A program made the position numbers and the translations under genes. From the NCBI GenBank assembly GCA_016866755.1, contig VGLK01000001.1, positions 244,028-308,027 on the forward strand: a stretch of 64,000 nucleotides of DNA, read 5' to 3'. The stretch comes from Candidatus Saccharimonadota bacterium. GTDB taxonomy: Bacteria > Patescibacteriota > Saccharimonadia > Saccharimonadales > Saccharimonadaceae. The notes beneath the pieces were generated by a model. It did no database searches. It had not been told where the DNA came from and saw nothing but the letters and a program-made list of their open reading frames with translations. Of this stretch, positions 1 to 64,000 are shown in pieces; positions within the stretch are counted from its first letter, which is position 1, and each line of letters opens with the position of its first letter.

Positions 1-286
1 TATTATTCATACTATTCCAACCGGCCCAACGCTGTTAGCTAAACCTATTCGTTTTACGCGTGAAGAAAAGTGGGGTGAAGATTTGTACCGCATAACTGTA
101 AGCGGGCAAACTACTCCGGGACGCGAATGGCTAATTGAAAAATTTTTGGTAAATGCAATTATTGCGATCGACAAAGACAAACCAGAAAGCCAACGACTAT
201 TTACCTACGAGCCTATTGCACGCTATGCCGATCCGGTTACCGAACGAAAATTCCGCCGTGCTGTTCGCGCCCGCAGCGATTCATAA
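1..286 (+). CDS. C-terminal fragment of an unrecognised protein
   Basis: The reading frame is open from base 2 and stops at TAA 284-286, giving the last 94 residues of a protein that begins before the window. The TTG at 83 is internal to this frame and is not a convincing start. The tail is basic (ends RRAVRARSDS) and soluble, with no membrane segment. I do not recognise the family. A tRNA-Trp gene with its own -10 box follows 43 bases later, so this gene probably ends its transcription unit. Confidence 0.6.
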   Translation, partial: IIHTIPTGPTLLAKPIRFTREEKWGEDLYRITVSGQTTPGREWLIEKFLVNAIIAIDKDKPESQRLFTYEPIARYADPVTERKFRRAVRARSDS

Positions 287-329
287 GCTTCACAACCTCA
301 AAGATAGTATGGTATACTTGTGAACGTCT

Positions 330-404
330 AGGGGCATAGTACAACGGTTAGTATAGCGGTCTCCAAAACCGTAGATTGAGGTTCGATTCCTCATGCCCCT
401 GCCA
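330..404 (+). tRNA. tRNA-Trp (anticodon CCA)
   Basis: Cloverleaf with 7-bp acceptor stem AGGGGCA/TGCCCCT, D-loop with GG, anticodon arm GCGGT-CTCCAAA-ACCGT giving anticodon CCA, and T-arm GGTTCGATTCC. The discriminator is G and the CCA end is encoded at 402-404. A TATACT box at 313-318 lies 11 nt before the 5' end and is the likely promoter. A rho-independent terminator follows directly. Confidence 0.95.
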
Positions 405-438
405 AAAAAAAGCTCTGATCATATGATCGGCTTTTTTT
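405..438 (+). terminator. Rho-independent terminator after tRNA-Trp
   Basis: A run of A followed by AGC, an inner GATCATATGATC palindrome, then GCT and seven T residues. The A and T runs extend the stem. It sits immediately after the tRNA CCA end. Confidence 0.8.
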
Positions 439-628
439 CTTTATAGCGCAGTGTAAAGCAGAAATTGATATTTTCAATTTGCGGCATCTATAATAGACTC
501 ACGTTTATTAGGGGTGTCGCTTGGTAATTACAGTATATTTTAATTAAGTGAATAACTGTATTATATCTAAATAAAGCTTTGTCTAATTAAGGTAAAATAT
601 AACCTATACATTATGTTACAATCTCTGT

Positions 629-1033
629 ATGAAATTAGGACAATACCCCGACGCCTTTTATCGTGTTTCTGTAAAAGCAGTAATCAAAGATAGCACTGGT
701 AGTGTACTTGTCGTGCAGGAAAATAAAGACTGGACGTTGCCCGGAGGTGGTATTGACCATGGCGAAAGTCCGCTTGTAGCATTAAAGCGTGAACTCAGCG
801 AAGAGGTGTTAATAGATACTCATTTTTCTGCATTTTTTCTAGGAACCGAATCGTTTTATGTAGAATCAAAAAATATGATGGCACTTTGGTTACTGTATGA
901 AGTGATTGTTGCTGATAAAGAGTTTAATTTTGGTGCTGGTGAAGACGCAGATGATGTAAGATTTCGTAAACCAAATGACTTTAAACACAGCCAATCACTT
1001 TTCGAGCAAATTATTTATAGGTATGCCAAATAG
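629..1033 (+). CDS. NUDIX hydrolase
   Basis: A 134-residue single-domain NUDIX protein that would hydrolyse a nucleoside diphosphate linked to another moiety; the substrate cannot be told from the sequence. The NUDIX box starts at GGGIDHGE (about residue 40) and continues RELSEEV, but the usual Gly after EEx is Leu here, a mild deviation. A paralogue with the same head-to-tail layout lies at 54405-54851. The start is set by a TACAAT box at 617-622 with 6 nt to the ATG and no SD, suggesting a leaderless mRNA. Upstream bases 439-628 hold only AT-rich sequence with short inverted repeats and no gene. Confidence 0.85.
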   Translation: MKLGQYPDAFYRVSVKAVIKDSTGSVLVVQENKDWTLPGGGIDHGESPLVALKRELSEEVLIDTHFSAFFLGTESFYVESKNMMALWLLYEVIVADKEFNFGAGEDADDVRFRKPNDFKHSQSLFEQIIYRYAK

Positions 1034-1049
1034 AGATATGACATAAACT

Positions 1050-1093
1050 AAATATATCATTGATATATTTAAATATTTCTATATACTTATACT
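1050..1093 (+). promoter_or_regulatory. Palindromic operator overlapping the arsR promoter
   Basis: Bases 1050-1070 form a palindrome with two perfect 10-base arms (AAATATATCA and its complement) around one central base. Such AT-rich 10-12-bp arms are typical of ArsR/SmtB operators. A TTGATA -35 candidate (1060-1065) lies inside the palindrome, and TATACT at 1082-1087 follows 16 nt later. Bound repressor would cover the -35 element. Autoregulation of the adjacent ArsR gene is inferred. Confidence 0.7.
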
Positions 1094-1387
1094 ATGAACA
1101 CAAATCAGCAAGTAGTAGTATTAAAAAGCATTGCCGACAGTACACGTCTTGCAATTGTAAAAAAATTGGCGCAAAACTCATGCGAAATTACCGGAAGTGA
1201 AATAGTAAATAGTTGCGCATTCGCACTCAAGCTATCGCAGCCAACAATGAGCCATCATTTTTCTAAGCTAGTGCAGGCAAACGTTGTACGCGAAAAAAAA
1301 CTAGGTAATGAAAAGTGTTACCAATTGAATATAGCTACGCTTACCGCCGCTGGCATTAACATAACAAACTTTCTAGAGGAATCATAA
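1094..1387 (+). CDS. ArsR-family winged-helix transcriptional regulator
   Basis: A 97-residue protein with the ArsR layout: DSTRLAIVKKL helix, then recognition helix LSQPTMSHHFSKL, then a wing with REKKLGNEKCYQLN. It probably represses its own operon from the palindrome just upstream. Two Cys in the region before the recognition helix (NSC, NSCAF) could sense metal or redox state, but the classic CxC of ArsR is absent. TATACT ends 6 nt before the ATG, so the mRNA is probably leaderless. The flavin oxidoreductase begins 1 base after its stop, so both lie in one operon with the NADP oxidoreductase fusion. Confidence 0.88.
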   Translation: MNTNQQVVVLKSIADSTRLAIVKKLAQNSCEITGSEIVNSCAFALKLSQPTMSHHFSKLVQANVVREKKLGNEKCYQLNIATLTAAGINITNFLEES

Positions 1388-1388
1388 C

Positions 1389-2447
1389 ATGTCTGCATCT
1401 AAAAAAAATAAATCGCATAACGTGCTATTTGGACTCGATACATTTGGCGATTTACCAACAAACGAAAAAGGCGAGTTATATTCTCACCCGCAGGCTATTC
1501 GGCAAGTGTTAAAAGAGGCAATCTTAGCCGACAAGCTAGGCGTTGATATATTTGCAGTTGGCGAGCATCATCGCCCAGAATATTCAATCTCTAGCCCCGA
1601 AACAGTTCTTGCTGGCATTGCAACTAGTACAAAACGCATAAAACTTGCTTCGGGAGTAACGGTGTTAAGCTCGGACGATCCAGTACGTGTGTTTCAGCGT
1701 TTTGCCACACTCGATGCACTATCAAATGGCCGCGCGCAAGTTATGTTGGGACGCGGTTCTTTCACCGAATCTTTTCCGCTGTTTGGCTATGATTTAAAAG
1801 ATTACAATACGTTGTTTGAAGAAAAAATTGAATTATTCGCGCAACTTTTAAATGAGCAGGCAGTTACGTGGAGCGGCACAACTCGTGCCTCAATTAAAAA
1901 TATTGAGGTATATCCAAAAACAGAATCTGGTAGATTAAATACAGCTATTGGAGTTGGCGGATCTCCCGAGTCTGTTATACGAGCGGCGCGATACGGATTC
2001 CCGATGATGTTGGCTATTATTGGCGGCTCCCCTGATAGATTTAAGCCGTACATAGAATTATATAAGCAAGCCGCCCAGCAGCTTGGTATGCCTGCGCACC
2101 CGATTGGCATGCATTCGCCAGGATTTATTGCTAATACCGATAAAGAGGCGCGCGATATTGCTTGGCCGCATTATAAAACAAGTTACGACAGAATAGGCGC
2201 GTCTCGTGGCTGGGCGCCGTTTAGTCGCGAGCATTATTTACAAGAAATTGAACATGGTTCAATGTATATTGGCTCGCCAGAAACTGTTGCACAAAAAATA
2301 GCAAAGGCTATTACTGCACTGGGTGTTAAAAGATTTGACTTAGTGTACGGCGGTGGTCCAATGGCGGCGCACGATAGATTGCAAATGATAGAATTATACG
2401 CAACCAAAGTAATTCCGCGCGTAAAAGAGCTACTAAAAAATGGATAG
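1389..2447 (+). CDS. LLM-class flavin-dependent oxidoreductase
   Basis: A 352-residue luciferase-like monooxygenase TIM-barrel protein, the usual length for the family. Seen features are the N-terminal FGLDTFGD strand, the GEHHRPEY motif near residue 58, the ASGVTVLSSDDPVRVFQRFATLD block, and GRGSFTESFPLFGYDL. Members use FMNH2 (or F420) to oxidise or reduce small substrates. An SD (GAGGAA) precedes the ATG, which lies 1 base after the ArsR stop. The 3' end overlaps the next gene by 8 bases, so the two products are likely made together. Substrate is unknown. Confidence 0.88.
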   Translation: MSASKKNKSHNVLFGLDTFGDLPTNEKGELYSHPQAIRQVLKEAILADKLGVDIFAVGEHHRPEYSISSPETVLAGIATSTKRIKLASGVTVLSSDDPVRVFQRFATLDALSNGRAQVMLGRGSFTESFPLFGYDLKDYNTLFEEKIELFAQLLNEQAVTWSGTTRASIKNIEVYPKTESGRLNTAIGVGGSPESVIRAARYGFPMMLAIIGGSPDRFKPYIELYKQAAQQLGMPAHPIGMHSPGFIANTDKEARDIAWPHYKTSYDRIGASRGWAPFSREHYLQEIEHGSMYIGSPETVAQKIAKAITALGVKRFDLVYGGGPMAAHDRLQMIELYATKVIPRVKELLKNG

Positions 2448-3624
2448 ACAAAATAATATCCAGCGCATTGGCATACTTGGAGCCGGCAAAGTTGGTATTG
2501 TGTTTGCGCAATTAGCCTTAAAAGCTGGCTACGAAGTAGCGATTGCTGGCTCGGGCGACATCAGTAAAATTGCTCTTAGTGTTAAGGTGCTTGCGCCTAA
2601 TGCCAAGGTTTACAGACCAGAAGAAATTGCCGCGCACAGCGATGCGGTTATATTGGCACTTCCGCTTGGTAAGTACACAACTATTCCTAAACATACGCTT
2701 GCAAATAAATTAGTAATTGATGCCATGAATTATTGGTGGGAGACAGACGGAAAGCGGAGTGATCTTTCGGCCTCTGATGTATCTACAAGTGAAATAGTGC
2801 AGTCGTTTCTTGTAAATTCTCGTGTAGTTAAGGCCTTTAACCATATGGGTTATCACGCATTGCACGATGAATCAGCAGAACCTAACGCCAAGCAGCGTAA
2901 AGCAATTGCGCTAGCTGGCGACAATGAACACGATATTAATAAAGTAAGTAATATTATAAATAACTTTGGCTTTGATGCCGTGTACGTTGGTCCGCTTGCA
3001 GCTGGCGCAATATTACAACCCGGTAACGTGTTATTTGGAGCAAATTTTACTGCTCAAAAACTTCGGGCTACTGCTGCACAATTGCATGAATTACTCATAT
3101 TTTCAACCAGTTTGCTTAGCCTAACCAAACCAAATCCTCAACTCGATGCACTACAAGCACACGAATGGTTTAAGTGTGACAACAACACCACACTTACGCT
3201 TATGGGTAATGCACCTCACGAAATAAAACCCTCAACTATTGAGAACGAATTAAATACTTTTAAAGAGTTTGTACAACTAGAAAGCCTCGGCGCACAATAC
3301 ACGCGCCTAATTCGTTACGGAAGCCGGGCAATTGGTGTAATATGGATTGAAACGTACGACACCGCAGAACTTAACGGCCCAAGTATTCACATTATGATTG
3401 GTGATAAAAAATTTAGAAACAAGGGTGTCGGACAATGGGCGCTTGAGCGCATGCTCACTTTTGCAAAAAATTCGCTACATTACACAACTATGCACTCACG
3501 CCATCTATCTTCTAATGCTGCTGCCGCGCAGCTTTTACAAGGTGTTGATTTTAAAAAAAGCGGCAAACCTTACCTCGATACTAATGGGCTTACGTGGCAA
3601 AATGTACATAAAATAAATTTATAA
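2440..3624 (+). CDS. NADP-dependent oxidoreductase fused to a GNAT acetyltransferase domain
   Basis: Residues 1-240 form a Rossmann domain of the F420-dependent NADP oxidoreductase/NAD-binding family: GILGAGKVG near the N-terminus, DAVILALPLGKY, and VVKAFNHMG in the middle. Residues about 255-394 look like a GNAT domain, with the acetyl-CoA loop in the stretch FRNKGVGQWALERM. The gene overlaps the flavin oxidoreductase by 8 bases and shares its ArsR-type promoter. A redox partner role (NADPH feeding a flavin or deazaflavin) is inferred from the neighbour. The GNAT substrate is unknown. No frameshift separates the two domains. Confidence 0.8.
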   Translation: MDRQNNIQRIGILGAGKVGIVFAQLALKAGYEVAIAGSGDISKIALSVKVLAPNAKVYRPEEIAAHSDAVILALPLGKYTTIPKHTLANKLVIDAMNYWWETDGKRSDLSASDVSTSEIVQSFLVNSRVVKAFNHMGYHALHDESAEPNAKQRKAIALAGDNEHDINKVSNIINNFGFDAVYVGPLAAGAILQPGNVLFGANFTAQKLRATAAQLHELLIFSTSLLSLTKPNPQLDALQAHEWFKCDNNTTLTLMGNAPHEIKPSTIENELNTFKEFVQLESLGAQYTRLIRYGSRAIGVIWIETYDTAELNGPSIHIMIGDKKFRNKGVGQWALERMLTFAKNSLHYTTMHSRHLSSNAAAAQLLQGVDFKKSGKPYLDTNGLTWQNVHKINL

Positions 3625-3651
3625 AGTGTTTAAGTTGATATAGTAGAAGGC

Positions 3652-4545
3652 ATGAATAGTCACCCTCATCAGCTTAAAGATAACGTTAAGCGTTCGCTAG
3701 AGTTAGTAGCAAAGCACGATCCGCTATCGCTTGAAAGTGTTGATAGAACGCTCAATAATCCAGCAATGTTAGCATCAAAATATAAAATTCCGTTGCAATA
3801 TTTTAATGAGATTGAAAACCGTGTTGAACAAAATACTAAGCAAATTGCCGTACTTTTACCGCATGCCGATGACCAGACTAAAGAGTTTATTGAGTTATGG
3901 GAAGGGCAAGAACTTATGCACGGAGCAATTTTTGAACAAACGCTTTTAGACATTGGGCTGGGTGAAGTGGATTTTAATGCCAACCAACTAGGCGCTGGTA
4001 TAAGAATTGGTGGCGCACTCTCTTCGCTGCCGGGCATTCACGATACACTTATGTATTTGTATCAAACCACTGGGGCAATGCACGAGCGCTTAACCGCTAA
4101 AGGGTATCTTGCGTTAATAGAGTCGCTAAAACGCGACAACGAGTTTGCCTTGGCTGAAACCGCTATTAAGCCAATCCTTAAGCAAGAAGGTTCGCATCTT
4201 GGGTACTATAAATCAGCCTCGTTAGAGCTGGGTAACCGCCTTGCGCCATGGCAACGCAAGCTGGCAGTTGCTATTAAAACCCATGGTTACAAACCTGTTG
4301 GAGCGATTGATAAAGAGCACGAGGCAAGATTTGGTGCAACCATGGAAATAATTCGCGGCGAACAAACCATGGACGAAATTGCTAGTCCAGTTCAAAAAAT
4401 AGCCGAAGAAGTATTACTGGCAAAGCAATACGGGCTTGAACTGCCAAACTTTGTGGCTAGTGCACTAAAAAGTAGCATTAACGAGGCACGGGCACAAAAA
4501 CTATTACCTCCCGATGAGGATGGCTTGGCTGTACCGGTTCAATAA
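3652..4545 (+). CDS. Ferritin-like di-iron protein, acyl-ACP desaturase-like
   Basis: A 297-residue, mostly helical soluble protein. It carries two ExxH pairs, E87-x-x-H90 (in GQELMHG) and E179-x-x-H182 (in QEGSHLG), with additional acids E81/E84 and E145 in the right helices to complete a carboxylate-bridged di-iron site. Sequence around the motifs recalls type 2 fatty-acid (acyl-ACP) desaturases, but other ferritin-like oxidases fit too. A TATAGT box ends 7 nt before the ATG (leaderless type). The kinase gene downstream has its own -10 box. Confidence 0.6.
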   Translation: MNSHPHQLKDNVKRSLELVAKHDPLSLESVDRTLNNPAMLASKYKIPLQYFNEIENRVEQNTKQIAVLLPHADDQTKEFIELWEGQELMHGAIFEQTLLDIGLGEVDFNANQLGAGIRIGGALSSLPGIHDTLMYLYQTTGAMHERLTAKGYLALIESLKRDNEFALAETAIKPILKQEGSHLGYYKSASLELGNRLAPWQRKLAVAIKTHGYKPVGAIDKEHEARFGATMEIIRGEQTMDEIASPVQKIAEEVLLAKQYGLELPNFVASALKSSINEARAQKLLPPDEDGLAVPVQ

Positions 4546-4563
4546 GTTTGCTATACTATACAT

Positions 4564-5208
4564 ATGAAATCGCTTACGCCCGCAACTCCCCATATGGTTA
4601 TACTGGTAGGCCTACCGCATTCAGGAAAAAGCCATCTCGCAACACAATTTTCTCGCACTTTCGCCGCGCCACTTGTTTCAACAGATGATATTGTAGAGAC
4701 GCTACTGTCTCAAGTAAGTACAATAACGCTTAACGAGGCAAATAAAATTGCCGATAAACTTGCAAAACAGCATTTGGAAGAATTTGCTAAAACACAGACT
4801 ACACTTATTGTAGATACCTATAGCGCGCGGCGAAATGAGCGGGCAGAATTAGCTAAAATTGCGCGAGAGTACGGCTATAAGACTCTTTTTGTATGGGTGC
4901 AAACAGACGAACCAACTCGAAAGCAGCGCCAAATTAAAGCCTTGAAAAAATATCCCGAAACGCGACGTCAAACGTGCGTCCGATATACTGAAGAACAGAC
5001 TAAACACTTTTCTAATCCGCACAGCAGTGAGCCGCACGTTGTAATTAGCGGGAAGCACACATTTGCCTCTCAGGCTAAAATAATTTTAAAGCGCTTATCG
5101 CAGCCACGCAGCACAACTACTCAGCCGGTTGAGCGAGAAACAAAATCAGCAGAACCTAGTCGGTCGGCTAAAATAGCGCCTCGTAAAAACCGTATTATTG
5201 TAGGCTAG
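4564..5208 (+). CDS. P-loop kinase (AAA_33/zeta-toxin-like)
   Basis: A 214-residue protein with Walker A GLPHSGKS near residue 18, a STDD acid segment that often binds the acceptor, and a LIVDTY strand near residue 80. This is the layout of small ATP-dependent kinases of the AAA_33 class (polynucleotide kinase-like, gluconate kinase-like). The last 35 residues are basic and low in complexity and probably disordered. TATACT at 4552-4557 with 6 nt to the ATG suggests a leaderless start. Substrate unknown. Confidence 0.7.
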   Translation: MKSLTPATPHMVILVGLPHSGKSHLATQFSRTFAAPLVSTDDIVETLLSQVSTITLNEANKIADKLAKQHLEEFAKTQTTLIVDTYSARRNERAELAKIAREYGYKTLFVWVQTDEPTRKQRQIKALKKYPETRRQTCVRYTEEQTKHFSNPHSSEPHVVISGKHTFASQAKIILKRLSQPRSTTTQPVERETKSAEPSRSAKIAPRKNRIIVG

Positions 5209-5219
5209 CAATTAGTCAT

Positions 5220-5918
5220 ATGCCCGAGCTCTACAGAGACGATGAGTTTGGTGAAATAACCCTGCGCCACACCACTGGCTCATCTATACGCGTAAAATTG
5301 TCGCCAGATGGCACATTTAAAGCTAGCCTGCCTTACTATTGCGGCGTGCCGGCTTTTCGTCGCGCATTAAATTCTATGCGTGAACAGCTGCGTGAAACCT
5401 ATTTGCAGCACAAAACTAGTACTGGTAATTACAGCGACGGCGATAAAATTGGTTTTCGTCACCATATTCATATTCGGACCACTAGTATCTCAGCAATTAA
5501 CATCAACACTGAAGGCAGCGTAATAACGGTAAACCTTCCGCAAAAAATAACAAGCGACAACGAGGTAGTACAACAACTTATTCGTCCACACATTGTTAAG
5601 GCTTTAAAAAAAGAGGCTAAAATATACCTACCAAAACGCCTCGCGCTTTTAGCAGAAAACCATGGATTTTACTACGAAAGAGTCCGTTTTTCTCACACTA
5701 GTAGTCGGTGGGGCAGTTGTAGCACCAAAGGAACCATCAGTTTAAATATTGCACTCATGAAATTACCGCTCGAAATAATTGATTACGTACTTATTCACGA
5801 ACTTTGTCACACCGTACACATGAATCATTCCAGCGAATTTTGGAAAGCGGTACAACTAGTGTGCAATGATTACAAACTATTGCGCCAAAAACTTAAAAAT
5901 TATTCACCGTATATTTAA
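5220..5918 (+). CDS. YgjP-like zinc metallopeptidase (DUF45)
   Basis: A 232-residue protein with the YgjP/SprT-like catalytic helix HELCHTVHMNHS near the C-terminus, where the two His and the Glu of HExxH bind and activate zinc, and the preceding RWGSCSTKGTISLN block typical of the family. The ATG lies 11 bases after the upstream kinase stop and no strong box of its own is visible, so it is probably in the same transcript. Family members are cytoplasmic and their substrates remain poorly defined. Confidence 0.85.
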   Translation: MPELYRDDEFGEITLRHTTGSSIRVKLSPDGTFKASLPYYCGVPAFRRALNSMREQLRETYLQHKTSTGNYSDGDKIGFRHHIHIRTTSISAININTEGSVITVNLPQKITSDNEVVQQLIRPHIVKALKKEAKIYLPKRLALLAENHGFYYERVRFSHTSSRWGSCSTKGTISLNIALMKLPLEIIDYVLIHELCHTVHMNHSSEFWKAVQLVCNDYKLLRQKLKNYSPYI

Positions 5919-5955
5919 GCTGTTTGCACATGTTGCTTATGGTATACTACAAACA

Positions 5956-7578
5956 ATGAAACTCGAGGGCAAAAAAAGTATTTTTGGTACACATACGTTT
6001 GTACGCTGGTACGCTCTTTTTATACCTATAATAATTATTTTGTACGGCCTGCTTATTCAGTATGAGTTTTTAGATGGTCGCCGCCTACTTACAAACGGTC
6101 AGATGATAGTTTTTGGTTTGTTTTGGATTGTACTATCACTGTTTAGCTTTTTAGCACATAACAAAAACAAGCTTTATACCAGTTTACGCATAATTCTGCA
6201 TACGTTTTTTGGCTTAGCTTTTATGTTTTGTGTTACCGGTACGGCAAGTCCAATACTTATTTTATGGATCATACCAATATTCGCTGCCTTATATTATTTT
6301 GGCCATTACACACTCCTTGCTATGCTCGCTAGCGTTCTGCTAGTTATTTTGCTCGATGCAATTACCTTTCCGAACAGCTTAGAATATGTGGTTAATAGTC
6401 TTATAGGATTTATATCACTAGTAGTGCTGTCTCTTATGGCGCTACTTGTATATCGCGAATTACAGCAACAACAGTCCGACTATGCGCAGTTGTTAGAAAA
6501 AGGTGAGCATGAACATGATCGTCTTTTGGCGCTCGTTAATAATTTAACCGATCCAATTATTAGCGTAGATAAAAAGGGAATAGTACGCCTTTATAATGCG
6601 GCGAGTCTTAATTTAGTTGATACAAATGGCAGCCTTATTGGCCACCACATAGACGAAGCTCTACCACTTAAAGATCGCGACGGTGCGCCTGTTGAGCTAT
6701 TTTCAATTATTCAGTCGCATAGCTCCTCGCACACGCAAGATGATCTTTACTACGACATAAGCGAAGACGACACCTTGCGCATCGAAATGACTACTGCACC
6801 AATTCGCTCGGCTTATCATAATAGAGATGATGATGACACCAACGCAGGCTATGTGGTAATTTTGCGTGACGTGACAAAAGCTAAAAGTCTTGAAGAAGAG
6901 CGCGACGAATTTATTAGTGTAGTTAGTCACGAGCTTCGTACGCCAATTACTATTACCGAGGGGTCAATTAGTAATGCCGAGTTAATTGTTGAGCGCAAAC
7001 CAGATGACACTAAAAGTGTCGCCGCCGCTCTTAAAGAGGCGCATCATCAAATTATTTTTCTTGCCCATATGGTTAACGATCTTAGTACGTTATCGCGGGC
7101 TGAACGCGGCGTAGGCGACGCCTGCGAAGATATAGATGTTAAAGAAATGGCTGAAAAGCTCTACCACAACTATCTTCCGCAGGCACAAGAAAAAGGTCTA
7201 ACGCTTAATCTCGATCTTGGTAGTTCGCTAGGCAGTGTAAATAGTAGTCCACTTTATCTCGAGGAACTACTACAAAACTTTATAACTAATGCCATTAAGT
7301 ATACTCAAGAAGGTGAAGTAACACTGCATATCAAAAAAGTTAAAAACACCGTTCTATTTAGTGTTAAGGATAGCGGTATTGGCATTTCTAAGACAGATCA
7401 AAAGAAGATTTTTGAAAAATTTTACCGAGCCGAAGACTACCGTACGCGCGAAACAAGCGGGACTGGTCTTGGCCTTTATGTTTCAAGTAAGCTTGCACGA
7501 AAACTAGGGTGCAAAATTGAAGTAACAAGTCGGTTAAATCACGGCTCGGCCTTTTCGTTTACATTACCAAGCGCCTAA
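5956..7578 (+). CDS. Membrane sensor histidine kinase with PAS domain
   Basis: About six hydrophobic segments (residues 15-175), a PAS-like domain (about 190-300, containing LTDPIISVDKKGIVRLYN), a HisKA H-box SHELRTP with the phospho-accepting His near residue 324, and a HATPase with N-box NFITNAIKY, DSGIGIS and GTGLGLYVSS. The frame is open from 5866, but I take the ATG at 5956 because TATACT (5943-5948) ends 7 nt before it and the longer form would overlap the metallopeptidase. No response regulator is adjacent, so its partner must be elsewhere. The 3' end overlaps the convergent glycosyltransferase by 4 bases. Confidence 0.88.
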   Translation: MKLEGKKSIFGTHTFVRWYALFIPIIIILYGLLIQYEFLDGRRLLTNGQMIVFGLFWIVLSLFSFLAHNKNKLYTSLRIILHTFFGLAFMFCVTGTASPILILWIIPIFAALYYFGHYTLLAMLASVLLVILLDAITFPNSLEYVVNSLIGFISLVVLSLMALLVYRELQQQQSDYAQLLEKGEHEHDRLLALVNNLTDPIISVDKKGIVRLYNAASLNLVDTNGSLIGHHIDEALPLKDRDGAPVELFSIIQSHSSSHTQDDLYYDISEDDTLRIEMTTAPIRSAYHNRDDDDTNAGYVVILRDVTKAKSLEEERDEFISVVSHELRTPITITEGSISNAELIVERKPDDTKSVAAALKEAHHQIIFLAHMVNDLSTLSRAERGVGDACEDIDVKEMAEKLYHNYLPQAQEKGLTLNLDLGSSLGSVNSSPLYLEELLQNFITNAIKYTQEGEVTLHIKKVKNTVLFSVKDSGIGISKTDQKKIFEKFYRAEDYRTRETSGTGLGLYVSSKLARKLGCKIEVTSRLNHGSAFSFTLPSA

Positions 7579-8687
7579 ATTTTTCTACCTTTCCACGTAA
7601 TACTGTGCGTGGCATAACCATAGGCACTTTTTATAAGAAGAATAAGTTCTTGCAATAAAACCACAGGCAGCATAATGGCAGCGAGTGGCCATGCGTGCAC
7701 CCACATGGCGCGTGCATACGAGATGTATGTAGAGAGTGCAATTAACGCAGCCGGCAGTAGCACCAGTGCCCACACGTATGAATTAGTAACAGAATACACA
7801 AACAGGCCAGCAAATGGCCAAAGCAATGTTAAAATGAGCGCTACGCCCAACATAAGCCCGCGGTTATTTGCTCCAAAACGTGGCCATAGCAAGCGCGTAG
7901 CAGTTTCGTGCTGTGAAGGTAGCTTTTTTTCAAACGCTACCCCAAGTAACCTATCACTTATTACGTAGCGATATTCACTTGTACTAGCAAGCGCCTGCGC
8001 AAATTTAGTTTCTGGCTGTACAATTTGTTTCATATTCTGAAAACTATCAAAGTCATCTAGCAACGTTTGACGATGAATTGCCCATAGGCTACTTGAACAC
8101 GGTGGCGCAACTGAACGCGCAAAAAGCAGTTCCCAGTAATAGCGTAGAGTAGAAAGCCATACACTTGCACGCCAACCGTCGGCACGCTGCGGAAGCACCG
8201 ATACCATTTTGGCGCCACTTTGATGAATATAGGCCACAAGCTGCGAAAGGCTATCAGGCTCAATTCGAGTATCAACATCTAAAAATATTATGTAACTACC
8301 GCTAGCTTGCCGCGATAATGATTCGAGCGCATGGTTTTTTCCAAGCCAACTCTCATCAATTGGTGCGCCTTTTACAAATCGCACACCAGCGTGCGCAAAC
8401 GATTTAATAACAAACGACGTGGTGTCTTTAGACTGATCATCAAATACAATAATTTCTAATTTAGGGTAGCTCGACGCGATAACTCGCTCTAAACACAGGG
8501 TTAAGGCGTCCGATTCATTTCTTGCCGGAATACACACACTAATGCTTGGCAGTTGGTCGCTGTGACTTGCGGGTGTATATAAATTACGGCTTTGACCGCG
8601 GCGAACGCCAGCACGAATTTTTACAAACGAATACGTCCATAGTGCAGTGCTGGCAATAAGCGCCGTACTTTCAAGAATTAAAAGCAT
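7575..8687 (-). CDS. Family 2 glycosyltransferase, membrane-anchored
   Basis: A GT-A fold transferase: PSISVCIPARNES strand, EIIVFDDQSKD, and metal-binding DVD (in FLDVDTRIE, about residue 133), followed by Q/RxxRW-like basic region and three or four C-terminal membrane helices. An N-terminal membrane helix is also present. It probably adds sugar to a lipid or surface glycan. A GTG at 8723 gives 12 more residues, but I prefer ATG 8687 because TACAAT (minus strand) ends 10 nt before it. Acceptor unknown. Confidence 0.82.
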   Translation of the reverse strand: MLLILESTALIASTALWTYSFVKIRAGVRRGQSRNLYTPASHSDQLPSISVCIPARNESDALTLCLERVIASSYPKLEIIVFDDQSKDTTSFVIKSFAHAGVRFVKGAPIDESWLGKNHALESLSRQASGSYIIFLDVDTRIEPDSLSQLVAYIHQSGAKMVSVLPQRADGWRASVWLSTLRYYWELLFARSVAPPCSSSLWAIHRQTLLDDFDSFQNMKQIVQPETKFAQALASTSEYRYVISDRLLGVAFEKKLPSQHETATRLLWPRFGANNRGLMLGVALILTLLWPFAGLFVYSVTNSYVWALVLLPAALIALSTYISYARAMWVHAWPLAAIMLPVVLLQELILLIKSAYGYATHSITWKGRKI

Positions 8688-8708
8688 AACTAGCTTTATT
8701 GTACCACC

Positions 8709-8737
8709 TTGACATACCAGCACCAGATAATTATACT
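8709..8737 (+). promoter_or_regulatory. Sigma-70 type promoter of secE-nusG
   Basis: TTGACA at 8709-8714, a 17-nt spacer, and TATACT at 8732-8737. This nearly ideal housekeeping promoter predicts a start near 8744 and, unlike most genes here, a leader of about 45 nt. Confidence 0.8.
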
Positions 8738-8747
8738 TTGTATTGAC

Positions 8748-8770
8748 AGTCTGCTTAGACAGACTTTTTT
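8748..8770 (+). terminator. Leader hairpin with T-tract between promoter and secE
   Basis: AGTCTG (8748-8753), loop CTTAGA, CAGACT (8760-8765), then T residues to 8770. It has the form of a short intrinsic terminator lying between the promoter and the secE SD, so it may act as an attenuator. The stem is only 6 bp, so termination would be partial at best. Confidence 0.5.
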
Positions 8771-8788
8771 AATTGGGAGAAGATCGAC

Positions 8789-9163
8789 GTGGCAAAAAAA
8801 GACATTTCTAGCGAAAAAACGACCGATCAACCGGTGGTAACCCGCATTAAAGCAAACGATTCTAGGGCGAACAAAGTAAAAACGATTGAGCGCAAGAAGC
8901 CGGTTTCAAAAGCTACTTCAGAGCAGAATCAGCGCAAAATGACCGATGATAAACTTTCAACCGAACGTGGGGGTAATGTGTTTGTGCGATTTGGCCGTTA
9001 TGTACGCGGTGCATGGCACGAACTAATGGAAGTTCGCTGGCCAACACGTCGAGCAACATGGAGTATGACCGGCGCTGTATTAATATTTACGGCATTTTTT
9101 GCTGTTTTTATTTTATCGCTAGACGCACTATTTAACTGGCTATCGCAGATGGTACTTAACTAA
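8789..9163 (+). CDS. secE: Preprotein translocase subunit SecE
   Basis: A 124-residue protein. The first 60 residues are charged and low in complexity. The C-terminal SecE domain has the amphipathic helix ending WHELMEVRWPTRR and one membrane helix (about 92-118). SecE clamps the SecY channel in the inner membrane. The GTG start is supported by GGGAGA 8 nt upstream. nusG follows after 15 bases with its own strong SD, the universal secE-nusG pairing. Confidence 0.93.
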   Translation: MAKKDISSEKTTDQPVVTRIKANDSRANKVKTIERKKPVSKATSEQNQRKMTDDKLSTERGGNVFVRFGRYVRGAWHELMEVRWPTRRATWSMTGAVLIFTAFFAVFILSLDALFNWLSQMVLN

Positions 9164-9178
9164 AGGAGTTTAAATACA

Positions 9179-9721
9179 ATGGCAAAACGATATGATGACA
9201 CCCGTGCGTGGTATGCAATTCACACCTACAGCGGATACGAAGAAAAGGTAGCCGACAGCATTCGTCAGCGAATTAATGCCGTAGATATGGCAGATAAAAT
9301 TTTTGATGTGCTTGTGCCAAAAGAAAAGCAAATTCAAATTAAAAACGGTAAACGTAAAGTGGTTGAAGCTAAAATTTTTCAAGGTTACGCACTTGTTGAA
9401 ATGAAACTAACCGACGAAACTTGGTACATTGTACGAAACACCCCAGGCGTGACTGGCTTTGTGGGCGCAGATACTACTCCAACACCAGTTTCCGACCACG
9501 AAATTCGCAAAATTAAAAAACGCATGGGCGTTGAAGAGCCTAAACACCAGATTGATTTTTCTGCTGGCGAAGTAGTTTCAATTGTTGATGGTCCTTTTAA
9601 AGGATTTGATGGTGCGATATCAGAAATTGACGAACAAAAAGGTAAGTTGCGCGTTATGGTTAGCATGTTCGGCCGCGATACTCCAGTAGAACTAGACGCG
9701 TTGCAGGTTAAAAAAGTTTAG
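9179..9721 (+). CDS. nusG: Transcription termination/antitermination factor NusG
   Basis: A 180-residue protein, typical length. The NGN domain shows WYAIHTYSGYE near the N-terminus and YALVEM, then a linker, then a KOW domain with GEVVSIVDGPFKGFDG. NusG binds RNA polymerase and couples transcription to Rho or ribosomes. SD AAAGGAG precedes the ATG. The exporter gene starts 5 bases after the stop, an unusual partner, since rplK normally follows. Confidence 0.96.
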   Translation: MAKRYDDTRAWYAIHTYSGYEEKVADSIRQRINAVDMADKIFDVLVPKEKQIQIKNGKRKVVEAKIFQGYALVEMKLTDETWYIVRNTPGVTGFVGADTTPTPVSDHEIRKIKKRMGVEEPKHQIDFSAGEVVSIVDGPFKGFDGAISEIDEQKGKLRVMVSMFGRDTPVELDALQVKKV

Positions 9722-9726
9722 TTAAA

Positions 9727-11934
9727 ATGCTAAAGTGGTGGCAACGAATAAGCATTGAGCGACCAAAGCTCGTGCTTATTCTATCTAGCGTAGCGATAGT
9801 TGGACTTGGCGTGTATGGCACTGGACTGTTTAACGAGCTTTCTTCAAGCTCAAATATGAATAGCGATACTACCGAGGCGGCTAGAACGGCAACAGTAATT
9901 GAAGAGGCTTTTGGTGCGACGCCGTCGGGTGAAATATTGTTATTCGAGCCAAAAAATAACGCACTTTCTAGGGTAACCGACCCAAACTACCAGACGCAAC
10001 TAACCGAAATATTAGCACCGCTTCAGGATAATGGCGCACAAATTACCTCGTACCAAAATACCGGCTCCGAGTCGTTTATATCTAATGATGGTACAAAAAC
10101 TTACGCGCTTATAACTATTAATGATTCTAACAAAGAGATTCTCTCAGTACTTACGCGCGCAAAAAAGTCGGCTAGTAATAGCGACTTAGCGGTATCTATA
10201 GGTGGCGAAACTGCCATTAACGATCAGACAAATGCAACTGTTAGCTCAGAACTTGCTCTTATTGAGCTGATTAGCTTGCCGATATTGCTCATACTGCTCT
10301 TATTCTTTTTTAAGAGTGCCGTAGCTGCTGCTGTGCCAATTGGCATTGCACTCGCCACCATTATAGGCGCGCTGGCAATTGTGCGACTTTTAAATACCGC
10401 TATTAGTATAGATACGTACGCAATAAATGTTATTACTATTTTAGGTATTGGTCTCGCGATTGACTACGCCTTATTATGTGTCAATCGCTTTAAAGAAGAG
10501 TTGCCTCACGGTGTTGCCGTAGCCGTGCAAACCATGATTGCAACCTCTGGCCGCACAATTATATTTAGCGGCATAACTGTTATAGCTTGTTTGTTGGCAT
10601 TGCTGGTGTTCCCGATTGAAATTATGCGAAGCATTGCCATTGGCGGCACATCGGCAGTAGCAATGGCGGTTATTGTAACGTTGGTTATGCTGCCAGCCAG
10701 CCTCGCCCTTATTGGCCCGCGTATTAATAAGTTGTCTATTTCGTCAATCATTCCACAACGTTTATCGCCAAATGGCGGCGTATGGAAAAAAATTGCTATG
10801 TTTGTAACCAGCCGTCCAATCGTTTCACTAGCTGGCGGTACAGTAGTTGTGTTGCTTACGCTTATTCCTTTAAGTCAATTTAAGCCTGGCACAATGGATT
10901 ACAATTGGATTGCTCGAGGAAATGAATCGCATAATGTTGCGCAGGTACTCGCTACGGAGTTTCCGGCTTCAACTACCGACATAACGCTCGCCCTGCAGTT
11001 ACCGTCCAATACCACGCCAGAGGAACGCATACTGCTTTCTTGTGATATTACACATAAACTTAAGGCACTTAATAATATTTCAAATGTGTCTTCCGGCACG
11101 CCGTCTAATTCGCTCAACGAGTGCACAAACACACATTTAGCGCTTGTTTCTGCACCCCAAAATGCAAACCCGCTTCAGCAGCTGCAAACACAATTTATTA
11201 GCGAGTCTGCGCTGCAATTTGCTATAGATATTACCTCTGCCAATAACACAACCGAAGCTTACGCAACACTAAAGGAAGTGCGCAATATTACACCCGTAAC
11301 AGGTTCACTTTTTGCTGGTGGGCAAGTAGCCACAGCGTACGATAATAATCAGCTATATATTAATGCCATACCGTACGCAATTGCCATAATTGTTGTAGCA
11401 ATGATTGTGCTTCTTAGCTTGGCGCTACGCTCGGTTGTTGTGCCATTACAGGCTATAGTAACCAACGCTGTCGGCTTATTGCTTTCAACGGCCGCTATTG
11501 TTGGCGTATTCCAGCTGGGGTGGTTTTCTAACTTTACAGGCTGGCCACAGGTTGACGGCTTGGCACTTGCGGCACCAATTTTGGTTATCGCTATAGCATT
11601 CGGCTTAGCTATGGATTATTCCGTATTTTTATATGCGCGTATGCGCGAAACCTACGACAAAACTAACGACCCAATCGCTGCCATTAGAGAGGGTATTATT
11701 AAAACCGGTCCAATTATTACCGCTGCAGCGCTAGCTCTATTTGTAGTGGTTGTTGGTTTTATGTTCTCTAGCGTAGTATTTATGCAAATAATTGGCCTTG
11801 GGCTTGCCGTGGCGGTAATAGTTGATGCATTTTTTGTACGATTAATTTTAGTGCCAAGCATTATGACGCTTATGGGTAAGAAAAGTTGGTACGGGCCAAA
11901 GTTTCTTGATCGCTTTGCTATTCGACATGATTAA
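9727..11934 (+). CDS. MMPL-family RND exporter
   Basis: A 735-residue membrane protein in two homologous halves, each with one membrane helix, a large extracytoplasmic domain and a five-helix bundle. Signature segments are GLAIDYALLCVNRFKEE (about residue 243) and GLAMDYSVFLYARMRE (about 626), the Asp-Tyr pairs of MmpL-type transporters. It probably exports lipids, peptides or drugs using the proton gradient. It begins 5 bases after nusG and has no -10 box of its own, so it is likely co-transcribed. The 3' end overlaps the convergent flavoenzyme by 4 bases. Confidence 0.9.
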   Translation: MLKWWQRISIERPKLVLILSSVAIVGLGVYGTGLFNELSSSSNMNSDTTEAARTATVIEEAFGATPSGEILLFEPKNNALSRVTDPNYQTQLTEILAPLQDNGAQITSYQNTGSESFISNDGTKTYALITINDSNKEILSVLTRAKKSASNSDLAVSIGGETAINDQTNATVSSELALIELISLPILLILLLFFFKSAVAAAVPIGIALATIIGALAIVRLLNTAISIDTYAINVITILGIGLAIDYALLCVNRFKEELPHGVAVAVQTMIATSGRTIIFSGITVIACLLALLVFPIEIMRSIAIGGTSAVAMAVIVTLVMLPASLALIGPRINKLSISSIIPQRLSPNGGVWKKIAMFVTSRPIVSLAGGTVVVLLTLIPLSQFKPGTMDYNWIARGNESHNVAQVLATEFPASTTDITLALQLPSNTTPEERILLSCDITHKLKALNNISNVSSGTPSNSLNECTNTHLALVSAPQNANPLQQLQTQFISESALQFAIDITSANNTTEAYATLKEVRNITPVTGSLFAGGQVATAYDNNQLYINAIPYAIAIIVVAMIVLLSLALRSVVVPLQAIVTNAVGLLLSTAAIVGVFQLGWFSNFTGWPQVDGLALAAPILVIAIAFGLAMDYSVFLYARMRETYDKTNDPIAAIREGIIKTGPIITAAALALFVVVVGFMFSSVVFMQIIGLGLAVAVIVDAFFVRLILVPSIMTLMGKKSWYGPKFLDRFAIRHD

Positions 11935-12863
11935 TTTTCGTGTAAGTCGCGAAAATTTATAAGTTCTCTTTGGCGCAGCTCAAGCGAAATTTCCTCTATA
12001 ATGTTTGCTGCCGCCTTGTGTCCAGATGCTACCGCGACGTTTACTTGCTGTACAATGTCAGTCTGATCACCCGCTACATATACGCCCGGTACGTTAGTTT
12101 TGCCGCAATCATCGCGCGCCACAGTACCTTGATCGCTGCGTGTGCAACCTAAACTTTGCGCCAGTGTATCTCGCGGCTCAAGGCTCGGGCCAGCAACAAC
12201 TGCCTTAAATACATCACTCGATCCATCTTCAAAATAGGCTTTAACACCTTGAGCGTCATCAAATAAACTTTTAACGACCGAGGTAATTACACCACCCGAA
12301 GCCTCTATTTGCTCACGTGCTGCATGGTTTAATTCGCCTTCGGTGCAATACCAGTGCAAGTTCTTACTCCACGTAGGTAAAAGTTTACTGGTATGTATAA
12401 TCGTGTCGGCGCTTGCAATAACCAAGAGCTTTTGATCGCTATATTCATAGCCGTCACAAAAAGGGCAGTGCCAAGCTTTTGTGCCCCACAGTTCACTAAG
12501 TCCCTCAACCGCGGGTAGTGTCATGTTTACACCTTGGGCTAAAATGACTTTTTTGGCTAAAAGCGTATCAATCCCTTTGGCGGTAACTGCAAACTTATTG
12601 CCAACTTTAGTAATGTTCGTAACTTTACAGCGGTGCGTTGTTACGGTTTTATAGCGCGTTAAATCTGCGTGTGCTTTTTTATATAAGTCGTGCGGCGCTT
12701 CGCCATCACGCGTAAATACGCCGTGCGAGGCATGCGAAACCCGATTACTTTGCCGTTCTTCGTCTAATAACACTACAGTAAATTTTGCTCGCCCCAACAC
12801 CAAGGCTGCCGACAGCCCCGCGGCTCCACCTCCAACTATTACTACATCATACGTATGTGTCAT
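11931..12863 (-). CDS. NAD(P)/FAD-dependent oxidoreductase, thioredoxin-reductase-like
   Basis: A 310-residue class II pyridine-nucleotide disulfide oxidoreductase: FAD-binding GGGAAGLSAALVLGRA at the N-terminus, redox CPFCDG near residue 132, and VPGVYVAGDQTD near the C-terminus. The last domain resembles TrxB, but the second nucleotide-binding motif is divergent (VIASAD rather than GxGxxG), so the electron donor is uncertain. TATAAT on the minus strand ends 7 nt before the ATG (leaderless type). Confidence 0.85.
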   Translation of the reverse strand: MTHTYDVVIVGGGAAGLSAALVLGRAKFTVVLLDEERQSNRVSHASHGVFTRDGEAPHDLYKKAHADLTRYKTVTTHRCKVTNITKVGNKFAVTAKGIDTLLAKKVILAQGVNMTLPAVEGLSELWGTKAWHCPFCDGYEYSDQKLLVIASADTIIHTSKLLPTWSKNLHWYCTEGELNHAAREQIEASGGVITSVVKSLFDDAQGVKAYFEDGSSDVFKAVVAGPSLEPRDTLAQSLGCTRSDQGTVARDDCGKTNVPGVYVAGDQTDIVQQVNVAVASGHKAAANIIEEISLELRQRELINFRDLHEN

Positions 12864-12881
12864 GGAGCTTATTATAGAGCA

Positions 12882-12910
12882 TTGACTTACTGTAATTATT
12901 GTTGTAGAAT
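12882..12910 (+). promoter_or_regulatory. Promoter of GC-rich cassette gene 12966
   Basis: TTGACT at 12882-12887, 17-nt spacer, TAGAAT at 12905-12910. It predicts a leader of about 50 nt carrying the SD, unlike the leaderless pattern of neighbouring genes. Confidence 0.6.
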
Positions 12911-12965
12911 ATTTTTATCGTTTCATAACGATTCACACCCCGCACCTAGTCATCAGGAGCACGCC

Positions 12966-13310
12966 ATGCAACTCGTCACAGACTCGAGCACGCTAAGGGT
13001 GAACGATTTCATCATCATTCACAACTGCCGCACCAGCCGTGGGCACGACATGCCAATCATCGGCATGATGATCGAACCGCCGGTCAGCGACGGCAAGCTG
13101 CAGTTCGTCGAGACGGACTACATGATGGGCGTTCACAAGTTCCGCACCCTGCCTCTCACCGAGGCAGGTATCGTGGCCGACGAATCCGGCAAGATCAACT
13201 CGAGGCTTCGCACCAGCACGGTGGCTGACTCGCGCGATCTTTTCGACGAGTTCATGAGCGTCCTCGACATCTACACCGAACATCGCGACAAGGTGCAGAG
13301 CAAGCGCTAG
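12966..13310 (+). CDS. GC-rich orphan cassette protein (114 aa)
   Basis: A soluble 114-residue protein of unknown family, acidic at the C-terminus. The frame is open to 12855, but the ATG at 12966 has an SD (CAGGAG) and lies after a -35/-10 promoter, and the upstream part is AT-rich and overlaps the divergent flavoenzyme. Base use is unlike the neighbours: 37 of 60 bases are G or C at 13141-13200, against 25 of 60 at 13861-13920, with C- and G-ending codons throughout. A very stable hairpin follows the stop. I infer acquisition from a GC-rich source. Confidence 0.7.
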   Translation: MQLVTDSSTLRVNDFIIIHNCRTSRGHDMPIIGMMIEPPVSDGKLQFVETDYMMGVHKFRTLPLTEAGIVADESGKINSRLRTSTVADSRDLFDEFMSVLDIYTEHRDKVQSKR

Positions 13311-13326
13311 ACAAGCTGCGGACTAT

Positions 13327-13390
13327 ACCCGCCGATTACGACTCCCACATTAAATTGTGGTCAGAGCCGTATCGGCGGGTCGTTTTCGTT
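13327..13390 (+). terminator. Compound hairpin terminator of gene 12966
   Basis: Outer stem ACCCGCCGAT-TACG with CGTATCGGCGGGT (one bulge), an inner CCACA/TGTGG hairpin, then CGTTTTCG. The stem is much longer than that of native terminators in the window. Confidence 0.7.
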
Positions 13391-13400
13391 ATGTATTTGC

Positions 13401-13439
13401 AAAAAAATAACCCGCCTTAGCACGCTGCTACAAACGGGT
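13401..13439 (-). terminator. Terminator of the 13475-13780 membrane protein gene
   Basis: On the minus strand ACCCG and CGGGT arms enclose about 20 nt, with a run ending in seven T residues. It lies about 35 bases past the stop codon of the gene. Confidence 0.65.
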
Positions 13440-13441
13440 AT

Positions 13442-13452
13442 ATCACCTCCTT
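13442..13452 (-). other. Perfect anti-SD complement with no ORF after it
   Basis: The minus strand reads AAGGAGGTGAT, an 11-base match to the complement of the usual 16S rRNA 3' tail. It lies between the stop of the 13475-13780 gene and its terminator. The nearest GTG overlaps the motif and opens only about nine codons, so no protein is evident. Confidence 0.6.
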
Positions 13453-13474
13453 AAAGTAGAACGCCTACAGGCGA

Positions 13475-13780
13475 CTAGTTGCTGTTAATTGTGCGGCGAC
13501 GCGGACGTACAAACGTATCGATTGTTAGAAGGGTAAAAAACACCAAACTCGCAACCGGACCAATCACTCTTACTTCAGACCACCACGACATCATGGCGGT
13601 AGGCATAAAAATTACTAGCACGGCCATGGCACGAGGCACAAACGAGTCGTCGTTATTCATGGGGTGGCGAATAATGTTTATTAGTAACCACACTCCAGCC
13701 AATACGCATGCACCTGTTGCCATTAAAAACATGGTGTCAATGTCGCTTTTTAGTTCAAATACTGCCGAGACGTACTCCAC
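13475..13780 (-). CDS. Small membrane protein with three helices
   Basis: A 101-residue protein with three hydrophobic segments (about 16-36, 49-66, 71-88) and a basic C-terminus RPRRR. The GTG start is supported by GGGAG 6 nt upstream on the minus strand. The family is not recognised. It uses an SD rather than a leaderless start, like the GC-rich genes around it, although its composition is intermediate. Its 3' untranslated region holds a perfect anti-SD complement followed by a terminator. Confidence 0.65.
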   Translation of the reverse strand: MEYVSAVFELKSDIDTMFLMATGACVLAGVWLLINIIRHPMNNDDSFVPRAMAVLVIFMPTAMMSWWSEVRVIGPVASLVFFTLLTIDTFVRPRRRTINSN

Positions 13781-13867
13781 AACAACTCCCTTACTTTAGG
13801 CGGTGAACAAACTATACTATATAACAAATTTACCTACATTGCACGCGTGGTACAATGAAAGGTAATT

Positions 13868-14158
13868 ATGAGTAATCTTTCCTGGAATGAAATACAAGAC
13901 CGCGCCGATGAATTTGCCAGCAAGTGGCACGGAGAAGTGTACGAAAAGGGTGAAAGCCAAAGTTTCTGGAGTGACTTTTTGCATATTTTTGGCGTTGACC
14001 GTCGTCGACACGGGGGTGTCATTGACGGCTACGCCGCCAAACTCGACACCTACGCCAGTAAAATGGCCGCTATGCAACATAAAATTGATCGTCTTGAAAA
14101 ATATATACAAATTTTGGCGCAAAAAACAGGCGTTGATTTAGACGCGATATATATTTAA
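13868..14158 (+). CDS. Short protein with MmeI-type methyltransferase N-terminal head and coiled coil
   Basis: A 96-residue protein. Residues 1-47 (LSWNEIQDRADEFASKW, then YEKGESQSFW, then FLHIFGVDRRR) resemble the extreme N-terminus of MmeI/type IIL DNA methyltransferase-restriction proteins. Residues 60-96 form a heptad-like helix (KMAAMQHKIDRLEKYIQIL) and have no counterpart there that I know of. No catalytic methyltransferase motif follows on any frame up to 14250. TACAAT (13851-13856) ends 11 nt before the ATG. It may be a stand-alone oligomerising or DNA-end-binding module, or a degenerate remnant. Confidence 0.6.
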   Translation: MSNLSWNEIQDRADEFASKWHGEVYEKGESQSFWSDFLHIFGVDRRRHGGVIDGYAAKLDTYASKMAAMQHKIDRLEKYIQILAQKTGVDLDAIYI

Positions 14159-14170
14159 ACATTTAAGGAA

Positions 14171-14209
14171 ATAGAACAGCTCCGGCAATAACGCGCGGAG
14201 CTGTTCTAT
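14171..14209 (-). terminator. Strong hairpin at the 3' end of gene 14252
   Basis: ATAGAACAGCTCC and GGAGCTGTTCTAT form a perfect 13-bp stem with a 13-nt loop. The T-tract on the minus strand is weak (TTTCCTT). Confidence 0.6.
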
Positions 14210-14251
14210 GACAGCTCTTTTAATGACGCGCGCGGCCAGAGCAGAAGGCTT

Positions 14252-14596
14252 CTACAGCTTGGTGAAGGCGAAATTGCTGTTCTCGTAACCACTCAGCTGC
14301 AAGCCAAACTCGTTCGCATAGCGTTCAACCAACTTGGTCAAGTGCGCAATACTTACACCGCGCGGCACCGTAACTTGCACCATTCCCAAATCGCCTCGCT
14401 TAAGCCTCTCGGCTTGCTGCGCAGCCGCCTCAAGCACTTGCGTAGCAGCATCTGTAGCGTTGCCGGCATAGATGACAACGGATAGCGGATTGCAGGGAAC
14501 ATCACGGGCGTTGTTTTTTGCCTTTGCCCAGCTGGCAATGTTCGACTCCAAGCTGTGATGAGGTGACGCTAGCCAGTTTTTTAGCCAACCCAACAT
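14252..14596 (-). CDS. GC-rich orphan cassette protein (114 aa)
   Basis: A soluble 114-residue protein of unknown family with an alpha/beta pattern: Trp-rich N-terminus (LGWLKNWL), an Ala-rich helix near the middle, VQVTVPRGVSIAHLTKLVERY near residue 80. A GTG at 14605 gives three more residues, but GGAAG lies 8 nt before the ATG at 14596, which I prefer. It is GC-richer than its neighbours and ends in a perfect 13-bp hairpin, like the other cassette genes. No function can be proposed. Confidence 0.6.
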   Translation of the reverse strand: MLGWLKNWLASPHHSLESNIASWAKAKNNARDVPCNPLSVVIYAGNATDAATQVLEAAAQQAERLKRGDLGMVQVTVPRGVSIAHLTKLVERYANEFGLQLSGYENSNFAFTKL

Positions 14597-14671
14597 TAAC
14601 TTCACTTCCTATCTGTAGAAGATAAAAAAATAATACAATAAAAACAGCCTAGGCGCAAGCGTAAATATATT

Positions 14672-15361
14672 TTATTTAATAACCCTAAAATAATTTAGCC
14701 CAACATTATTGCCACGCATTTTTATGTGGCGTTCGCCGTCTGACTTTTGCGTTGCGTGAGCGCGCATAACGCTAATAATTTGCTCATTATATTCCCGCGC
14801 ATCTACTATTTCATCTATTTCATTATTATTACGGCCGGCTTCCATATAAATCCAATCCACATTAACACTTGGCGCATAATGGTTAGGCAAACAAACTAGC
14901 CTTAGACGAGAAACTAACTGTGGGTATGCGGCTTTTAGCTTGTAATACGCATATGCCGAGGCACGCGCTGCTACAATATGATCGATATGTCCGGTTACGC
15001 CATTTAAATCAATCGACATTAATTCTATCGTGTCGCCATTAGCTAACGATGTAGCCTTATCTGCAATTAACGCTATTAACTTTTCGCCAATCTCAACCAT
15101 GCTCTGATTACACATCGTACCATCCCTATAGCCTAAGTAATGCAAGCTTGTAGCTCCAATTAAATCGCCAGATAACCGCCATTCTTTTTCGCGTACGCTT
15201 GCTAGGTTTTTGCAGCCGTTTGGATTACAGCCGGCATCGCCTAGCGTAAGAGAGATTAAATGCACTTCGCTGCCTTCGCGAGCCTCTTTAATAAGCGTTC
15301 CGGCTGGACCGAAGGCTTCGTCGTCTGGGTGGGCGAATATACCATAGAGTAGGCGTTTCAT
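14672..15361 (-). CDS. PIG-L family deacetylase (LmbE-like)
   Basis: A 229-residue metal-dependent N-deacetylase. The family signature HPDDE is at residues 12-16 (FAHPDDEAFGPAGTL), followed by LGDAG and DLNGVTGHIDH in the middle, whose His completes the zinc site. Such enzymes remove acetyl from GlcNAc-containing glycans, lipids or thiol cofactors. TACACT on the minus strand ends 7 nt before the ATG (leaderless type). Divergent from the secreted glycosidase-like gene, 62 bases away, so a surface-glycan role is plausible. Confidence 0.85.
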   Translation of the reverse strand: MKRLLYGIFAHPDDEAFGPAGTLIKEAREGSEVHLISLTLGDAGCNPNGCKNLASVREKEWRLSGDLIGATSLHYLGYRDGTMCNQSMVEIGEKLIALIADKATSLANGDTIELMSIDLNGVTGHIDHIVAARASAYAYYKLKAAYPQLVSRLRLVCLPNHYAPSVNVDWIYMEAGRNNNEIDEIVDAREYNEQIISVMRAHATQKSDGERHIKMRGNNVGLNYFRVIK

Positions 15362-15423
15362 GCCACTAAGTGTAGCTTATTTTTTACATTATGAATATAA
15401 ATAAATGGTATACTACAGGCACT

Positions 15424-16491
15424 ATGCATAAGCAGAACACACCTGCGCCCCATATACGTCGTCGCTTTTTGGTAATTTTAGCTGTAACAACGGCGGCAAG
15501 TGTTATAGCCACGAGTATCGTTATGTGGTGGTTAACGCAGGCACCTCAAACGCCGCCAACCCAGTTTAAAAATCAAACTAATTTCGTATCTGGCGAGCAT
15601 GAAAAACTCGTTTTACAGCCCGGCAGAAAGTTGCCTAATACGTTTTATGGCATTACGACTGAATCAGTTGAAAATATAGACAGACTTAACTACGCGCTAT
15701 CTTTACACAAAACTTCTCCTTTTACCCGCGTAGTTTTTCAAAAGAAAACTGAGCCAGCACACTACAGCGAACCTTTACGCAGTTTGCGCCAAAATAGTTA
15801 CGTTATGGGGCAAATTTACGACTCTACGGCAGTTGCAGAATCTTCGGTTAGTCAATATCGCGAGCGAACACGGAACTTTGTAAAAGAATTTGGAAACTCT
15901 ATAGATATTTATGAAATTGGCAACGAACTTAACGGCGAATGGCTGGGTGAGCCCGATGAAATTAATCAAAAAGTAATGGCGGCGTACGAAGTAGTAGAGA
16001 AAGAAAATCAACATGCCAACTTAAATTCAGCAATTACACTCAATTGCTGGCCGAGTAGCAATTGCTATGCAAAACCATGGGAGGAAACTTTGCGCTACGC
16101 CCAGGCATTGCCTACCGAATTACGCAGTGGCGTTGATTACGTGTTTTTAAGTTTTTACGAAACCGCCTGCAACCCAAGAGCGCAGCCTAGCGAAACAGAG
16201 TTTATTGCAACTTTTAGCGAACTTAAAAATATATTTCCAACGGCTAAAATTGGCGTTGGAGAAATTGGCGCTCAGGGTAAAGTGGATGGTTTAGATAAAG
16301 ACCCAACTTTTGAAGAAAAAAAGCGTATTGCTGATCGGTATTATGGAATGCACAAAAATCTTAAGGTGGCGCTTGGTGAACGGTACGTTGGTGGTTATTT
16401 TTGGTGGTATTACTATCAAGATGTAGTTGAATCGGAAAATTTTGCTATGTGGCAGGTAATTGAAAATAATTTTAACAAAATGAGAGAATAA
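15424..16491 (+). CDS. Membrane-anchored glycoside-hydrolase-like TIM-barrel protein
   Basis: A 355-residue protein with a basic start and one membrane helix (about 14-36), then an extracytoplasmic domain. It shows clan GH-A features: IYEIGNELNGEW near residue 165 (acid/base Glu after Asn) and GVGEIG near 278 (nucleophile Glu), with WWYYYQD close to the end. This fits GH39/GH5-like folds. The substrate is unknown. The frame extends to 15391, but TATACT (15409-15414) ends 9 nt before ATG 15424. The prepilin begins 2 bases after the stop. Confidence 0.7.
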   Translation: MHKQNTPAPHIRRRFLVILAVTTAASVIATSIVMWWLTQAPQTPPTQFKNQTNFVSGEHEKLVLQPGRKLPNTFYGITTESVENIDRLNYALSLHKTSPFTRVVFQKKTEPAHYSEPLRSLRQNSYVMGQIYDSTAVAESSVSQYRERTRNFVKEFGNSIDIYEIGNELNGEWLGEPDEINQKVMAAYEVVEKENQHANLNSAITLNCWPSSNCYAKPWEETLRYAQALPTELRSGVDYVFLSFYETACNPRAQPSETEFIATFSELKNIFPTAKIGVGEIGAQGKVDGLDKDPTFEEKKRIADRYYGMHKNLKVALGERYVGGYFWWYYYQDVVESENFAMWQVIENNFNKMRE

Positions 16492-16493
16492 GC

Positions 16494-17039
16494 ATGGCAA
16501 AGAAAGACGCAAACAAAATGCAAAAAGGCTTTACAATTGTAGAACTATTAATTGTAATTGTGGTGATAGCCATCATATCTTCTATTACCGTAGTGGCATA
16601 TGGTGGTATTCAAGACCGTTCGTTAAATGCGGCACGGCTATCGGAAGTAACGGCATGGAGCAAGCAGTTTCAACTTCATAAAGCTACGCACGGTCACTAT
16701 CCGCAAGTTCCAAGTGACGAATACTGCCTTGGCAGTGGCTTTCCTGGCGGTAAGTGTCGCGACTACCAAGCCGACGGCGCCGATCCGAACGCCGTTGCCT
16801 ATAACGAGGCCGACTCCGCCTCGCTACATACGGCGCTTTCTAGTGTAGGTACGCTTCCGAGTGGACCACGAAAACCTGTAGGCGGCGTAGTCGGACCATA
16901 CATTAATTATTGGAACAGTGGTTATTATTTAGAGCAGGTGTTTAAGAGTTCATCAAATCAATGTCCAGATGGCATGCGTTTGTCGTGGTTCGACGCTAGT
17001 AGCGACCTTTTGATTTGCTATATACAATACATGAATTAG
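16494..17039 (+). CDS. Type IV pilin-like protein (prepilin)
   Basis: A 181-residue prepilin with a class III signal: a basic leader ending KG before FTIVELLIVIVV, with Glu at +5 of the mature protein and a long hydrophobic helix. The C-terminal domain has four Cys (C..C spacing in EYCLGSG..GKC and QCPDG..ICY), likely forming surface disulfides. PilD-type peptidase would cut after Gly. It is probably co-transcribed with the secreted glycosidase-like protein. Two further prepilins occur at 24264 and 58769 with different C-terminal domains. Confidence 0.88.
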   Translation: MAKKDANKMQKGFTIVELLIVIVVIAIISSITVVAYGGIQDRSLNAARLSEVTAWSKQFQLHKATHGHYPQVPSDEYCLGSGFPGGKCRDYQADGADPNAVAYNEADSASLHTALSSVGTLPSGPRKPVGGVVGPYINYWNSGYYLEQVFKSSSNQCPDGMRLSWFDASSDLLICYIQYMN

Positions 17040-17043
17040 GCGC

Positions 17044-17111
17044 GAAAAACCGCCGGCGGTGGCTGCGAGGGACAGGCTATGTCTTGTCTCGCAGCCACCA
17101 CACACGGCGGT
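17044..17111 (-). terminator. Two-stage hairpin terminator of gene 17139
   Basis: Outer arms ACCGCCG (17049-17055) and CGGCGGT (17105-17111); inner arms GGTGGCTGCGAG (17058-17069) and CTCGCAGCCACC (17088-17099), a perfect 12-bp stem. Five T residues follow on the minus strand. Confidence 0.75.
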
Positions 17112-17138
17112 AGTGTTTACCTTTGCCGGCACACGCGC

Positions 17139-17585
17139 TCACGTGCTAAGTGCCGGCTCCGAAGGGAAGATCGTCTTGCAGTTGTCGAGTACCCGCCCGA
17201 GACCAGTGACGCGTGGTGCGCCCGGCTCGGAACGACGATCTTCGAACAGCTCACCGTCTCGGTACACCCGAAGATGAACCGAGTAGTAGCTCTCACTCAC
17301 ACCGGGGCGACTGAAAATGATTCGGAAGCTCTTGACGCTCTTGAAGCCGTCTCGGTTGGTTGTTGCCACCCACTCCAGCGTGAACTCCTCGAAGCCGACG
17401 AGCTGACGCCACCACGGTGTCGATCTGGTGACCGTGACCTCGTAGTCGACATCGCCAACCCGACACGAAGAAGCTTCCCACACCCGCTTCTTCACACCTA
17501 GCGGCATGAAGCTCTTGGCGAGCGTGAACAACTCCTTGAGATCTTGGCTGTACGAATCGACCTTTACGGTTTCGCAGTACTCCAT
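17139..17585 (-). CDS. GC-rich orphan cassette protein (148 aa)
   Basis: A soluble 148-residue protein of unknown family, rich in predicted beta strands (DVDYEVTVT, FTLEWVATTN, SYYSVHLRVYRDGELFEDRR), with a Trp-Trp pair in STPWWRQLVG. In 17221-17280, 36 of 60 bases are G or C. AAGGA lies 12 nt before the ATG, a long but usable SD spacing. It ends in a two-stage hairpin terminator. An opposing plus-strand frame (17079-17501) exists, but it starts inside that hairpin. A lipocalin-like or other beta-barrel fold is conceivable; I cannot assign one. Confidence 0.65.
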   Translation of the reverse strand: MEYCETVKVDSYSQDLKELFTLAKSFMPLGVKKRVWEASSCRVGDVDYEVTVTRSTPWWRQLVGFEEFTLEWVATTNRDGFKSVKSFRIIFSRPGVSESYYSVHLRVYRDGELFEDRRSEPGAPRVTGLGRVLDNCKTIFPSEPALST

Positions 17586-17672
17586 AACGTTCTCACGTCC
17601 TTCGTTTGAAATGTATACACACGTGCATGCAATTTTTGCCTGCGTAATGAAATACTATATCATAATACTATT

Positions 17673-17732
17673 AAAAAATCCACGCTAGTGGCTGCAACCG
17701 GTATACAATCCAACTGCAGCCACTAGGCGTGG
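17673..17732 (-). terminator. Long hairpin terminator of gene 17750
   Basis: CCACGC-TAGTGGCTGCA (17680-17696) pairs with TGCAGCCACTAG-GCGTGG (17715-17732), about 17 bp with a single bulge, followed on the minus strand by six T residues. It shares GTGGCTGC with the hairpin at 17044-17111. Confidence 0.75.
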
Positions 17733-17749
17733 GGATATCATTGCCCGTG

Positions 17750-18181
17750 CTAGCCGCGCATCGACAACTCAGTCATCTGGTGCTCTGAATCCATCGTCTC
17801 GATCAACGACTTGATGTCGTCGAGAATGAAGCCCTTAAGCTCATCGCGACGAATCTGCTGCAGTTCAAGACGGCCAGTAGCGGCGTAGTATGAAGCAAAC
17901 AGCTTCCATGTTCGAACACAATCTTCCGGGCACGTCACCGTCAGCAGGTAACGTGACTCCAGAATTTGCTCATCCCTGCCGGTGGCGGCAAAGGTATCGA
18001 CGTGAATGTTGACACCGTACGGACGCTCCTTGGGCGAATCGGTGTTCGAAGAAAACCGCTCGATGCGCACCACTCGCTGCTGACGCTCGGTGGGGTGAAG
18101 CGACCAGTACTGCCGAGTTACTCCTTCCGGCATCTTGGCAAAACCGAGTTCGATGATTTTTGCGACCATGTCGATATTCAT
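17750..18181 (-). CDS. GC-rich orphan cassette protein (143 aa)
   Basis: A soluble 143-residue protein of unknown family, with a helical N-terminus (MVAKIIELGFAKM), a beta-rich middle and a helical charged C-terminus. AGAGG in the end of the upstream gene serves as SD about 11 nt before the ATG. It is the second gene of a two-gene cassette with 18188-18445 (6-base gap). The cassette ends in a 17-bp hairpin. Codon use is GC-rich, unlike rplK nearby. Confidence 0.65.
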   Translation of the reverse strand: MNIDMVAKIIELGFAKMPEGVTRQYWSLHPTERQQRVVRIERFSSNTDSPKERPYGVNIHVDTFAATGRDEQILESRYLLTVTCPEDCVRTWKLFASYYAATGRLELQQIRRDELKGFILDDIKSLIETMDSEHQMTELSMRG

Positions 18182-18187
18182 GGTATT

Positions 18188-18445
18188 TCAACCTCTTTTC
18201 GGGTAGATGAGGGTTAAAACTTGCTTGTTGTAGCTGGCACCTACTCGGCGCGCACGCACCTCAACGCGGTCTTCGTTCGAGCGAAGCGTCACACCGCTTG
18301 TATTGTCAATTTTCCAGACGTCCCAAGTATAGCCTGGGTGTCGAGATAAAAAACTCTTCAAGTCGGCAAACTGCTCGGCCGCGCTTGCGCCTTCAGCCTC
18401 GAACCGCTGAAAGGCATGCGAATGCACACGTCGGCGTTCTTGCAT
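18188..18445 (-). CDS. GC-rich orphan cassette protein (85 aa)
   Basis: A small basic 85-residue protein of unknown family: a helical first half (QRFEAEGASAAEQFADL), then WDVWKIDN and a beta-rich tail ending YPKRG. A GTG at 18454 would add three residues; ATG 18445 is equally possible and no SD decides it. Its stop (TGA) lies 6 bases before the next start, and its last codons contain that gene's SD, so the pair is probably translationally coupled. Confidence 0.55.
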   Translation of the reverse strand: MQERRRVHSHAFQRFEAEGASAAEQFADLKSFLSRHPGYTWDVWKIDNTSGVTLRSNEDRVEVRARRVGASYNKQVLTLIYPKRG

Positions 18446-18560
18446 AACTAACACTCGCTTTCACTATTGCAAAGAAGGACGGGGCTGCTAATGTACAATG
18501 ATACACTGTAAGTATATGACATTTATTGACAAAATACAAATAACGTTGTATATATAATAC

Positions 18561-19103
18561 ATGTCCGAAAAGCAATCTTTTGATTTTTCAGCTGTTACCG
18601 CCGACGTAAGCCAACAACCGGTTAGTTTTGCCTACGAACACATAGACGCAACATTTAAAAAAATGCGCGACACAGTAGCCGAATTTATTCCTTACCATAC
18701 CAGAGGCCTACTCGATGCCGACGAAGTTACTCAACATAAGCAACACCTTGCTACATACGTTGCGCGAGTTGGCGGCTTTCATTCTATTGCGTCAACTAGT
18801 ATTCTTGAAAGTTTTGAATACGACAGGGATTTACAAAGCGGTATTGCACTAAAAGAGGCGATTGACCTTTCCACAAATGAGTTAACTGGACTTCGCAACT
18901 GGTGCCTAGGAAGATTTAGCACCATTCTTGCAAGTTACGGAGCCCAAGCAACACCGTACAATGCCGATGCTAGTCGAGCAGCAACAGAGATTCTCGCTAC
19001 TCAATATTATGCAAAACCTGGTCAACTAGAAAAAGATTTAGCTCGAGACCGCGTAGATATGATTACACGCGGCGTACTGTACAAGCATATCGACCAACTC
19101 TAA
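18561..19103 (+). CDS. Hypothetical helical protein (180 aa)
   Basis: A soluble, largely helical protein of unknown family. Composition and codons match the native AT-rich genes. TATATA/TATAAT boxes at 18549-18558 lie 2-6 nt before the ATG and there is no SD, so a leaderless mRNA is likely. The next gene, rplK, starts 91 bases later with its own SD. I see no catalytic motif. Confidence 0.6.
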   Translation: MSEKQSFDFSAVTADVSQQPVSFAYEHIDATFKKMRDTVAEFIPYHTRGLLDADEVTQHKQHLATYVARVGGFHSIASTSILESFEYDRDLQSGIALKEAIDLSTNELTGLRNWCLGRFSTILASYGAQATPYNADASRAATEILATQYYAKPGQLEKDLARDRVDMITRGVLYKHIDQL

Positions 19104-19194
19104 CACTTGCCTGTATAGATTATAAAATGGTATAATAAAGTTCGTTACGCTACTAAATGCTTCTGTAGTAAGAATAAACTTTATAAGGAAAATT

Positions 19195-19620
19195 ATGGCT
19201 AAGAAAATTATCGGAAATCTAAAACTACGAATTCCTGCCGGTCGTGCCACTGCAGGTCCACCTGTTGGTTCAACACTAGGTCAATGGGGTCTAAACATGA
19301 TGGATTTCATCAACCCATTCAACGACGCAACTAAAGATCTAATGGGCAAGGACGTTATCGTTCACCTTCAGGTTTTTGAAGACCGAACATTCACATGGAA
19401 GAGTCTTGGTCAGCCAGTTGACGATATGATCCGTGAACGCGCTGGCATTAAAAAGGGTAGTGGCAAGCCGCACACCGAAAAAGTTGGTAAAATTTCACGC
19501 GCTCAGCTAGCAGAAATTGCTGAAATTAAAAAAGATCAGCTTAATGCAATTGACGAAGAGGGTCGTATTAAAGTAATTGCTGGTTCTGCACGATCGATGG
19601 GTGTTGAAGTAACCGAATAA
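19195..19620 (+). CDS. rplK: 50S ribosomal protein L11
   Basis: A 141-residue protein, normal length. The N-terminal domain has KLRIPAGRATAGPPVGSTLGQWGLNMMDF, with the Pro-rich hinge, and the C-terminal RNA-binding domain has GSARSMGVEV. L11 forms the GTPase-associated centre with 23S rRNA and L10/L12. SD AAGGA lies 7 nt before the ATG. A terminator follows at once, so unlike in most bacteria it is not followed by rplA, which lies 5.3 kb downstream. Confidence 0.97.
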   Translation: MAKKIIGNLKLRIPAGRATAGPPVGSTLGQWGLNMMDFINPFNDATKDLMGKDVIVHLQVFEDRTFTWKSLGQPVDDMIRERAGIKKGSGKPHTEKVGKISRAQLAEIAEIKKDQLNAIDEEGRIKVIAGSARSMGVEVTE

Positions 19621-19634
19621 ATCTTTTTACTTAT

Positions 19635-19669
19635 AAAAAAGCCGCCACGCTGTATGTGGTGGTTTTTTT
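19635..19669 (+). terminator. Terminator after rplK
   Basis: A-rich arm plus GCCGCCAC, a 7-nt loop, GTGGTGG and seven T residues. Confidence 0.85.
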
Positions 19670-19745
19670 ATTCCGCTACAACAAAAGTAGTGTTATGATG
19701 AAGATGGAAGCGGAAATTATTTCTTGTTAGTAGAATAGGGACCCC

Positions 19746-20171
19746 ATGCTTTCGATCGCAAAACCGATTCTTGACCGTTCGTCTCGCAAAGAATCCTCGC
19801 GGACTCTTGAAAATGCCGTAGCTATGTCGCGCCGAATTTTTGTCATTCATGCCGACATTGAACAGGCATTCGAAATGGCTGAACGGCAATCGTGCCCCAC
19901 AGAAGCGCAGATTGGCATACTTGGCCTTACCGCCAGACAGCTCGATACACCTGTGTCGATCGTTATTTCAAACTTGCCGCAGCTGAAGGCACAGCACAAC
20001 GATGTTTTTCAGAACCTTCGGGCGTTCATAAGCCAAGGCGAGACTGTTCGCTTGATGGCACACATGACTTACATCACTAAAACAACGCCGTATTTGTCGT
20101 ATAAAAACAACGCCAGCAAGGTACTCAACAGCTACGCAACCCTCAGTAGGGAGGTTCGTTTTTGTAAGTAA
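19746..20171 (+). CDS. Cassette-type orphan protein (141 aa)
   Basis: A soluble 141-residue, mainly helical protein of unknown family. SD AGGGA lies just before the ATG, and a TATGAT box about 50 bases upstream would give a leader of roughly 40 nt. GC content is above that of rplK next door but lower than in the 17-kb cassettes. After the stop, arms GGGG (20229-20232) and CCCC (20258-20261) flank an inner TTACGTAATACGTAA palindrome, a further hairpin without a T-tract. Confidence 0.55.
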   Translation: MLSIAKPILDRSSRKESSRTLENAVAMSRRIFVIHADIEQAFEMAERQSCPTEAQIGILGLTARQLDTPVSIVISNLPQLKAQHNDVFQNLRAFISQGETVRLMAHMTYITKTTPYLSYKNNASKVLNSYATLSREVRFCK

Positions 20172-20288
20172 TGCTACGTCTATCAACCATTCGCGCAAGT
20201 CCGCTCCACCACTATAGCTGCGCTTTGCGGGGAACGTTACGTAATACGTAATTAGTACCCCGGGCGTGGCTATGGAATATCTATAATT

Positions 20289-21236
20289 ATGAAGCACAAA
20301 AAAACTACTCATCAAAAGCGAGCAATTAAGCGTCAAACGTGGTTAGAACGCACGGGGCGAATTTTTAATATTTCAGACGATGAATCTGAGCGCTTACTTT
20401 CGCAACCTTTCGTTCAAAGCATACGCATTAATACGCTGCGACCGTCAAATGCACGCGAACTACTGCTAGCGAATGGTTACACACCTATCTCGTGGTATGG
20501 CGATGGGCTGCTGCGACCAACAGTTTACAGCCGCGAACTAGAAGACGCGCTTGCTCGTGACGGACATATTTATATTCAAAATGCCGCAAGTTGGCTTCCG
20601 GCGCTTGCTTTAAACCCACAACCAAACGAAAAGATACTTGATATGTGCGCAGCGCCAGGCGGTAAAACCAGCCATATTGCTGCGCTTACAGATAATAAAT
20701 CTTTTATAACGGCCAACGATAATTCACACCCGCGACTATATAAATTGCAACAAAATTTGCAGCGCTTGGGGGTAGAAGAGGTAGAACTTACTCTTAGTGA
20801 TGCTACAAAACCAAAATTTGCACCGCCAATTTACGACGCAATCCTGCTTGATGCACCATGCAGCGGCGAAGGAATGATGAATTTAAACAATCCAAAGTCA
20901 TTAGATTCGTGGTCGGTGGCACACATTAAACGGCTACAGTCGCTACAAAAACAGCTATTAAATGCAGCTTGGCGGCAACTTAAACCAGGCGGACGACTCG
21001 TGTATAGCACCTGTACTCTTGCGCCCGAAGAAAACGAAGCCATTATTCATTACGCCTTGCAACGATTTGAGGATATTTCGATTCAACCTCTTACCCTGCA
21101 AGTGCCAACACGTGCAACCACGCTAGGGGAATGGAACGGCAAGACTTACGACGCAAACACAAGTTTTGCCATGCGCATAAAGCCAACGCCTTATAACGAA
21201 GCATTTTTTGTGGCATTACTTAAAAAAACAGCTTAG
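20289..21236 (+). CDS. RsmB/RsmF-type (NOL1/NOP2/Sun) RNA cytosine-5 methyltransferase
   Basis: A 315-residue SAM-dependent enzyme that makes m5C in RNA. The N-terminal IRINTLR segment is the family RNA-binding part. SAM motif I is MCAAPGGKTSHIAAL. The two catalytic Cys lie in DAPCSGEG (about residue 190) and STCTLAPEENE (about 239). It lacks the NusB-like domain of RsmB and the C-terminal domain of RsmF, so the exact rRNA or tRNA target is open. The 3' end overlaps the convergent fusion gene by 4 bases. Confidence 0.88.
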   Translation: MKHKKTTHQKRAIKRQTWLERTGRIFNISDDESERLLSQPFVQSIRINTLRPSNARELLLANGYTPISWYGDGLLRPTVYSRELEDALARDGHIYIQNAASWLPALALNPQPNEKILDMCAAPGGKTSHIAALTDNKSFITANDNSHPRLYKLQQNLQRLGVEEVELTLSDATKPKFAPPIYDAILLDAPCSGEGMMNLNNPKSLDSWSVAHIKRLQSLQKQLLNAAWRQLKPGGRLVYSTCTLAPEENEAIIHYALQRFEDISIQPLTLQVPTRATTLGEWNGKTYDANTSFAMRIKPTPYNEAFFVALLKKTA

Positions 21237-22867
21237 TATAGTGAGCGTTCTTCACGCGCAGTTGCTCGGCCATCTTGAGCAATTGAATATACTACGGCCG
21301 TGTCGTGTAGCATATCAAGATCACCAATATCGCGGTGTGAAATGTTTTCGATATATTTAATAAGCGAGCGCAGGGAATTACCATGCGCCACTACAATAAC
21401 GTTTTGCCCATGACGCAGACGCGGCAATATAACTCGCAAATAATAGGGAACAACTCGGTCGTACACCTGCTTAAGCGATTCGCCATCTTCAATAATTCCG
21501 TCCCAACTACGACGCAGTTCGTTGTAGGCGTCGTTGCCAATCAACTTTTTAATTTCATCTTTTTGCATTCCTGTATAGACGCCGTAATCACGTTCGTTAA
21601 GTGCGTAACTCTGTTCGTAAGGGACTTCAATTTGCTTCATGCCGCTTTTTACAGCCTCTAGGGTTTCGCGTGTGCGAATTTGCTCAGACGTGTACGCAAA
21701 GTCAAAAGATATATCGCCAAGTTTTTGGCCAAGTTTTACCGAATTATCGCGACCGTTATTTGTTATGTGCACATCGGTCGTTCCGGTCCACTTTCCCAGT
21801 ACGTTCCATTCCGATTCGCCATGCCGTAACAATACAAGCTTGCCGGTTTTGGCCTGCAAGGCGACCTTGTTAGGAACTGAGCCGTACCAAAAATCAATAA
21901 TGTTGCGTGCCGTAGTATGATTAATTCGCTCCAGTGCCTCGCGCGTATTAAAGGCGACATGCGGCGTAATAATTACTTGCGGTAATTGCTTAAGGGCAGC
22001 AAGTTCGGCTGCTGCTACGAACGTCGATGGCGCCACTGCATTGTCGCGAATCGCCTCAAGCAGGGCAGGTGTATGGAGAAACGTTTCGCCTTCTACTGTG
22101 TCTAAACCGGCGGCAGCTATTTTACCGCCACGTAGACCGTCTATTAGCGCCGAAGTTTCGATCAAGTCGCCGCGACCAGTGTTAATAATAATTACGCCAG
22201 TCTTCATTCGCTCAATAGACGCGTGATTAATAAGGTGATATGTCTCGGGAAGCGACGGAACATGCAGCGAAATAACATCGCTTTCTTGCAGTAACTCTTC
22301 TAAGCTTACGTAACTAAATCCCAGTTCGCTCGCCATTTTTTCATCGTGTGCCGCATCGTAAGCAAGCACGCGCATACCAAATCCCTTTGCTATGCGTGCA
22401 ACGTGACGGCCAATTTTGCCTGCGCCAATCACGCCTAGCGTACGCGACTCAATGTCAAATCCTGTCAACTCATTCATGACAATGTTGCCTGTTTTTGCGG
22501 CCGTTTGCGCCTGAACAACTCGCCGTGCAAGCGAAAGTAGCAGCGCAAAGGCATGTTCGGCAACCGTTGCCTCGCCATAAGTTGGCACATTAACTACTGT
22601 AATGTCGTTGCGACTGGCATATTCCATATCAATATGGTCAAATCCAGTTGAACGAGTAGCAATAAGTTTAAGCCCGGGCATTTTCGCCAGCACATCTGCT
22701 GTAAGTCGGCTTCCTATAAACACCGAGATAACCTCGGCTTCGGGGTTTATGTTATTTTTTCCTAGCGTCGCTTCATGAAAGTACACCCGATGATCTGTCT
22801 CTTTAAAAGCCTGTTCTAGCTCAAACCTATCTTGCGGAGTCGTTTCAAAAAAATCTATTTGCGCCAT
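21233..22867 (-). CDS. Fused D-2-hydroxyacid dehydrogenase and phosphoglycerate mutase
   Basis: A 544-residue two-domain enzyme. Residues 1-335 are a D-lactate dehydrogenase-type NAD enzyme: GVIGAGKIGRHVARIAKGFG binds NAD, with catalytic Arg in NTGRGDLIE, Glu in DTVEGE and His in TPHVAFN. Residues about 343-544 are a cofactor-dependent phosphoglycerate mutase: RHGESEWN carries the phospho-His and VVAHGNSLR the second His. SD AAAGGA precedes the ATG, 10 bases after the enolase stop. The operon thus encodes the 3PG-to-2PG and 2PG-to-PEP steps, plus pyruvate reduction to D-lactate. I see no frame break between the domains. Confidence 0.9.
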   Translation of the reverse strand: MAQIDFFETTPQDRFELEQAFKETDHRVYFHEATLGKNNINPEAEVISVFIGSRLTADVLAKMPGLKLIATRSTGFDHIDMEYASRNDITVVNVPTYGEATVAEHAFALLLSLARRVVQAQTAAKTGNIVMNELTGFDIESRTLGVIGAGKIGRHVARIAKGFGMRVLAYDAAHDEKMASELGFSYVSLEELLQESDVISLHVPSLPETYHLINHASIERMKTGVIIINTGRGDLIETSALIDGLRGGKIAAAGLDTVEGETFLHTPALLEAIRDNAVAPSTFVAAAELAALKQLPQVIITPHVAFNTREALERINHTTARNIIDFWYGSVPNKVALQAKTGKLVLLRHGESEWNVLGKWTGTTDVHITNNGRDNSVKLGQKLGDISFDFAYTSEQIRTRETLEAVKSGMKQIEVPYEQSYALNERDYGVYTGMQKDEIKKLIGNDAYNELRRSWDGIIEDGESLKQVYDRVVPYYLRVILPRLRHGQNVIVVAHGNSLRSLIKYIENISHRDIGDLDMLHDTAVVYSIAQDGRATAREERSLY

Positions 22868-22877
22868 AGTTATTCCT

Positions 22878-24176
22878 TTACGCTGTTAGGTTACCAAATG
22901 GATTTTGTAGCGGTAAATGCGGTGCTGCCTCGGCAATACGTAAAAGTTCGTTATACTTTGCCATACGATCACTACGTGAAAGCGAACCGGTTTTAATTTG
23001 ACCCGCCCCTAAACCAACTGCTAAATGTGCAATTGTAGAATCTTCTGTTTCACCCGATCGATGAGATATAACAGTGTTCCAACCGGCTCGTTGCGCCATC
23101 AAAACCGCATCAATAGTTTCGCTAAGCGTACCAATTTGATTTGGTTTTATTAGAATGGCATTTCCAGCACCGCTACCTATAGCACGTTCTAATAGTTTAG
23201 TATTTGTTACCAATAAGTCATCGCCTACTAACTGCACCGCCGCACCAAGCGACGTTGTAAGCTCAGTCCAATTGCGCCAATCATTCTCATCAAGTCCGTC
23301 TTCAATCGACACGATAGGGTACTGACGCACCAAATGATCATACATAGCAATTAACTCCATGGCGTGAAGCTGCCGATTTTCGGTGGCAAGTGTGTAGGTG
23401 CCATTGTTAAACAACTCACTCGCGGCCACGTCGAGCGCTAGGGCTACATCGCGACCGGGCATATATCCAGCCAGCTGAATCGCCTCCATAATAAGCGCGA
23501 GTGGCTCGCCGTTACCATTTTGAACACGCGGTGCATATCCGCCCTCATCTCCAACTGTAGTAGGGTAGCCTTTTTGTTTTAAAACCTTTGCCAGCGCATG
23601 AAAAACTTCGGTACCAATTTGTAGAGCTTCTGGCATGGTACCTGCCTTCAAGGGAACAATCATGTACTCCTGAATATCGGTTGCACCAAGCGCATGCTGA
23701 CCACCATTCATTACGTTCATCATTGGCATAGGTAAGCGTTGCGACTGATGAGTAAACGCCGTTTCTGCAATATAATTATGAAGCGGCGTATGCTTAGCCT
23801 TTGCAACCGCTTTTGCGAGCGCCAAGGAAACCGATAAGATTGCATTAGCACCAAGTTTAGATTTATTTTCAGTGCCGTCGATACTGTTCATTAGCCTGTC
23901 GAGTCCACGTTGATCAATCGGGTTTTTACCAATTAATTGCGGCTTTATTATACGGTTAACCGCCTCCACCGCCTTTAAAACACCTTTACCACCATAGGCT
24001 CTGTTATCGCCATCGCGCAACTCAACCGCCTCCTTAGAACCTGTGCTTGCGCCTGATGGAACGGCCGCTCTCCCCATAGAACCATCACTTAAAAACACAT
24101 CGGCTTCAACCGTTGGATTACCACGTGAATCAAAAATTTGTCGAGCGTGTATATCGAGAATTGTGAGACTTTGCAT
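22878..24176 (-). CDS. eno: Enolase
   Basis: A 432-residue enolase, normal length, converting 2-phosphoglycerate to phosphoenolpyruvate. Clear family segments are [24 protein letters not shown] in the middle, [11 protein letters not shown] (metal-binding acids), and [12 protein letters not shown] and SHRSGETED with the catalytic Lys and active-site loop. TACACT on the minus strand ends 6 nt before the ATG (leaderless type). It leads the operon with the dehydrogenase-mutase fusion. Confidence 0.97.
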
Positions 24177-24234
24177 ACTTTTAGTGTAACAATTTTTTGC
24201 AAGCTTAAACAGTTTGATAGTATACTATCAACTA

Positions 24235-24267
24235 ATGGGCAATAAACAAGGGCTTTTAGGCACGTGA
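24235..24267 (+). CDS. Ten-codon upstream ORF coupled to the prepilin gene
   Basis: ATG at 24235 lies 8 nt after TATACT (24221-24226), so it would be the leaderless start of this transcript. It encodes ten residues and stops at TGA 24265, which overlaps the GTG start of the prepilin (24264) as GTGA. The arrangement suggests that ribosomes finishing the short peptide restart on the pilin GTG. Confidence 0.5.
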   Translation: MGNKQGLLGT

Positions 24268-24770
24268 ACTTACGTTTTAGTAAACAAATTAATCGTGGCT
24301 TTACTATAGTAGAGTTACTAATTGTTATTGTGGTGATTGCAATTCTTGCGGCAATAACTATTGTGGCGTATAACGGTATACAAAACAGAGCCCACGATAC
24401 AGCCGTGCAGAGTGACTTAGCGCAATTTCATCGTAAAAATCAAACAGAAAAATTAACACGATCCGACGACGGCTTTTTATACGCCGGTGATTTTGCTGGC
24501 TACCGGGTAAAGTTTAATAAGTCGGCGTACGATCTATCGCTTAATAACCTTATGTACTGTCGAAGTAATGACGGCCAAGAGTATGGACTCGCAGCCGTGA
24601 GTAAATCGGGTAAAGCTTATTACGTTAATACGGCTGGCGCTGTTCGCGACTACACCTGGAGCTGGACAAGCGCCGCAGCATCTACTTGCACAAACGTCAT
24701 AAATTCTTCAGAGTATGCTCCAAGTTGGGGTAATCATAATGCTGGAATGGGCTGGGTGCATACACTCTAA
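24264..24770 (+). CDS. Type IV pilin-like protein (prepilin)
   Basis: A 168-residue prepilin with class III signal: basic leader ending RG before FTIVELLIVIVV, Glu at +5, and a 25-residue hydrophobic helix. The C-terminal domain differs from that of the 16494 prepilin and has two Cys (MYCRS and STCTN). The start is GTG 24264, overlapping the stop of a ten-codon upstream ORF; there is no good SD, so coupling probably drives initiation. rplA follows on the same strand. Confidence 0.85.
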   Translation: MNLRFSKQINRGFTIVELLIVIVVIAILAAITIVAYNGIQNRAHDTAVQSDLAQFHRKNQTEKLTRSDDGFLYAGDFAGYRVKFNKSAYDLSLNNLMYCRSNDGQEYGLAAVSKSGKAYYVNTAGAVRDYTWSWTSAAASTCTNVINSSEYAPSWGNHNAGMGWVHTL

Positions 24771-24879
24771 TACCGCCGCTGGTAAAAACTGCCGATCCGT
24801 GGTATATTATTAAGTACAATTTTAACCAAGGTTGGGAGGCTTTAAAGGCCGCTTGTACCACAGAAAGGACTTAAACCTT

Positions 24880-25878
24880 ATGGCTAAAAAAGCCGATTTA
24901 CTAGAGCGAGCTAACGTTTTAGGTTTAGACGTTACAGAAAAAAATACGATTGCTGAAATTGAAGCAGCAATTGCAAATGTAGAAAACACTACCGAAGCAC
25001 CAGCGGCTATTGAGGCTGAAGCCGAGGAAGCCAAAACTGCTAAAGCTGGTAAACGTAGTGCAAAAGCACTTAAAGAAGCCGAAGAAGCAGCTGAAAAAGA
25101 GGCTCGCAAAGAAGCTGGCGACACTACTCCAGTTAACGAAGATGGCGAAGCGATTGTAAAAAAAGGCCCTAAGCCAACCGTACGACCAAAGCTAGAGCGA
25201 CGCGGTAAAAAGTACCAAGAAGCAGCGAAACTTGTTGAAAAAGACAAAGTTTATACGTTAAGTGAAGCGCTTGATCTTGCGACTAAAACCAGCCCAGTGA
25301 AGTTTGACGCATCTGTTGAAGTTCACGTTCGCCTTGGTGTTGATCCTCGTCAGGCTGACCAAAATATTCGTTCTACTGTAAGCCTACCAAATGGTACCGG
25401 TAAAACTGTTCGTGTAGCCGTATTTGCACCAGAAGATCAACACACTGCAGCTAAAGATGCCGGCGCAGATGTAGTAGGTGACGAAACCTTTACTCGCCAA
25501 CTTGAAAAAGAAGAACTTAACTTTGACGTGCTTATTGCAACCCCTCAGTACATGGCTAAGCTTGGTAAATTTGCGCGCTTACTTGGTCCACGCGGCCTTA
25601 TGCCAAACCCTAAAAGTGGTACTGTAGCAACCGATGTTGCAAAAGCTGTTACTGAAGCGAAAGCTGGTAAGGTAGAGTACCGTGTTGATAAGCAAGCAAT
25701 TGTTCATCTTTCAATTGGTAAAGTAAGTTTCGGCGCTCAAAAGCTTGAAGAAAACGCGCGTGTATTCTTTGATAGCCTTCAGGCGCAAAAACCTGCAAGC
25801 CTTAAGAACGTGTACGTTAAATCTGTTGCAATCGCAACTACCATGGGTCCACGTATCACCGTAGATAACGCTGCTTAA
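24880..25878 (+). CDS. rplA: 50S ribosomal protein L1 with long N-terminal extension
   Basis: A 332-residue L1, about 100 residues longer than the bacterial norm. Residues 1-115 are an Ala/Glu/Lys-rich, probably disordered or coiled extension. The L1 domain follows, with [23 protein letters not shown] and [16 protein letters not shown]1 forms the stalk next to the E site and moves tRNA. SD AAAGGA lies 10 nt before ATG 24880; the frame is open further but without a start signal. The extension probably begins with a small SAP-like helix pair ([12 protein letters not shown]). A terminator follows. Confidence 0.95.
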
Positions 25879-25899
25879 TTTACGTAGCTACATAATTAT

Positions 25900-25935
25900 C
25901 ACCTCGACTAAACTATTTAGCGGGGTGGTTTTTTT
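25900..25935 (+). terminator. Terminator after rplA
   Basis: CACC-TCG-CTAAA and TTTAG-CG-GGGTG arms followed by seven T residues. Confidence 0.85.
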
Positions 25936-25960
25936 ATGCCACAACGGCTATGCTAAAAAT

Positions 25961-26878
25961 ATGAAACAGTACATAGAAATGCTTGACCTTGTTCGCAACC
26001 ACGGCGATGATAAAAGCGACCGCACCGGTACGGGTACTCGCAGTATATTCGGACTACAGGCGCGATACAACTTAAGCGAAGGCTTTCCGGCGGTCACAAC
26101 TAAAAAGCTTTATATGCGCAGTATTATCCATGAACTGTTATGGTTTTTATCGGGTAGTGGCAATATAAAATATCTAGTTGATAACGACGTTTCGATATGG
26201 AACGAATGGCCCTACAAACATTATCTTACGTCGAATGGTAACCCGGTACCAAACTCGGATAGCGACGAGTGGCGGCATGGAATGGCAAATTTTATTGAAA
26301 AAATAAAGACGGATAATGAATTTGCCAAAAAATGGGGCGAGCTTGGCCCAGTTTATGGCGTGCAATGGCGACACTGGCCCGACGGAAAAGGTGGTGAGAT
26401 TGATCAAATTAAGCGAGCCATTGATACCATTAAAACCAATCCCGATTCTCGCCGCAATATTGTAAGCGCGTGGAATGTAGCCGAGATTGAGGAGATGGCC
26501 AAAGCCGGATTGCCACCATGCCATACTTTGTTTCAATTTAACGTGCGCGGTGATTATCTTGATTTGCAACTATATCAACGTAGCGCTGATATGTTTTTAG
26601 GTGTGCCGTTTAACATCGCCTCGTACGCATTACTGCTTTGCATGGTGGCGCAAGTAACTGGCAAAAAACCGGGGCATTTTGTGCATTCCCTTGGCGACGC
26701 GCATATTTACTCTAATCATTTTACCCAAGTAGATGAACAGCTTTCTCGTGAGCCGTTTGCACTGCCTACGCTTTGGCTTAATCCAAACGTCACCGCGATT
26801 GATGAATTTACATTTAGTGATATTCGCCTCGAAAACTACCAGTCGCACGGCGCGCTAAAAGCCCCGATTGCTGTATAG
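25961..26878 (+). CDS. thyA: Thymidylate synthase
   Basis: A 305-residue ThyA that methylates dUMP to dTMP with methylene-tetrahydrofolate. The catalytic Cys is in PPCHTLFQF (about residue 186), with [11 protein letters not shown] before it and SYALLCMVAQ after. The length and the insertion around residues 90-130 match the longer Lactobacillus-type enzymes. The frame opens at 25925 inside the rplA terminator; TATGCT ends 6 nt before ATG 25961, which I prefer. It faces folA, which regenerates the folate cofactor. Confidence 0.95.
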
Positions 26879-26879
26879 C

Positions 26880-27374
26880 TTAACGCTTTAGCATGTAGCG
26901 ATAAAGTGTACACGCGTAAGCGTTGTGCTCGTCTTTATTGATATGACCGATTTGGTTTTTTTCGTACTCGTTTTCGTTAAAAACCGGAAAAAACTTATCA
27001 GCATCAAATTCTCCGTGAACATGCGTAATAATCAATTCGTCTGCCACCTTGTTGGCAAGTAGCTCACTAAACATTTGCACGCCACCAATTACACAAGCGT
27101 TGTCACCCGCTAATTGTAACGCCTGCTTTAACGATATAGCCCATTGCACGCGTGGATGCAATATAAGAGGTTCACCTGACGTAACAACAATATGCTGCCG
27201 ATCAGGTAGTACACGCGGCAAAGATTGGAATGTTTTTCTGCCCATAACAAGTGTGCGACCGGTAGTTACTTTTTTAAAATGCGCTAAATCAGCCGGCAAA
27301 GATCGTCCCCATGGCAAATCGTTACCAAAACCAAATTCACGGTTATTTCCATAGGCGGCCACTAATGTAATCAT
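26880..27374 (-). CDS. folA: Dihydrofolate reductase
   Basis: A 164-residue DHFR: GNDLPWGRSLPADLAHFK (substrate acid Asp in the PADLAHFK helix), VMGRKTFQSLPR, and VIGGVQMFSELL for NADPH binding. It reduces the dihydrofolate made by ThyA, whose gene ends 1 base away on the other strand. TACTAT on the minus strand ends 6 nt before the ATG (leaderless type). Confidence 0.95.
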   Translation of the reverse strand: MITLVAAYGNNREFGFGNDLPWGRSLPADLAHFKKVTTGRTLVMGRKTFQSLPRVLPDRQHIVVTSGEPLILHPRVQWAISLKQALQLAGDNACVIGGVQMFSELLANKVADELIITHVHGEFDADKFFPVFNENEYEKNQIGHINKDEHNAYACTLYRYMLKR

Positions 27375-27450
27375 ACAGCTATAGTAGCATATGCATAATG
27401 CGTGGTATAATTTCGTTATCTACTAAGAGAGTAAGGGGAAACACGTTGCA

Positions 27451-27906
27451 ATGCCGAATACACTGATTGGGCCGTCTAGCCGTACGCGCAAACATCAAAA
27501 AATATACCAAAATTATCTTCGCGAACATCCGCAAACAAATGCATGTAGTTTTTGCACGCTTGCAACCGACTCACGAAATAAAATTATTAAAGAGACCAAG
27601 CATTGTTTTGTAATAAAAAATCGCTTTGCTTACAATACCTGGGACGATTGCGCGGTAAACGAACATCTTATGATAACCCCAAAGCGCCATATTGTTAGTT
27701 TGCACGAACTCACCAGCGACGAAAAAGACGAATATTTTAGTTTAGTGTGCGAATATGAGGCCAATGGCTACTCGCTATATGCACGCGCGGCATCTAATAT
27801 TACAAAATCCATCGCTCATCAGCATACACACTTTATTAAACTCGCCCCAACCCGTCATAAATTTTTATTTTATCTACGCTCGCCACACTTACTTTTCTTT
27901 AAATAA
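27451..27906 (+). CDS. HIT-like protein
   Basis: A 151-residue histidine-triad family protein. CSFC near residue 33 may be half of a zinc site. HLMITPKRHI is the family strand, and HQHTHFIK near residue 125 carries the triad, although the spacer residues (Gln, Thr) are polar where hydrophobic ones are usual. Such proteins hydrolyse or transfer nucleotides. A TATAAT box about 45 bases upstream and AAGGGG in the leader suggest an SD-dependent start. A second HIT gene lies at 53759. Confidence 0.75.
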   Translation: MPNTLIGPSSRTRKHQKIYQNYLREHPQTNACSFCTLATDSRNKIIKETKHCFVIKNRFAYNTWDDCAVNEHLMITPKRHIVSLHELTSDEKDEYFSLVCEYEANGYSLYARAASNITKSIAHQHTHFIKLAPTRHKFLFYLRSPHLLFFK

Positions 27907-27928
27907 TTTAATATTAGAGTACCCATAT

Positions 27929-28732
27929 ATGAACGACCGACTAAATTACCAAGCCATTACCAATCCAGAGTTAGTAGAACGCACGTTTAACACCAGTGCA
28001 TGGGATAATGATAAAATTTTATATCCGCACCCTGCAACTGCAGAAGATGAAATTGTGGCACGACTAACCAGGCAACGCCAAGCCGGACAAGCAGATATTA
28101 TTACGCTTGTAGACGGGGCGTTTGATGTGCCGCACCCTAATCACGAAGAATATTTAAAACATTGCAGGTTAGCGGGGGCATATAATTATCTACTTAGCCG
28201 AAATAGCGAGGCGCCAACAGTTGAGCAGGTTGGTTCGCTTGCTACTTCATCGGCGTTACATTTAGTGGTTACGGTTGATGCCGATGCAAAAGTTTCTGAA
28301 AAGAAAAGTGGTGCAAGCAGTAAAGGCGGCGTCGCTCGGCCAATTTATCCGTGGCATGAACGGGCACGGCGAATTGCAAACTACACCTTCGACACAGCTG
28401 AAGGACCGCGTTATTCAGCCAATACAGTAACTGTCGAGGGCGATCCGGCGCACGTAAATACAGCCTATTTCTCGTCGCTTAGCCTAGCTAAACACTTACA
28501 ATCCGCTAATTTACTCGACACATTAGTAGTATTTGGAGAGCATGATACAACAGTTGGGCAAGCACAAGATTTAAACCTTAATCCGACTGTTATGCCAAGC
28601 ACAAATGTATACAGCATCAATCCGCAAACTGGCCGCGGCTATACAAGTAGTGGTATTATTCGACGAGCTCAGGGTCAACCTGTTGAGTACCCAATTACAT
28701 CACCCCTAATGCCGCAAAATACGGAGGTTTAA
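27929..28732 (+). CDS. Cytidylyltransferase-like nucleotidyltransferase
   Basis: A 267-residue protein with the nucleotidylyltransferase start TLVDGAFDVPHPNHEEYL, in which HPNH (about residue 69) takes the place of HxGH: the Gly is Asn. The fold matches glycerol-3-phosphate cytidylyltransferase and RfaE-like enzymes. A long insertion with TVDADAKVSEKK follows, and VVFGEHD is a later strand. The frame is open from 27755, overlapping the HIT gene; I chose ATG 27929, 8 nt after TAGAGT. The substrate is unknown. dcd follows after 3 bases, so a nucleotide role is likely. Confidence 0.7.
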   Translation: MNDRLNYQAITNPELVERTFNTSAWDNDKILYPHPATAEDEIVARLTRQRQAGQADIITLVDGAFDVPHPNHEEYLKHCRLAGAYNYLLSRNSEAPTVEQVGSLATSSALHLVVTVDADAKVSEKKSGASSKGGVARPIYPWHERARRIANYTFDTAEGPRYSANTVTVEGDPAHVNTAYFSSLSLAKHLQSANLLDTLVVFGEHDTTVGQAQDLNLNPTVMPSTNVYSINPQTGRGYTSSGIIRRAQGQPVEYPITSPLMPQNTEV

Positions 28733-28735
28733 TTT

Positions 28736-29455
28736 ATGTCGGTTTACAGCAACACGCAAATTACAGCAGCGATAGATGACGGTACGATCGTGTGCGTACC
28801 GTTTAATCCAGCTAACGTTTCCGAAGCCAGTCTAGATTTTACGCTTGGCAACTATTTTTATAAACAAGAGTACCAAGAAGACGCTAAGGTTTATAACCCG
28901 TTCGATATTGATGATGTAGCACGGTATTTTAAAGGCCCACTTGAGGCAATGCCACATAAAGAATGGTGTGATAAACATGGCTATAAACCGTTTAACAATA
29001 TTCCCGACGATCACCCAATTATTGTGTTGCGGCCTGGCGAACGAATTTTAGCGCATACGCATGAATTTGTTGGAATTCGAACACACGGTGGCGCATGCGA
29101 GGTAAAATCACGCTCTAGTTGGGGTCGAAATGGTGTTGCAGTATGCTTTGACGCCGGCTGGGTTGACCCTGGATACATAAACCGTATTACATTAGAAATT
29201 TACAATCTTAACATGCACGAATCAGTAGTACTGCCGGTAGGCGAACGGATTGGACAGCTTATTTTTCATACCACCGGCCCAGTTGAAGGTGGCTACGCCG
29301 AAGGCCGCGGCGGTATGAGCGGCAAATATCAACATACCGATGATTTAGACGAACTGATACGCTCTTGGGAGCCAAGCATGATGCTACCACGCGCCTACAA
29401 AGACAGCCGCGTTACGCCCTTGCCAATTTCTGGCCTTTCTAAAGGTGTGAAATAA
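28736..29455 (+). CDS. dcd: dCTP deaminase-like protein
   Basis: A 239-residue member of the dCTP deaminase/dUTPase family. The signature KSRSSWGRNGV and the catalytic Glu in RITLEIYN are present, as is a C-terminal RGGMSGKYQ that closes over the nucleotide. It would supply dUMP for ThyA through dUTP. An SD (GGAGG) precedes the ATG, 3 bases after the nucleotidyltransferase. The stop overlaps the tmk start by 1 base (TAATG). Deaminase rather than dUTPase is favoured by the SRSSxGR motif. Confidence 0.85.
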   Translation: MSVYSNTQITAAIDDGTIVCVPFNPANVSEASLDFTLGNYFYKQEYQEDAKVYNPFDIDDVARYFKGPLEAMPHKEWCDKHGYKPFNNIPDDHPIIVLRPGERILAHTHEFVGIRTHGGACEVKSRSSWGRNGVAVCFDAGWVDPGYINRITLEIYNLNMHESVVLPVGERIGQLIFHTTGPVEGGYAEGRGGMSGKYQHTDDLDELIRSWEPSMMLPRAYKDSRVTPLPISGLSKGVK

Positions 29456-30096
29456 TGGCAGCTATGTCTACTCGCGGCCATTCGATTGTTATTGAAGGCC
29501 ACGACGGAACAGGTAAATCGACTCAAGCGGCACTGCTTGTTAAGTGGCTGCAAAATAAAGGTATTCAAACTTTTGAGGCGCATGAACCAGCCGGCACACC
29601 ACTTGCCGATAAATTACGTGAAATTATAAAAGACGGCACACTTGAACGCGACCCACATACCGATTTACTGCTTTTTACTGCCGCCCGCATAGAGATTGCG
29701 AAACAAGAAGAGGCTGCTTTAGCGAGTGGAAAGTGGGTAATAAAAGCTCGCAATTGGCTTTCGACGCTTGCATATCAGGGTAGTGGAAGCGGCGTAAGTA
29801 CAACGACTATAGAATCTGTAACAAAACAATTTTTGCCTAATTTTTACCTACACCCCAGCTTGCAAATTGTGTTGTATGTACCGCAAGAAGTGCGAAGGGC
29901 GCGAATATCACTAAGAGGCCTTAATGAACCAAACGACACGTTTGAATCAAAAGATGTCATGTTTCAAGAGAGAGTAGCGAATGCGTACGAGACCATCGCT
30001 CAAGATCGTAATGCGCTACTGCTCGATGCTTCGCCCTCAATTGACGAATTGCACGCAACAATTACGCACATTATCGAGACTCAATTTAACGTTTAA
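29455..30096 (+). CDS. tmk: Thymidylate kinase
   Basis: A 213-residue dTMP kinase: Walker A EGHDGTGKST at residues 14-23, HEPAGTPLADKLRE in place of the usual REPGGT, and a LID-like segment around RRARISLRG. The usual DRY motif appears as ARN (KARNWLSTLAYQG). It phosphorylates dTMP to dTDP. TAATG overlap with dcd indicates translational coupling, completing a dCTP-dUMP-dTMP-dTDP block with thyA and folA. Confidence 0.87.
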   Translation: MAAMSTRGHSIVIEGHDGTGKSTQAALLVKWLQNKGIQTFEAHEPAGTPLADKLREIIKDGTLERDPHTDLLLFTAARIEIAKQEEAALASGKWVIKARNWLSTLAYQGSGSGVSTTTIESVTKQFLPNFYLHPSLQIVLYVPQEVRRARISLRGLNEPNDTFESKDVMFQERVANAYETIAQDRNALLLDASPSIDELHATITHIIETQFNV

Positions 30097-30106
30097 CCCT
30101 AGCGTA

Positions 30107-31219
30107 TTACACTAGCGTCTGGCATACATACTGCGCTATTTTATCTTCTCTATCGACTAATGCATACAGCTCGCCTGTGCGAGTAGTTGCCGCCTGATGG
30201 GCATACGATTCCTGCGCCCGTTTGTTGTACGAGTACACCATAAAAGATATTGGCTTAATTATGCGTTGATCATCACGCGACAACGCAGCCACCATATTGG
30301 TATAAAATGTACCTTTTGCTGCATAAAGAATTTGTTTTTGCCAGTGCGGATTGTCTTTCGCGGATACTTTGCGCACTTTATCGGCAACACGTTGGTTAAA
30401 CCCACTTTCACAGCTCATATCCAAAACATACCATAATTTTTCCATTACATACGCATCTTCTGGCGATGAATCGGTACCCATAGGCACTACGCCCAGCAGT
30501 CGTCGCCGCGAAGCTAGCAAATAATTCTCTCCGTGGTATGTATCGTCATCTTTACCAGCGCGCACAAGATCTACCTGCATACTATCAAGGTGTCGAATAC
30601 GAAAATCTTCTGCTTCGTCTTGTGTAGCAATTCTGCCGCCGCGTTCGGTTATAGCCTGATACGCACGCATTCTCATGTCTGCTTGCGCCTCGTTCAGGCC
30701 TTCGCCATACGGAGTAGTCGCGTTTAATAGCTCGACCGCCGGAATGTGCAGATCGGCCTGTGTCGTTAGCAGTTCGCTAGGCTCACTATAGCCATGTAAA
30801 CCTCGGTACAGCCTATCGGGATAAGTTTTAATATAGTCGCCAGTTATTTGCGTCGCTCCAATCGACCAGTTAGCATGCGCCTGTTGTGATTGTCTGGCAA
30901 AATTCATATCGAACGCTGATTGCATATACTCGTGAAGCGGTTGCGGCACAATAATACCTCGTTGTTTTAGCGAGTCGCGAGCCGTATCGTAACGCGCAAG
31001 CAAAGTTTCGCGAACCAGTCGCTGTACGTTAGCCTCATCTTCAATATAAGGATAAAGCGGAGTAGGGCCGTAACCCTCAAGATGGGGTCGCATAATTTCG
31101 TTATAGCGCTTTTCGTCAAAGTGTTCCGAAGATGGATCGAGGGTGGCTTTAAAATCAACATACGATGGCACATTGTGCGCATTTGTATTAGTAGAATAGA
31201 TTTCAGAGTTATACGACAT
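30107..31219 (-). CDS. Hypothetical protein (370 aa)
   Basis: A soluble 370-residue protein of unknown family, rich in Tyr, Gln and Ala, without membrane segments or a recognisable catalytic motif. The frame extends to 31336, but the upstream part is unlike coding sequence and TATAAT on the minus strand ends 15 nt before ATG 31219, giving a short leader. Native codon use. It lies opposite the ribosomal genes, with tmk ending 10 bases from its stop. Possibly lineage-specific. Confidence 0.6.
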   Translation of the reverse strand: MSYNSEIYSTNTNAHNVPSYVDFKATLDPSSEHFDEKRYNEIMRPHLEGYGPTPLYPYIEDEANVQRLVRETLLARYDTARDSLKQRGIIVPQPLHEYMQSAFDMNFARQSQQAHANWSIGATQITGDYIKTYPDRLYRGLHGYSEPSELLTTQADLHIPAVELLNATTPYGEGLNEAQADMRMRAYQAITERGGRIATQDEAEDFRIRHLDSMQVDLVRAGKDDDTYHGENYLLASRRRLLGVVPMGTDSSPEDAYVMEKLWYVLDMSCESGFNQRVADKVRKVSAKDNPHWQKQILYAAKGTFYTNMVAALSRDDQRIIKPISFMVYSYNKRAQESYAHQAATTRTGELYALVDREDKIAQYVCQTLV

Positions 31220-31493
31220 AAATTTGCTTACAGTATTATACCATAATCTAATTTGTGCAGCAATTTTGAGGGGCTTGAAACAGCAAGCGATACAGTGTAT
31301 AGTTAGCATTGACATTACCAAAGACAGTAGCTGCATATTATGCTTAATTCGCTACCGAGGATTCACTTATAATCTTGGTCTTTACGTGGTGTGGAGTTTT
31401 TTCGTCTCTATGGGCTTTAAATAACCGCATCATGAATGTTGCTCGTTTACAATTTGGTCACGAAACACGTATCAATCAAAGAAAGGGAATTTT

Positions 31494-32018
31494 ATGGCAA
31501 TTTCACGCGATAAAAAACAAACTTTGGTTGCTGAGCTTCAAAACACACTTGCAGATGCAAAAATGACTGTTTTTGCACAATATCAGGGCTTAAGTGTTGC
31601 CGACATTCAAGAACTTCGTCGCAGTGCGCGCGAAGCAAACGTAACAATAAAAGTTGTAAAAAACCGACTTGTTCGCGTCGCTCTTGAAAGCATCGACACC
31701 TACAAAGACACCGATATGTCACGCCTTCAAGGACAGCTTGTCTACGCTATTAGCAGCGAAGACGAAGTTGCTCCAGCACAGGTTATGGACGCATTTGCAA
31801 AAACACATCCCGCCCTGCAATTTGCTGGTGCATTTTCAGGAGAAGGCAACGCGCTTTCAGCTGAAGAAGTAAAGGCGCTTGCTGGCCTTCCAAGCAAAAA
31901 TCAACTTATTGCAGAAGTCGTTTCTCAGCTACTTTCACCGGTACACGACATTACAAATGCACTTTCTGGCAATTTACACGCACTACTTGATGGTGTTGAA
32001 GCAAAAGCTACCAACTAA
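31494..32018 (+). CDS. rplJ: 50S ribosomal protein L10
   Basis: A 174-residue L10. The RNA-binding N-terminal domain shows FAQYQGLSVADIQELRR and VVKNRLVRVAL; the C-terminal helix (ALSGNLHALLDGVEAK) binds L7/L12 dimers. SD AAAGGGA precedes the ATG. The 270-base leader (31220-31493) holds two possible -10 boxes (TATTAT near 31338, TATAAT near 31367) and a T-run near 31394, consistent with a regulated leader, but I cannot draw the L10-binding fold. rplL follows after 35 bases. Confidence 0.95.
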   Translation: MAISRDKKQTLVAELQNTLADAKMTVFAQYQGLSVADIQELRRSAREANVTIKVVKNRLVRVALESIDTYKDTDMSRLQGQLVYAISSEDEVAPAQVMDAFAKTHPALQFAGAFSGEGNALSAEEVKALAGLPSKNQLIAEVVSQLLSPVHDITNALSGNLHALLDGVEAKATN

Positions 32019-32053
32019 TTATTAATTTTTTAGCATAAAAGGAGTCTCTCATT

Positions 32054-32431
32054 ATGGCAGACGTAAAAAAACTTGCAGAAGAGCTAACTAAGCTTACTGT
32101 ACTTGAAGTAAACGATCTTAAGAACGTTCTTAAAGAAGAATACGGCATCGAGCCAGCTGCTGCGGCAGTTGCTGTTGCCGGACCTGCTGCTGGCGGCGAC
32201 GCTGCGGCTGAAGACGAAAAAACTGAGTTTACTGTAACTCTAACTGACGCAGGAAGCCAAAAAGTAGCTGTTATTAAAGCAGTGAAAGAATTGACTGGAC
32301 TTGGTCTTGGTGAAGCTAAAGCTATCGTTGACGGCGTGCCATCACCTGTAAAAGAAAAGGTTTCTAAAGACGAAGCCGACGAAGCTAAAAAGAAGCTTGA
32401 AGAAGCTGGCGCAAGCGTAGAAGTTGCCTAA
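32054..32431 (+). CDS. rplL: 50S ribosomal protein L7/L12
   Basis: A 125-residue L7/L12: N-terminal dimerisation helices ([20 protein letters not shown]), Ala-rich hinge, and C-terminal factor-binding domain with [35 protein letters not shown] lies before the ATG. It is normally followed by rpoB; here the next gene is a conserved-type hypothetical with its own promoter, and an imperfect hairpin (CGTCC/GGGCG near 32490) lies between them. Confidence 0.97.
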
Positions 32432-32583
32432 GGCAACCTGAAATACTATTTACTGTTCGCGTGACCAAATAACGAGCTTAAGTAGTCGTCCATAGCATGG
32501 GCGGCTATTTAATTTCAAATACAAAATATACAACGTTATTTAACTTACCCCTGATAACTATGTGGATAAGCATAGATGAGATG

Positions 32584-32613
32584 TTGACAACATATAGGTA
32601 CACTTGCTATAAA
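32584..32613 (+). promoter_or_regulatory. Promoter upstream of 32667
   Basis: TTGACA at 32584-32589, 18-nt spacer, TATAAA at 32608-32613. It predicts a start near 32620, after the ATG at 32613, so that ATG cannot be the start of the following gene. Confidence 0.7.
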
Positions 32614-32666
32614 TGAGAGTAATACTTATAAAAATAGACAAAAGGGAACTGCGAGAAACTCACATA

Positions 32667-33182
32667 ATGTCTGAATTACCAGAAAAACAAGTTAAGCGCC
32701 TGAAAATGCTTATCTCAGAAGCCGAAACAAATCTAGCAGCCGCCAGCGAGCTTCTTATTAGTATCCTAGGCGACGACGGACATGTGGTTACTCCACGTTC
32801 TAGCACCGAAGATGTATCAGGAAAAATTATTGAAGGTGTGTTCGACGGTCAAACGATGATTGGACCTGACGGCAAAAATTATCCAATTCCAGCAAACTAC
32901 GCCTCTAAGTCGAAGCTAGTTGAAGGTGATATTTTAAAGCTAACGATCGCCGACGACGGCAGCTTTGTCTACAAACAGATCGGTCCGGTTCCGCGCAAAC
33001 AAATTATTGGTACTCTTGTACAGCACGATGGCATTTACTACGTTGAGGCAAATGGCGTTGAATATCGAATTTTACTTGCAAGTGTAACGTACTTTAAAAT
33101 TGCGATTGGCGACCAAGTTACCATTATTGTACCTGAAGACAATCCAGACGCCACTTGGGCAGCTGTTGAAGCGGCACTATAA
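32667..33182 (+). CDS. Conserved-type hypothetical protein with two beta-rich repeats
   Basis: A 171-residue protein. A helical N-terminus (residues 1-37) is followed by two similar beta-rich units, GKIIEGVFDGQTMIG...VEGDILKLTI and KQIIGTLVQHDGIYYVEA...AIGDQVTIIV, which look like a duplicated small-barrel fold. The ATG at 32667 fits the promoter at 32584; the earlier ATG at 32613 lies inside its -10. I do not recognise the family. From memory, similar proteins are common in Patescibacteria, which I cannot verify here. Confidence 0.65.
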   Translation: MSELPEKQVKRLKMLISEAETNLAAASELLISILGDDGHVVTPRSSTEDVSGKIIEGVFDGQTMIGPDGKNYPIPANYASKSKLVEGDILKLTIADDGSFVYKQIGPVPRKQIIGTLVQHDGIYYVEANGVEYRILLASVTYFKIAIGDQVTIIVPEDNPDATWAAVEAAL

Positions 33183-33268
33183 CTAAAAACTATATATAAA
33201 AATAGTTGTAGATTTTATCGACACCCTCGTCATTCACGCTTTAAGCGCGTACAATAGGGTGAGACTAT

Positions 33269-34750
33269 ATGAGTAAAAAAGCCCTATATCGTAAGTATCG
33301 TAGCACCTCGCTCGATGAAATTGTCGGTCAGCCCCACGTGACCGATATTCTTAAAAAGTCGTTAAAGCAAGGAAACGTTGCGCACGCCTATCTTTTAACG
33401 GGCCCGCGTGGAGTGGGAAAAACATCAATTGCCCGCATTTTGGCTCACGAGATTAACGGCCTCGACTACACCGATGAGTCGACTCATCTTGATATTATTG
33501 AAATAGATGCCGCTAGTAATAACGGCGTAGATGATGTACGTGATTTGCGCGATAAAGCCATGATTGCACCTTCATCGGCTGCCAAAAAAGTTTATATTAT
33601 CGACGAGGTGCACATGCTCTCAAAAGCGGCCTTTAATGCGCTGCTTAAAATTCTTGAAGAACCACCAGAGCACATTGTATTTATTCTTGCTACAACCGAC
33701 GTCGATAAACTTCCGGCTACTATTATAAGCCGAACGCAGCAGTTTCACTTTAGGCTTATACCCGCAGCTGCCATTAAAGATCACTTAAAATTTGTTGCCG
33801 ATAAAGAATCTATTGCAATTGATGATGAAGCGCTAGAACTAATTGCCGACAGGGCAGAAGGCGGCTTTCGCGATGCACTAAGTTTACTTGATCAACTTTC
33901 ATCGCTCGCGGGCGATGGCACAACTATTTCTAAGTCAATGATTGAAGAAAACTTAGGCCTTGCTCATCACGATATCGTAGAAAAAATTACCGACGCATAT
34001 CTTTCTGAAGACTCACAAGCTGCCCTAGAATTACTTCTTTCGGCGCGCGATGAAGGCATTAGCGCCTCACTGCTTATCTCGCAGTTGCTACTTCATGCGC
34101 AGTCACTTGTTCGCACTAAGCCAGCAATCTTGTCTTTAATAGATGCGCTTATTTCTGCCGCTGACTCTTCGTATCCGCAGCTTAAACTGTTAACCGTATT
34201 TGCGCTACCAACCGCACCAATTTCACAACCACCATATACTAATAATTCAGACTCTTTGTTACAATCTTCGGGCACAGCGCCTCGATCCACCACCGCGGCT
34301 CAATCTACTACACACGCACCAACAATAACTAAGCGCACACCTGTTAAAAAAAGTTCAACCACAAAACAGATTAAACAAGATGTACCGCAACCCGTAAACA
34401 AACCGCTTGCTAACGATGACGTACCCAAAACTCTTGATTGGGAGGGAGTGGTTAATTACGCAAAAGCCAATCACGTAGCAATTTATAGCGTACTGTGTAA
34501 ATGTGACTTTAGCTATAGCTCACCAAATCTTACTATTCATGCAGCTAACGCGTTCTATTCACGCAAACTCGATGACAGCAAATATCGCATTATGATTGCC
34601 CACTCGCTTGCCAGCGTAGGTGCGGGGGGCGTAAACGTTACTATAACTACAGAGCCTAAACCGCCAGCCGATGCCAAACTTGCTGCAATTGCCCAACTAA
34701 TGGGTGGCGGAACCGAAGTATCACTCAACACCTTAGAAGAAGGAGCATAG
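33269..34750 (+). CDS. dnaX: DNA polymerase III subunit gamma/tau, zinc module missing
   Basis: A 493-residue clamp-loader ATPase: Walker A GPRGVGKT at residues 45-52, Walker B VYIIDEVHML, and sensor SRTQQFHF. The loop that normally holds four zinc-binding Cys after Walker A is shortened to NGLDYTDESTHLDI and has none. A Ser/Thr/Pro-rich linker (about 310-385) leads to a C-terminal domain. TACAAT lies 13 nt before the ATG. dnaB starts 1 base after the stop behind a strong SD, making a replication operon. Confidence 0.92.
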   Translation: MSKKALYRKYRSTSLDEIVGQPHVTDILKKSLKQGNVAHAYLLTGPRGVGKTSIARILAHEINGLDYTDESTHLDIIEIDAASNNGVDDVRDLRDKAMIAPSSAAKKVYIIDEVHMLSKAAFNALLKILEEPPEHIVFILATTDVDKLPATIISRTQQFHFRLIPAAAIKDHLKFVADKESIAIDDEALELIADRAEGGFRDALSLLDQLSSLAGDGTTISKSMIEENLGLAHHDIVEKITDAYLSEDSQAALELLLSARDEGISASLLISQLLLHAQSLVRTKPAILSLIDALISAADSSYPQLKLLTVFALPTAPISQPPYTNNSDSLLQSSGTAPRSTTAAQSTTHAPTITKRTPVKKSSTTKQIKQDVPQPVNKPLANDDVPKTLDWEGVVNYAKANHVAIYSVLCKCDFSYSSPNLTIHAANAFYSRKLDDSKYRIMIAHSLASVGAGGVNVTITTEPKPPADAKLAAIAQLMGGGTEVSLNTLEEGA

Positions 34751-34751
34751 C

Positions 34752-36101
34752 ATGGCCGATATACAAAAAACTGCCGGAAAAATTCCACCTCAAAACCAAG
34801 AAGCCGAAAAGAGTTTGCTGGGTGCCGTACTTATTGATGAAGATACGTTGGCTGATATTTCTGAAATTGTGCATGCCAAAGATTTTTACGAAAAGCGTCA
34901 TGCCACTATTTACGGGGCCATGATTCGCCTATACGAAAAACATAAACCCGTCGATTTGCTAACTCTTACCGAAGAGCTACGCCGTAAAGACGAATTAGAT
35001 ATCATTGGCGGCTCTAGCTATCTAACCGAGTTAACTAACTATGTGCCAACTGCTGCTCACGCTGCGGCGTATGCCGATATGGTTGCACAAAAGGCTGTTC
35101 GTCGTCGCCTTATTAAGGCGAGTGGTGAAATATCAGAAATGGGCTACGACGAAGAGACGACTACCCAAGAACTTTTGGAGCGTGCCGAGGCTGAATTATT
35201 CTCGGTAAGCGATCAATCGCTTAAACAAGATCTTGCTAGCATTGAAAGTATTCTTAACGACAGCTTTGATCGCATGGAAGAATTACACCGCAATAAAGGT
35301 GCAATGCGTGGCATTACCACGGGCTACCGAGACCTTGATAACATGACCGCCGGTCTTCAACGTTCAGATCTTATTATTCTTGCTGCTCGACCAGCTATGG
35401 GTAAAACGACGCTTGTTACCAATCTAGCCTATAATGTAGCGACACTCGCTAAATTACCAGTACTATTCTTCAGTCTGGAGATGAGCAAGGAGCAATTAGT
35501 CGACCGTATGCTGGCCGATGCTTCTGGCGTAGATAGCTGGAACATTCGCACTGGTAACCTTAATGACGAAGATTTTTCTAAACTTTCAGAAGCCATGGGT
35601 GAAATGGCCGAAGCTCCAATTTTTATTGATGACACGCCAGGACTTTCGGTACTCGAAATGCGCACAAAAGCACGGCGCATTGCCCACGAACGGCCGCTTG
35701 GTCTAATTGTGATTGACTATTTGCAGCTTATGCAAAGCAACGGCAACCATAACGGCAATCGCGTACAAGAGGTGAGTGAAATATCGCGTGGATTAAAGCT
35801 TGTTGCCCGTGAACTTAATGTGCCAGTTATTGCACTTTCACAGCTTAGTCGTAGCGTCGAAAGTCGTACACCGCCAATCCCAATGCTCTCCGACCTTCGT
35901 GAATCGGGATCGATTGAGCAAGACGCCGATATGGTTTCGTTCATTTACCGGCCAGCATATTACGAACCCGACAATCCCGACGTAGCTAATATTACTAAGT
36001 TAATTATTGCTAAACACCGTAATGGACCAGTTGGTGAAGTCGGCCTTTATTTTCACCCGGAACGCCTGCGATTTATGTCACTCGACACAAAGCACGAGTA
36101 G
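34752..36101 (+). CDS. dnaB: Replicative DNA helicase DnaB
   Basis: A 449-residue DnaB of normal length. The N-terminal DnaG-binding domain starts PPQNQEAEKSLLGAVL; the RecA-like helicase domain has Walker A ARPAMGKTT near residue 217, Walker B LIVIDYLQLM, and the terminal RNGPVGEVGLYF. It unwinds DNA ahead of the replication fork. SD AAGGAG precedes the ATG, 1 base after dnaX. No intein is present. Confidence 0.96.
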   Translation: MADIQKTAGKIPPQNQEAEKSLLGAVLIDEDTLADISEIVHAKDFYEKRHATIYGAMIRLYEKHKPVDLLTLTEELRRKDELDIIGGSSYLTELTNYVPTAAHAAAYADMVAQKAVRRRLIKASGEISEMGYDEETTTQELLERAEAELFSVSDQSLKQDLASIESILNDSFDRMEELHRNKGAMRGITTGYRDLDNMTAGLQRSDLIILAARPAMGKTTLVTNLAYNVATLAKLPVLFFSLEMSKEQLVDRMLADASGVDSWNIRTGNLNDEDFSKLSEAMGEMAEAPIFIDDTPGLSVLEMRTKARRIAHERPLGLIVIDYLQLMQSNGNHNGNRVQEVSEISRGLKLVARELNVPVIALSQLSRSVESRTPPIPMLSDLRESGSIEQDADMVSFIYRPAYYEPDNPDVANITKLIIAKHRNGPVGEVGLYFHPERLRFMSLDTKHE

Positions 36102-36136
36102 TACAAGGCGACTATATGCTATAATCGTACAAGAAT

Positions 36137-37636
36137 ATGCAAAAGTTCAGCATTCAGTCTTCACTCGTTTATCGCCGGCGTTATGGCATTGCCATCGGCA
36201 TGACGCTAGCACTTTTAGCTGGACTACTTTATATGGCGTGGCTTTTTGTACCAGGCGGCCTGACGTACCACGAAAAAGATTCTGTTACTACCAGCGCAAC
36301 CATACTTTCGCAGCTTACAAGCCTTAATTGGGTTATAGATGCGCCATATCATGCATTTCAGTGGCTTGTACTGCAAATTGCTGGAGTCAGCCTTGCCTCG
36401 ATTAAACTGCCGTCTATAATCTTGGGCTTAGCTACGGCCTTTTTAATATTTACGCTTCTTCGACAATGGTTCCGATCAAATGTCGCCATTCTTACTTCAA
36501 TTATTATGCTTGCTACCGGCCAGTTTGTGCTAATTGCCCAAAGCGGCACGCCATATATTATGATGATTTTATGGCCAGCACTTCTGCTTGTATTAGGCTG
36601 TGCATTTATTCGTGCAAAAACCGCGGCAAAGCGCTATCTAATTGGATTGACACTTGGCGTAGCTCTTGGTCTTAGCTTTTATACGCCGCTAATGATTTAC
36701 TTTTATATAGCGGTAGCTATTTCGCTTATATCTCACCCGGCTCAGCGCCTACGTATTCGCCGTTTTCCAAAAATTTACCTACCATTGCCGCTACTTGCTG
36801 CCTTAATTGTAGCGCTTCCGCTTGTTCTAGCTAGTATCAAAAATCCATCGCTGCTTCTAAACCTTGCGGGAGTTTCGTGGCCACTACCTAGTATTTTGCA
36901 AAACTTTATGACGGTTACTATGCAGTACTTTAATGTCGTTTCTCCAACTGCTGGTAGGTTTATGGCACCTATGTTTAGTATAGGTACGTTGGCGCTAATT
37001 TTAATTGGCGTTGTACAAATGATTCGACATAAACATTCATTGCGTGCGCACTTGTTTATGCCGTGGCTTGCACTACTAACATTACCAATTTTGTTTAATA
37101 CCGATCAGGCTTCGGTAGTGTTTATACCTTTGGTTATCCTAGCGGCAACCGGACTTAGCTTTATTATTTCAAACTGGTATCGACTTTTTCCAAATAACCC
37201 TTACGCACGCCTTGCAGGCTTAGTGCCGCTTGTTATATTCATTTCGGCGTTAACTTTTGCGGGTGTTGAACGCTTTATGTACGGGTATCGCTACGACCAA
37301 GAGGTTGTCGGCCAATACTCCAAAGATGTTCCGTTGCTTCATCGTGAATTAAAAGACCATTCGACCACAACGGCCGTACTGGTTGTACCAACCAATGAAC
37401 GAGCTTTTTACACACAGATGATGGCCATTAACTCTGAGCGTTACCCAAGCGTGCAGTCATTCCGCGTTACCAGCACACCACCGCCAAACATTGCTTCAGG
37501 CGAGACAATAATTGTTGCCAACGAATTACACACTCAAGCCTCTAACAACTACTCCCAAGCACAGCTTCACAGTATGCTTGTCAACAGCCGTTCATCAGAT
37601 GCCGCTCGTTATTACCTCTACAAAAATCCTTCATAG
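36137..37636 (+). CDS. PMT/ArnT-like multi-pass membrane glycosyltransferase
   Basis: A 499-residue protein with about 10-11 hydrophobic segments, first at residues 15-37. The extracytoplasmic loop after the first helix contains TYHEKDSVTTS, acidic as in GT39/GT83 enzymes that use lipid-linked sugars. A soluble C-terminal domain (about 390-499) follows the last helix. Substrate unknown; a role in surface glycosylation is inferred. TATAAT ends 11 nt before the ATG. Confidence 0.7.
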   Translation: MQKFSIQSSLVYRRRYGIAIGMTLALLAGLLYMAWLFVPGGLTYHEKDSVTTSATILSQLTSLNWVIDAPYHAFQWLVLQIAGVSLASIKLPSIILGLATAFLIFTLLRQWFRSNVAILTSIIMLATGQFVLIAQSGTPYIMMILWPALLLVLGCAFIRAKTAAKRYLIGLTLGVALGLSFYTPLMIYFYIAVAISLISHPAQRLRIRRFPKIYLPLPLLAALIVALPLVLASIKNPSLLLNLAGVSWPLPSILQNFMTVTMQYFNVVSPTAGRFMAPMFSIGTLALILIGVVQMIRHKHSLRAHLFMPWLALLTLPILFNTDQASVVFIPLVILAATGLSFIISNWYRLFPNNPYARLAGLVPLVIFISALTFAGVERFMYGYRYDQEVVGQYSKDVPLLHRELKDHSTTTAVLVVPTNERAFYTQMMAINSERYPSVQSFRVTSTPPPNIASGETIIVANELHTQASNNYSQAQLHSMLVNSRSSDAARYYLYKNPS

Positions 37637-37684
37637 TAACGTATAATTAGCCCTAGATACCAACAACGAGAGGGAATTACCGAC

Positions 37685-37978
37685 ATGGCTATGGACCAAA
37701 TGAAAATGCTTAACCAGCTTCGTAAAGCTCAAAAAGATCTTGGAAAAGAAATTATTGAAGTAGTTGCAGGCGACAACGATGAGGTTGTTATGCAGTTTAC
37801 TGGCGAACTAAAAATTAAAAGTGTTGAAATTAAACCTGAATTTTTGAGCCCAGAAAACGCCGAAGACCTTAACCACTACATCGAAATTTGTATTCGCGAT
37901 GGTCTTGCAAAGGCGCAAGAAGTTGCAGCCGAAAAAATGAAACCGCTTATGGGCGGACTTGGTAACTTGCCATTCTAA
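37685..37978 (+). CDS. YbaB/EbfC-family nucleoid-associated protein
   Basis: A 97-residue protein with the family layout: N-terminal helix (MKMLNQLRKAQKDLGKE), central strands with MQFTGELKIKSVEIKPE, and a C-terminal helix. YbaB dimers bind DNA and the gene lies between dnaX and recR in many bacteria; here dnaX-dnaB is one gene away and recR follows 33 bases downstream. The SD GAGGGA sits 8-9 nt before the ATG, with a TATAAT box near 37644. Confidence 0.9.
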   Translation: MAMDQMKMLNQLRKAQKDLGKEIIEVVAGDNDEVVMQFTGELKIKSVEIKPEFLSPENAEDLNHYIEICIRDGLAKAQEVAAEKMKPLMGGLGNLPF

Positions 37979-38011
37979 TTAAGGCCTATAGTTAGGCTAT
38001 AAGGACACACG

Positions 38012-38626
38012 GTGACGGATATTTTACCCGCAGCCTTACGGGATGCAATTGATGAGCTGGGGCGACTACCAGGAGTTGGTGCGCGGACTGCGGAAAGATA
38101 CGCTTATTTTTTGCTGCGCGCTTCTACCGATAAAAATACCTCACTCGCCCGTGCAATACAATCATTAAAAACTCGTGTAAAAGTTTGCCCAATTACCTTT
38201 GCACTTATCGACATAGACGAAGACGTGTCGCCGCTTTATAGCAACGCTAACCGCGACAAAGGCCTCGTTGCAGTAGTAGAAGAGCCACTTGACGTAGTGG
38301 CGCTAGAGCGTACCGGCCAATTTAAAGGTACCTATCATGTATTGGGCGGCGCTATCAGCCCTATAGATGGAATTGGCCCAGATGAGCTGCACGTACCAGA
38401 ACTTGTAGAGAGGATTAAAACCGATGAGGTTCGCGAGTTAATTATTGCAACGAACGCTTCGGTTGAAGGTGAATCTACCGCGCTATTTTTACAGCGCTAC
38501 CTGCAAGATAAAAAAATAGAAGTACAAATGAGTCGATTAGCGAGAGGAATTCCGGTAGGTGTCGACCTTGAATATGCTGACCAGATTACACTTTCGCATG
38601 CACTGCAGGGGCGGCGCTCAATTTAG
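38012..38626 (+). CDS. recR: Recombination protein RecR, zinc finger degenerate
   Basis: A 204-residue RecR: helix-hairpin-helix LGRLPGVGARTAERYAYFLL, then the Toprim domain with VAVVEEPLDVVALERTG and GIGPDEL, and a C-terminal ARGIPVGVDLEYAD. The central Cys4 zinc finger is lost: only one Cys remains in KVCPITFALIDIDEDVSP. RecR loads RecA with RecF/O. The GTG start has SD AAGGA. DnaX nearby has also lost its zinc ligands. Confidence 0.93.
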   Translation: MTDILPAALRDAIDELGRLPGVGARTAERYAYFLLRASTDKNTSLARAIQSLKTRVKVCPITFALIDIDEDVSPLYSNANRDKGLVAVVEEPLDVVALERTGQFKGTYHVLGGAISPIDGIGPDELHVPELVERIKTDEVRELIIATNASVEGESTALFLQRYLQDKKIEVQMSRLARGIPVGVDLEYADQITLSHALQGRRSI

Positions 38627-38644
38627 AATGCTATACTAATGACA

Positions 38645-39634
38645 ATGTTTACAAATTCTATATCTACAATCGAAGCGGCAAAAAAAATTGTCATTGTTCA
38701 AGCCGAAAATCCAGACGGCGACAGCTTAGGTACAAGTGTGGCGCTTGAAGAGATACTGGGCGACCTTGGCAAAACCGTTGTACTGCATTGCCCAGTAGAG
38801 ATTCCTAAATATTTGCGCTACATACAAGGCTGGGACAGGGTAGAAAAAGATTTTCCGTATGACGCCGATTGTGCGATTATTGTTGACACCACTGCCGAGG
38901 TACTACTTTCAAAAACGCTAGCTATTCCAGCGGTACGTAATTTTTTTGAGTCACACCAAGTTATCGCAATTGATCATCACCCCGAAACGTCGTCGCTTAA
39001 TTTTAGCCATGAACTTATTTACAAAGACGCGGTTTCAACATCGGCGGTTGTGTATGAGCTTGCACTATCTGCCGGCTGGCCAGTATCGGCTCGGGCGGCC
39101 GAAAATATGCTGATTGCCATTATGAGCGACAGCCTTGGTCTTACGACGCCTAATGTAACCACTCGCACCTTTGAAATTGCTACCGAACTTATTCGCGCCG
39201 GTGCGTCTAACGCAGTCATTGAAGAGCGACGGCGCGAATACATGAAAAAATCGCCAGAAATATTAGCATACAAAGGCAACTTAATTGGTCGAATTGAATA
39301 TCACCTTGATGGCAAGCTTGCCATGGTACATATTCCGTGGGAAGATATTCAAACCTATAGCGACCAATACAACCCGAGCGTACTAGTGCTAGACGAAATG
39401 CGCTTAGTAGAAAACGTTGAGGTGTGTATTGCAGTTAAAACGTATCCAGACGGCAAACTAACCGGCAAGCTAAAAACTAACCTACCTATAGCAGGTAATA
39501 TTGCCGGTTATTTTGGCGGCGGCGGTCACGACTATGCAGCTGGATTTAGAATTTACGAGCCATACTCATCTGCTAAAAACGAAATAATTGCAGCAACAGA
39601 TAAAATTTTACGAGACTTTAATGAAACTTTATAA
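38645..39634 (+). CDS. DHH/DHHA1 phosphoesterase (NrnA-like)
   Basis: A 329-residue protein: NPDGDSLG (motif I), CAIIVDTT, DHHPET (the DHH motif, about residue 105), and C-terminal DHHA1 motif GGGGHDYAAGF. Family members degrade nano-RNA, pAp or c-di-nucleotides in the cytoplasm. An ATG at 38639 also exists, but TATACT (38632-38637) leaves it 1 nt, against 7 nt for ATG 38645, which fits the local rule. cysS overlaps its 3' end by 14 bases. Confidence 0.85.
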   Translation: MFTNSISTIEAAKKIVIVQAENPDGDSLGTSVALEEILGDLGKTVVLHCPVEIPKYLRYIQGWDRVEKDFPYDADCAIIVDTTAEVLLSKTLAIPAVRNFFESHQVIAIDHHPETSSLNFSHELIYKDAVSTSAVVYELALSAGWPVSARAAENMLIAIMSDSLGLTTPNVTTRTFEIATELIRAGASNAVIEERRREYMKKSPEILAYKGNLIGRIEYHLDGKLAMVHIPWEDIQTYSDQYNPSVLVLDEMRLVENVEVCIAVKTYPDGKLTGKLKTNLPIAGNIAGYFGGGGHDYAAGFRIYEPYSSAKNEIIAATDKILRDFNETL

Positions 39635-41039
39635 TTCACGCACTCGCCAAATAGAAACATTAACGCCACTTCAAGATAACCGTGTATCTATTTATTCTTG
39701 CGGGCCAACAGTTTACGATTATGTACACATTGGCAACCTAAGTGCCTTTATTGCCGCCGACACGCTTCGTCGGGCCGTAACACTTCATGGCTACACAGTA
39801 CACCACGCTATGAATTTTACAGATGTAGACGATAAAATTATCAAAAAAAGCCAAGCGCTATACAGCAACTTACCGCCAGAACAAGCTCTTAAAGCCGTAA
39901 CCACCGCCTATAGCGAGGCATTTATTGACGACATGAAAGCAGTGGGCAACGATGTGGACGCCATGGAATTTATTCGAGCCACCGACGCATCGGTAATACT
40001 AGGTATGCAAGAACTTATTCGCAAACTTGTAATCGCAAATTTTGCTTACCTTACCGATGATGGCATTTATTTTTCGATTGACTCCTACACTAAAAGCGGC
40101 AAAACATATGGTCAACTGGTTGATCTCGGTGGCTCTCGCCGATCGAGTGAGCGCATTGCTAATGATGAATACGACAAGTCATCAGTACACGATTTTGCAT
40201 TATGGAAGTTTAAAAAGCCAAACGAGCCAGCGTGGGAGTTTGAGATTGAAGGTAAGAATTGCACAGGGCGACCGGGTTGGCATATTGAATGTTCTGTTAT
40301 GAGCCAGCAAACTATTGGCTTACCATTTGATATTCACACCGGTGGAATTGATTTACAATTTCCACATCACGAAAATGAAATTGCCCAAAGCACCGCACTA
40401 CAAAGCAGTCCACTTTATGCCTCAATGTTTGTACATAACGAACATATTTTAGTTGAGGGTAAAAAGATGAGTAAAAGCTTAGGTAACTTTTACTCGCTTA
40501 AAGATTTAGTTAAGCAGAAAATTAACCCACTTGCGTTTCGTATGCTGGTGTTGCAATCTCATTACCGAAAAAGCACCATGTACGGACATGAAGCTATTAC
40601 AAGTGCTGCAAATCGTCTGTCTCATTGGCGAATGTACGCAAGCTATCGTCATCAAATGAGCGACACGACCGACGGCATGGCCGAACAACTACACGCAAGC
40701 ATCCAACAGGTGCTCGCGGCACTCGGCAGCGACCTAGACACACCAGAAGCCTTACGCATAGTAGATTCGGTATTTACATCACTAGAAGCAACCGATATCA
40801 CGCAGATATCAGGTGTAGCTTTTGGTGCGTTTATTTCTTTTATAGACAAGGCACTTGGGCTTAACCTTGCCACCTCTACTCCGCGGCCTTCGCAAGAAGT
40901 ACTACAAAACTTACAGGCGCGCCTCACTGCTCGCAAGCAACAAGACTGGACACGCTCTGATGAGTTGCGAGACTGGCTAACAAACCATGGCATAGCGGTA
41001 AGCGACCGAGCGCAAGAAACTCGCTGGTATTGGCTGTAA
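39621..41039 (+). CDS. cysS: Cysteinyl-tRNA synthetase
   Basis: A 472-residue class I synthetase. Zinc ligand and HIGH regions: YSCGPTVYDYVHIGNL at about residue 25-40; further zinc ligands are in GWHIECSVM and HHENEIAQS; KKMSKSLGN binds ATP. It charges tRNA-Cys. The start ATG lies inside the end of the DHH gene (14-base overlap), so translation is coupled. An upstream in-frame start at 39588 would deepen that overlap and has no support. A terminator follows. Confidence 0.96.
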   Translation: MKLYNSRTRQIETLTPLQDNRVSIYSCGPTVYDYVHIGNLSAFIAADTLRRAVTLHGYTVHHAMNFTDVDDKIIKKSQALYSNLPPEQALKAVTTAYSEAFIDDMKAVGNDVDAMEFIRATDASVILGMQELIRKLVIANFAYLTDDGIYFSIDSYTKSGKTYGQLVDLGGSRRSSERIANDEYDKSSVHDFALWKFKKPNEPAWEFEIEGKNCTGRPGWHIECSVMSQQTIGLPFDIHTGGIDLQFPHHENEIAQSTALQSSPLYASMFVHNEHILVEGKKMSKSLGNFYSLKDLVKQKINPLAFRMLVLQSHYRKSTMYGHEAITSAANRLSHWRMYASYRHQMSDTTDGMAEQLHASIQQVLAALGSDLDTPEALRIVDSVFTSLEATDITQISGVAFGAFISFIDKALGLNLATSTPRPSQEVLQNLQARLTARKQQDWTRSDELRDWLTNHGIAVSDRAQETRWYWL

Positions 41040-41051
41040 CTCGCTACTATT

Positions 41052-41084
41052 AAAAACCGCATCAACTTTATAGATGCGGTTTTT
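41052..41084 (+). terminator. Bidirectional terminator between cysS and the AI-2E-family gene
   Basis: AAAAACCGCATC and GATGCGGTTTTT, a perfect 12-bp inverted repeat with a 9-nt loop. A and T runs allow use from both strands. Confidence 0.85.
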
Positions 41085-41103
41085 ATATGTAGGACGCGTA
41101 GCT

Positions 41104-42249
41104 CTATTCGGTTACTCGTTCGGTTTCCTGAGAAATTTTCTTAAGAACTTTTCGGACTGGCGTTGAGCGCTTATGTCGCTCTTCTTTGGCGCGAGACACA
41201 TATTCTTCAACTAAAATTTTTATACAGCCAGCGATTGGAATGGCGATAATACCACCCGCAATACCAAACATATAGGTACCCACCGTTGCCGCCGTTAACA
41301 CTACAAGTGCCGTAAGATCAATCGTCTTTGACTGAATGGCTGGCGAAATAACGTTATTTTCTACCTGCTGGTAAATTACAAAGTATATTACGTAAATGAT
41401 GGCTGCCGGTACATCGTTTAGCGCCAAAAGCACACCCGCAAGTACACCTGCAATTGTGGCACCAAACATTGGGATAAGTGATAGCACAAACGTAACGGCT
41501 ATAATTGGCATAGCTAAGTTAGCCGGAATAGGCGTAAACAAGCTAATAACAAATACTGCAAGGCCAGCACTAAGTGCGCCAATTGCTGATACAAGTATTT
41601 GTCCAGTTACATAACTCGTTACGACGTTGTACATACGTTCAGATAATCGTTGATGGTACTTCATTAAATCTTTATCTTTGTACAGTAGCCATACGCGCTT
41701 TACCCACATTGGTCCTTCAACAAGCATTAAAAAGGTAAGCACTAACACAAGTAGCGTGGCAGTCAGGAAGGCAGCTAAGGAGCCAATACCACTTATTACG
41801 CCGCTACCAACATTTGCTGCCCACGATGAGGCATTTTCGCGCACAGAGTTTACCGCAGAATCAACCTGACCCTGCAAGCCATAACGATCAATCACATCAC
41901 TCAAACCAACCCACTGAACCTGCGCGTTATCTACTAGCGTAGGAATGGTGTCGGCAAATTTTGCGCTCTGCTCAATTACTGGCGGCACCACCAGCAAACC
42001 AAACACTCCAAGTGTTGCAACTACTGCTACAAATGAAATAGCTGTACCACCAACTCGGCTTTTTCCTGGTAATTTGCTAGCGATTGCCGCAACTGGCTTA
42101 GAGAGCGCCAGGGCAAGGAAAAACGAGACGCCAATAATAATAAGTGCGGTTTTTGCGCTATATAGCAGCCAACCAAGTAGAGCAAAGCTAATTACTACAA
42201 GCCAAAAACGCACAAAAGTTTCTGTGTCAATTTGTATACGTACTTTCAT
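41104..42249 (-). CDS. AI-2E/PerM family membrane transporter
   Basis: A 381-residue protein with seven or eight hydrophobic segments and the family C-terminal half (LSLIPMFGATIAGVLAGVL, and YFVIYQQVENNVISPAIQSKTIDLT). Members include the AI-2 exporter TqsA and Na+/H+ antiporters, so the substrate is open. TACACT on the minus strand ends 6 nt before the ATG (leaderless type). tgt lies upstream on the same strand but each gene has its own -10. Confidence 0.87.
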   Translation of the reverse strand: MKVRIQIDTETFVRFWLVVISFALLGWLLYSAKTALIIIGVSFFLALALSKPVAAIASKLPGKSRVGGTAISFVAVVATLGVFGLLVVPPVIEQSAKFADTIPTLVDNAQVQWVGLSDVIDRYGLQGQVDSAVNSVRENASSWAANVGSGVISGIGSLAAFLTATLLVLVLTFLMLVEGPMWVKRVWLLYKDKDLMKYHQRLSERMYNVVTSYVTGQILVSAIGALSAGLAVFVISLFTPIPANLAMPIIAVTFVLSLIPMFGATIAGVLAGVLLALNDVPAAIIYVIYFVIYQQVENNVISPAIQSKTIDLTALVVLTAATVGTYMFGIAGGIIAIPIAGCIKILVEEYVSRAKEERHKRSTPVRKVLKKISQETERVTE

Positions 42250-42281
42250 ATATGTAGTGTAGCACTCTTATGGGGTAAAAA

Positions 42282-43523
<1,242 letters not shown>

Positions 43524-43598
43524 TTAGCCGTCTGTCTCGGCGCGCAGTTATAAAATACACTGTTTGCACCAATTCGCACAGATTGCTACAGTACTACT

Positions 43599-44360
43599 AT
43601 GACAAAAGCGCAACCATCGCCACTTGTTGAAGTAAAAGATTTCTCAATGAAGTTTGGCAAAACAACAGTTATAGATAGTTTAAATTTTGAAATTATGAAA
43701 GGTGAAACGTTTGGCCTATTAGGCTCTAACGGATCGGGAAAAACGACCACTATACGAGCACTGCTTGGCATATATAAGCCCACAGAAGGGAAACTATACA
43801 TTGAAAACAAAGCCTATACCGTAGACAGCGATGTAACGCTCGGGTATTTGCCAGAAGAACGTGGATTATACCGCAATGAATCTGTACTTGATGTAATGAT
43901 TTACTTTGGCACGCTAAAAAGAATGCGTCCGAATGAAGCAAAAGAGTGGTCGCTCAATTATTTAAAGCGCGTAGGACTTTTTGATAAAGCTAATGTTAAA
44001 ATTGATAAACTTTCTGGCGGACAGCAGCAAAAAGTACAGCTTGGCGTTACCATTATGAATCACCCGAAACTGCTAATTCTTGATGAACCAACTAAAGGTT
44101 TCGACCCTGTAAACCGCAGGTTGCTTATGGATATTATTGAAGAGCGTCAAGCAGACGGCGCAACCGTTGTGCTTGTTACGCACCACATGGAAGAAGTTGA
44201 AAAACTTTGCGACCGACTAATTCTTTTAAAAGACGGCTCGGCTGCCGCCTACGGCACCGTAGAGCAAGTGCGCGCCGCACATAATAACAAGTCGCTTGAT
44301 GACATATTTGTCGACGTTTACGGGCACCATGCGCTACAAGGGGGAGAGCAACATGTTTAA
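43599..44360 (+). CDS. ABC exporter ATPase (NatA-like)
   Basis: A 253-residue ABC ATPase: Walker A GSNGSGKT at 42-49, signature LSGGQQQKVQLG, Walker B LLILDEPTKGFDP and the switch His in THHMEE. It energises the membrane partner encoded immediately downstream, whose start overlaps its 3' end by 8 bases. TACAGT ends 6 nt before the ATG. The pair resembles NatAB sodium exporters, but drugs or peptides are alternatives. Confidence 0.92.
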   Translation: MTKAQPSPLVEVKDFSMKFGKTTVIDSLNFEIMKGETFGLLGSNGSGKTTTIRALLGIYKPTEGKLYIENKAYTVDSDVTLGYLPEERGLYRNESVLDVMIYFGTLKRMRPNEAKEWSLNYLKRVGLFDKANVKIDKLSGGQQQKVQLGVTIMNHPKLLILDEPTKGFDPVNRRLLMDIIEERQADGATVVLVTHHMEEVEKLCDRLILLKDGSAAAYGTVEQVRAAHNNKSLDDIFVDVYGHHALQGGEQHV

Positions 44361-45558
44361 CATTGGGACGGTTATTGGATTCGAAATCAAACGTACGCTT
44401 AAGAAAAAATCTTTTTGGATTGGGGCGCTATCGGTACCTGCACTGCTTATTGGTGTTGTGTTCATTATTTGGCTCTCCAATAAGTCGGCTAGCGAAACAA
44501 GTGATCAATTTAAAAACGAGCGCTACTCGCTTGTCGTACTCGATGAAAGCGAGCGGGTAAATCCTGCGCTACTTAGCCAGTTTGGCGCTCAGACAGTTGA
44601 GAATAAGCAGAAAGGGATTGATCAAGTTGAATCCGGCACAACCGATGCTTTCTTCTATTATCCGAACGATGTGGCCGAAAACCCTGTTGAGGCTTACGCC
44701 AAAGACACCGGTATGTTCGAAAACAGCAAATACCAAGCTGTGGCTGAAATGCTTCTTGAAGAGTCGGTGGCAGCTACTGTAAATCCAGCCGACCGCGAAG
44801 TACTGCGCGGTAACGTAGCGTACGAAACCACTACGTATCGTGATGGCGAAGAGTATAATCCGCTACTCCATATGATTGCTCCCGGCATTTTCTTGGTGTT
44901 GTTTTACTTTTTAATCGCTATGTTTGGCAGTCAAATGCTTACAAGTACTACCGAAGAAAAAGAGAACCGAGTGATTGAAATGCTTCTTACCACCATTGAG
45001 GCTAAAAGCTTAATCGTTGGTAAAATAATCGCGCTAATCCTTCTTGCGTTTATTCAGGCGCTCGTGGTAATACTGCCAATTTTGGTTCTATATTTACTGT
45101 TTAAAGACCAGCTTAATTTTTCGTTACCGGTTGAGTTGAGTGCAATTCCAATCGACGGAGAACGCATGGCCTTAGGCGCGCTAATTTTTATTGGAAGTTA
45201 CGGACTATTTACCGGCCTTCTTGTTGCTATTGGCGCTGCCGTTCCAACAGCAAAAGAGGCAAATGGCTTTTTGGGCGTGGTATTTATGTTGCTATTTGCA
45301 CCGCTATACGCTGTATCGCTCATTATTTCATCACCAGATTCGCTCGCGGTACAGATACTCTCGTACTTTCCGCTTACTGCCCCAATCCCGCTTCTACTTC
45401 GCAATGCCGCTGGCACCTTACCGCTTAGCGAAGGTTTGGTTGCAGCCGCAATTTTAGCCGTTTGTGCCGTTATTGCAATGTGGGTAGCAATTCGCTTATT
45501 CCGCTACGGTGCAATAGAATACAGCAACCGGTTATCGTTTAAAACATTGTTTAAATAA
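44353..45558 (+). CDS. ABC-2 type permease (NatB-like)
   Basis: A 401-residue permease: an N-terminal helix (about 22-42), a large extracytoplasmic domain (45-180), then five or six helices, with the SSTTEEKENRVIEMLLTT-like coupling helix of NatB (here TSTTEEKENRVIEML). The frame opens at 44296 but ATG 44353, with GGGGGAG upstream and overlap with the ATPase, is the better start. It forms the membrane pore for the upstream ATPase. Confidence 0.9.
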   Translation: MFNIGTVIGFEIKRTLKKKSFWIGALSVPALLIGVVFIIWLSNKSASETSDQFKNERYSLVVLDESERVNPALLSQFGAQTVENKQKGIDQVESGTTDAFFYYPNDVAENPVEAYAKDTGMFENSKYQAVAEMLLEESVAATVNPADREVLRGNVAYETTTYRDGEEYNPLLHMIAPGIFLVLFYFLIAMFGSQMLTSTTEEKENRVIEMLLTTIEAKSLIVGKIIALILLAFIQALVVILPILVLYLLFKDQLNFSLPVELSAIPIDGERMALGALIFIGSYGLFTGLLVAIGAAVPTAKEANGFLGVVFMLLFAPLYAVSLIISSPDSLAVQILSYFPLTAPIPLLLRNAAGTLPLSEGLVAAAILAVCAVIAMWVAIRLFRYGAIEYSNRLSFKTLFK

Positions 45559-45560
45559 AT

Positions 45561-45594
45561 TAAAATACCCCGTAACCAAGCGGGGTATTTTAAT
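45561..45594 (+). terminator. Terminator after the ABC exporter
   Basis: AAAATACCCCG and CGGGGTATTTT, a perfect 11-bp inverted repeat, usable from both strands. Confidence 0.85.
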
Positions 45595-45610
45595 TAAAAT
45601 CTAGGTATAT

Positions 45611-45790
45611 TTAGTAGACTACCATAAGCGCTAAAAGCACAAGACTAGCGCCAGCAAGTGCCGATACAGCAACGGTCATTTTATTAGGATAATAATCAAC
45701 GGTATCACGCGACGTGGCTTTAGGCGCCGGTTTTGCGACTTTCTTTATTGAGGTGGTTTTGGTGCGTGGAGTGGTTGACTTATTGCTCAT
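45611..45790 (-). CDS. Small single-pass membrane protein (59 aa)
   Basis: An ORF below common length cut-offs: a basic, Thr/Lys/Pro-rich first half, then one hydrophobic segment (about residues 38-58) ending VVY. TATAGT on the minus strand ends 7 nt before the ATG, the same leaderless rule as recognised genes, and the shared bidirectional terminator lies just past its stop. I do not recognise it. A small accessory or regulatory membrane peptide is plausible. Confidence 0.6.
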   Translation of the reverse strand: MSNKSTTPRTKTTSIKKVAKPAPKATSRDTVDYYPNKMTVAVSALAGASLVLLALMVVY

Positions 45791-45855
45791 ACCCTACACT
45801 ATACACCCCACACGTACCTATCGACAAGAAGATTATGCTTAGCTATAGTAGAGAC

Positions 45856-47535
45856 ATGAAATCACCTGCGACACAATTACGTGCACAAATTGATGGCACG
45901 GTTCACACCGATACGCAAACCACCGAAACGTATTCTCACGATGCTAGTATTTACGAAATCTCACCAGAAATGGTCATAAAGCCTGCACATACAAAAGATA
46001 TTAAAAAAATAGTACGTTTTGTTCGTGATAACAAAGCACACTATCCTACACTAGCCATAACGCCTCGTTCAGCTGGTACTGATATGTCAGGAGCCGCTAT
46101 CGGCTCTTCAATTGTGCTCGACATGACCGCGCATTTTTCTACCCTGCATTCGGCCACAACTAAAAGTTTGCATGTTCAGCCAGGTGTTTTTATGCGCAAC
46201 ATCGACCCAATTTTAACCGAAAAAGGCGTTATGCTGGGGTGCGTTCCAGCTAGCCGAGCGTTATGTACTATTGGTGGAATGGTAGGAAATAACAGCGGCG
46301 GTGAACAGTCTCTGCGCTACGGCAATACTGAAAACTTTGTTCGCGAACTGGAAGTAGTACTGGCAGACGGCAACGCCTACACCATTAAGCCGCTCGATCG
46401 TCGTGCACTGCATATTAAAATGGAGCAGGGCGACTTTGAGGGTGAACTATACCGCAAATTGTACCATTTAATTGAAGACAACTACGACCTTGTACGAAAT
46501 GCGCGGCCACACGTAAATAAAAATTCAATGGGCTATAATCTTTGGAGCGTATGGGATCGTGACACCGGCGTATTTGACTTAACGCGTTTATTTACCGGCA
46601 GCCAGGGAACACTTGGCGTAATTACCGACATTAAATTAAACGTCGTAAAAAAAGCCAAACATTCTGGTTTACTGGTGTTGTACTTGCCAAACATTAAACA
46701 GTTAGGCGAAATCATAAAACTAGTTATGGAGCATCATCCGGCAACGTTTGAAGGCTTTGACGATATAACATTTAATCTGGGAATACGGCATTTTAGTCTT
46801 TTTAAGGCTGCACTTGGAGCGAAAGAATGGGCTAAACAGCAAGCGAGCCTACTGTCATCGGTAGCTAAATTTAAAGGTCATGTTCCTAATATGGTATTAA
46901 TGGTTGAATTTGAAGGCGACACACTCGACGAAGTACACGCCAAAATTAACGAACTATCTAATAAATTAAACGGCTTTAAACTTAAAAAAGAAGTTGCCGG
47001 AGATGAATCTGCTAGTAGTAAATTTTGGCAAATACGCCGTGCCAGCCTTGCATTACTTAGACAGCGCATTAAAGATAAGTACGCCTCGCCGTTTATTGAC
47101 GATCTTACCGTACAGCCGCAATATTTACCAGAATTCTTGCCGCGTCTTCGTAAAATTATTAGAAAATATAAACTACCAGCCACCATTGCCGGGCACTTCG
47201 GCGATGGAAACTTCCACATAATTCCCCTTATGGACATTTCTAGCCCCGAAGATCAGGCGAAGCTAGAGCCGACCATGCGTGAAATAGTCCCACTCGTTCT
47301 CGAATATAAGGGCACGCTTGCTGGCGAACATAATGACGGCATGGTACGCGGCCCTTGGTTGCCAGCCGTGTTTGGCGAAGAAATGTACGGTATATTTAAA
47401 CAGACTAAAGTTATATTCGATCCACAAAATATTTTCAATCCCTACAAAAAAACCGATGCTACCTGGGAATACAGCATGGATCACATTCGCTCAAACCATG
47501 ATCGTAACCTTTACAAGGTTAAACTTTTAAAGTAG
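45856..47535 (+). CDS. FAD-linked oxidase (GlcD/D-lactate dehydrogenase-like)
   Basis: A 559-residue FAD_binding_4 protein. The PCMH domain shows TPRSAGTDMSG and GGMVGNNSGGEQSLRYG (about 80-170), with the C-terminal domain carrying GHFGDGNFHIIPLMD and EHNDGMVRGPWL. It oxidises a 2-hydroxyacid such as D-lactate or glycolate. It could reverse or balance the D-lactate made by the dehydrogenase at 21233, which is inference. The frame opens at 45733, but TATAGT ends 6 nt before ATG 45856. No iron-sulfur cluster motif is visible in the C-terminus. Confidence 0.87.
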   Translation: MKSPATQLRAQIDGTVHTDTQTTETYSHDASIYEISPEMVIKPAHTKDIKKIVRFVRDNKAHYPTLAITPRSAGTDMSGAAIGSSIVLDMTAHFSTLHSATTKSLHVQPGVFMRNIDPILTEKGVMLGCVPASRALCTIGGMVGNNSGGEQSLRYGNTENFVRELEVVLADGNAYTIKPLDRRALHIKMEQGDFEGELYRKLYHLIEDNYDLVRNARPHVNKNSMGYNLWSVWDRDTGVFDLTRLFTGSQGTLGVITDIKLNVVKKAKHSGLLVLYLPNIKQLGEIIKLVMEHHPATFEGFDDITFNLGIRHFSLFKAALGAKEWAKQQASLLSSVAKFKGHVPNMVLMVEFEGDTLDEVHAKINELSNKLNGFKLKKEVAGDESASSKFWQIRRASLALLRQRIKDKYASPFIDDLTVQPQYLPEFLPRLRKIIRKYKLPATIAGHFGDGNFHIIPLMDISSPEDQAKLEPTMREIVPLVLEYKGTLAGEHNDGMVRGPWLPAVFGEEMYGIFKQTKVIFDPQNIFNPYKKTDATWEYSMDHIRSNHDRNLYKVKLLK

Positions 47536-47575
47536 CTTCAGGTTTGTTTCAGTAAGAATGTCGTATACTTATATA

Positions 47576-48247
47576 ATGCGACTTTTAGTAATAGAAGATG
47601 AACAAAAAATTGCTCGTAGCCTTAAGCGGGCACTAGAGACCGAGCATTACGCAGTGGACGTTGCGTATGATGGCGACGAAGGCTACGCCATGGCATCATC
47701 TGAAGAATACGACGGATTGATTGTCGATAGAATGTTACCCGGATCAAAAGATGGCTTGGCTATTGTTTACGAGTTACGAAAAAACAGTATATTTACACCG
47801 GTTTTATTTTTAACCGCGCTGGGTGCTGTGCACGAACGAACAAAAGGACTTGACAGTGGAGCAGATGACTACTTAGTAAAGCCGTTTGCATTAGATGAAT
47901 TTTTAGCTCGGGTTCGCGCTTTAGTTCGTCGTCCGCCGCAACAATTACGCACAACGCTCACAGCGAACGACCTAGAGCTTGATACCGTAGCCCAAACAGT
48001 TAAACGAAGCGGTACAAATATCGCTCTAACTGCTAAAGAATTTTCATTACTTGAATATCTTTTGCGCAACAAAGGTCTTGTATTATCTAAAGATCAGCTT
48101 ACGGCTCACGTATGGGATTTTGATGCCGACATTCTACCCAACACCGTAGAAGCGCATATTAAGCAATTGCGACGAAAAATTGACAAGCCTTTCTCATCGC
48201 AACTTATTCGTACAGTGCGTGGATTTGGCTATAAGATAGAAGGTTAA
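47576..48247 (+). CDS. OmpR-family response regulator
   Basis: A 223-residue regulator. The receiver has acids E7/D8, phospho-acceptor D51 (IVDRMLPG) and Lys in LVKPFALDEF; the DNA-binding winged helix has LTAKEFSLLEYLLRN and ends RTVRGFGYKI. TATACT ends 6 nt before ATG 47576; an earlier in-frame ATG at 47558 lies before that box. The partner kinase starts 3 bases after the stop. Confidence 0.93.
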   Translation: MRLLVIEDEQKIARSLKRALETEHYAVDVAYDGDEGYAMASSEEYDGLIVDRMLPGSKDGLAIVYELRKNSIFTPVLFLTALGAVHERTKGLDSGADDYLVKPFALDEFLARVRALVRRPPQQLRTTLTANDLELDTVAQTVKRSGTNIALTAKEFSLLEYLLRNKGLVLSKDQLTAHVWDFDADILPNTVEAHIKQLRRKIDKPFSSQLIRTVRGFGYKIEG

Positions 48248-48250
48248 AAG

Positions 48251-49255
48251 GTGAAGTATCTTTTTGAGTCGGCAACCGTAAAATTAACACTTTGGTATTT
48301 GCTTATTTTAATGGCTGTAAGCATATTATTTAGCTTTGCTATATTTTCAGCCGCAACAAACGAAATGTCGCAGCGGCTAAAAGGTTTTGAGGTTGGAATA
48401 ATTGGTAGAGAAGGAATTATATTCGAGCCGACATCGTACCCGAGTTTACGATCTCACCAAATGGAACAGGCAGCAAAAAATTTACTAAGCAGCCTCGCTC
48501 TTATGAATTTGATTATTTTGCTAGCGGGTGGAGTAGGGGCATACTTGCTCGCAAAACATACCTTGCGCCCAATTGAAGAGGCGCTTGATGCTCAGGCGCG
48601 TTTTACAAGCGATGCCAGCCACGAGTTACGCACGCCACTTGCAGCCATGCGCATGGAGACAGAGCTCGCTCTTAAAGACACTTCTATGAAACCAGCGCAA
48701 TTACGCGAAACACTGCAAAGCAACCTTGAAGAAATTACTACGCTTACTGAACTAACTTCTACACTTCTTTCGCTGGCGCAAAAGAATGACCAATCTTTAC
48801 AGGTAGAACCTGTGAGCATCGAGACACTTGTTACAAAAGCTGCTTCACGATTTCCTGCTTACAAATCTCGGATTGAAATAGAAAAAAACGACAATAGTAA
48901 ACCGCTTATTGCCAAAATTCACCCCGGAACTATTGAAGAAGTAATAACAATCTTGCTTGATAACGCCATAAAATATTCGTATCCGTCCTCAAAAATTACC
49001 ATAAAATTTACTAAAAAAGCACCTTACAAGGTTGCGGTTCACATAGAAAACAGTGGTGACGGCATTGCAGAAAAAGATTTACCGCATATTTTTAGCCGAT
49101 TTTACCAGGCGAATAATGCCCGCAGTGGAGCAGATCATGGCTATGGATTAGGATTGGCGTTGGCAAAAAAATTAACAAAGCTTAACCGCGGCAATATTGA
49201 CGTAAAAAGCACTCCTGGAAAAATTACTCGCTTTACACTTACACTGCCGCAGTAA
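48251..49255 (+). CDS. Sensor histidine kinase
   Basis: A 334-residue kinase with two membrane helices (about 12-33 and 80-100) around a very short outer loop of about 45 residues, then HisKA with ASHELRTPLAAM (His near 123) and HATPase with NAIKYSYP, the loop NSGDGI and GLGLALAKKL. The GTG start is 3 bases after the regulator stop, preceded by AAAAGG. It is the cognate kinase of that regulator. The small outer loop suggests sensing at or in the membrane. Confidence 0.92.
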   Translation: MKYLFESATVKLTLWYLLILMAVSILFSFAIFSAATNEMSQRLKGFEVGIIGREGIIFEPTSYPSLRSHQMEQAAKNLLSSLALMNLIILLAGGVGAYLLAKHTLRPIEEALDAQARFTSDASHELRTPLAAMRMETELALKDTSMKPAQLRETLQSNLEEITTLTELTSTLLSLAQKNDQSLQVEPVSIETLVTKAASRFPAYKSRIEIEKNDNSKPLIAKIHPGTIEEVITILLDNAIKYSYPSSKITIKFTKKAPYKVAVHIENSGDGIAEKDLPHIFSRFYQANNARSGADHGYGLGLALAKKLTKLNRGNIDVKSTPGKITRFTLTLPQ

Positions 49256-49322
49256 CTTTATTTAGTTTTCTTCATCTCCTTTTCAGCTAAGCTTGTCATT
49301 ATAGTGATGAAGCAGGAAACGA

Positions 49323-49368
49323 GCGGCTGTGAACACCACTTTTCACCACATACTATTGTCATAGCCGC
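49323..49368 (+). other. Hairpin in the greA leader
   Basis: GCGGCTGTGA (49323-49332) and TCATAGCCGC (49359-49368) form a 10-bp stem with one G-T pair. It sits between a TATAGT box near 49300 and the greA SD, so greA has a structured leader of about 100 nt, unlike the leaderless genes around it. No T-tract follows. Confidence 0.5.
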
Positions 49369-49417
49369 CGTACCGCTTCATTACACACATATAGACAACT
49401 AAACAAGGAGAAGGTGT

Positions 49418-49876
49418 ATGAATACAACTTACCTAAGTAAGCGTGGTTACAAAGAACTACAAAAAGAGGTAACGCAGCTAGAGCGTGAACTGCACCAAAT
49501 AACTGCTACTCTTCATAATCTTGATAAAGGCACTAGTCGAGAAGAAAGATTAGAGCGCAACGAAGCCCTAGGGCAATTTGAAAATACTGAATATGAATTA
49601 CGCGAAAAAAATCGACTACTTGCACAAGCTAAATTATATCCAGGCAAACGAGATCGCATTAAAGTAGCCTTAGGTTCGGTAGTCGATCTTATAGACCAAC
49701 AAGGTAGGCTTGTGCAATACACCCTTGTAGATAGCATAGAGGCGAACCCAAGCGACGGTAGAATCTCTATACATAGTCCTCTTGGACAAACATTACTTGG
49801 GCGAACTCTTAAAGACACGATTGAATGGTCTACACGGCATTATAAAAGCCAGATGCAACTTGTTGCTATTTCATAA
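49418..49876 (+). CDS. greA: Transcription elongation factor GreA/GreB-like
   Basis: A 152-residue protein: N-terminal coiled coil (about 8-75) with LSKRGYKELQKEVTQLEREL, and a C-terminal FKBP-like domain with VALGSVVDL and SPLGQTLLGRTLKDTI. Gre factors enter the RNA polymerase channel and trigger cleavage of backtracked RNA. The acidic loop at the coil tip, usually DxxE, reads differently here (region SREERLERNEALGQFENTEY), so activity should not be taken for granted. SD AAGGAG precedes the ATG. Confidence 0.85.
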   Translation: MNTTYLSKRGYKELQKEVTQLERELHQITATLHNLDKGTSREERLERNEALGQFENTEYELREKNRLLAQAKLYPGKRDRIKVALGSVVDLIDQQGRLVQYTLVDSIEANPSDGRISIHSPLGQTLLGRTLKDTIEWSTRHYKSQMQLVAIS

Positions 49877-49903
49877 TTATATACATACGCACTCCACTGC
49901 AAT

Positions 49904-49932
49904 AACCCTCTAGTCAGCACTAGAGGGTTTTT
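49904..49932 (+). terminator. Terminator after greA
   Basis: ACCCTCTAG and CTAGAGGGT form a 9-bp stem followed by a T-run. Confidence 0.85.
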
Positions 49933-49947
49933 AGTATAATAGCGCTA

Positions 49948-52485
49948 ATGCTTTACTATACTAATTCGCCACGCGCCGTACTTAAACACTTAGAATCATC
50001 TCAGTCAAAAGGTCTTAGCGAAAATCAGGCGAAAATTCGCCTTAAAAATTACGGACCAAATGAAATAAAAGTTAAAGGTACGCCGTTTTGGAAAAAACTA
50101 ATCGCACCTTTTACCGATGTATTTACGCTAGTATTATTTGGCGCCGCCGCCGTAAGTTTAGTGCAGCAACAATGGATCGAGGCCCTTGTTATTTTTATAA
50201 TCGTAGGAGTGAGTGCCGTAATTTACTTTGCGCAAACGTTTTCAGCTGAGCGCATATTAAAATCGCTCGCGCAAAAAAATAGTCAGCAAGTAACGGTTTT
50301 ACGGACAGACTCAAACGGCGCTTCTTCGCTGTACAAGTTAGCCGCCGGCGAGCTTGTACCTGGTGATATAATTCAACTTAACGAGGGCGAAAAAGTACCA
50401 GCCGATGCACGAATATTGCTTGCTACTTCTACAAAAATAGACGAATCAATGCTCACGGGCGAATCTGAACCTATTGATAAAACTGCCGAGACACTAAGCA
50501 GCAAACAAGAAGTTTATGCCCAATCTAACATGCTATTTCAAGGTTCGTTTGTAGTATCAGGCGAAGTAACAGCTGTTGTAACTAATACCGGCAATACTAC
50601 AGAATTTGGTAAACTTGCTTTACTCTCTAAACCGTCTGCCGATCGTTCTCCGGTGCAAAAAAAGATAGATCGGCTTGTTAAGCAAATTATTGGCGCGGTT
50701 GGCGTTATTGCAGTTGTAACTTTCTTGCTGTCAATAAGTAACGGCGTATCCTTAGGCGAAAGCATACGATTTGTTATTGTGCTGGCCGTAAGCGCCGTAC
50801 CCGAAAGCTTACCGGTCGCTATTTCGGTAATATTGGTATTAGGCATGAAACGAATGGCTAAAAAGAAAGCTCTTGTGCGCAATATGCGTGCCATTGAAAC
50901 CGTAGGTGCAATCACTACGATCGCCACCGACAAAACTGGCACATTAACCCGCAATAAACTTACCGTTCAAGAGACGTGGCAGCCGGTAGGCTCGAGCGAA
51001 TCTATGGTAGCAATTGCTGCGCACGCACAATTTGGCCAAGGTGGTAAAAATTTCGATCCACTCGATGTAGCAATTCGTGAATACACCGAGCGAGAAGGGC
51101 ACGCACAATCGTCAATGCCTGTTACAGCCTTGCCGTTTGATCAATCTGTCGTAATGAGCGGGAATATCTGGCACCATGGCGACACATATCGGCTTGTCGT
51201 AAAAGGTGCCCCCGAAAAAATTCTTTCTCATACTAAAAACCTTACAGAAGATGAACGCGAAACGGCCGAGCAATCACTCCATAAACTTACTTCGCAAGGG
51301 TACCGCGTTATTGCCCTAGCGCATGCTAACTTAGTAGAACCAGTATCCACGTTTAAAGATTTGCCAGAAAAAACAGCCTTTGATTTCGTTGGTTTTCTCG
51401 CAGTTGCCGATGTTTTACGCCCAGAGGCCGCGCAAGCAATTGCCGCTGCACAGGCTGCCGGAGTAAGTGTACGCATGATAACCGGAGACCACGCCGAAAC
51501 AGCGTACCATATTGCAAAACAACTCGGTATGGTTAATGCGCGCTCACAGGTGTTTGACAGCCAAAAAGCCCTTTCGCTTACCGACGATGAGCTTCGTGAG
51601 CGCGTTGCGGAATCGCGCGTGTTTGCACGTGTGACCCCCGAATCTAAGTATAAAATTCTTGAAATTCTAAAAAAAGATCATATTACTGCCATGACAGGCG
51701 ACGGTGTTAACGATGTACCAGCCCTATCGTCGGCGCACGTAGGTGTTGCCATGGGAAGCGGATCTCAAATAGCTAAAGAGGCTGGCGACATAGTTCTTCT
51801 TGATGACAACTTTAAAACAATTATAGACGCCATGCACGAAGGCCGAATTATTATTGCCAATATTCGACGCATGCTCTTTTATCTGCTATCGACTAATGCT
51901 GGCGAAATATTAACTATGATTGGAGCGCTTGCCCTAGGAAAGCCTGCGCCGCTTGCACCAATTCAAATTCTTTGGACTAATCTAGTTACTGACACCTCAA
52001 TGTCTATTCCGCTTGGGCTAGAACCGGGCGAGCGAGATGAAATGCAGCGACCACCCCGCAAAGTAAATGCACCAATTCTTTCACGCCACCTTATTATTCG
52101 CATGATGTTTATAGCCCTTAGTATGGCTGCGATGACGTTAACTGTTTACCTTTATTTCCTTGATACAAAAGGCGAGGAGTACGCACAAACACTGGCGTTT
52201 GCCACACTTATTACTACCCAATGGGCAAACGCGTTTAGCGCACGAAGCAACCTCGAATCCGTATTTACCAGAATTCGCACTGTAAATATATGGTTTTATG
52301 TTGGATTTTCGATTGCGCTCATACTACAGGCATTAGCATTCTTTGGTCCATTAGGCGACATTCTTCATATTGCACGCGTCGAAACTTCGCTTCTCTTTAC
52401 AATTGTAGCTATCGCATTTGTAACACAAATCGCCATTTGCGAGCTACATAAGCTATACGGACGCAGCAAGAATATTACACCCTAG
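49948..52485 (+). CDS. P-type cation ATPase (P2, calcium-pump-like)
   Basis: An 845-residue pump. The actuator has LTGESEP (about residue 169), the phosphorylation motif is DKTGTLT (about 327), nucleotide-binding KGAPEK follows and the hinge is GDGVNDVPAL (about 584). Ten hydrophobic segments are expected. AVPESLPVA in helix 4 matches the P2A type, which moves Ca2+ or Mn2+; the exact ion is uncertain. TATAAT (49935-49940) ends 7 nt before the ATG, inside the greA terminator tail. Confidence 0.92.
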   Translation: MLYYTNSPRAVLKHLESSQSKGLSENQAKIRLKNYGPNEIKVKGTPFWKKLIAPFTDVFTLVLFGAAAVSLVQQQWIEALVIFIIVGVSAVIYFAQTFSAERILKSLAQKNSQQVTVLRTDSNGASSLYKLAAGELVPGDIIQLNEGEKVPADARILLATSTKIDESMLTGESEPIDKTAETLSSKQEVYAQSNMLFQGSFVVSGEVTAVVTNTGNTTEFGKLALLSKPSADRSPVQKKIDRLVKQIIGAVGVIAVVTFLLSISNGVSLGESIRFVIVLAVSAVPESLPVAISVILVLGMKRMAKKKALVRNMRAIETVGAITTIATDKTGTLTRNKLTVQETWQPVGSSESMVAIAAHAQFGQGGKNFDPLDVAIREYTEREGHAQSSMPVTALPFDQSVVMSGNIWHHGDTYRLVVKGAPEKILSHTKNLTEDERETAEQSLHKLTSQGYRVIALAHANLVEPVSTFKDLPEKTAFDFVGFLAVADVLRPEAAQAIAAAQAAGVSVRMITGDHAETAYHIAKQLGMVNARSQVFDSQKALSLTDDELRERVAESRVFARVTPESKYKILEILKKDHITAMTGDGVNDVPALSSAHVGVAMGSGSQIAKEAGDIVLLDDNFKTIIDAMHEGRIIIANIRRMLFYLLSTNAGEILTMIGALALGKPAPLAPIQILWTNLVTDTSMSIPLGLEPGERDEMQRPPRKVNAPILSRHLIIRMMFIALSMAAMTLTVYLYFLDTKGEEYAQTLAFATLITTQWANAFSARSNLESVFTRIRTVNIWFYVGFSIALILQALAFFGPLGDILHIARVETSLLFTIVAIAFVTQIAICELHKLYGRSKNITP

Positions 52486-52521
52486 AAAACGCAATATTGC
52501 TATGGTAAACTAATAAGGCAT

Positions 52522-52596
52522 TGGGATGTGGCCAAGTGGTAAGGCACTGGGTTCTGGTTCCAGCATTCGGGGGTTCGAATCCCTCCATCCCAGCCA
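52522..52596 (+). tRNA. tRNA-Gln (anticodon CTG)
   Basis: Acceptor TGGGATG/CATCCCA, D-arm with GGCCAAGTGGTAAGGC, anticodon arm CTGGG-TTCTGGT-TCCAG giving CTG, T-arm GGGGGTTCGAATCCCTC, discriminator G and encoded CCA (52594-52596). TAAACT at 52505-52510 is a possible -10. A hairpin follows. Confidence 0.93.
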
Positions 52597-52608
52597 AGAG
52601 CTTATGTT

Positions 52609-52640
52609 TAAAATAGATCTTTTCGGAGGTCTATTTTATT
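52609..52640 (+). terminator. Terminator after tRNA-Gln
   Basis: AAAATAGATC and GGTCTATTTT arms around a short loop, then T-rich sequence. Confidence 0.65.
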
Positions 52641-52656
52641 TAGTATAGTAAATACC

Positions 52657-53176
52657 ATGTCACTTATATACGTAACTGGCGCGCCAGGCGCTGGAAAAAC
52701 TACCCTACAAAAGGAATTTAATACCCGAGGATATGAAACACGAGATATAGACAGCTCCAATCTTGGTGGCCCTCATAACAAAAGCACGGGAGAGCAAGTT
52801 ACTATACCGCCTGTCGATCAAAGAACACCAGAGTGGTTTGAAGCGCACGAGTGGCGAGTATACCCACACGCTTTTGACACACTTAGGAGTGAAGCTAGAA
52901 ATAAGAACATTATCTTATTTGGCGTTGCGGAGAGCGATGGAGAAATCTTGCATGTATCGATAAAATTATGTACTTAACATAGACGACGAAACCTTAATTA
53001 ATCGTATTGCAAACAGGGAAGGTAACGACTTTGGCAAAAATGACTTTGAGTTAAAAGATATTTTGAATCGCAAACATGGACTCGATGATAAATATTCGTC
53101 ACTCGATGTGACACATATTGATGCGTCTAAATCGCTACACGAAGTATCAGAAGAAATTATTTCACACATACGATAG
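52657..53176 (+). pseudogene. Frameshifted P-loop kinase gene
   Basis: The first frame (52657-52977) encodes Walker A TGAPGAGKTT and ends soon after ILFGVAESDGEILH. The plus-strand frame that then opens reads DKIMYLNIDDETLINRIANR, then GNDFGKNDFELKDIL, to TAG 53174-53176. This is the continuation expected for the shikimate-kinase-like AAA family (DDETL..R..NDFGK). Restoring one T beside 52957 gives H-V-F-D-K and rejoins both halves into about 172 residues. TATAGT ends 7 nt before the ATG. It may be a true null, strain variation or an assembly error. Confidence 0.8.
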
Positions 53177-53240
53177 CTTAGCTACAGTAGTATTCTTCAT
53201 AAAACATACTCACTAACCCCGTCCAAAAGCCTACACCTAA

Positions 53241-53259
53241 TAGACCTCTCGAAGGTCTA
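53241..53259 (+). repeat. Hairpin similar to the one after tRNA-Gln
   Basis: TAGACCT and AGGTCTA form a 7-bp stem with a 5-nt loop. It shares the GGTCTAT arm with the hairpin at 52609-52640; the two flank the frameshifted kinase gene. Confidence 0.5.
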
Positions 53260-53283
53260 TACTTGTTTGCTATAATCATGCTT

Positions 53284-53757
53284 ATGAATAATGTTAATTT
53301 TGCCAGAAATTTAGTAAAAGGAAAAATTGCAGAAACCATTTTTGCTCAAATGCTTCGCGAAACAAACCAGTTTACGGTTTTAGAATTTGGCTATGAGAAA
53401 CTTGTGCCTGAGCTTGTAATGCAGGGATATAACGAAAACTACGGCTTAGTTGAAACATTAAGATCAGCGCCTGATTTTGCGGTTATTAATAAAACAAAAA
53501 AAGAAGTACGCTTAATTGAAGTAAAATATATGCATCACCTTAGTCACGAATTTGCATTAAAAGCCGCAATCCGCATGCACGCGTCTTGGAATCCTTCGTA
53601 TTTGTTTATAGCTACTTTAGACGGTTTTTACTTTGGTGCTATAGAGAAAATTATGGCAAACAACGGAAACGTAGCACCACTAAAACATCCCTTTATATCA
53701 CAAGAAATTCAAGAAAAATATCTACGAATTTTATGCGACTTTGAGGCAAATAATTAA
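53284..53757 (+). CDS. PD-(D/E)XK nuclease-like protein
   Basis: A 157-residue protein. The core APDFAVINKTKKEVRLIEVKYMH (residues about 64-86; shown here as PDF, then IEVKY) fits the PD...(D/E)xK catalytic pattern of restriction-endonuclease-like folds, preceded by a helix with a Glu (KGKIAETIF). TATAAT (53271-53276) ends 7 nt before ATG 53284, better than ATG 53278 at 1 nt. The HIT gene begins 1 base after its stop. It could be a DNA or RNA nuclease; a non-catalytic role cannot be excluded. Confidence 0.6.
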   Translation: MNNVNFARNLVKGKIAETIFAQMLRETNQFTVLEFGYEKLVPELVMQGYNENYGLVETLRSAPDFAVINKTKKEVRLIEVKYMHHLSHEFALKAAIRMHASWNPSYLFIATLDGFYFGAIEKIMANNGNVAPLKHPFISQEIQEKYLRILCDFEANN

Positions 53758-53758
53758 A

Positions 53759-54166
53759 ATGACACACGATACAATTAACCCAGACTGCCCATTTTGCCTT
53801 AAAAATAACACGCTTCGCTGTAACGTACTGTATCAAGATGACCTTTGGTATATTACCGACATGGTAGACGGCGAGCTAAAACACGGTTACATGATAATCA
53901 CCAAGCGTCATATTAATACGCCGTTTGATATTAACGAAAAGGAATGGGCAGCGCTTCGCGATTTACTTAAGCGGTGCAAGCTACTTTTAGATAGGTATTC
54001 TCCGGATGGATATAATTTAGGGTGGAATATTAATCCAGTTGGCGGCCAAAACGTCGATCATGCACACCTACACCTTTTTGGGCGATTTGCAGACGAGCCG
54101 TTAGCGCACAAGGGGCTTCGCTATGCGTTTAAGCAGCCTTCGAACAGGCGCGGCAGCGTACAATAA
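53759..54166 (+). CDS. HIT family hydrolase
   Basis: A 135-residue histidine-triad protein with a complete HAHLHLF motif in NVDHAHLHLFGRF (about residue 100) and CPFC near the N-terminus. Members hydrolyse dinucleoside polyphosphates or AMP conjugates. The ATG is 1 base after the stop of the nuclease-like gene, so the two are translated together. The distant HIT-like protein at 27451 lacks the hydrophobic spacers of this motif. Confidence 0.87.
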   Translation: MTHDTINPDCPFCLKNNTLRCNVLYQDDLWYITDMVDGELKHGYMIITKRHINTPFDINEKEWAALRDLLKRCKLLLDRYSPDGYNLGWNINPVGGQNVDHAHLHLFGRFADEPLAHKGLRYAFKQPSNRRGSVQ

Positions 54167-54212
54167 GCTTGGGCTTCACCACTAATGCATAAAAAAGTGA
54201 TATTATACTACC

Positions 54213-54317
54213 ATGAAAAAAGATCGAACCGTTAAAACAATTTTAATCGCATTTGCACTCGGTTTTTTACTGGGCATGGTTATTCTCAAGGCGACACTGG
54301 GGCTTATGTCGGCGTAA
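54213..54317 (+). CDS. Small single-pass membrane protein (34 aa)
   Basis: A 34-residue ORF: basic KKDRTVK start, then a hydrophobic segment with GxxxG-like spacing (FALGFLLGMVIL) to the end. TATTAT (54201-54206) leaves 6 nt to the ATG, the local leaderless rule. Too short for family assignment. Its promoter position makes it more likely real than a chance frame. Confidence 0.5.
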   Translation: MKKDRTVKTILIAFALGFLLGMVILKATLGLMSA

Positions 54318-54404
54318 TTTACACCAGCCTAAAATAGTTTTATATATAGCAGTTGTAGTACAATTAACCTTACGTCAAATATGTAACACACGGGGAGCGC
54401 TGCC

Positions 54405-54851
54405 ATGTCGATAGAGCCTTATGGTGTTATACGCCACATACACAACACCAGAGCAACTGATTATTTATTTCGTCTATCTTTAAAGTGTGTTATTAAAAAT
54501 CAGCAGGGCGAAGTACTGGTCGTGAAAGAGCTTGATAGGGATTACTGGGATATTCCCGGGGGCGGCATGGATCATGGGGAGTCAATCGAACAAGCAATTA
54601 GACGTGAGCTTACAGAAGAAGTTGGCTATAGTGGAAAATTTGCATTTACCATTCGCCATATTGAACAGCCCGTTTACTTATCTTTGCACAATTTTTACCA
54701 AACTCGTTTAATATTTGAAGTGATACCTAATGAACTAAGATTTAAAGCCGGGATTGACAGCGACGAGGTGAAATTTATAAACCCACACGAACTTCAATAT
54801 TCTAAAAATGCAGCCGAACGTATGGTATATAGTTACGCCTCATTATTTTAA
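54405..54851 (+). CDS. NUDIX hydrolase
   Basis: A 148-residue NUDIX protein with a complete box GGGMDHGESIEQAI-RRELTEEVGY (start near residue 50). It is a clear paralogue of the 629-1033 protein (shared DIPGGG/TLPGGG, DHGES, and a C-terminal KNA..VYSYA). SD GGGGAG precedes the ATG. Another NUDIX gene follows 13 bases after its stop. Substrate unknown. Confidence 0.87.
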   Translation: MSIEPYGVIRHIHNTRATDYLFRLSLKCVIKNQQGEVLVVKELDRDYWDIPGGGMDHGESIEQAIRRELTEEVGYSGKFAFTIRHIEQPVYLSLHNFYQTRLIFEVIPNELRFKAGIDSDEVKFINPHELQYSKNAAERMVYSYASLF

Positions 54852-54864
54852 AAAGGATTTTATT

Positions 54865-55401
54865 ATGCCTCATATTCACACAAACCCGGGCGAGCACGAC
54901 CACACAGTATGTATTTATGTTGTTCGCACCGATACACCCGAACCGTTATGTCTGCTTCATATGCACCGTAAATTAGGTAAGTTGCTTCCTGCGGGCGGAC
55001 ACATCGAAACCCATGAGACACCGTGGCAAACGGTCGCGCACGAACTTGAAGAGGAGACTGGCTACGAGCTAAGCAAACTACGCATTCTTCAGCCCGCAGC
55101 GCGTATTAATTCACTCAGTGAATGTGTTGTGCATCCGCTACCGGTTGTAGTGCAAACCCACTCTTATCCAATACTCAATCATCATCATACCGACTCTTCC
55201 TATGCGCTCGTAGCTTCTGGCCCGCCTCTAAAGCCACCATCACAAGATGAATCGCAAGATATACGGTGGTTAAGCCGTAACGACTTAGCATTGCTTTCAC
55301 CAGATGAAATATACGAGAATAACCGAGAAGTCTATTTGTTTATTTTAGACCATTGCCTTAGCGAATGGGAGCAAATTCCAACGCAGGAATTTACGTTGTA
55401 A
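54865..55401 (+). CDS. NUDIX hydrolase
   Basis: A 178-residue NUDIX protein with the box GGHIETHE then TPWQTVA then HELEEETGY; His replaces the usual Arg before EL. It is not closely related to the other two NUDIX proteins here. The frame opens at 54808 inside the previous gene, but AAGGA lies 8 nt before ATG 54865. The stop is 1 base from the convergent GH97 gene end. Confidence 0.83.
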   Translation: MPHIHTNPGEHDHTVCIYVVRTDTPEPLCLLHMHRKLGKLLPAGGHIETHETPWQTVAHELEEETGYELSKLRILQPAARINSLSECVVHPLPVVVQTHSYPILNHHHTDSSYALVASGPPLKPPSQDESQDIRWLSRNDLALLSPDEIYENNREVYLFILDHCLSEWEQIPTQEFTL

Positions 55402-55402
55402 A

Positions 55403-57382
55403 TCAATCAGTTGCCGCAGGAATTATACGAATTGCCACGCCACCGCCCGGCGCCAAACGAAGTGTTAGAGTCTCACTCGACGCAACAATTTGCGTATCAA
55501 TTGCATAGGCAAGGGGATTATCCTGCCAATGCGCATCTTCATCATCGCGATAAATTGTTGCGAGGTACGCCCTGTTCTCATCAAGAAAGTCAAGATTAAC
55601 TGATAAATCGCGCGACAGTTCGTTTGTTACACTGCCTATATACCACTCGTCGCTGTGTCGCCGCGCAATGGCATAATATTCGCCAATTTCGCCCGCTAAA
55701 GGCAGCGATTCGTCCCACGAGGTTGGTACACTATGAATAAACTGATAAGCCGGATGAGAATGGTATAAATGCGGTCGATCGGCAACCATTTGAAGTGGAC
55801 TAAAAATTGTTACATAAAACGCCAATTGCTTTGCAAGCGTAGTGCCAACTGGCTTTTCGGCATTTTTAAGATCAAATATTCCCGGCGTAAAATCAAATGC
55901 TCCTGCTAAACAGCGAGTGTAGGGAATGATGGCTGTGTGCGCCGGGGTTAAACCGCCGCCCTCATATTCTTGCCCACGCGCACCTTCGCGAGTCATCACA
56001 TTTGGCCACGTACGTTCTATTCCAGTACCTTTAATTGGTTCGTGAATATCAAGCATCATCTCATACTCAGCAGCTAGTTCAATTACTTTTTGATAGTGAC
56101 GAACGCCAAACTGGCTATGATGGTATTCACTATGGTTCATTTGGCTACCCACATAGCCAAGTTTTATATATCGTATGCCAAGCTTTTTATAAAACTCGAA
56201 TGCCGCTGGCCACTGCGATTCATAATTTGCCACATTTCCGGCCGTTTCATGGTGACCAATAAGCTCAATACCCCGAGAGCGCGCATAGCGAGCTACCTCT
56301 TCAATGTCAAAATCATTATAGGCTTTAGTAAAATTAAACCTATCACCATTTTCCATCCAGTTGCCGTCCCAAGTCTCATTCCAACCCTCAATAAGCAACG
56401 CCTCAACCCCAAGCTGCACGCACTCGTCTATATACTGCTTTGCACGTTCGGTAGTTGCACCATGCGCGTCACCCTGGCTCCAGGTAAGCTCTTTAACAAA
56501 CATACCCCACCAAATACCCAAAAATTTAGCCGGACGAATCCAACTGGTGTCGGCAATTTTTGACGGCTCGTTTAACCTTAGCAGCAAGGTAGAGGCGGTA
56601 AGTTGGTGTGCTGTTTTTGCAAACAAAATCACTCTCCATGGCGAGATAAATGGCGTTACAACTTTTGCTTTTAGTCCGCGATCACTCAGCGGAGTGATAT
56701 CAGCCTTTAGAGCGCCGCTGGCGGCGGGTGCCAGAGTCATACTGCCGTAGTTGTATAGCGCCGCTTCGTGGATAGCAATGTACGCAGTGCTGTGTAATTG
56801 TACAGTAAAGGGAGTATGTACCGGCGCCGGTATGTCGGCTACCGATGTTTTTTCAAACAAGTACTCGTACCTATCGGGTTGATAGGCGGGAATCCACCAG
56901 CTTGTTGCAGTCGATGGAATAGCAAATTCTGTTAGCTCATCGCTAATTTCTAGGCGTTTACATTCTGGCTGATAGGGAATTTCATAGCGAAACGCTACGC
57001 CGTCATCAAACAACCTAAATCGAATACTAATGCGGCGTTTTTTACCCGCAAATTCTTGCAAATAAAGCGCATGCTCGTTATGTCGATCATGTACCACAGC
57101 CGTTTCGCCCCAGGGTTGTTGCCAAGTCTCCTCGTGCTCAGCTTGCGATTCATCAACAAGCAAAAAATCATGCAAAAAGTCGTCATCTCCTTCGAGCGAT
57201 AAGCCAAGCCGAGACGCAGCAATAACTTCTTCTCCACCAAAAAACACATGATAAAAAAGTTCGCCGCGCGTAATAAGAAATGCTATTTTTATGTCACCAG
57301 ATGGCGATAAAAATTCACGATAAGTGTCGCTGGCAGCATGTGCGCCGAACGTATCGTACTTTATAATGCTATGCTTACTCAC
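55403..57382 (-). CDS. Glycoside hydrolase family 97-like enzyme
   Basis: A 659-residue protein with the GH97 layout: N-terminal beta-sandwich (1-270), (beta/alpha)8 barrel (about 275-540) with TSWIRPAKFLGIWWGM, LIEGWNETWDGNW and GYVGSQMNHSEYH, and C-terminal beta domain. GH97 enzymes cleave alpha-glucosides or alpha-galactosides. No signal peptide is visible, so it may act inside the cell. The start is GTG with TACTAT 7 nt upstream on the minus strand. GH97 is best known from Bacteroidota, so transfer is possible. Confidence 0.83.
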   Translation of the reverse strand: MSKHSIIKYDTFGAHAASDTYREFLSPSGDIKIAFLITRGELFYHVFFGGEEVIAASRLGLSLEGDDDFLHDFLLVDESQAEHEETWQQPWGETAVVHDRHNEHALYLQEFAGKKRRISIRFRLFDDGVAFRYEIPYQPECKRLEISDELTEFAIPSTATSWWIPAYQPDRYEYLFEKTSVADIPAPVHTPFTVQLHSTAYIAIHEAALYNYGSMTLAPAASGALKADITPLSDRGLKAKVVTPFISPWRVILFAKTAHQLTASTLLLRLNEPSKIADTSWIRPAKFLGIWWGMFVKELTWSQGDAHGATTERAKQYIDECVQLGVEALLIEGWNETWDGNWMENGDRFNFTKAYNDFDIEEVARYARSRGIELIGHHETAGNVANYESQWPAAFEFYKKLGIRYIKLGYVGSQMNHSEYHHSQFGVRHYQKVIELAAEYEMMLDIHEPIKGTGIERTWPNVMTREGARGQEYEGGGLTPAHTAIIPYTRCLAGAFDFTPGIFDLKNAEKPVGTTLAKQLAFYVTIFSPLQMVADRPHLYHSHPAYQFIHSVPTSWDESLPLAGEIGEYYAIARRHSDEWYIGSVTNELSRDLSVNLDFLDENRAYLATIYRDDEDAHWQDNPLAYAIDTQIVASSETLTLRLAPGGGVAIRIIPAATD

Positions 57383-57432
57383 TAGCTATATAGTAGCACG
57401 ATTAAATACCTTAAACCTGCTAAACTATAGAT

Positions 57433-58743
57433 ATGGCAAAAAAATCTTTTCCTATCGTAGATGTTACTCTCGATAAAATTATTGGCGGCGGACAAGCACT
57501 TGGCCTACTTGAATCTGGCAAAAAAATATTTGTATGGGGCGGGCTACCAGGCGAGACTGTTCGTGTGCAAATTACAAAGCAAAAAAGTTCTTGGTGCGAA
57601 GGAATAGTCACCGAACTCATTAGTTCTCCATCGCCAGAGCGAGTAGCACCAAAAGATCCAGAAAGTTATCTATCCACTAGTCCGTGGCAAATAATGACTG
57701 CAGCCGCCGAGTCTTTTTATAAATCAGCTCTTATAGAAGAGGCGTTTGAACTTCATGATATTGTGCTACCAAATGCTATAGATGTATACGGCGACAAAAC
57801 ACGTTATGGCTACAGAAATAAGATTGAATTTAGTTTTTGGTACGATACAGACACAAATGCACTCGATTTAGCATTTTATCGGCGTGGCACCCACGGTAAA
57901 ATTGCTATCGACTCAACTGCACTGGCACACCCTTCAATTACGTTAGCTGCAAAAAAAGTTCTCGCAGCGCTCAACAATATTAAAGCAAGCGGACGAGATT
58001 TAAAAACCCTGCTTATTCGCTGCAACCAGCAGGGCGATGTTCGCTGGCAACTGTACGTAAAGAACGAATCGTTTAACCACCAAGCGCTTTTTACCAATCT
58101 AAAAACAGACGCACATAAAGGCGAGGTGATATATTCAAATCCTAAATCTCCGGCTAGCGTTATTACTACTCGCCTCACTTCACCTACAAAGCCACTTACA
58201 GACACCTTATTAAACGTACCGTTTTCGTATGCGACAGAGGGTTTTTTTCAAATTAATTTGCCAGTCTACTCGCAAACGCTCCAAGACATTAAAAATTGGC
58301 TACTGCCAAATAAACCTGTTGTCGATATGTATAGCGGCGTAGGCACCATTGGTCTTACGGTCGCCCACCAACAGCAACTTACTCTCGTTGAAATTAATGA
58401 ACATGCCGTGCGAGAAATGCGTGAAAATATTATTCGCCTTAATCTTAGCGGTACAGCGACTGCCGTACTGGCTGCCAGCGAAAATGCTCTCGAGCATATT
58501 AAAAGCGAAGCTACAATCATCGTCGATCCGCCGCGCGCAGGTCTTCACGACGACGTTATTAAAACCCTACTATTGCAAGCTCCAGCGCGAATTATTTATC
58601 TTTCGTGCAATCCGGTAACTCAGGCTCGCGATATAGAGAAATTGGCTGAACGATACGGTATAAAATGGCATCGTGGCTATAATTATTTTCCAGCTACGCC
58701 CCACATTGAGCATTTGGTCGTACTTGATTTACATGCGCTGTAA
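57433..58743 (+). CDS. 23S rRNA m5U methyltransferase, RlmD/RlmCD type
   Basis: A 436-residue TrmA-family enzyme: N-terminal TRAM domain (GGGQALGLLESGKKIFVWGGLPGE), SAM motif DMYSGVGTIGL, IVDPPRAGL and catalytic Cys in LSCNPVTQARDI (about residue 391). The four-Cys iron-sulfur cluster of RlmD is absent between TRAM and catalytic domain. TAAACT (57421-57426) leaves 6 nt to the ATG. Target U747 or U1939 cannot be chosen. Confidence 0.9.
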   Translation: MAKKSFPIVDVTLDKIIGGGQALGLLESGKKIFVWGGLPGETVRVQITKQKSSWCEGIVTELISSPSPERVAPKDPESYLSTSPWQIMTAAAESFYKSALIEEAFELHDIVLPNAIDVYGDKTRYGYRNKIEFSFWYDTDTNALDLAFYRRGTHGKIAIDSTALAHPSITLAAKKVLAALNNIKASGRDLKTLLIRCNQQGDVRWQLYVKNESFNHQALFTNLKTDAHKGEVIYSNPKSPASVITTRLTSPTKPLTDTLLNVPFSYATEGFFQINLPVYSQTLQDIKNWLLPNKPVVDMYSGVGTIGLTVAHQQQLTLVEINEHAVREMRENIIRLNLSGTATAVLAASENALEHIKSEATIIVDPPRAGLHDDVIKTLLLQAPARIIYLSCNPVTQARDIEKLAERYGIKWHRGYNYFPATPHIEHLVVLDLHAL

Positions 58744-58768
58744 CATGCTTATGTTATACTAACGCTAT

Positions 58769-59410
58769 ATGAATCGTTCTACTCAAAAAGCGGGTAAGCG
58801 TGGCTTTACAATTGTAGAGCTTACTGTGGTGATATTTGTAATTGGCATTTTAGCCACTATGGCAATTGTTGTGAGTTCTAGCGTGCAAAAGCAAAACCGC
58901 GACGCTAAGCGCGAAAGTGATGTGCTGCTTATAAAACGTGCTGTCGACAACCACTATAGGCAACATGGTGAACATCCAGCGCCAAATGATGCAACATTTT
59001 TTTCGCAATTTAGCTCAAAAAACATGAATGATCCGTTCGACGACACCACTCGCACGTTGTTTCGTATTCCCGAGACCGGTTATTGTTCGCACAGTTATTA
59101 CGGAACAGGCGAGGCTCGCAATCGCACTTCGTGTAAAAATTATAGTTACATTTCGTATAAAAGCGCCAATGGTACTGGGTCGACCTTATACTCTCATGGC
59201 GGTGGGCCGTCTACCGGTTGTCAGTTTCGCGTTAACCGCACCTACCAAATTAGCCAAAATCCTCAAGTATGGTCTTGGTATCTACTCTCTCGTTACGACG
59301 AGCAGTCTAACACCATGAAATTTTACGGCGACCCCAATAAAGTTAGTGTTACAAAATACCAAGATTCAACCTCATTCCCAAACCAAGTGTGCAAGCTAGA
59401 GGCAATTTAA
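58769..59410 (+). CDS. Type IV pilin-like protein (prepilin)
   Basis: A 213-residue prepilin: class III signal ending RG before FTIVELTVVIFVIGIL, with Glu at +5. The C-terminal domain is the longest of the three prepilins here and has four Cys, with Ser/Gly/Tyr-rich loops. TATACT (58755-58760) leaves 8 nt to the ATG. The 3' end overlaps the convergent 59407 gene by 4 bases. Confidence 0.86.
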   Translation: MNRSTQKAGKRGFTIVELTVVIFVIGILATMAIVVSSSVQKQNRDAKRESDVLLIKRAVDNHYRQHGEHPAPNDATFFSQFSSKNMNDPFDDTTRTLFRIPETGYCSHSYYGTGEARNRTSCKNYSYISYKSANGTGSTLYSHGGGPSTGCQFRVNRTYQISQNPQVWSWYLLSRYDEQSNTMKFYGDPNKVSVTKYQDSTSFPNQVCKLEAI

Positions 59411-59898
59411 CTTGAGGCCGTGATACGGCGGTAGGCAAATTTAGTAGCTACTCTCCAACCGCTTGAGGCGTCGCTATTCCACTCATAAATTTCACCGGTT
59501 TTTACTTCACTAATTTTAACTAGGGCAGGGTTGTACGGAGCAAGAGTTTTGTAAAATCGAATGTCATCGGCAGTATAACTAGATCGTCCCGGAAAAACTT
59601 GCCGAAATTTTGTTGCACCAAACTGTTCAAAATAATCTGGTTGATTTTTAGGTGGCAAATATTCATCGGCCTTTAGTCCCATTCGGGCAATCATTTTTTG
59701 TACATCGGAACGAACCATGCTAGATTGCGCCGAAATATACACATATAACTGTTTTTTCTTACTTAAAAACACAGTTGCCTCACTGGTGCGACTAGTTTCA
59801 ATACGATTAGCAATTATTTTTTGCACCTCAAGCGTTTCGCTAAAATGCTGCTCTAACATGTCGGCGAGCGACTCGAGAGTATAGGGTGCGTCGTTCAT
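59407..59898 (-). CDS. Hypothetical protein (163 aa)
   Basis: A soluble alpha/beta protein of unknown family. Visible are a helical N-terminus (LESLADMLEQHF), a strand-rich middle (ATVFLSKKKQLYVYIS), and a C-terminal stretch with YFEQFGATKFRQVFPGR and SEVKTGEIYEW. TACAAT on the minus strand ends 8 nt before the ATG. Native codon use. It is divergent from the UvrD-type helicase gene, 74 bases away. Confidence 0.65.
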   Translation of the reverse strand: MNDAPYTLESLADMLEQHFSETLEVQKIIANRIETSRTSEATVFLSKKKQLYVYISAQSSMVRSDVQKMIARMGLKADEYLPPKNQPDYFEQFGATKFRQVFPGRSSYTADDIRFYKTLAPYNPALVKISEVKTGEIYEWNSDASSGWRVATKFAYRRITASS

Positions 59899-59972
59899 AT
59901 GCTACAATTGTACACCTTATAGGCAAGTTTGTTTACTACTTTAAGCCCATTAAACGCGCTATACTAACATAT

Positions 59973-62900
59973 ATGAGTTATCAAAGTCGTTACGCAATGC
60001 TAAATAGTGCCCAAAAACATGCCGTCGATACTATTGAAGGGCCAGTGCTAGTTATTGCCGGTCCAGGAACCGGCAAGACAGAATTATTAGGAATGCGCGT
60101 AGCCTCAATTCTAAAAAAAACCGATTCATTACCTGAAAATATTTTGTGTCTTACTTTTACCGATAGCGGTGCGCAAGCTATGCGTGAACGTTTAAAAAGT
60201 ATTATCGGTAAAGACGCTTACCGCGTAGCTATCCATACGTTTCACAGTTTTGGAAGTGAAATTATTAATCATAATTCAGAATATTTTTATCAAGGTGCCG
60301 ATTTTCAGGCGGCTAACGAATTAACCACATACCAAATTTTACGTGATATTTTTTCCGAGTTACCATACTCAAGCCCACTATCAAGTACTAACAATGGTGA
60401 TTACGTATACCTTAACGAGGCAAAGAACATTATTAGCGAGCTTAAACGAAGTGGCTTGACGAGCGAAGAGCTGCTATTAGTTTTGGCGGCTAACGAGGCG
60501 TTTATTGAAACCGTAGAACCAGCACTATCAGAAATATTTAGTGCCCGTATTAGCAAATCGACCGCTGAAAGTTTGCGTGTTTTCGCACAACACAAACCCG
60601 CACTTCTTGCGCAATCATCGCCTCTACCAGCAGGGTTATCTTTATTGCAAGAACTGTTTTTTGCAGCCCTAGAGCGAAGTCTTTCCGATTACGATAGTCT
60701 TGGAAAAACCACTCCAATAACAGCGTTTAAAAACAAGTGGTTTGAAAAAAATTCGCTTGGTCAAATAGTGTTTAGTGACCGAAAACGTAACTTAAAATTG
60801 CGCGAAATGGCTGCTATTTATCGCCTGTACCAAGATAAAAATCTTGAAGAGAGACTGTACGACTTTGACGATATGATTTTACGCGTGGTTCAAGCGCTTA
60901 CTACTCATGCCGATTTACGTTTTAATTTGCAAGAAAAATACCACTATATAATGGTAGATGAATTTCAGGATACCAACCTTGCTCAAATGCGTATAATTGA
61001 AAACCTTACGGATAACGAATTGTACGAAGGGCGACCAAATATAATGGCGGTTGGCGACGACGATCAGGCAATTTATAGTTTTCAGGGTGCTGATATTAAC
61101 AACATACACAGTTTTACAAATTTGTTTACGCGGCCAGAAATTATTACCTTAACCGACAATTACCGTTCAGTTGAATCTGTTCTCTCTCATGCTCGGCAAG
61201 TTATTACGCAAAGTTCTGAGCGTATTGAAACGCTACTTAGCTCGGTAAATAAAACGTTAACCGCTCATCGTCAGCATTCAGCAGCCGAAGTATCACTGCA
61301 TGAATATCCATCTATACACGAGGAACGACACGCGATAGTTGAGCAGATTAGTCATCAACTGGCAGACCCTAACCACACAGGTGATATTGCCGTTCTGGCA
61401 CGTCGCCACAAAGAGCTTATTGAGCTGCTGCCATATTTTGCAGCCAATAATATCCCTGTTATTTACGAGCGTCAGGATAACGTACTTGAACAAGAGCCGG
61501 TTAGTCAGCTACTTGCCCTAGCTAAGATTCTTCAGGCGGTGCTACACGGTAATGAAAATCTTGCCAGCGAATTAATTGCAAAATTAATTACCCATCCGGC
61601 GTGGGGCTACGCACCTGAGCAAATTATTAAATTAAGCATTCATGCCTACAAAGAGCGCAAAAGTTGGCTTGAGGTAATGGGCGAAATGGGTGAATTTACT
61701 GCACTGTATTCATGGATTACAGCCATGGCGGTTAAGGCCACCAACGATCCACTAGAGTATATTCTTGATGAACTTATGGGCGCGCCCACGCCAGCTATTT
61801 TAGCAACAGCCCAAGCGGCTACAGCCTCCGATAAAACCGATGAGCCATTCGACGAACATAACACTGCGGCGACAGCCACAGAATTTACTTCGCCGTTATA
61901 TAATTATTTTTTTAGTGATGAGCGCCGAACAGCTGCGAGTGATGACTACATTACACATCTCGATAGTCTTCGCACCATTCGTCAAAAATTACGCGAATAT
62001 ACAAATCGTACCGAAAAGCCAACCCTAGTTGAATTGATAGAATTCATTGAACTCCACGAGGAAATGAAAGCGCCAATTAAACGCTTAGCCCAACACGGTG
62101 ACACTAATCAGTCTGGCGTGCATTTAATGACGGCACATAAATCAAAAGGCTTAGAGTTTGATACGGTATATATAATAAATGCTACCGATGCTAACTGGGG
62201 CGAAAAAGCACAAACAAGACCGCGGCTCATTTCATATCCAGCCAATTTGCCGCTCGAAACCGCTGGCTCGTCTATTAGCGAACGAATTAGACTTTTCTTT
62301 GTAGCTATGACGCGGGCCAAGCAGCAACTCAGGTTAAGTTACGGGCTTAGCGATGATGCCGACAAAGCAACCTTACCGGCTAGCTTTTTGGTCGACGTCG
62401 AGCTAGAGGCTCAAAATAAATCGGCATTTGCTAGTGATGTGTTGGCGCGTAAAACACGTAGCGAACTTGCATGGTACGCGCCAATCCTTGCCATACCACA
62501 GCCAACACTTGAAAGTGTGCTTGTTCCGCGCTTATCGTCGTATGCACTAAGTGCCACCGATTTAAACGCATTCCTCGACGTAACAAATGGAGGACCGCAG
62601 GCGTTTTTGGTTGATAAATTGTTGCGCTTTCCGCGCCATAGCGGCCCCCAGGCGGCATACGGAACAGCCATTCACTTTGCCATACAAAAAGCACATGCTC
62701 ATTTTAGCGCCACTAAAGAATATCGCCCGCTTGAAGACAGCTTGCATGACTTTCAATCGCAGCTAGAAAAAAGCCACCTTCGCGACCATGAGTTGCAAGA
62801 ATATACACGCCGCGGTATTGCGACTCTAGAAAAGTTTTTACCAGCAAAACAGAGTACATTTTCTACTGGGCAAAAGGTAGAACTAAGTTTCGCTCATCAA

Positions 62901-63365
62901 AATTGTTTTATTGGCGATGCGCATATTAGCGGCGCACTCGATCTTGTCGATCTCTCACCAACAGACAAGTTAGCGCGTATTACCGACTACAAAACGGGGA
63001 AGTCGCTTGCCGACTGGAAAGGTAAATCTATGTATGACAAGGTTAAACTTCATACATATCGTCGTCAACTTGGTTTTTACCAGCTGCTGCTGGCAACCTC
63101 TCGAGATTACCGCAACTACCACACCGAGGACTTACGCATTTCATTTGTCGAACCGCTCAATCTGCACGCACCCGAAGCTACTTTTAGCGAACTTTCAACT
63201 ACATTTAACCGCGATGAACTTGCGCGCTTAGAGCAACTTATTCGCGCAGTGTGGCACTGTATTTGTCGTGCCGATTTTCCAAATACGAGTGAATATGACC
63301 CAACTCTCGATGGCATACTAGCATTCGAAGATGCAGTAATAAAGAAGTATATTGACACTTTGTAA
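59973..63365 (+). CDS. UvrD/AddA-type helicase with C-terminal RecB-like nuclease domain
   Basis: A 1130-residue SF1A helicase: Walker A AGPGTGKT at 29-36, motif II VDEFQDTN (about 327), GDDDQAIYSFQG motif III, and late motifs TAHKSKGLEFD and FVAMTRAKQQL. The C-terminal domain (about 860-1080) has GALDLVD then DYKTGKS (about 1005), the D..(D/E)xK site of Cas4/RecB nucleases, but no flanking Cys for an iron-sulfur cluster are evident. It would process double-strand ends. The frame opens at 59886, yet TATACT (59960-59965) leaves 7 nt to ATG 59973. No AddB partner is adjacent. Confidence 0.92.
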   Translation: MSYQSRYAMLNSAQKHAVDTIEGPVLVIAGPGTGKTELLGMRVASILKKTDSLPENILCLTFTDSGAQAMRERLKSIIGKDAYRVAIHTFHSFGSEIINHNSEYFYQGADFQAANELTTYQILRDIFSELPYSSPLSSTNNGDYVYLNEAKNIISELKRSGLTSEELLLVLAANEAFIETVEPALSEIFSARISKSTAESLRVFAQHKPALLAQSSPLPAGLSLLQELFFAALERSLSDYDSLGKTTPITAFKNKWFEKNSLGQIVFSDRKRNLKLREMAAIYRLYQDKNLEERLYDFDDMILRVVQALTTHADLRFNLQEKYHYIMVDEFQDTNLAQMRIIENLTDNELYEGRPNIMAVGDDDQAIYSFQGADINNIHSFTNLFTRPEIITLTDNYRSVESVLSHARQVITQSSERIETLLSSVNKTLTAHRQHSAAEVSLHEYPSIHEERHAIVEQISHQLADPNHTGDIAVLARRHKELIELLPYFAANNIPVIYERQDNVLEQEPVSQLLALAKILQAVLHGNENLASELIAKLITHPAWGYAPEQIIKLSIHAYKERKSWLEVMGEMGEFTALYSWITAMAVKATNDPLEYILDELMGAPTPAILATAQAATASDKTDEPFDEHNTAATATEFTSPLYNYFFSDERRTAASDDYITHLDSLRTIRQKLREYTNRTEKPTLVELIEFIELHEEMKAPIKRLAQHGDTNQSGVHLMTAHKSKGLEFDTVYIINATDANWGEKAQTRPRLISYPANLPLETAGSSISERIRLFFVAMTRAKQQLRLSYGLSDDADKATLPASFLVDVELEAQNKSAFASDVLARKTRSELAWYAPILAIPQPTLESVLVPRLSSYALSATDLNAFLDVTNGGPQAFLVDKLLRFPRHSGPQAAYGTAIHFAIQKAHAHFSATKEYRPLEDSLHDFQSQLEKSHLRDHELQEYTRRGIATLEKFLPAKQSTFSTGQKVELSFAHQNCFIGDAHISGALDLVDLSPTDKLARITDYKTGKSLADWKGKSMYDKVKLHTYRRQLGFYQLLLATSRDYRNYHTEDLRISFVEPLNLHAPEATFSELSTTFNRDELARLEQLIRAVWHCICRADFPNTSEYDPTLDGILAFEDAVIKKYIDTL

Positions 63366-63380
63366 ACTCACGTTTATAAT
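63352..63380 (+). promoter_or_regulatory. Perfect consensus promoter at the end of the helicase gene
   Basis: TTGACA at 63352-63357, exactly 17 nt, TATAAT at 63375-63380: the ideal sigma-70 promoter. The -35 overlaps the helicase stop region. It predicts a start near 63387 and fits a strongly expressed stable RNA. Confidence 0.85.
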
Positions 63381-63386
63381 AATAAA

Positions 63387-63960
63387 TTGTACAGTTCTTG
63401 AGGCGGTGCGTTATGGCGAGTGGTCTACACAACTCCCTATATTGCACCATCTCCTGTACGCACTTTGACAGGAATATTGCATAAGAACCCCGAGATGACC
63501 AGGTAATCCATTTCCCCGGATAACCAGGCGCCGCTATCTTACTAGCAGGCGAGACCTCGGGTAATCATCAATCGTCCAACGACGTACGATGATGGTCCCC
63601 AGAGAGTGACAGACGTGCATTTTGTGTCCCCCCGGGCACGCGCACGGCTGATTGCTTTCGGCGGCGGCACACGCTATTAGTGTCACCGCTTTAGGGGCTA
63701 GCGGGTTATAGCTTAATGGTAAAGCCCGCTTCCTTCTGGGGGGAAGAAGCGCGATGCAGGTTCGATTCCTGCTAACCCGACGGTATCTCTTGTGGTTGAA
63801 TCGCAGCCTCGTAGCGGATAAGCCCGCTATTAGAGCTGTAGAAATCCTCCTTTTAAAAGAGATACAAGTTGTGGGCCTCGTATGCGCCGGCATGTTTGGC
63901 TGGTAGCGCGGGGCCCACAGCGTCCCACTTTTAGCTAATTCAACCAGAAGGGAAGTGGTC
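63387..63960 (+). ncRNA. Large structured RNA or leader with embedded tRNA-like element
   Basis: About 575 GC-rich bases with no supported ORF. Domain 1: GTACAG/CTGTAC (63389-63394, 63454-63459) enclosing GAG/CTC, GGTGC/GCACC and GAGT/ACTC. Domain 2: CCCGAG/CTCGGG (63489-63494, 63556-63561) closing two hairpins, GGTAATCC/GGATAACC and CGCC-GCTA/TAGC-GGCG. Domain 3: CATC-ATCGT/ACGAT-GATG (63566-63594). Domain 4: GTGACA/TGTCAC (63606-63611, 63681-63686). Then a tRNA-like element, then GTATCTCTT/AAGAGATAC (63783-63791, 63857-63865) crossed by TGGTTGAAT/ATTCAACCA (63793-63801, 63938-63946), a 9-bp pseudoknot, and GTGGGCC/GGCCCAC. Pairings are read by eye. The 3' end is not known. Confidence 0.7.
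63702..63779 (+). other. tRNA-like element with extended anticodon hairpin
   Basis: Acceptor CGGGTTA/TAACCCG (7 bp), D-stem GCTT/AAGC with AATGGTA loop, and T-stem GCAGG/CCTGC with loop TTCGATT are all canonical. The anticodon stem CGCTT/AAGCG closes 15 nt, in which CTTC/GAAG pair again, leaving loop TGGGGG, so there is no 7-nt anticodon loop. The 3' end reads A-CGG, not CCA. The body recalls tRNA-Gly. It is probably a tRNA mimic within the larger RNA, less likely a decayed or intron-containing tRNA gene. Confidence 0.7.
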
Positions 63961-63963
63961 ATC

Positions 63964-64000
63964 GTGACCGCTGGCAATCAGGGCAACGCTTTCAAGGCGG
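63964..64000 (+). CDS. Start of a GC-rich ORF running off the window
   Basis: GTG at 63964 preceded by AGAAGGGAAG as SD, opening MTAGNQGNAFKA before the window ends. The SD lies inside a possible hairpin CCACTT/AAGTGG (63925-63930, 63953-63958) next to the pseudoknot strand, so the structured RNA could act as its leader. Product unknown. Confidence 0.45.
   Translation, partial: MTAGNQGNAFKA

What the first reader, a model, noticed from the sequence alone, without database searches (positions are those of the whole stretch)
63352..63963. Candidate large ornate RNA with embedded tRNA mimic and 9-bp pseudoknot
A perfect TTGACA-17-TATAAT promoter drives about 575 nt with no supported ORF and about 60 percent GC (36 of 60 bases at 63601-63660). 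Complementary segments nest consistently: a 70-nt three-helix domain, a three-way junction closed by CCCGAG/CTCGGG, and a 9-bp stem GTATCTCTT/AAGAGATAC crossed by a perfect 9-bp TGGTTGAAT/ATTCAACCA pseudoknot. A near-complete tRNA fold lies inside. Size, multibranch layout, pseudoknot and internal tRNA recall GOLLD/ROOL-type giant RNAs (established classes), but I see no recognised conserved core, so it may be a new class or a very long mRNA leader.
Basis: partly seen in the sequence, partly recalled or inferred. Interest (0 to 1): 0.88.

Follow-up and report, generated by a model that had tools for sequence, protein, structure and literature searches.

The report
Stem-clamped messenger RNA with tRNA mimic
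This stretch is the front part of a roughly 870-letter RNA gene that is predicted to fold into one elaborate, end-clamped and likely protein-coding RNA; relatives in the same bacterial group carry the same clamp around unrelated tiny reading frames, some also with tRNA look-alikes, and the RNA and protein family catalogues searched here do not list it.

Summary
In detail: perfect TTGACA-17-TATAAT, a very structured RNA (z -7.5; -9.0 for the full unit) and a tRNA-like fold. The reading changes. The window stops at a contig end; the next contig overlaps it by 137 nt and continues the gene. There lie a 55-codon frame (start 63964, mostly outside the window), the 3' strand of a 14-bp stem pairing back to 63467-63480, and a hairpin. 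Rfam finds only the tRNA. In relatives (Saccharibacteria by the named matches) the same uvrD-dus gap often holds the same frame: a long-range stem P1 (33 stems in 31 of 55 gaps) and a 3' hairpin P2, both with strong covariation, around a short frame from one of several unrelated families; one 95.8%-identical pair shows 15 synonymous and 1 non-synonymous codon changes. Twelve of 55 gaps hold tRNA-like folds, six of 14 with 2- or 4-nt anticodons. So this is most likely a clamped, structured mRNA for a small protein with an inserted ornate leader, not a GOLLD/ROOL-type noncoding RNA. The ornate domain here has no homologue, so its helices and pseudoknot are untested by covariation. Function is inferred.

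The parts
63352..63380 (+). promoter, TTGACA-17-TATAAT; start of transcription expected near 63386
   Evidence: start point inferred from spacing
63389..63459 (+). 5' hairpin P0 (GTACAG/CTGTAC ends)
   Evidence: fold of 63388-63460, z -4.45
63467..63480 (+). 5' strand of clamp P1, GACAGGAATATTGC; its 3' strand GCAATATTCCTGTC is at C3:329-342 (= 64192-64205 past the window end)
   Evidence: covariation in relatives
63482..63700 (+). ornate multibranch domain (includes CCCGAG/CTCGGG junction)
   Evidence: z -5.13; no homologue found, so helices untested by covariation
63702..63781 (+). tRNA-like fold; predicted long anticodon arm instead of 5 bp + 7 nt
63783..63946 (+). domain with the two crossing 9-bp complementarities (63783-63791/63857-63865 and 63793-63801/63938-63946) and the hairpin domain 63866-63935
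   Evidence: z -6.4 folded without the pseudoknot
63730..63739 (+). TTCCTTCTGG in the tRNA-like anticodon arm, complementary to CCAGAAGGGA at 63944-63953 over the ribosome-binding site
   Evidence: 1 of 60 shuffles as good
63946..63953 (+). Shine-Dalgarno-like AGAAGGGA
   Evidence: sequence
63964..64000 (+). first codons of the 55-codon frame, GTG start; continues on C3 to the stop at C3:268 (= 64131)
   Evidence: GC by codon position 0.51/0.49/0.91; stop to P1' 60 nt as in relatives
63864..64000 (+). 137-nt overlap with the start of contig C3, one mismatch at 63990; P2 hairpin follows at C3:343-393

Best explanation
This is the front two-thirds of one transcription unit that is predicted to be a clamped, highly structured messenger RNA: a long-range stem (P1) and a 3' hairpin (P2), both shown by covariation in relatives, embrace a likely translated 55-codon frame, and an inserted ornate leader with a tRNA-like fold would control that frame. 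Shown here: the promoter sequence, the contig join by a 137-nt overlap and by uvrD-dus order in relatives, P1 and P2 covariation, synonymous bias of the small frame in one close pair of relatives. Predicted: P1 plus P2 close off both ends and make the RNA long-lived. Inferred: translation is held back by structure over the ribosome-binding site (in this genome the tRNA-like anticodon arm or the neighbouring pseudoknot; in some relatives a small local hairpin), so the protein is made only when that structure opens. Inferred: the tRNA-like fold is not a decoding tRNA but a mimic, probably used for cutting by tRNA-processing enzymes or as a rigid insert.
For: Full unit 63387-64256 folds with z -9.0 (60 shuffles). 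P1: 21 distinct stems, 243 of 252 cells paired, 44 double changes over 9 of 12 pairs; with partners swapped between loci the maxima of 1000 trials are 216 and 22. P2: 22 rows, 14 of 17 pairs with double changes, 67 such cells against 21.6 shuffled, 93.7% paired against at most 47.4% when slid. Small frames in the gaps: 23 loci of one family, 11 of a CxxCC..CxxC..H..C family, 3 of a third; of 10 such proteins scanned, only a zinc-ribbon one reaches a curated cut-off. L119/L120: 15 synonymous, 1 non-synonymous codon change. Distance from stop to P1' 26-86 nt in 28 of 30 cassettes, 60 nt here. Of 32 hits of the two larger protein families, 25 lie between uvrD and dus, 3 after uvrD with dus outside the locus, 3 before dus with uvrD outside, 1 elsewhere. 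uvrD and dus named by Pfam. Own genome has an ordinary tmRNA and RNase P RNA.
Against: The protein of this genome matches none of the families (2.1 bits to the nearest) and has no homologue (none; own genome only; a shared short word in three viral loci; one plasmid match at E 4). Its ribosome-binding site is weak and about 11 nt from the chosen start. In 24 of 55 gaps no P1 was listed, P2 was not found by the script for 7 of 33 P1s, and model R1 hits only 30 of 392 order genomes. Long-range pairing over the ribosome-binding site passes in 3 of 22 cassettes, this one included, and in 0 of 7 before the script stopped, so it is not a family rule. P1 and P2 would also be seen in a noncoding RNA. 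R1 was built with this sequence in it, so its own hit is by construction. One close pair carries the codon argument; a second pair has 3 synonymous and 2 non-synonymous changes.
Confidence: 0.62

Rival explanations
1. A giant ornate noncoding RNA, working like GOLLD/ROOL by its own fold or as a multimer, with the small frame a bystander.
For: Size, z -9.0, embedded tRNA-like fold; in L119/L120 the ornate part changes less than the frame (6/281 against 18/147), though the rest of that gap is as quiet (7/250); no homologue of this genome's protein.
Against: No Rfam match beyond tRNA here or in 20 relatives; minimal relatives L062 and L074 are little more than P1, frame, P1'; frame families and synonymous bias; no phage match.
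Confidence: 0.2
2. A small mobile cassette: P1 strands are terminal inverted repeats of DNA, and the gap between uvrD and dus is an insertion hot spot.
For: Inner parts differ widely between genera; near-empty gaps exist (L065 50 nt, L102 30, L089 0); L050 and L079 hold two cassettes; in four genomes of other families the element sits elsewhere.
Against: Own genome has one R1 match; P1 spans are 143-955 nt and I saw no transposase-like frame in the list, though no family scan for one was run; flanks of P1 are unlike on the two sides in most rows (CCGTC only after the 3' strand), P1 differs fully in L061 and L086, and P2 covaries as RNA.
Confidence: 0.08
3. A leader that controls dus, the tRNA-dihydrouridine synthase gene next door, with the tRNA-like fold as a decoy for the enzyme and P2 as a terminator.
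For: dus follows directly; tRNA-like folds in 12 of 55 gaps; a sequence after the stop codon could pair with the P1'/P2 junction and oppose P2 in some relatives (8 of 26 at p 0.05 or less; 0.053 here).
Against: A TATAAT lies just before dus; 43 of 55 gaps have no tRNA call; in four genomes the element is not beside dus.
Confidence: 0.06

Closest known systems
GOLLD and ROOL RNAs (Rfam; 'Naturally ornate RNA-only complexes', PMC12286853, passages read)
   Same: Hundreds of nucleotides, multibranched; both classes are described there as often near tRNA islands.
   Different: No covariance-model match; chromosomal site beside uvrD-dus, no phage match; the conserved part is a clamp around a small frame.
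Type I toxin mRNAs such as hok and aapA1 (recalled, not searched)
   Same: Works alike in outline: 5'-3' long-range closure, structured ribosome-binding site, long-lived mRNA for a small protein.
   Different: The products read here are mostly polar or Cys-rich, not membrane peptides; no antisense RNA was looked for.
raiA and OLE RNAs (recalled)
   Same: Large structured bacterial RNAs of chromosomal loci.
   Different: No Rfam match; as recalled, those classes carry no frame inside.

Membership tests
GOLLD / ROOL | match to the Rfam covariance model | tested here: not met
   only tRNA reaches the gathering score among the features of this locus and 20 relatives
GOLLD / ROOL | phage or prophage location near tRNA islands | tested here: not met
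   no phage or plasmid match; flanks uvrD and dus; the tRNA-like fold is single and internal
GOLLD / ROOL | homo-oligomeric cage | not testable with these tools
   needs cryo-EM or mass photometry
tRNA gene (decoding) | five-bp anticodon stem with 7-nt loop | tested here: inconclusive
   ARAGORN reads CTG; lowest-energy fold has a long arm with GGGG loop; a regular tRNA-Gln(CTG) is at 52522-52596
tmRNA / RNase P | Rfam model match at this locus | tested here: not met
   both are found elsewhere in the genome, on C2
P1-P2 cassette of this report | P1 stem and P2 hairpin with a small frame ending 26-86 nt before P1' | tested here: met
   this sequence is one of the rows that define the set
small protein families A2, A3, F3 of the cassettes | profile match | tested here: not met
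   2.1, -1.8 and -0.8 bits
Type I toxin-antitoxin | antisense RNA and membrane-active peptide | not tested
   no expression data; the peptide here is polar by its sequence

The most novel reading that the evidence does not exclude
Saccharibacteria carry a private kind of gene: a covarying RNA clamp that holds exchangeable cargo, one small zinc-binding or helical protein plus a fast-changing ornate domain with tRNA mimics. RNA and protein act together, perhaps as a particle that meets the bacterial host or phages, and the cargo is swapped between species at a fixed site.
Probability: 0.25. Interest if true: 0.92.

Novelty: categorically new. Interest (0 to 1): 0.74.

Why it matters
If right, an RNA frame conserved by base pairing more than by letters has been missed because annotation sees only a long gap and a hypothetical 50-residue protein. 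It would give the Saccharibacteria a lineage-specific RNA-protein gene with interchangeable cargo, offer a natural series of tRNA mimics freed from decoding, and show how large ornate RNA domains arise as inserts in a small mRNA. Its parts (closing stem, terminator-like hairpin, ribosome-site hairpin, tRNA-like fold) are each known kinds; the combination is not one I can place.

Tried and rejected
Nucleotide homologues of this sequence: none in 60 relatives; in 391 other order genomes only matches of a few tens of bases, which I take for chance or the tRNA arm; none in phages or plasmids. Protein homologues of P0001: none (19, 25, 30; in 99 other genomes of 21), chance-level in 20 and 26. Reading L006 and scanning its two likes for tRNAs showed a chance shared word. 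Long-range pairing over the ribosome-binding site as a family rule: rejected (3 of 22; 0 of 7). Papers: searches listed nothing on such a locus, judged by titles and abstract beginnings; of one paper, PMC12286853, passages were read. Rows dropped: five of 33 P1s in another register (L061, L085, L121, L086, L074), leaving 28 rows, 21 distinct; P2 not found by the script for L052, L061, L079a, L137, L141 and sequence too short for L074, L121; three of 25 distinct P2s left out (L085, L086, L147); no stop listed for L061, L079a, L147. L085's P1 coordinates proved unsure and L052's P1 is short. Loci in which uvrD or dus was not found (such as L094, L095, L097, L098, L101, L104) were not counted as gaps. 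In one search the dus comparison of L119 and L120 was out of register and is not used.

Full report
What was checked. The region 63387-63963 is far more stable than its shuffles (z -7.5; reverse strand z -3.1). The two crossing 9-bp stems alone are weak evidence: 7% of 500 shuffles hold two or more such stems.

The unit is longer than the window. The window is G000:C1:244028-308027 and C1 ends at 308027. The first 137 bases of C3 repeat the last 137 of C1 with one mismatch, and one search found no third place in the genome, so C3 position p is window position 63863+p. Beyond the window edge lie a 55-codon frame (63964-64131), 60 nt of spacer, GCAATATTCCTGTC at 64192-64205 that pairs with 63467-63480 over 14 bp, and a hairpin at 64206-64256. 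One of 2000 shuffles has a perfect 14-bp stem. The whole 870-nt unit has z -9.0 against 60 shuffles. Then comes dus (Pfam Dus); the gene before the promoter is a UvrD-type helicase.

Relatives. The sequence has no nucleotide homologue (one search gives only matches of a few tens of bases). But the order uvrD, gap, dus is kept: the UvrD-like protein is found in 60 of 61 family genomes, and 64 loci hold both genes in order. Of 49 distinct gaps with this one, three are under 200 nt. Nine gaps from loci fetched separately were added to reach 55 gaps of 200 nt or more. In 15 of 55, this one included, none of 40 shuffles reaches the best long-range stem; in four of the 15 (L051, L052, L054, L120) that best stem is not the stem listed as P1. 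By eye and script I listed 33 P1 stems in 31 of the 55; 24 have none listed.

Covariation. P1 on 21 distinct stems: 243 of 252 cells paired, 44 double changes over 9 of 12 pairs; swapping partners between loci gives at most 216 and 22 in 1000 trials. P2 was found for 26 of 33 P1s. On 22 rows 14 of 17 pairs have double changes; all five measures exceed all 500 shuffles, and sliding the partners drops pairing from 93.7% to 47.4% or less. Between the close pair L119 and L120 one P2 pair changes from A-U to G-C. Rows are related, so counts are not independent events.

Cargo. Many gaps hold short frames with Shine-Dalgarno sites. Iterated profiles find one helical-looking family in 23 loci, a CxxCC..CxxC..H..C family in 11 and a third in 3 (run on frames of 30-130 codons in 55 gaps and five further loci). 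Of ten proteins scanned, only one, a zinc ribbon, reaches a curated cut-off. Searched in 218 family genomes each, the first two families hit 20 and 12 genomes, once each; 25 of these 32 lie between uvrD and dus, three after uvrD and three before dus with the other gene outside the locus, and one (L122) elsewhere. In the large protein database the Cys family has one match, identical to a row of the query, the helical family 51; the five with an organism name are Saccharibacteria or Saccharimonadales. The nearest named relative of the UvrD-like protein is also a Saccharibacteria MAG. That the window is from this group is inferred from these names. In one genus both families alternate, and two members have the third.

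The frame is coding in relatives: L119 against L120 has 15 synonymous and 1 non-synonymous codon changes; L153 against L154 has 3 and 2. In the first pair the frame changes most (18 of 147) and the ornate part little (6 of 281), but the stretch after P2 is as quiet (7 of 250), and uvrD has 72 of 900; in the second pair the first part of the ornate domain is fast (158 of 323). So constraint on the ornate part is suggested by one pair, not shown. The stop codon lies 26-86 nt before P1' in 28 of 30 cassettes, near-duplicates counted, 60 nt here. GC by codon position here is 0.51, 0.49, 0.91. Against this, the protein here scores 2.1 bits to the nearest family, so its place is by position only.

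tRNA mimics. ARAGORN tRNA-like folds in 12 of 55 gaps; six of the 14 have 2- or 4-nt anticodons, and A-starting anticodons such as aaa, agc and agg occur. That A-starting anticodons are rare in bacteria is recalled. The one here reads CTG to ARAGORN, while its lowest-energy fold has a long arm and an ordinary tRNA-Gln(CTG) lies at 52522. Part of its arm could pair with the ribosome-binding site; this is not a rule of the family (3 of 22). Some relatives have a local hairpin over that site instead, for example L052, L119, L138, L148, L153.

Range. The model R1 of P1' and P2, built from 22 rows with this one among them, hits 30 of 392 order genomes: 23 loci with uvrD and dus, one with uvrD only, two with dus only (own genome included), and four in other families with neither. 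Those four lie before or beside an ABC transporter (L255, L256, L264; Pfam for the last two and pheT in L255 and L264, the transporter of L255 by my reading) or a sodium/hydrogen-exchanger-type gene (L263), with P1 seen in three and frames of the same kinds by my reading of the sequence. In 379 genomes across the phylum only four hit, all of the same family. The own genome has one match.

Reading. The most economical account is a clamped mRNA with a variable ornate leader. Clamp and hairpin are supported by covariation; translation by codon evidence in relatives; stability, control and the use of the tRNA mimic are inferred. A possible opposing pairing between the spacer and the P1'/P2 junction (8 of 26 at p 0.05 or less) hints at a switch and deserves a test.

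Noticed in passing
window 31300-31412: Ribosomal protein L10 leader (Rfam 58.3 bits), an ordinary regulatory RNA.
   Followed up: no
L263, about 1652-1822 on the minus strand: Cys-rich small frame whose conserved residues are spread over two reading frames, either a frameshift in the gene, in the assembly, or recoding.
   Followed up: no
L050 and L079: Two P1 cassettes in one gap; one frame in each locus begins with a hydrophobic stretch that looks like a signal peptide by eye.
   Followed up: no
L052, L062, L119, L153 after P2: A second small frame often follows the cassette before dus, acidic by eye.
   Followed up: no
spacer between stop codon and P1' in many relatives: GACGGAC-like sequence complementary to the P1'/P2 junction, with matching letters in L074, L110, L111, L141 whose junctions differ; possible antiterminator-like switch.
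   Followed up: partly
L073 gap: The uvrD-dus gap holds a frame that looks like an ImmA/IrrE-type metalloprotease (recalled motif, not scanned).
   Followed up: no
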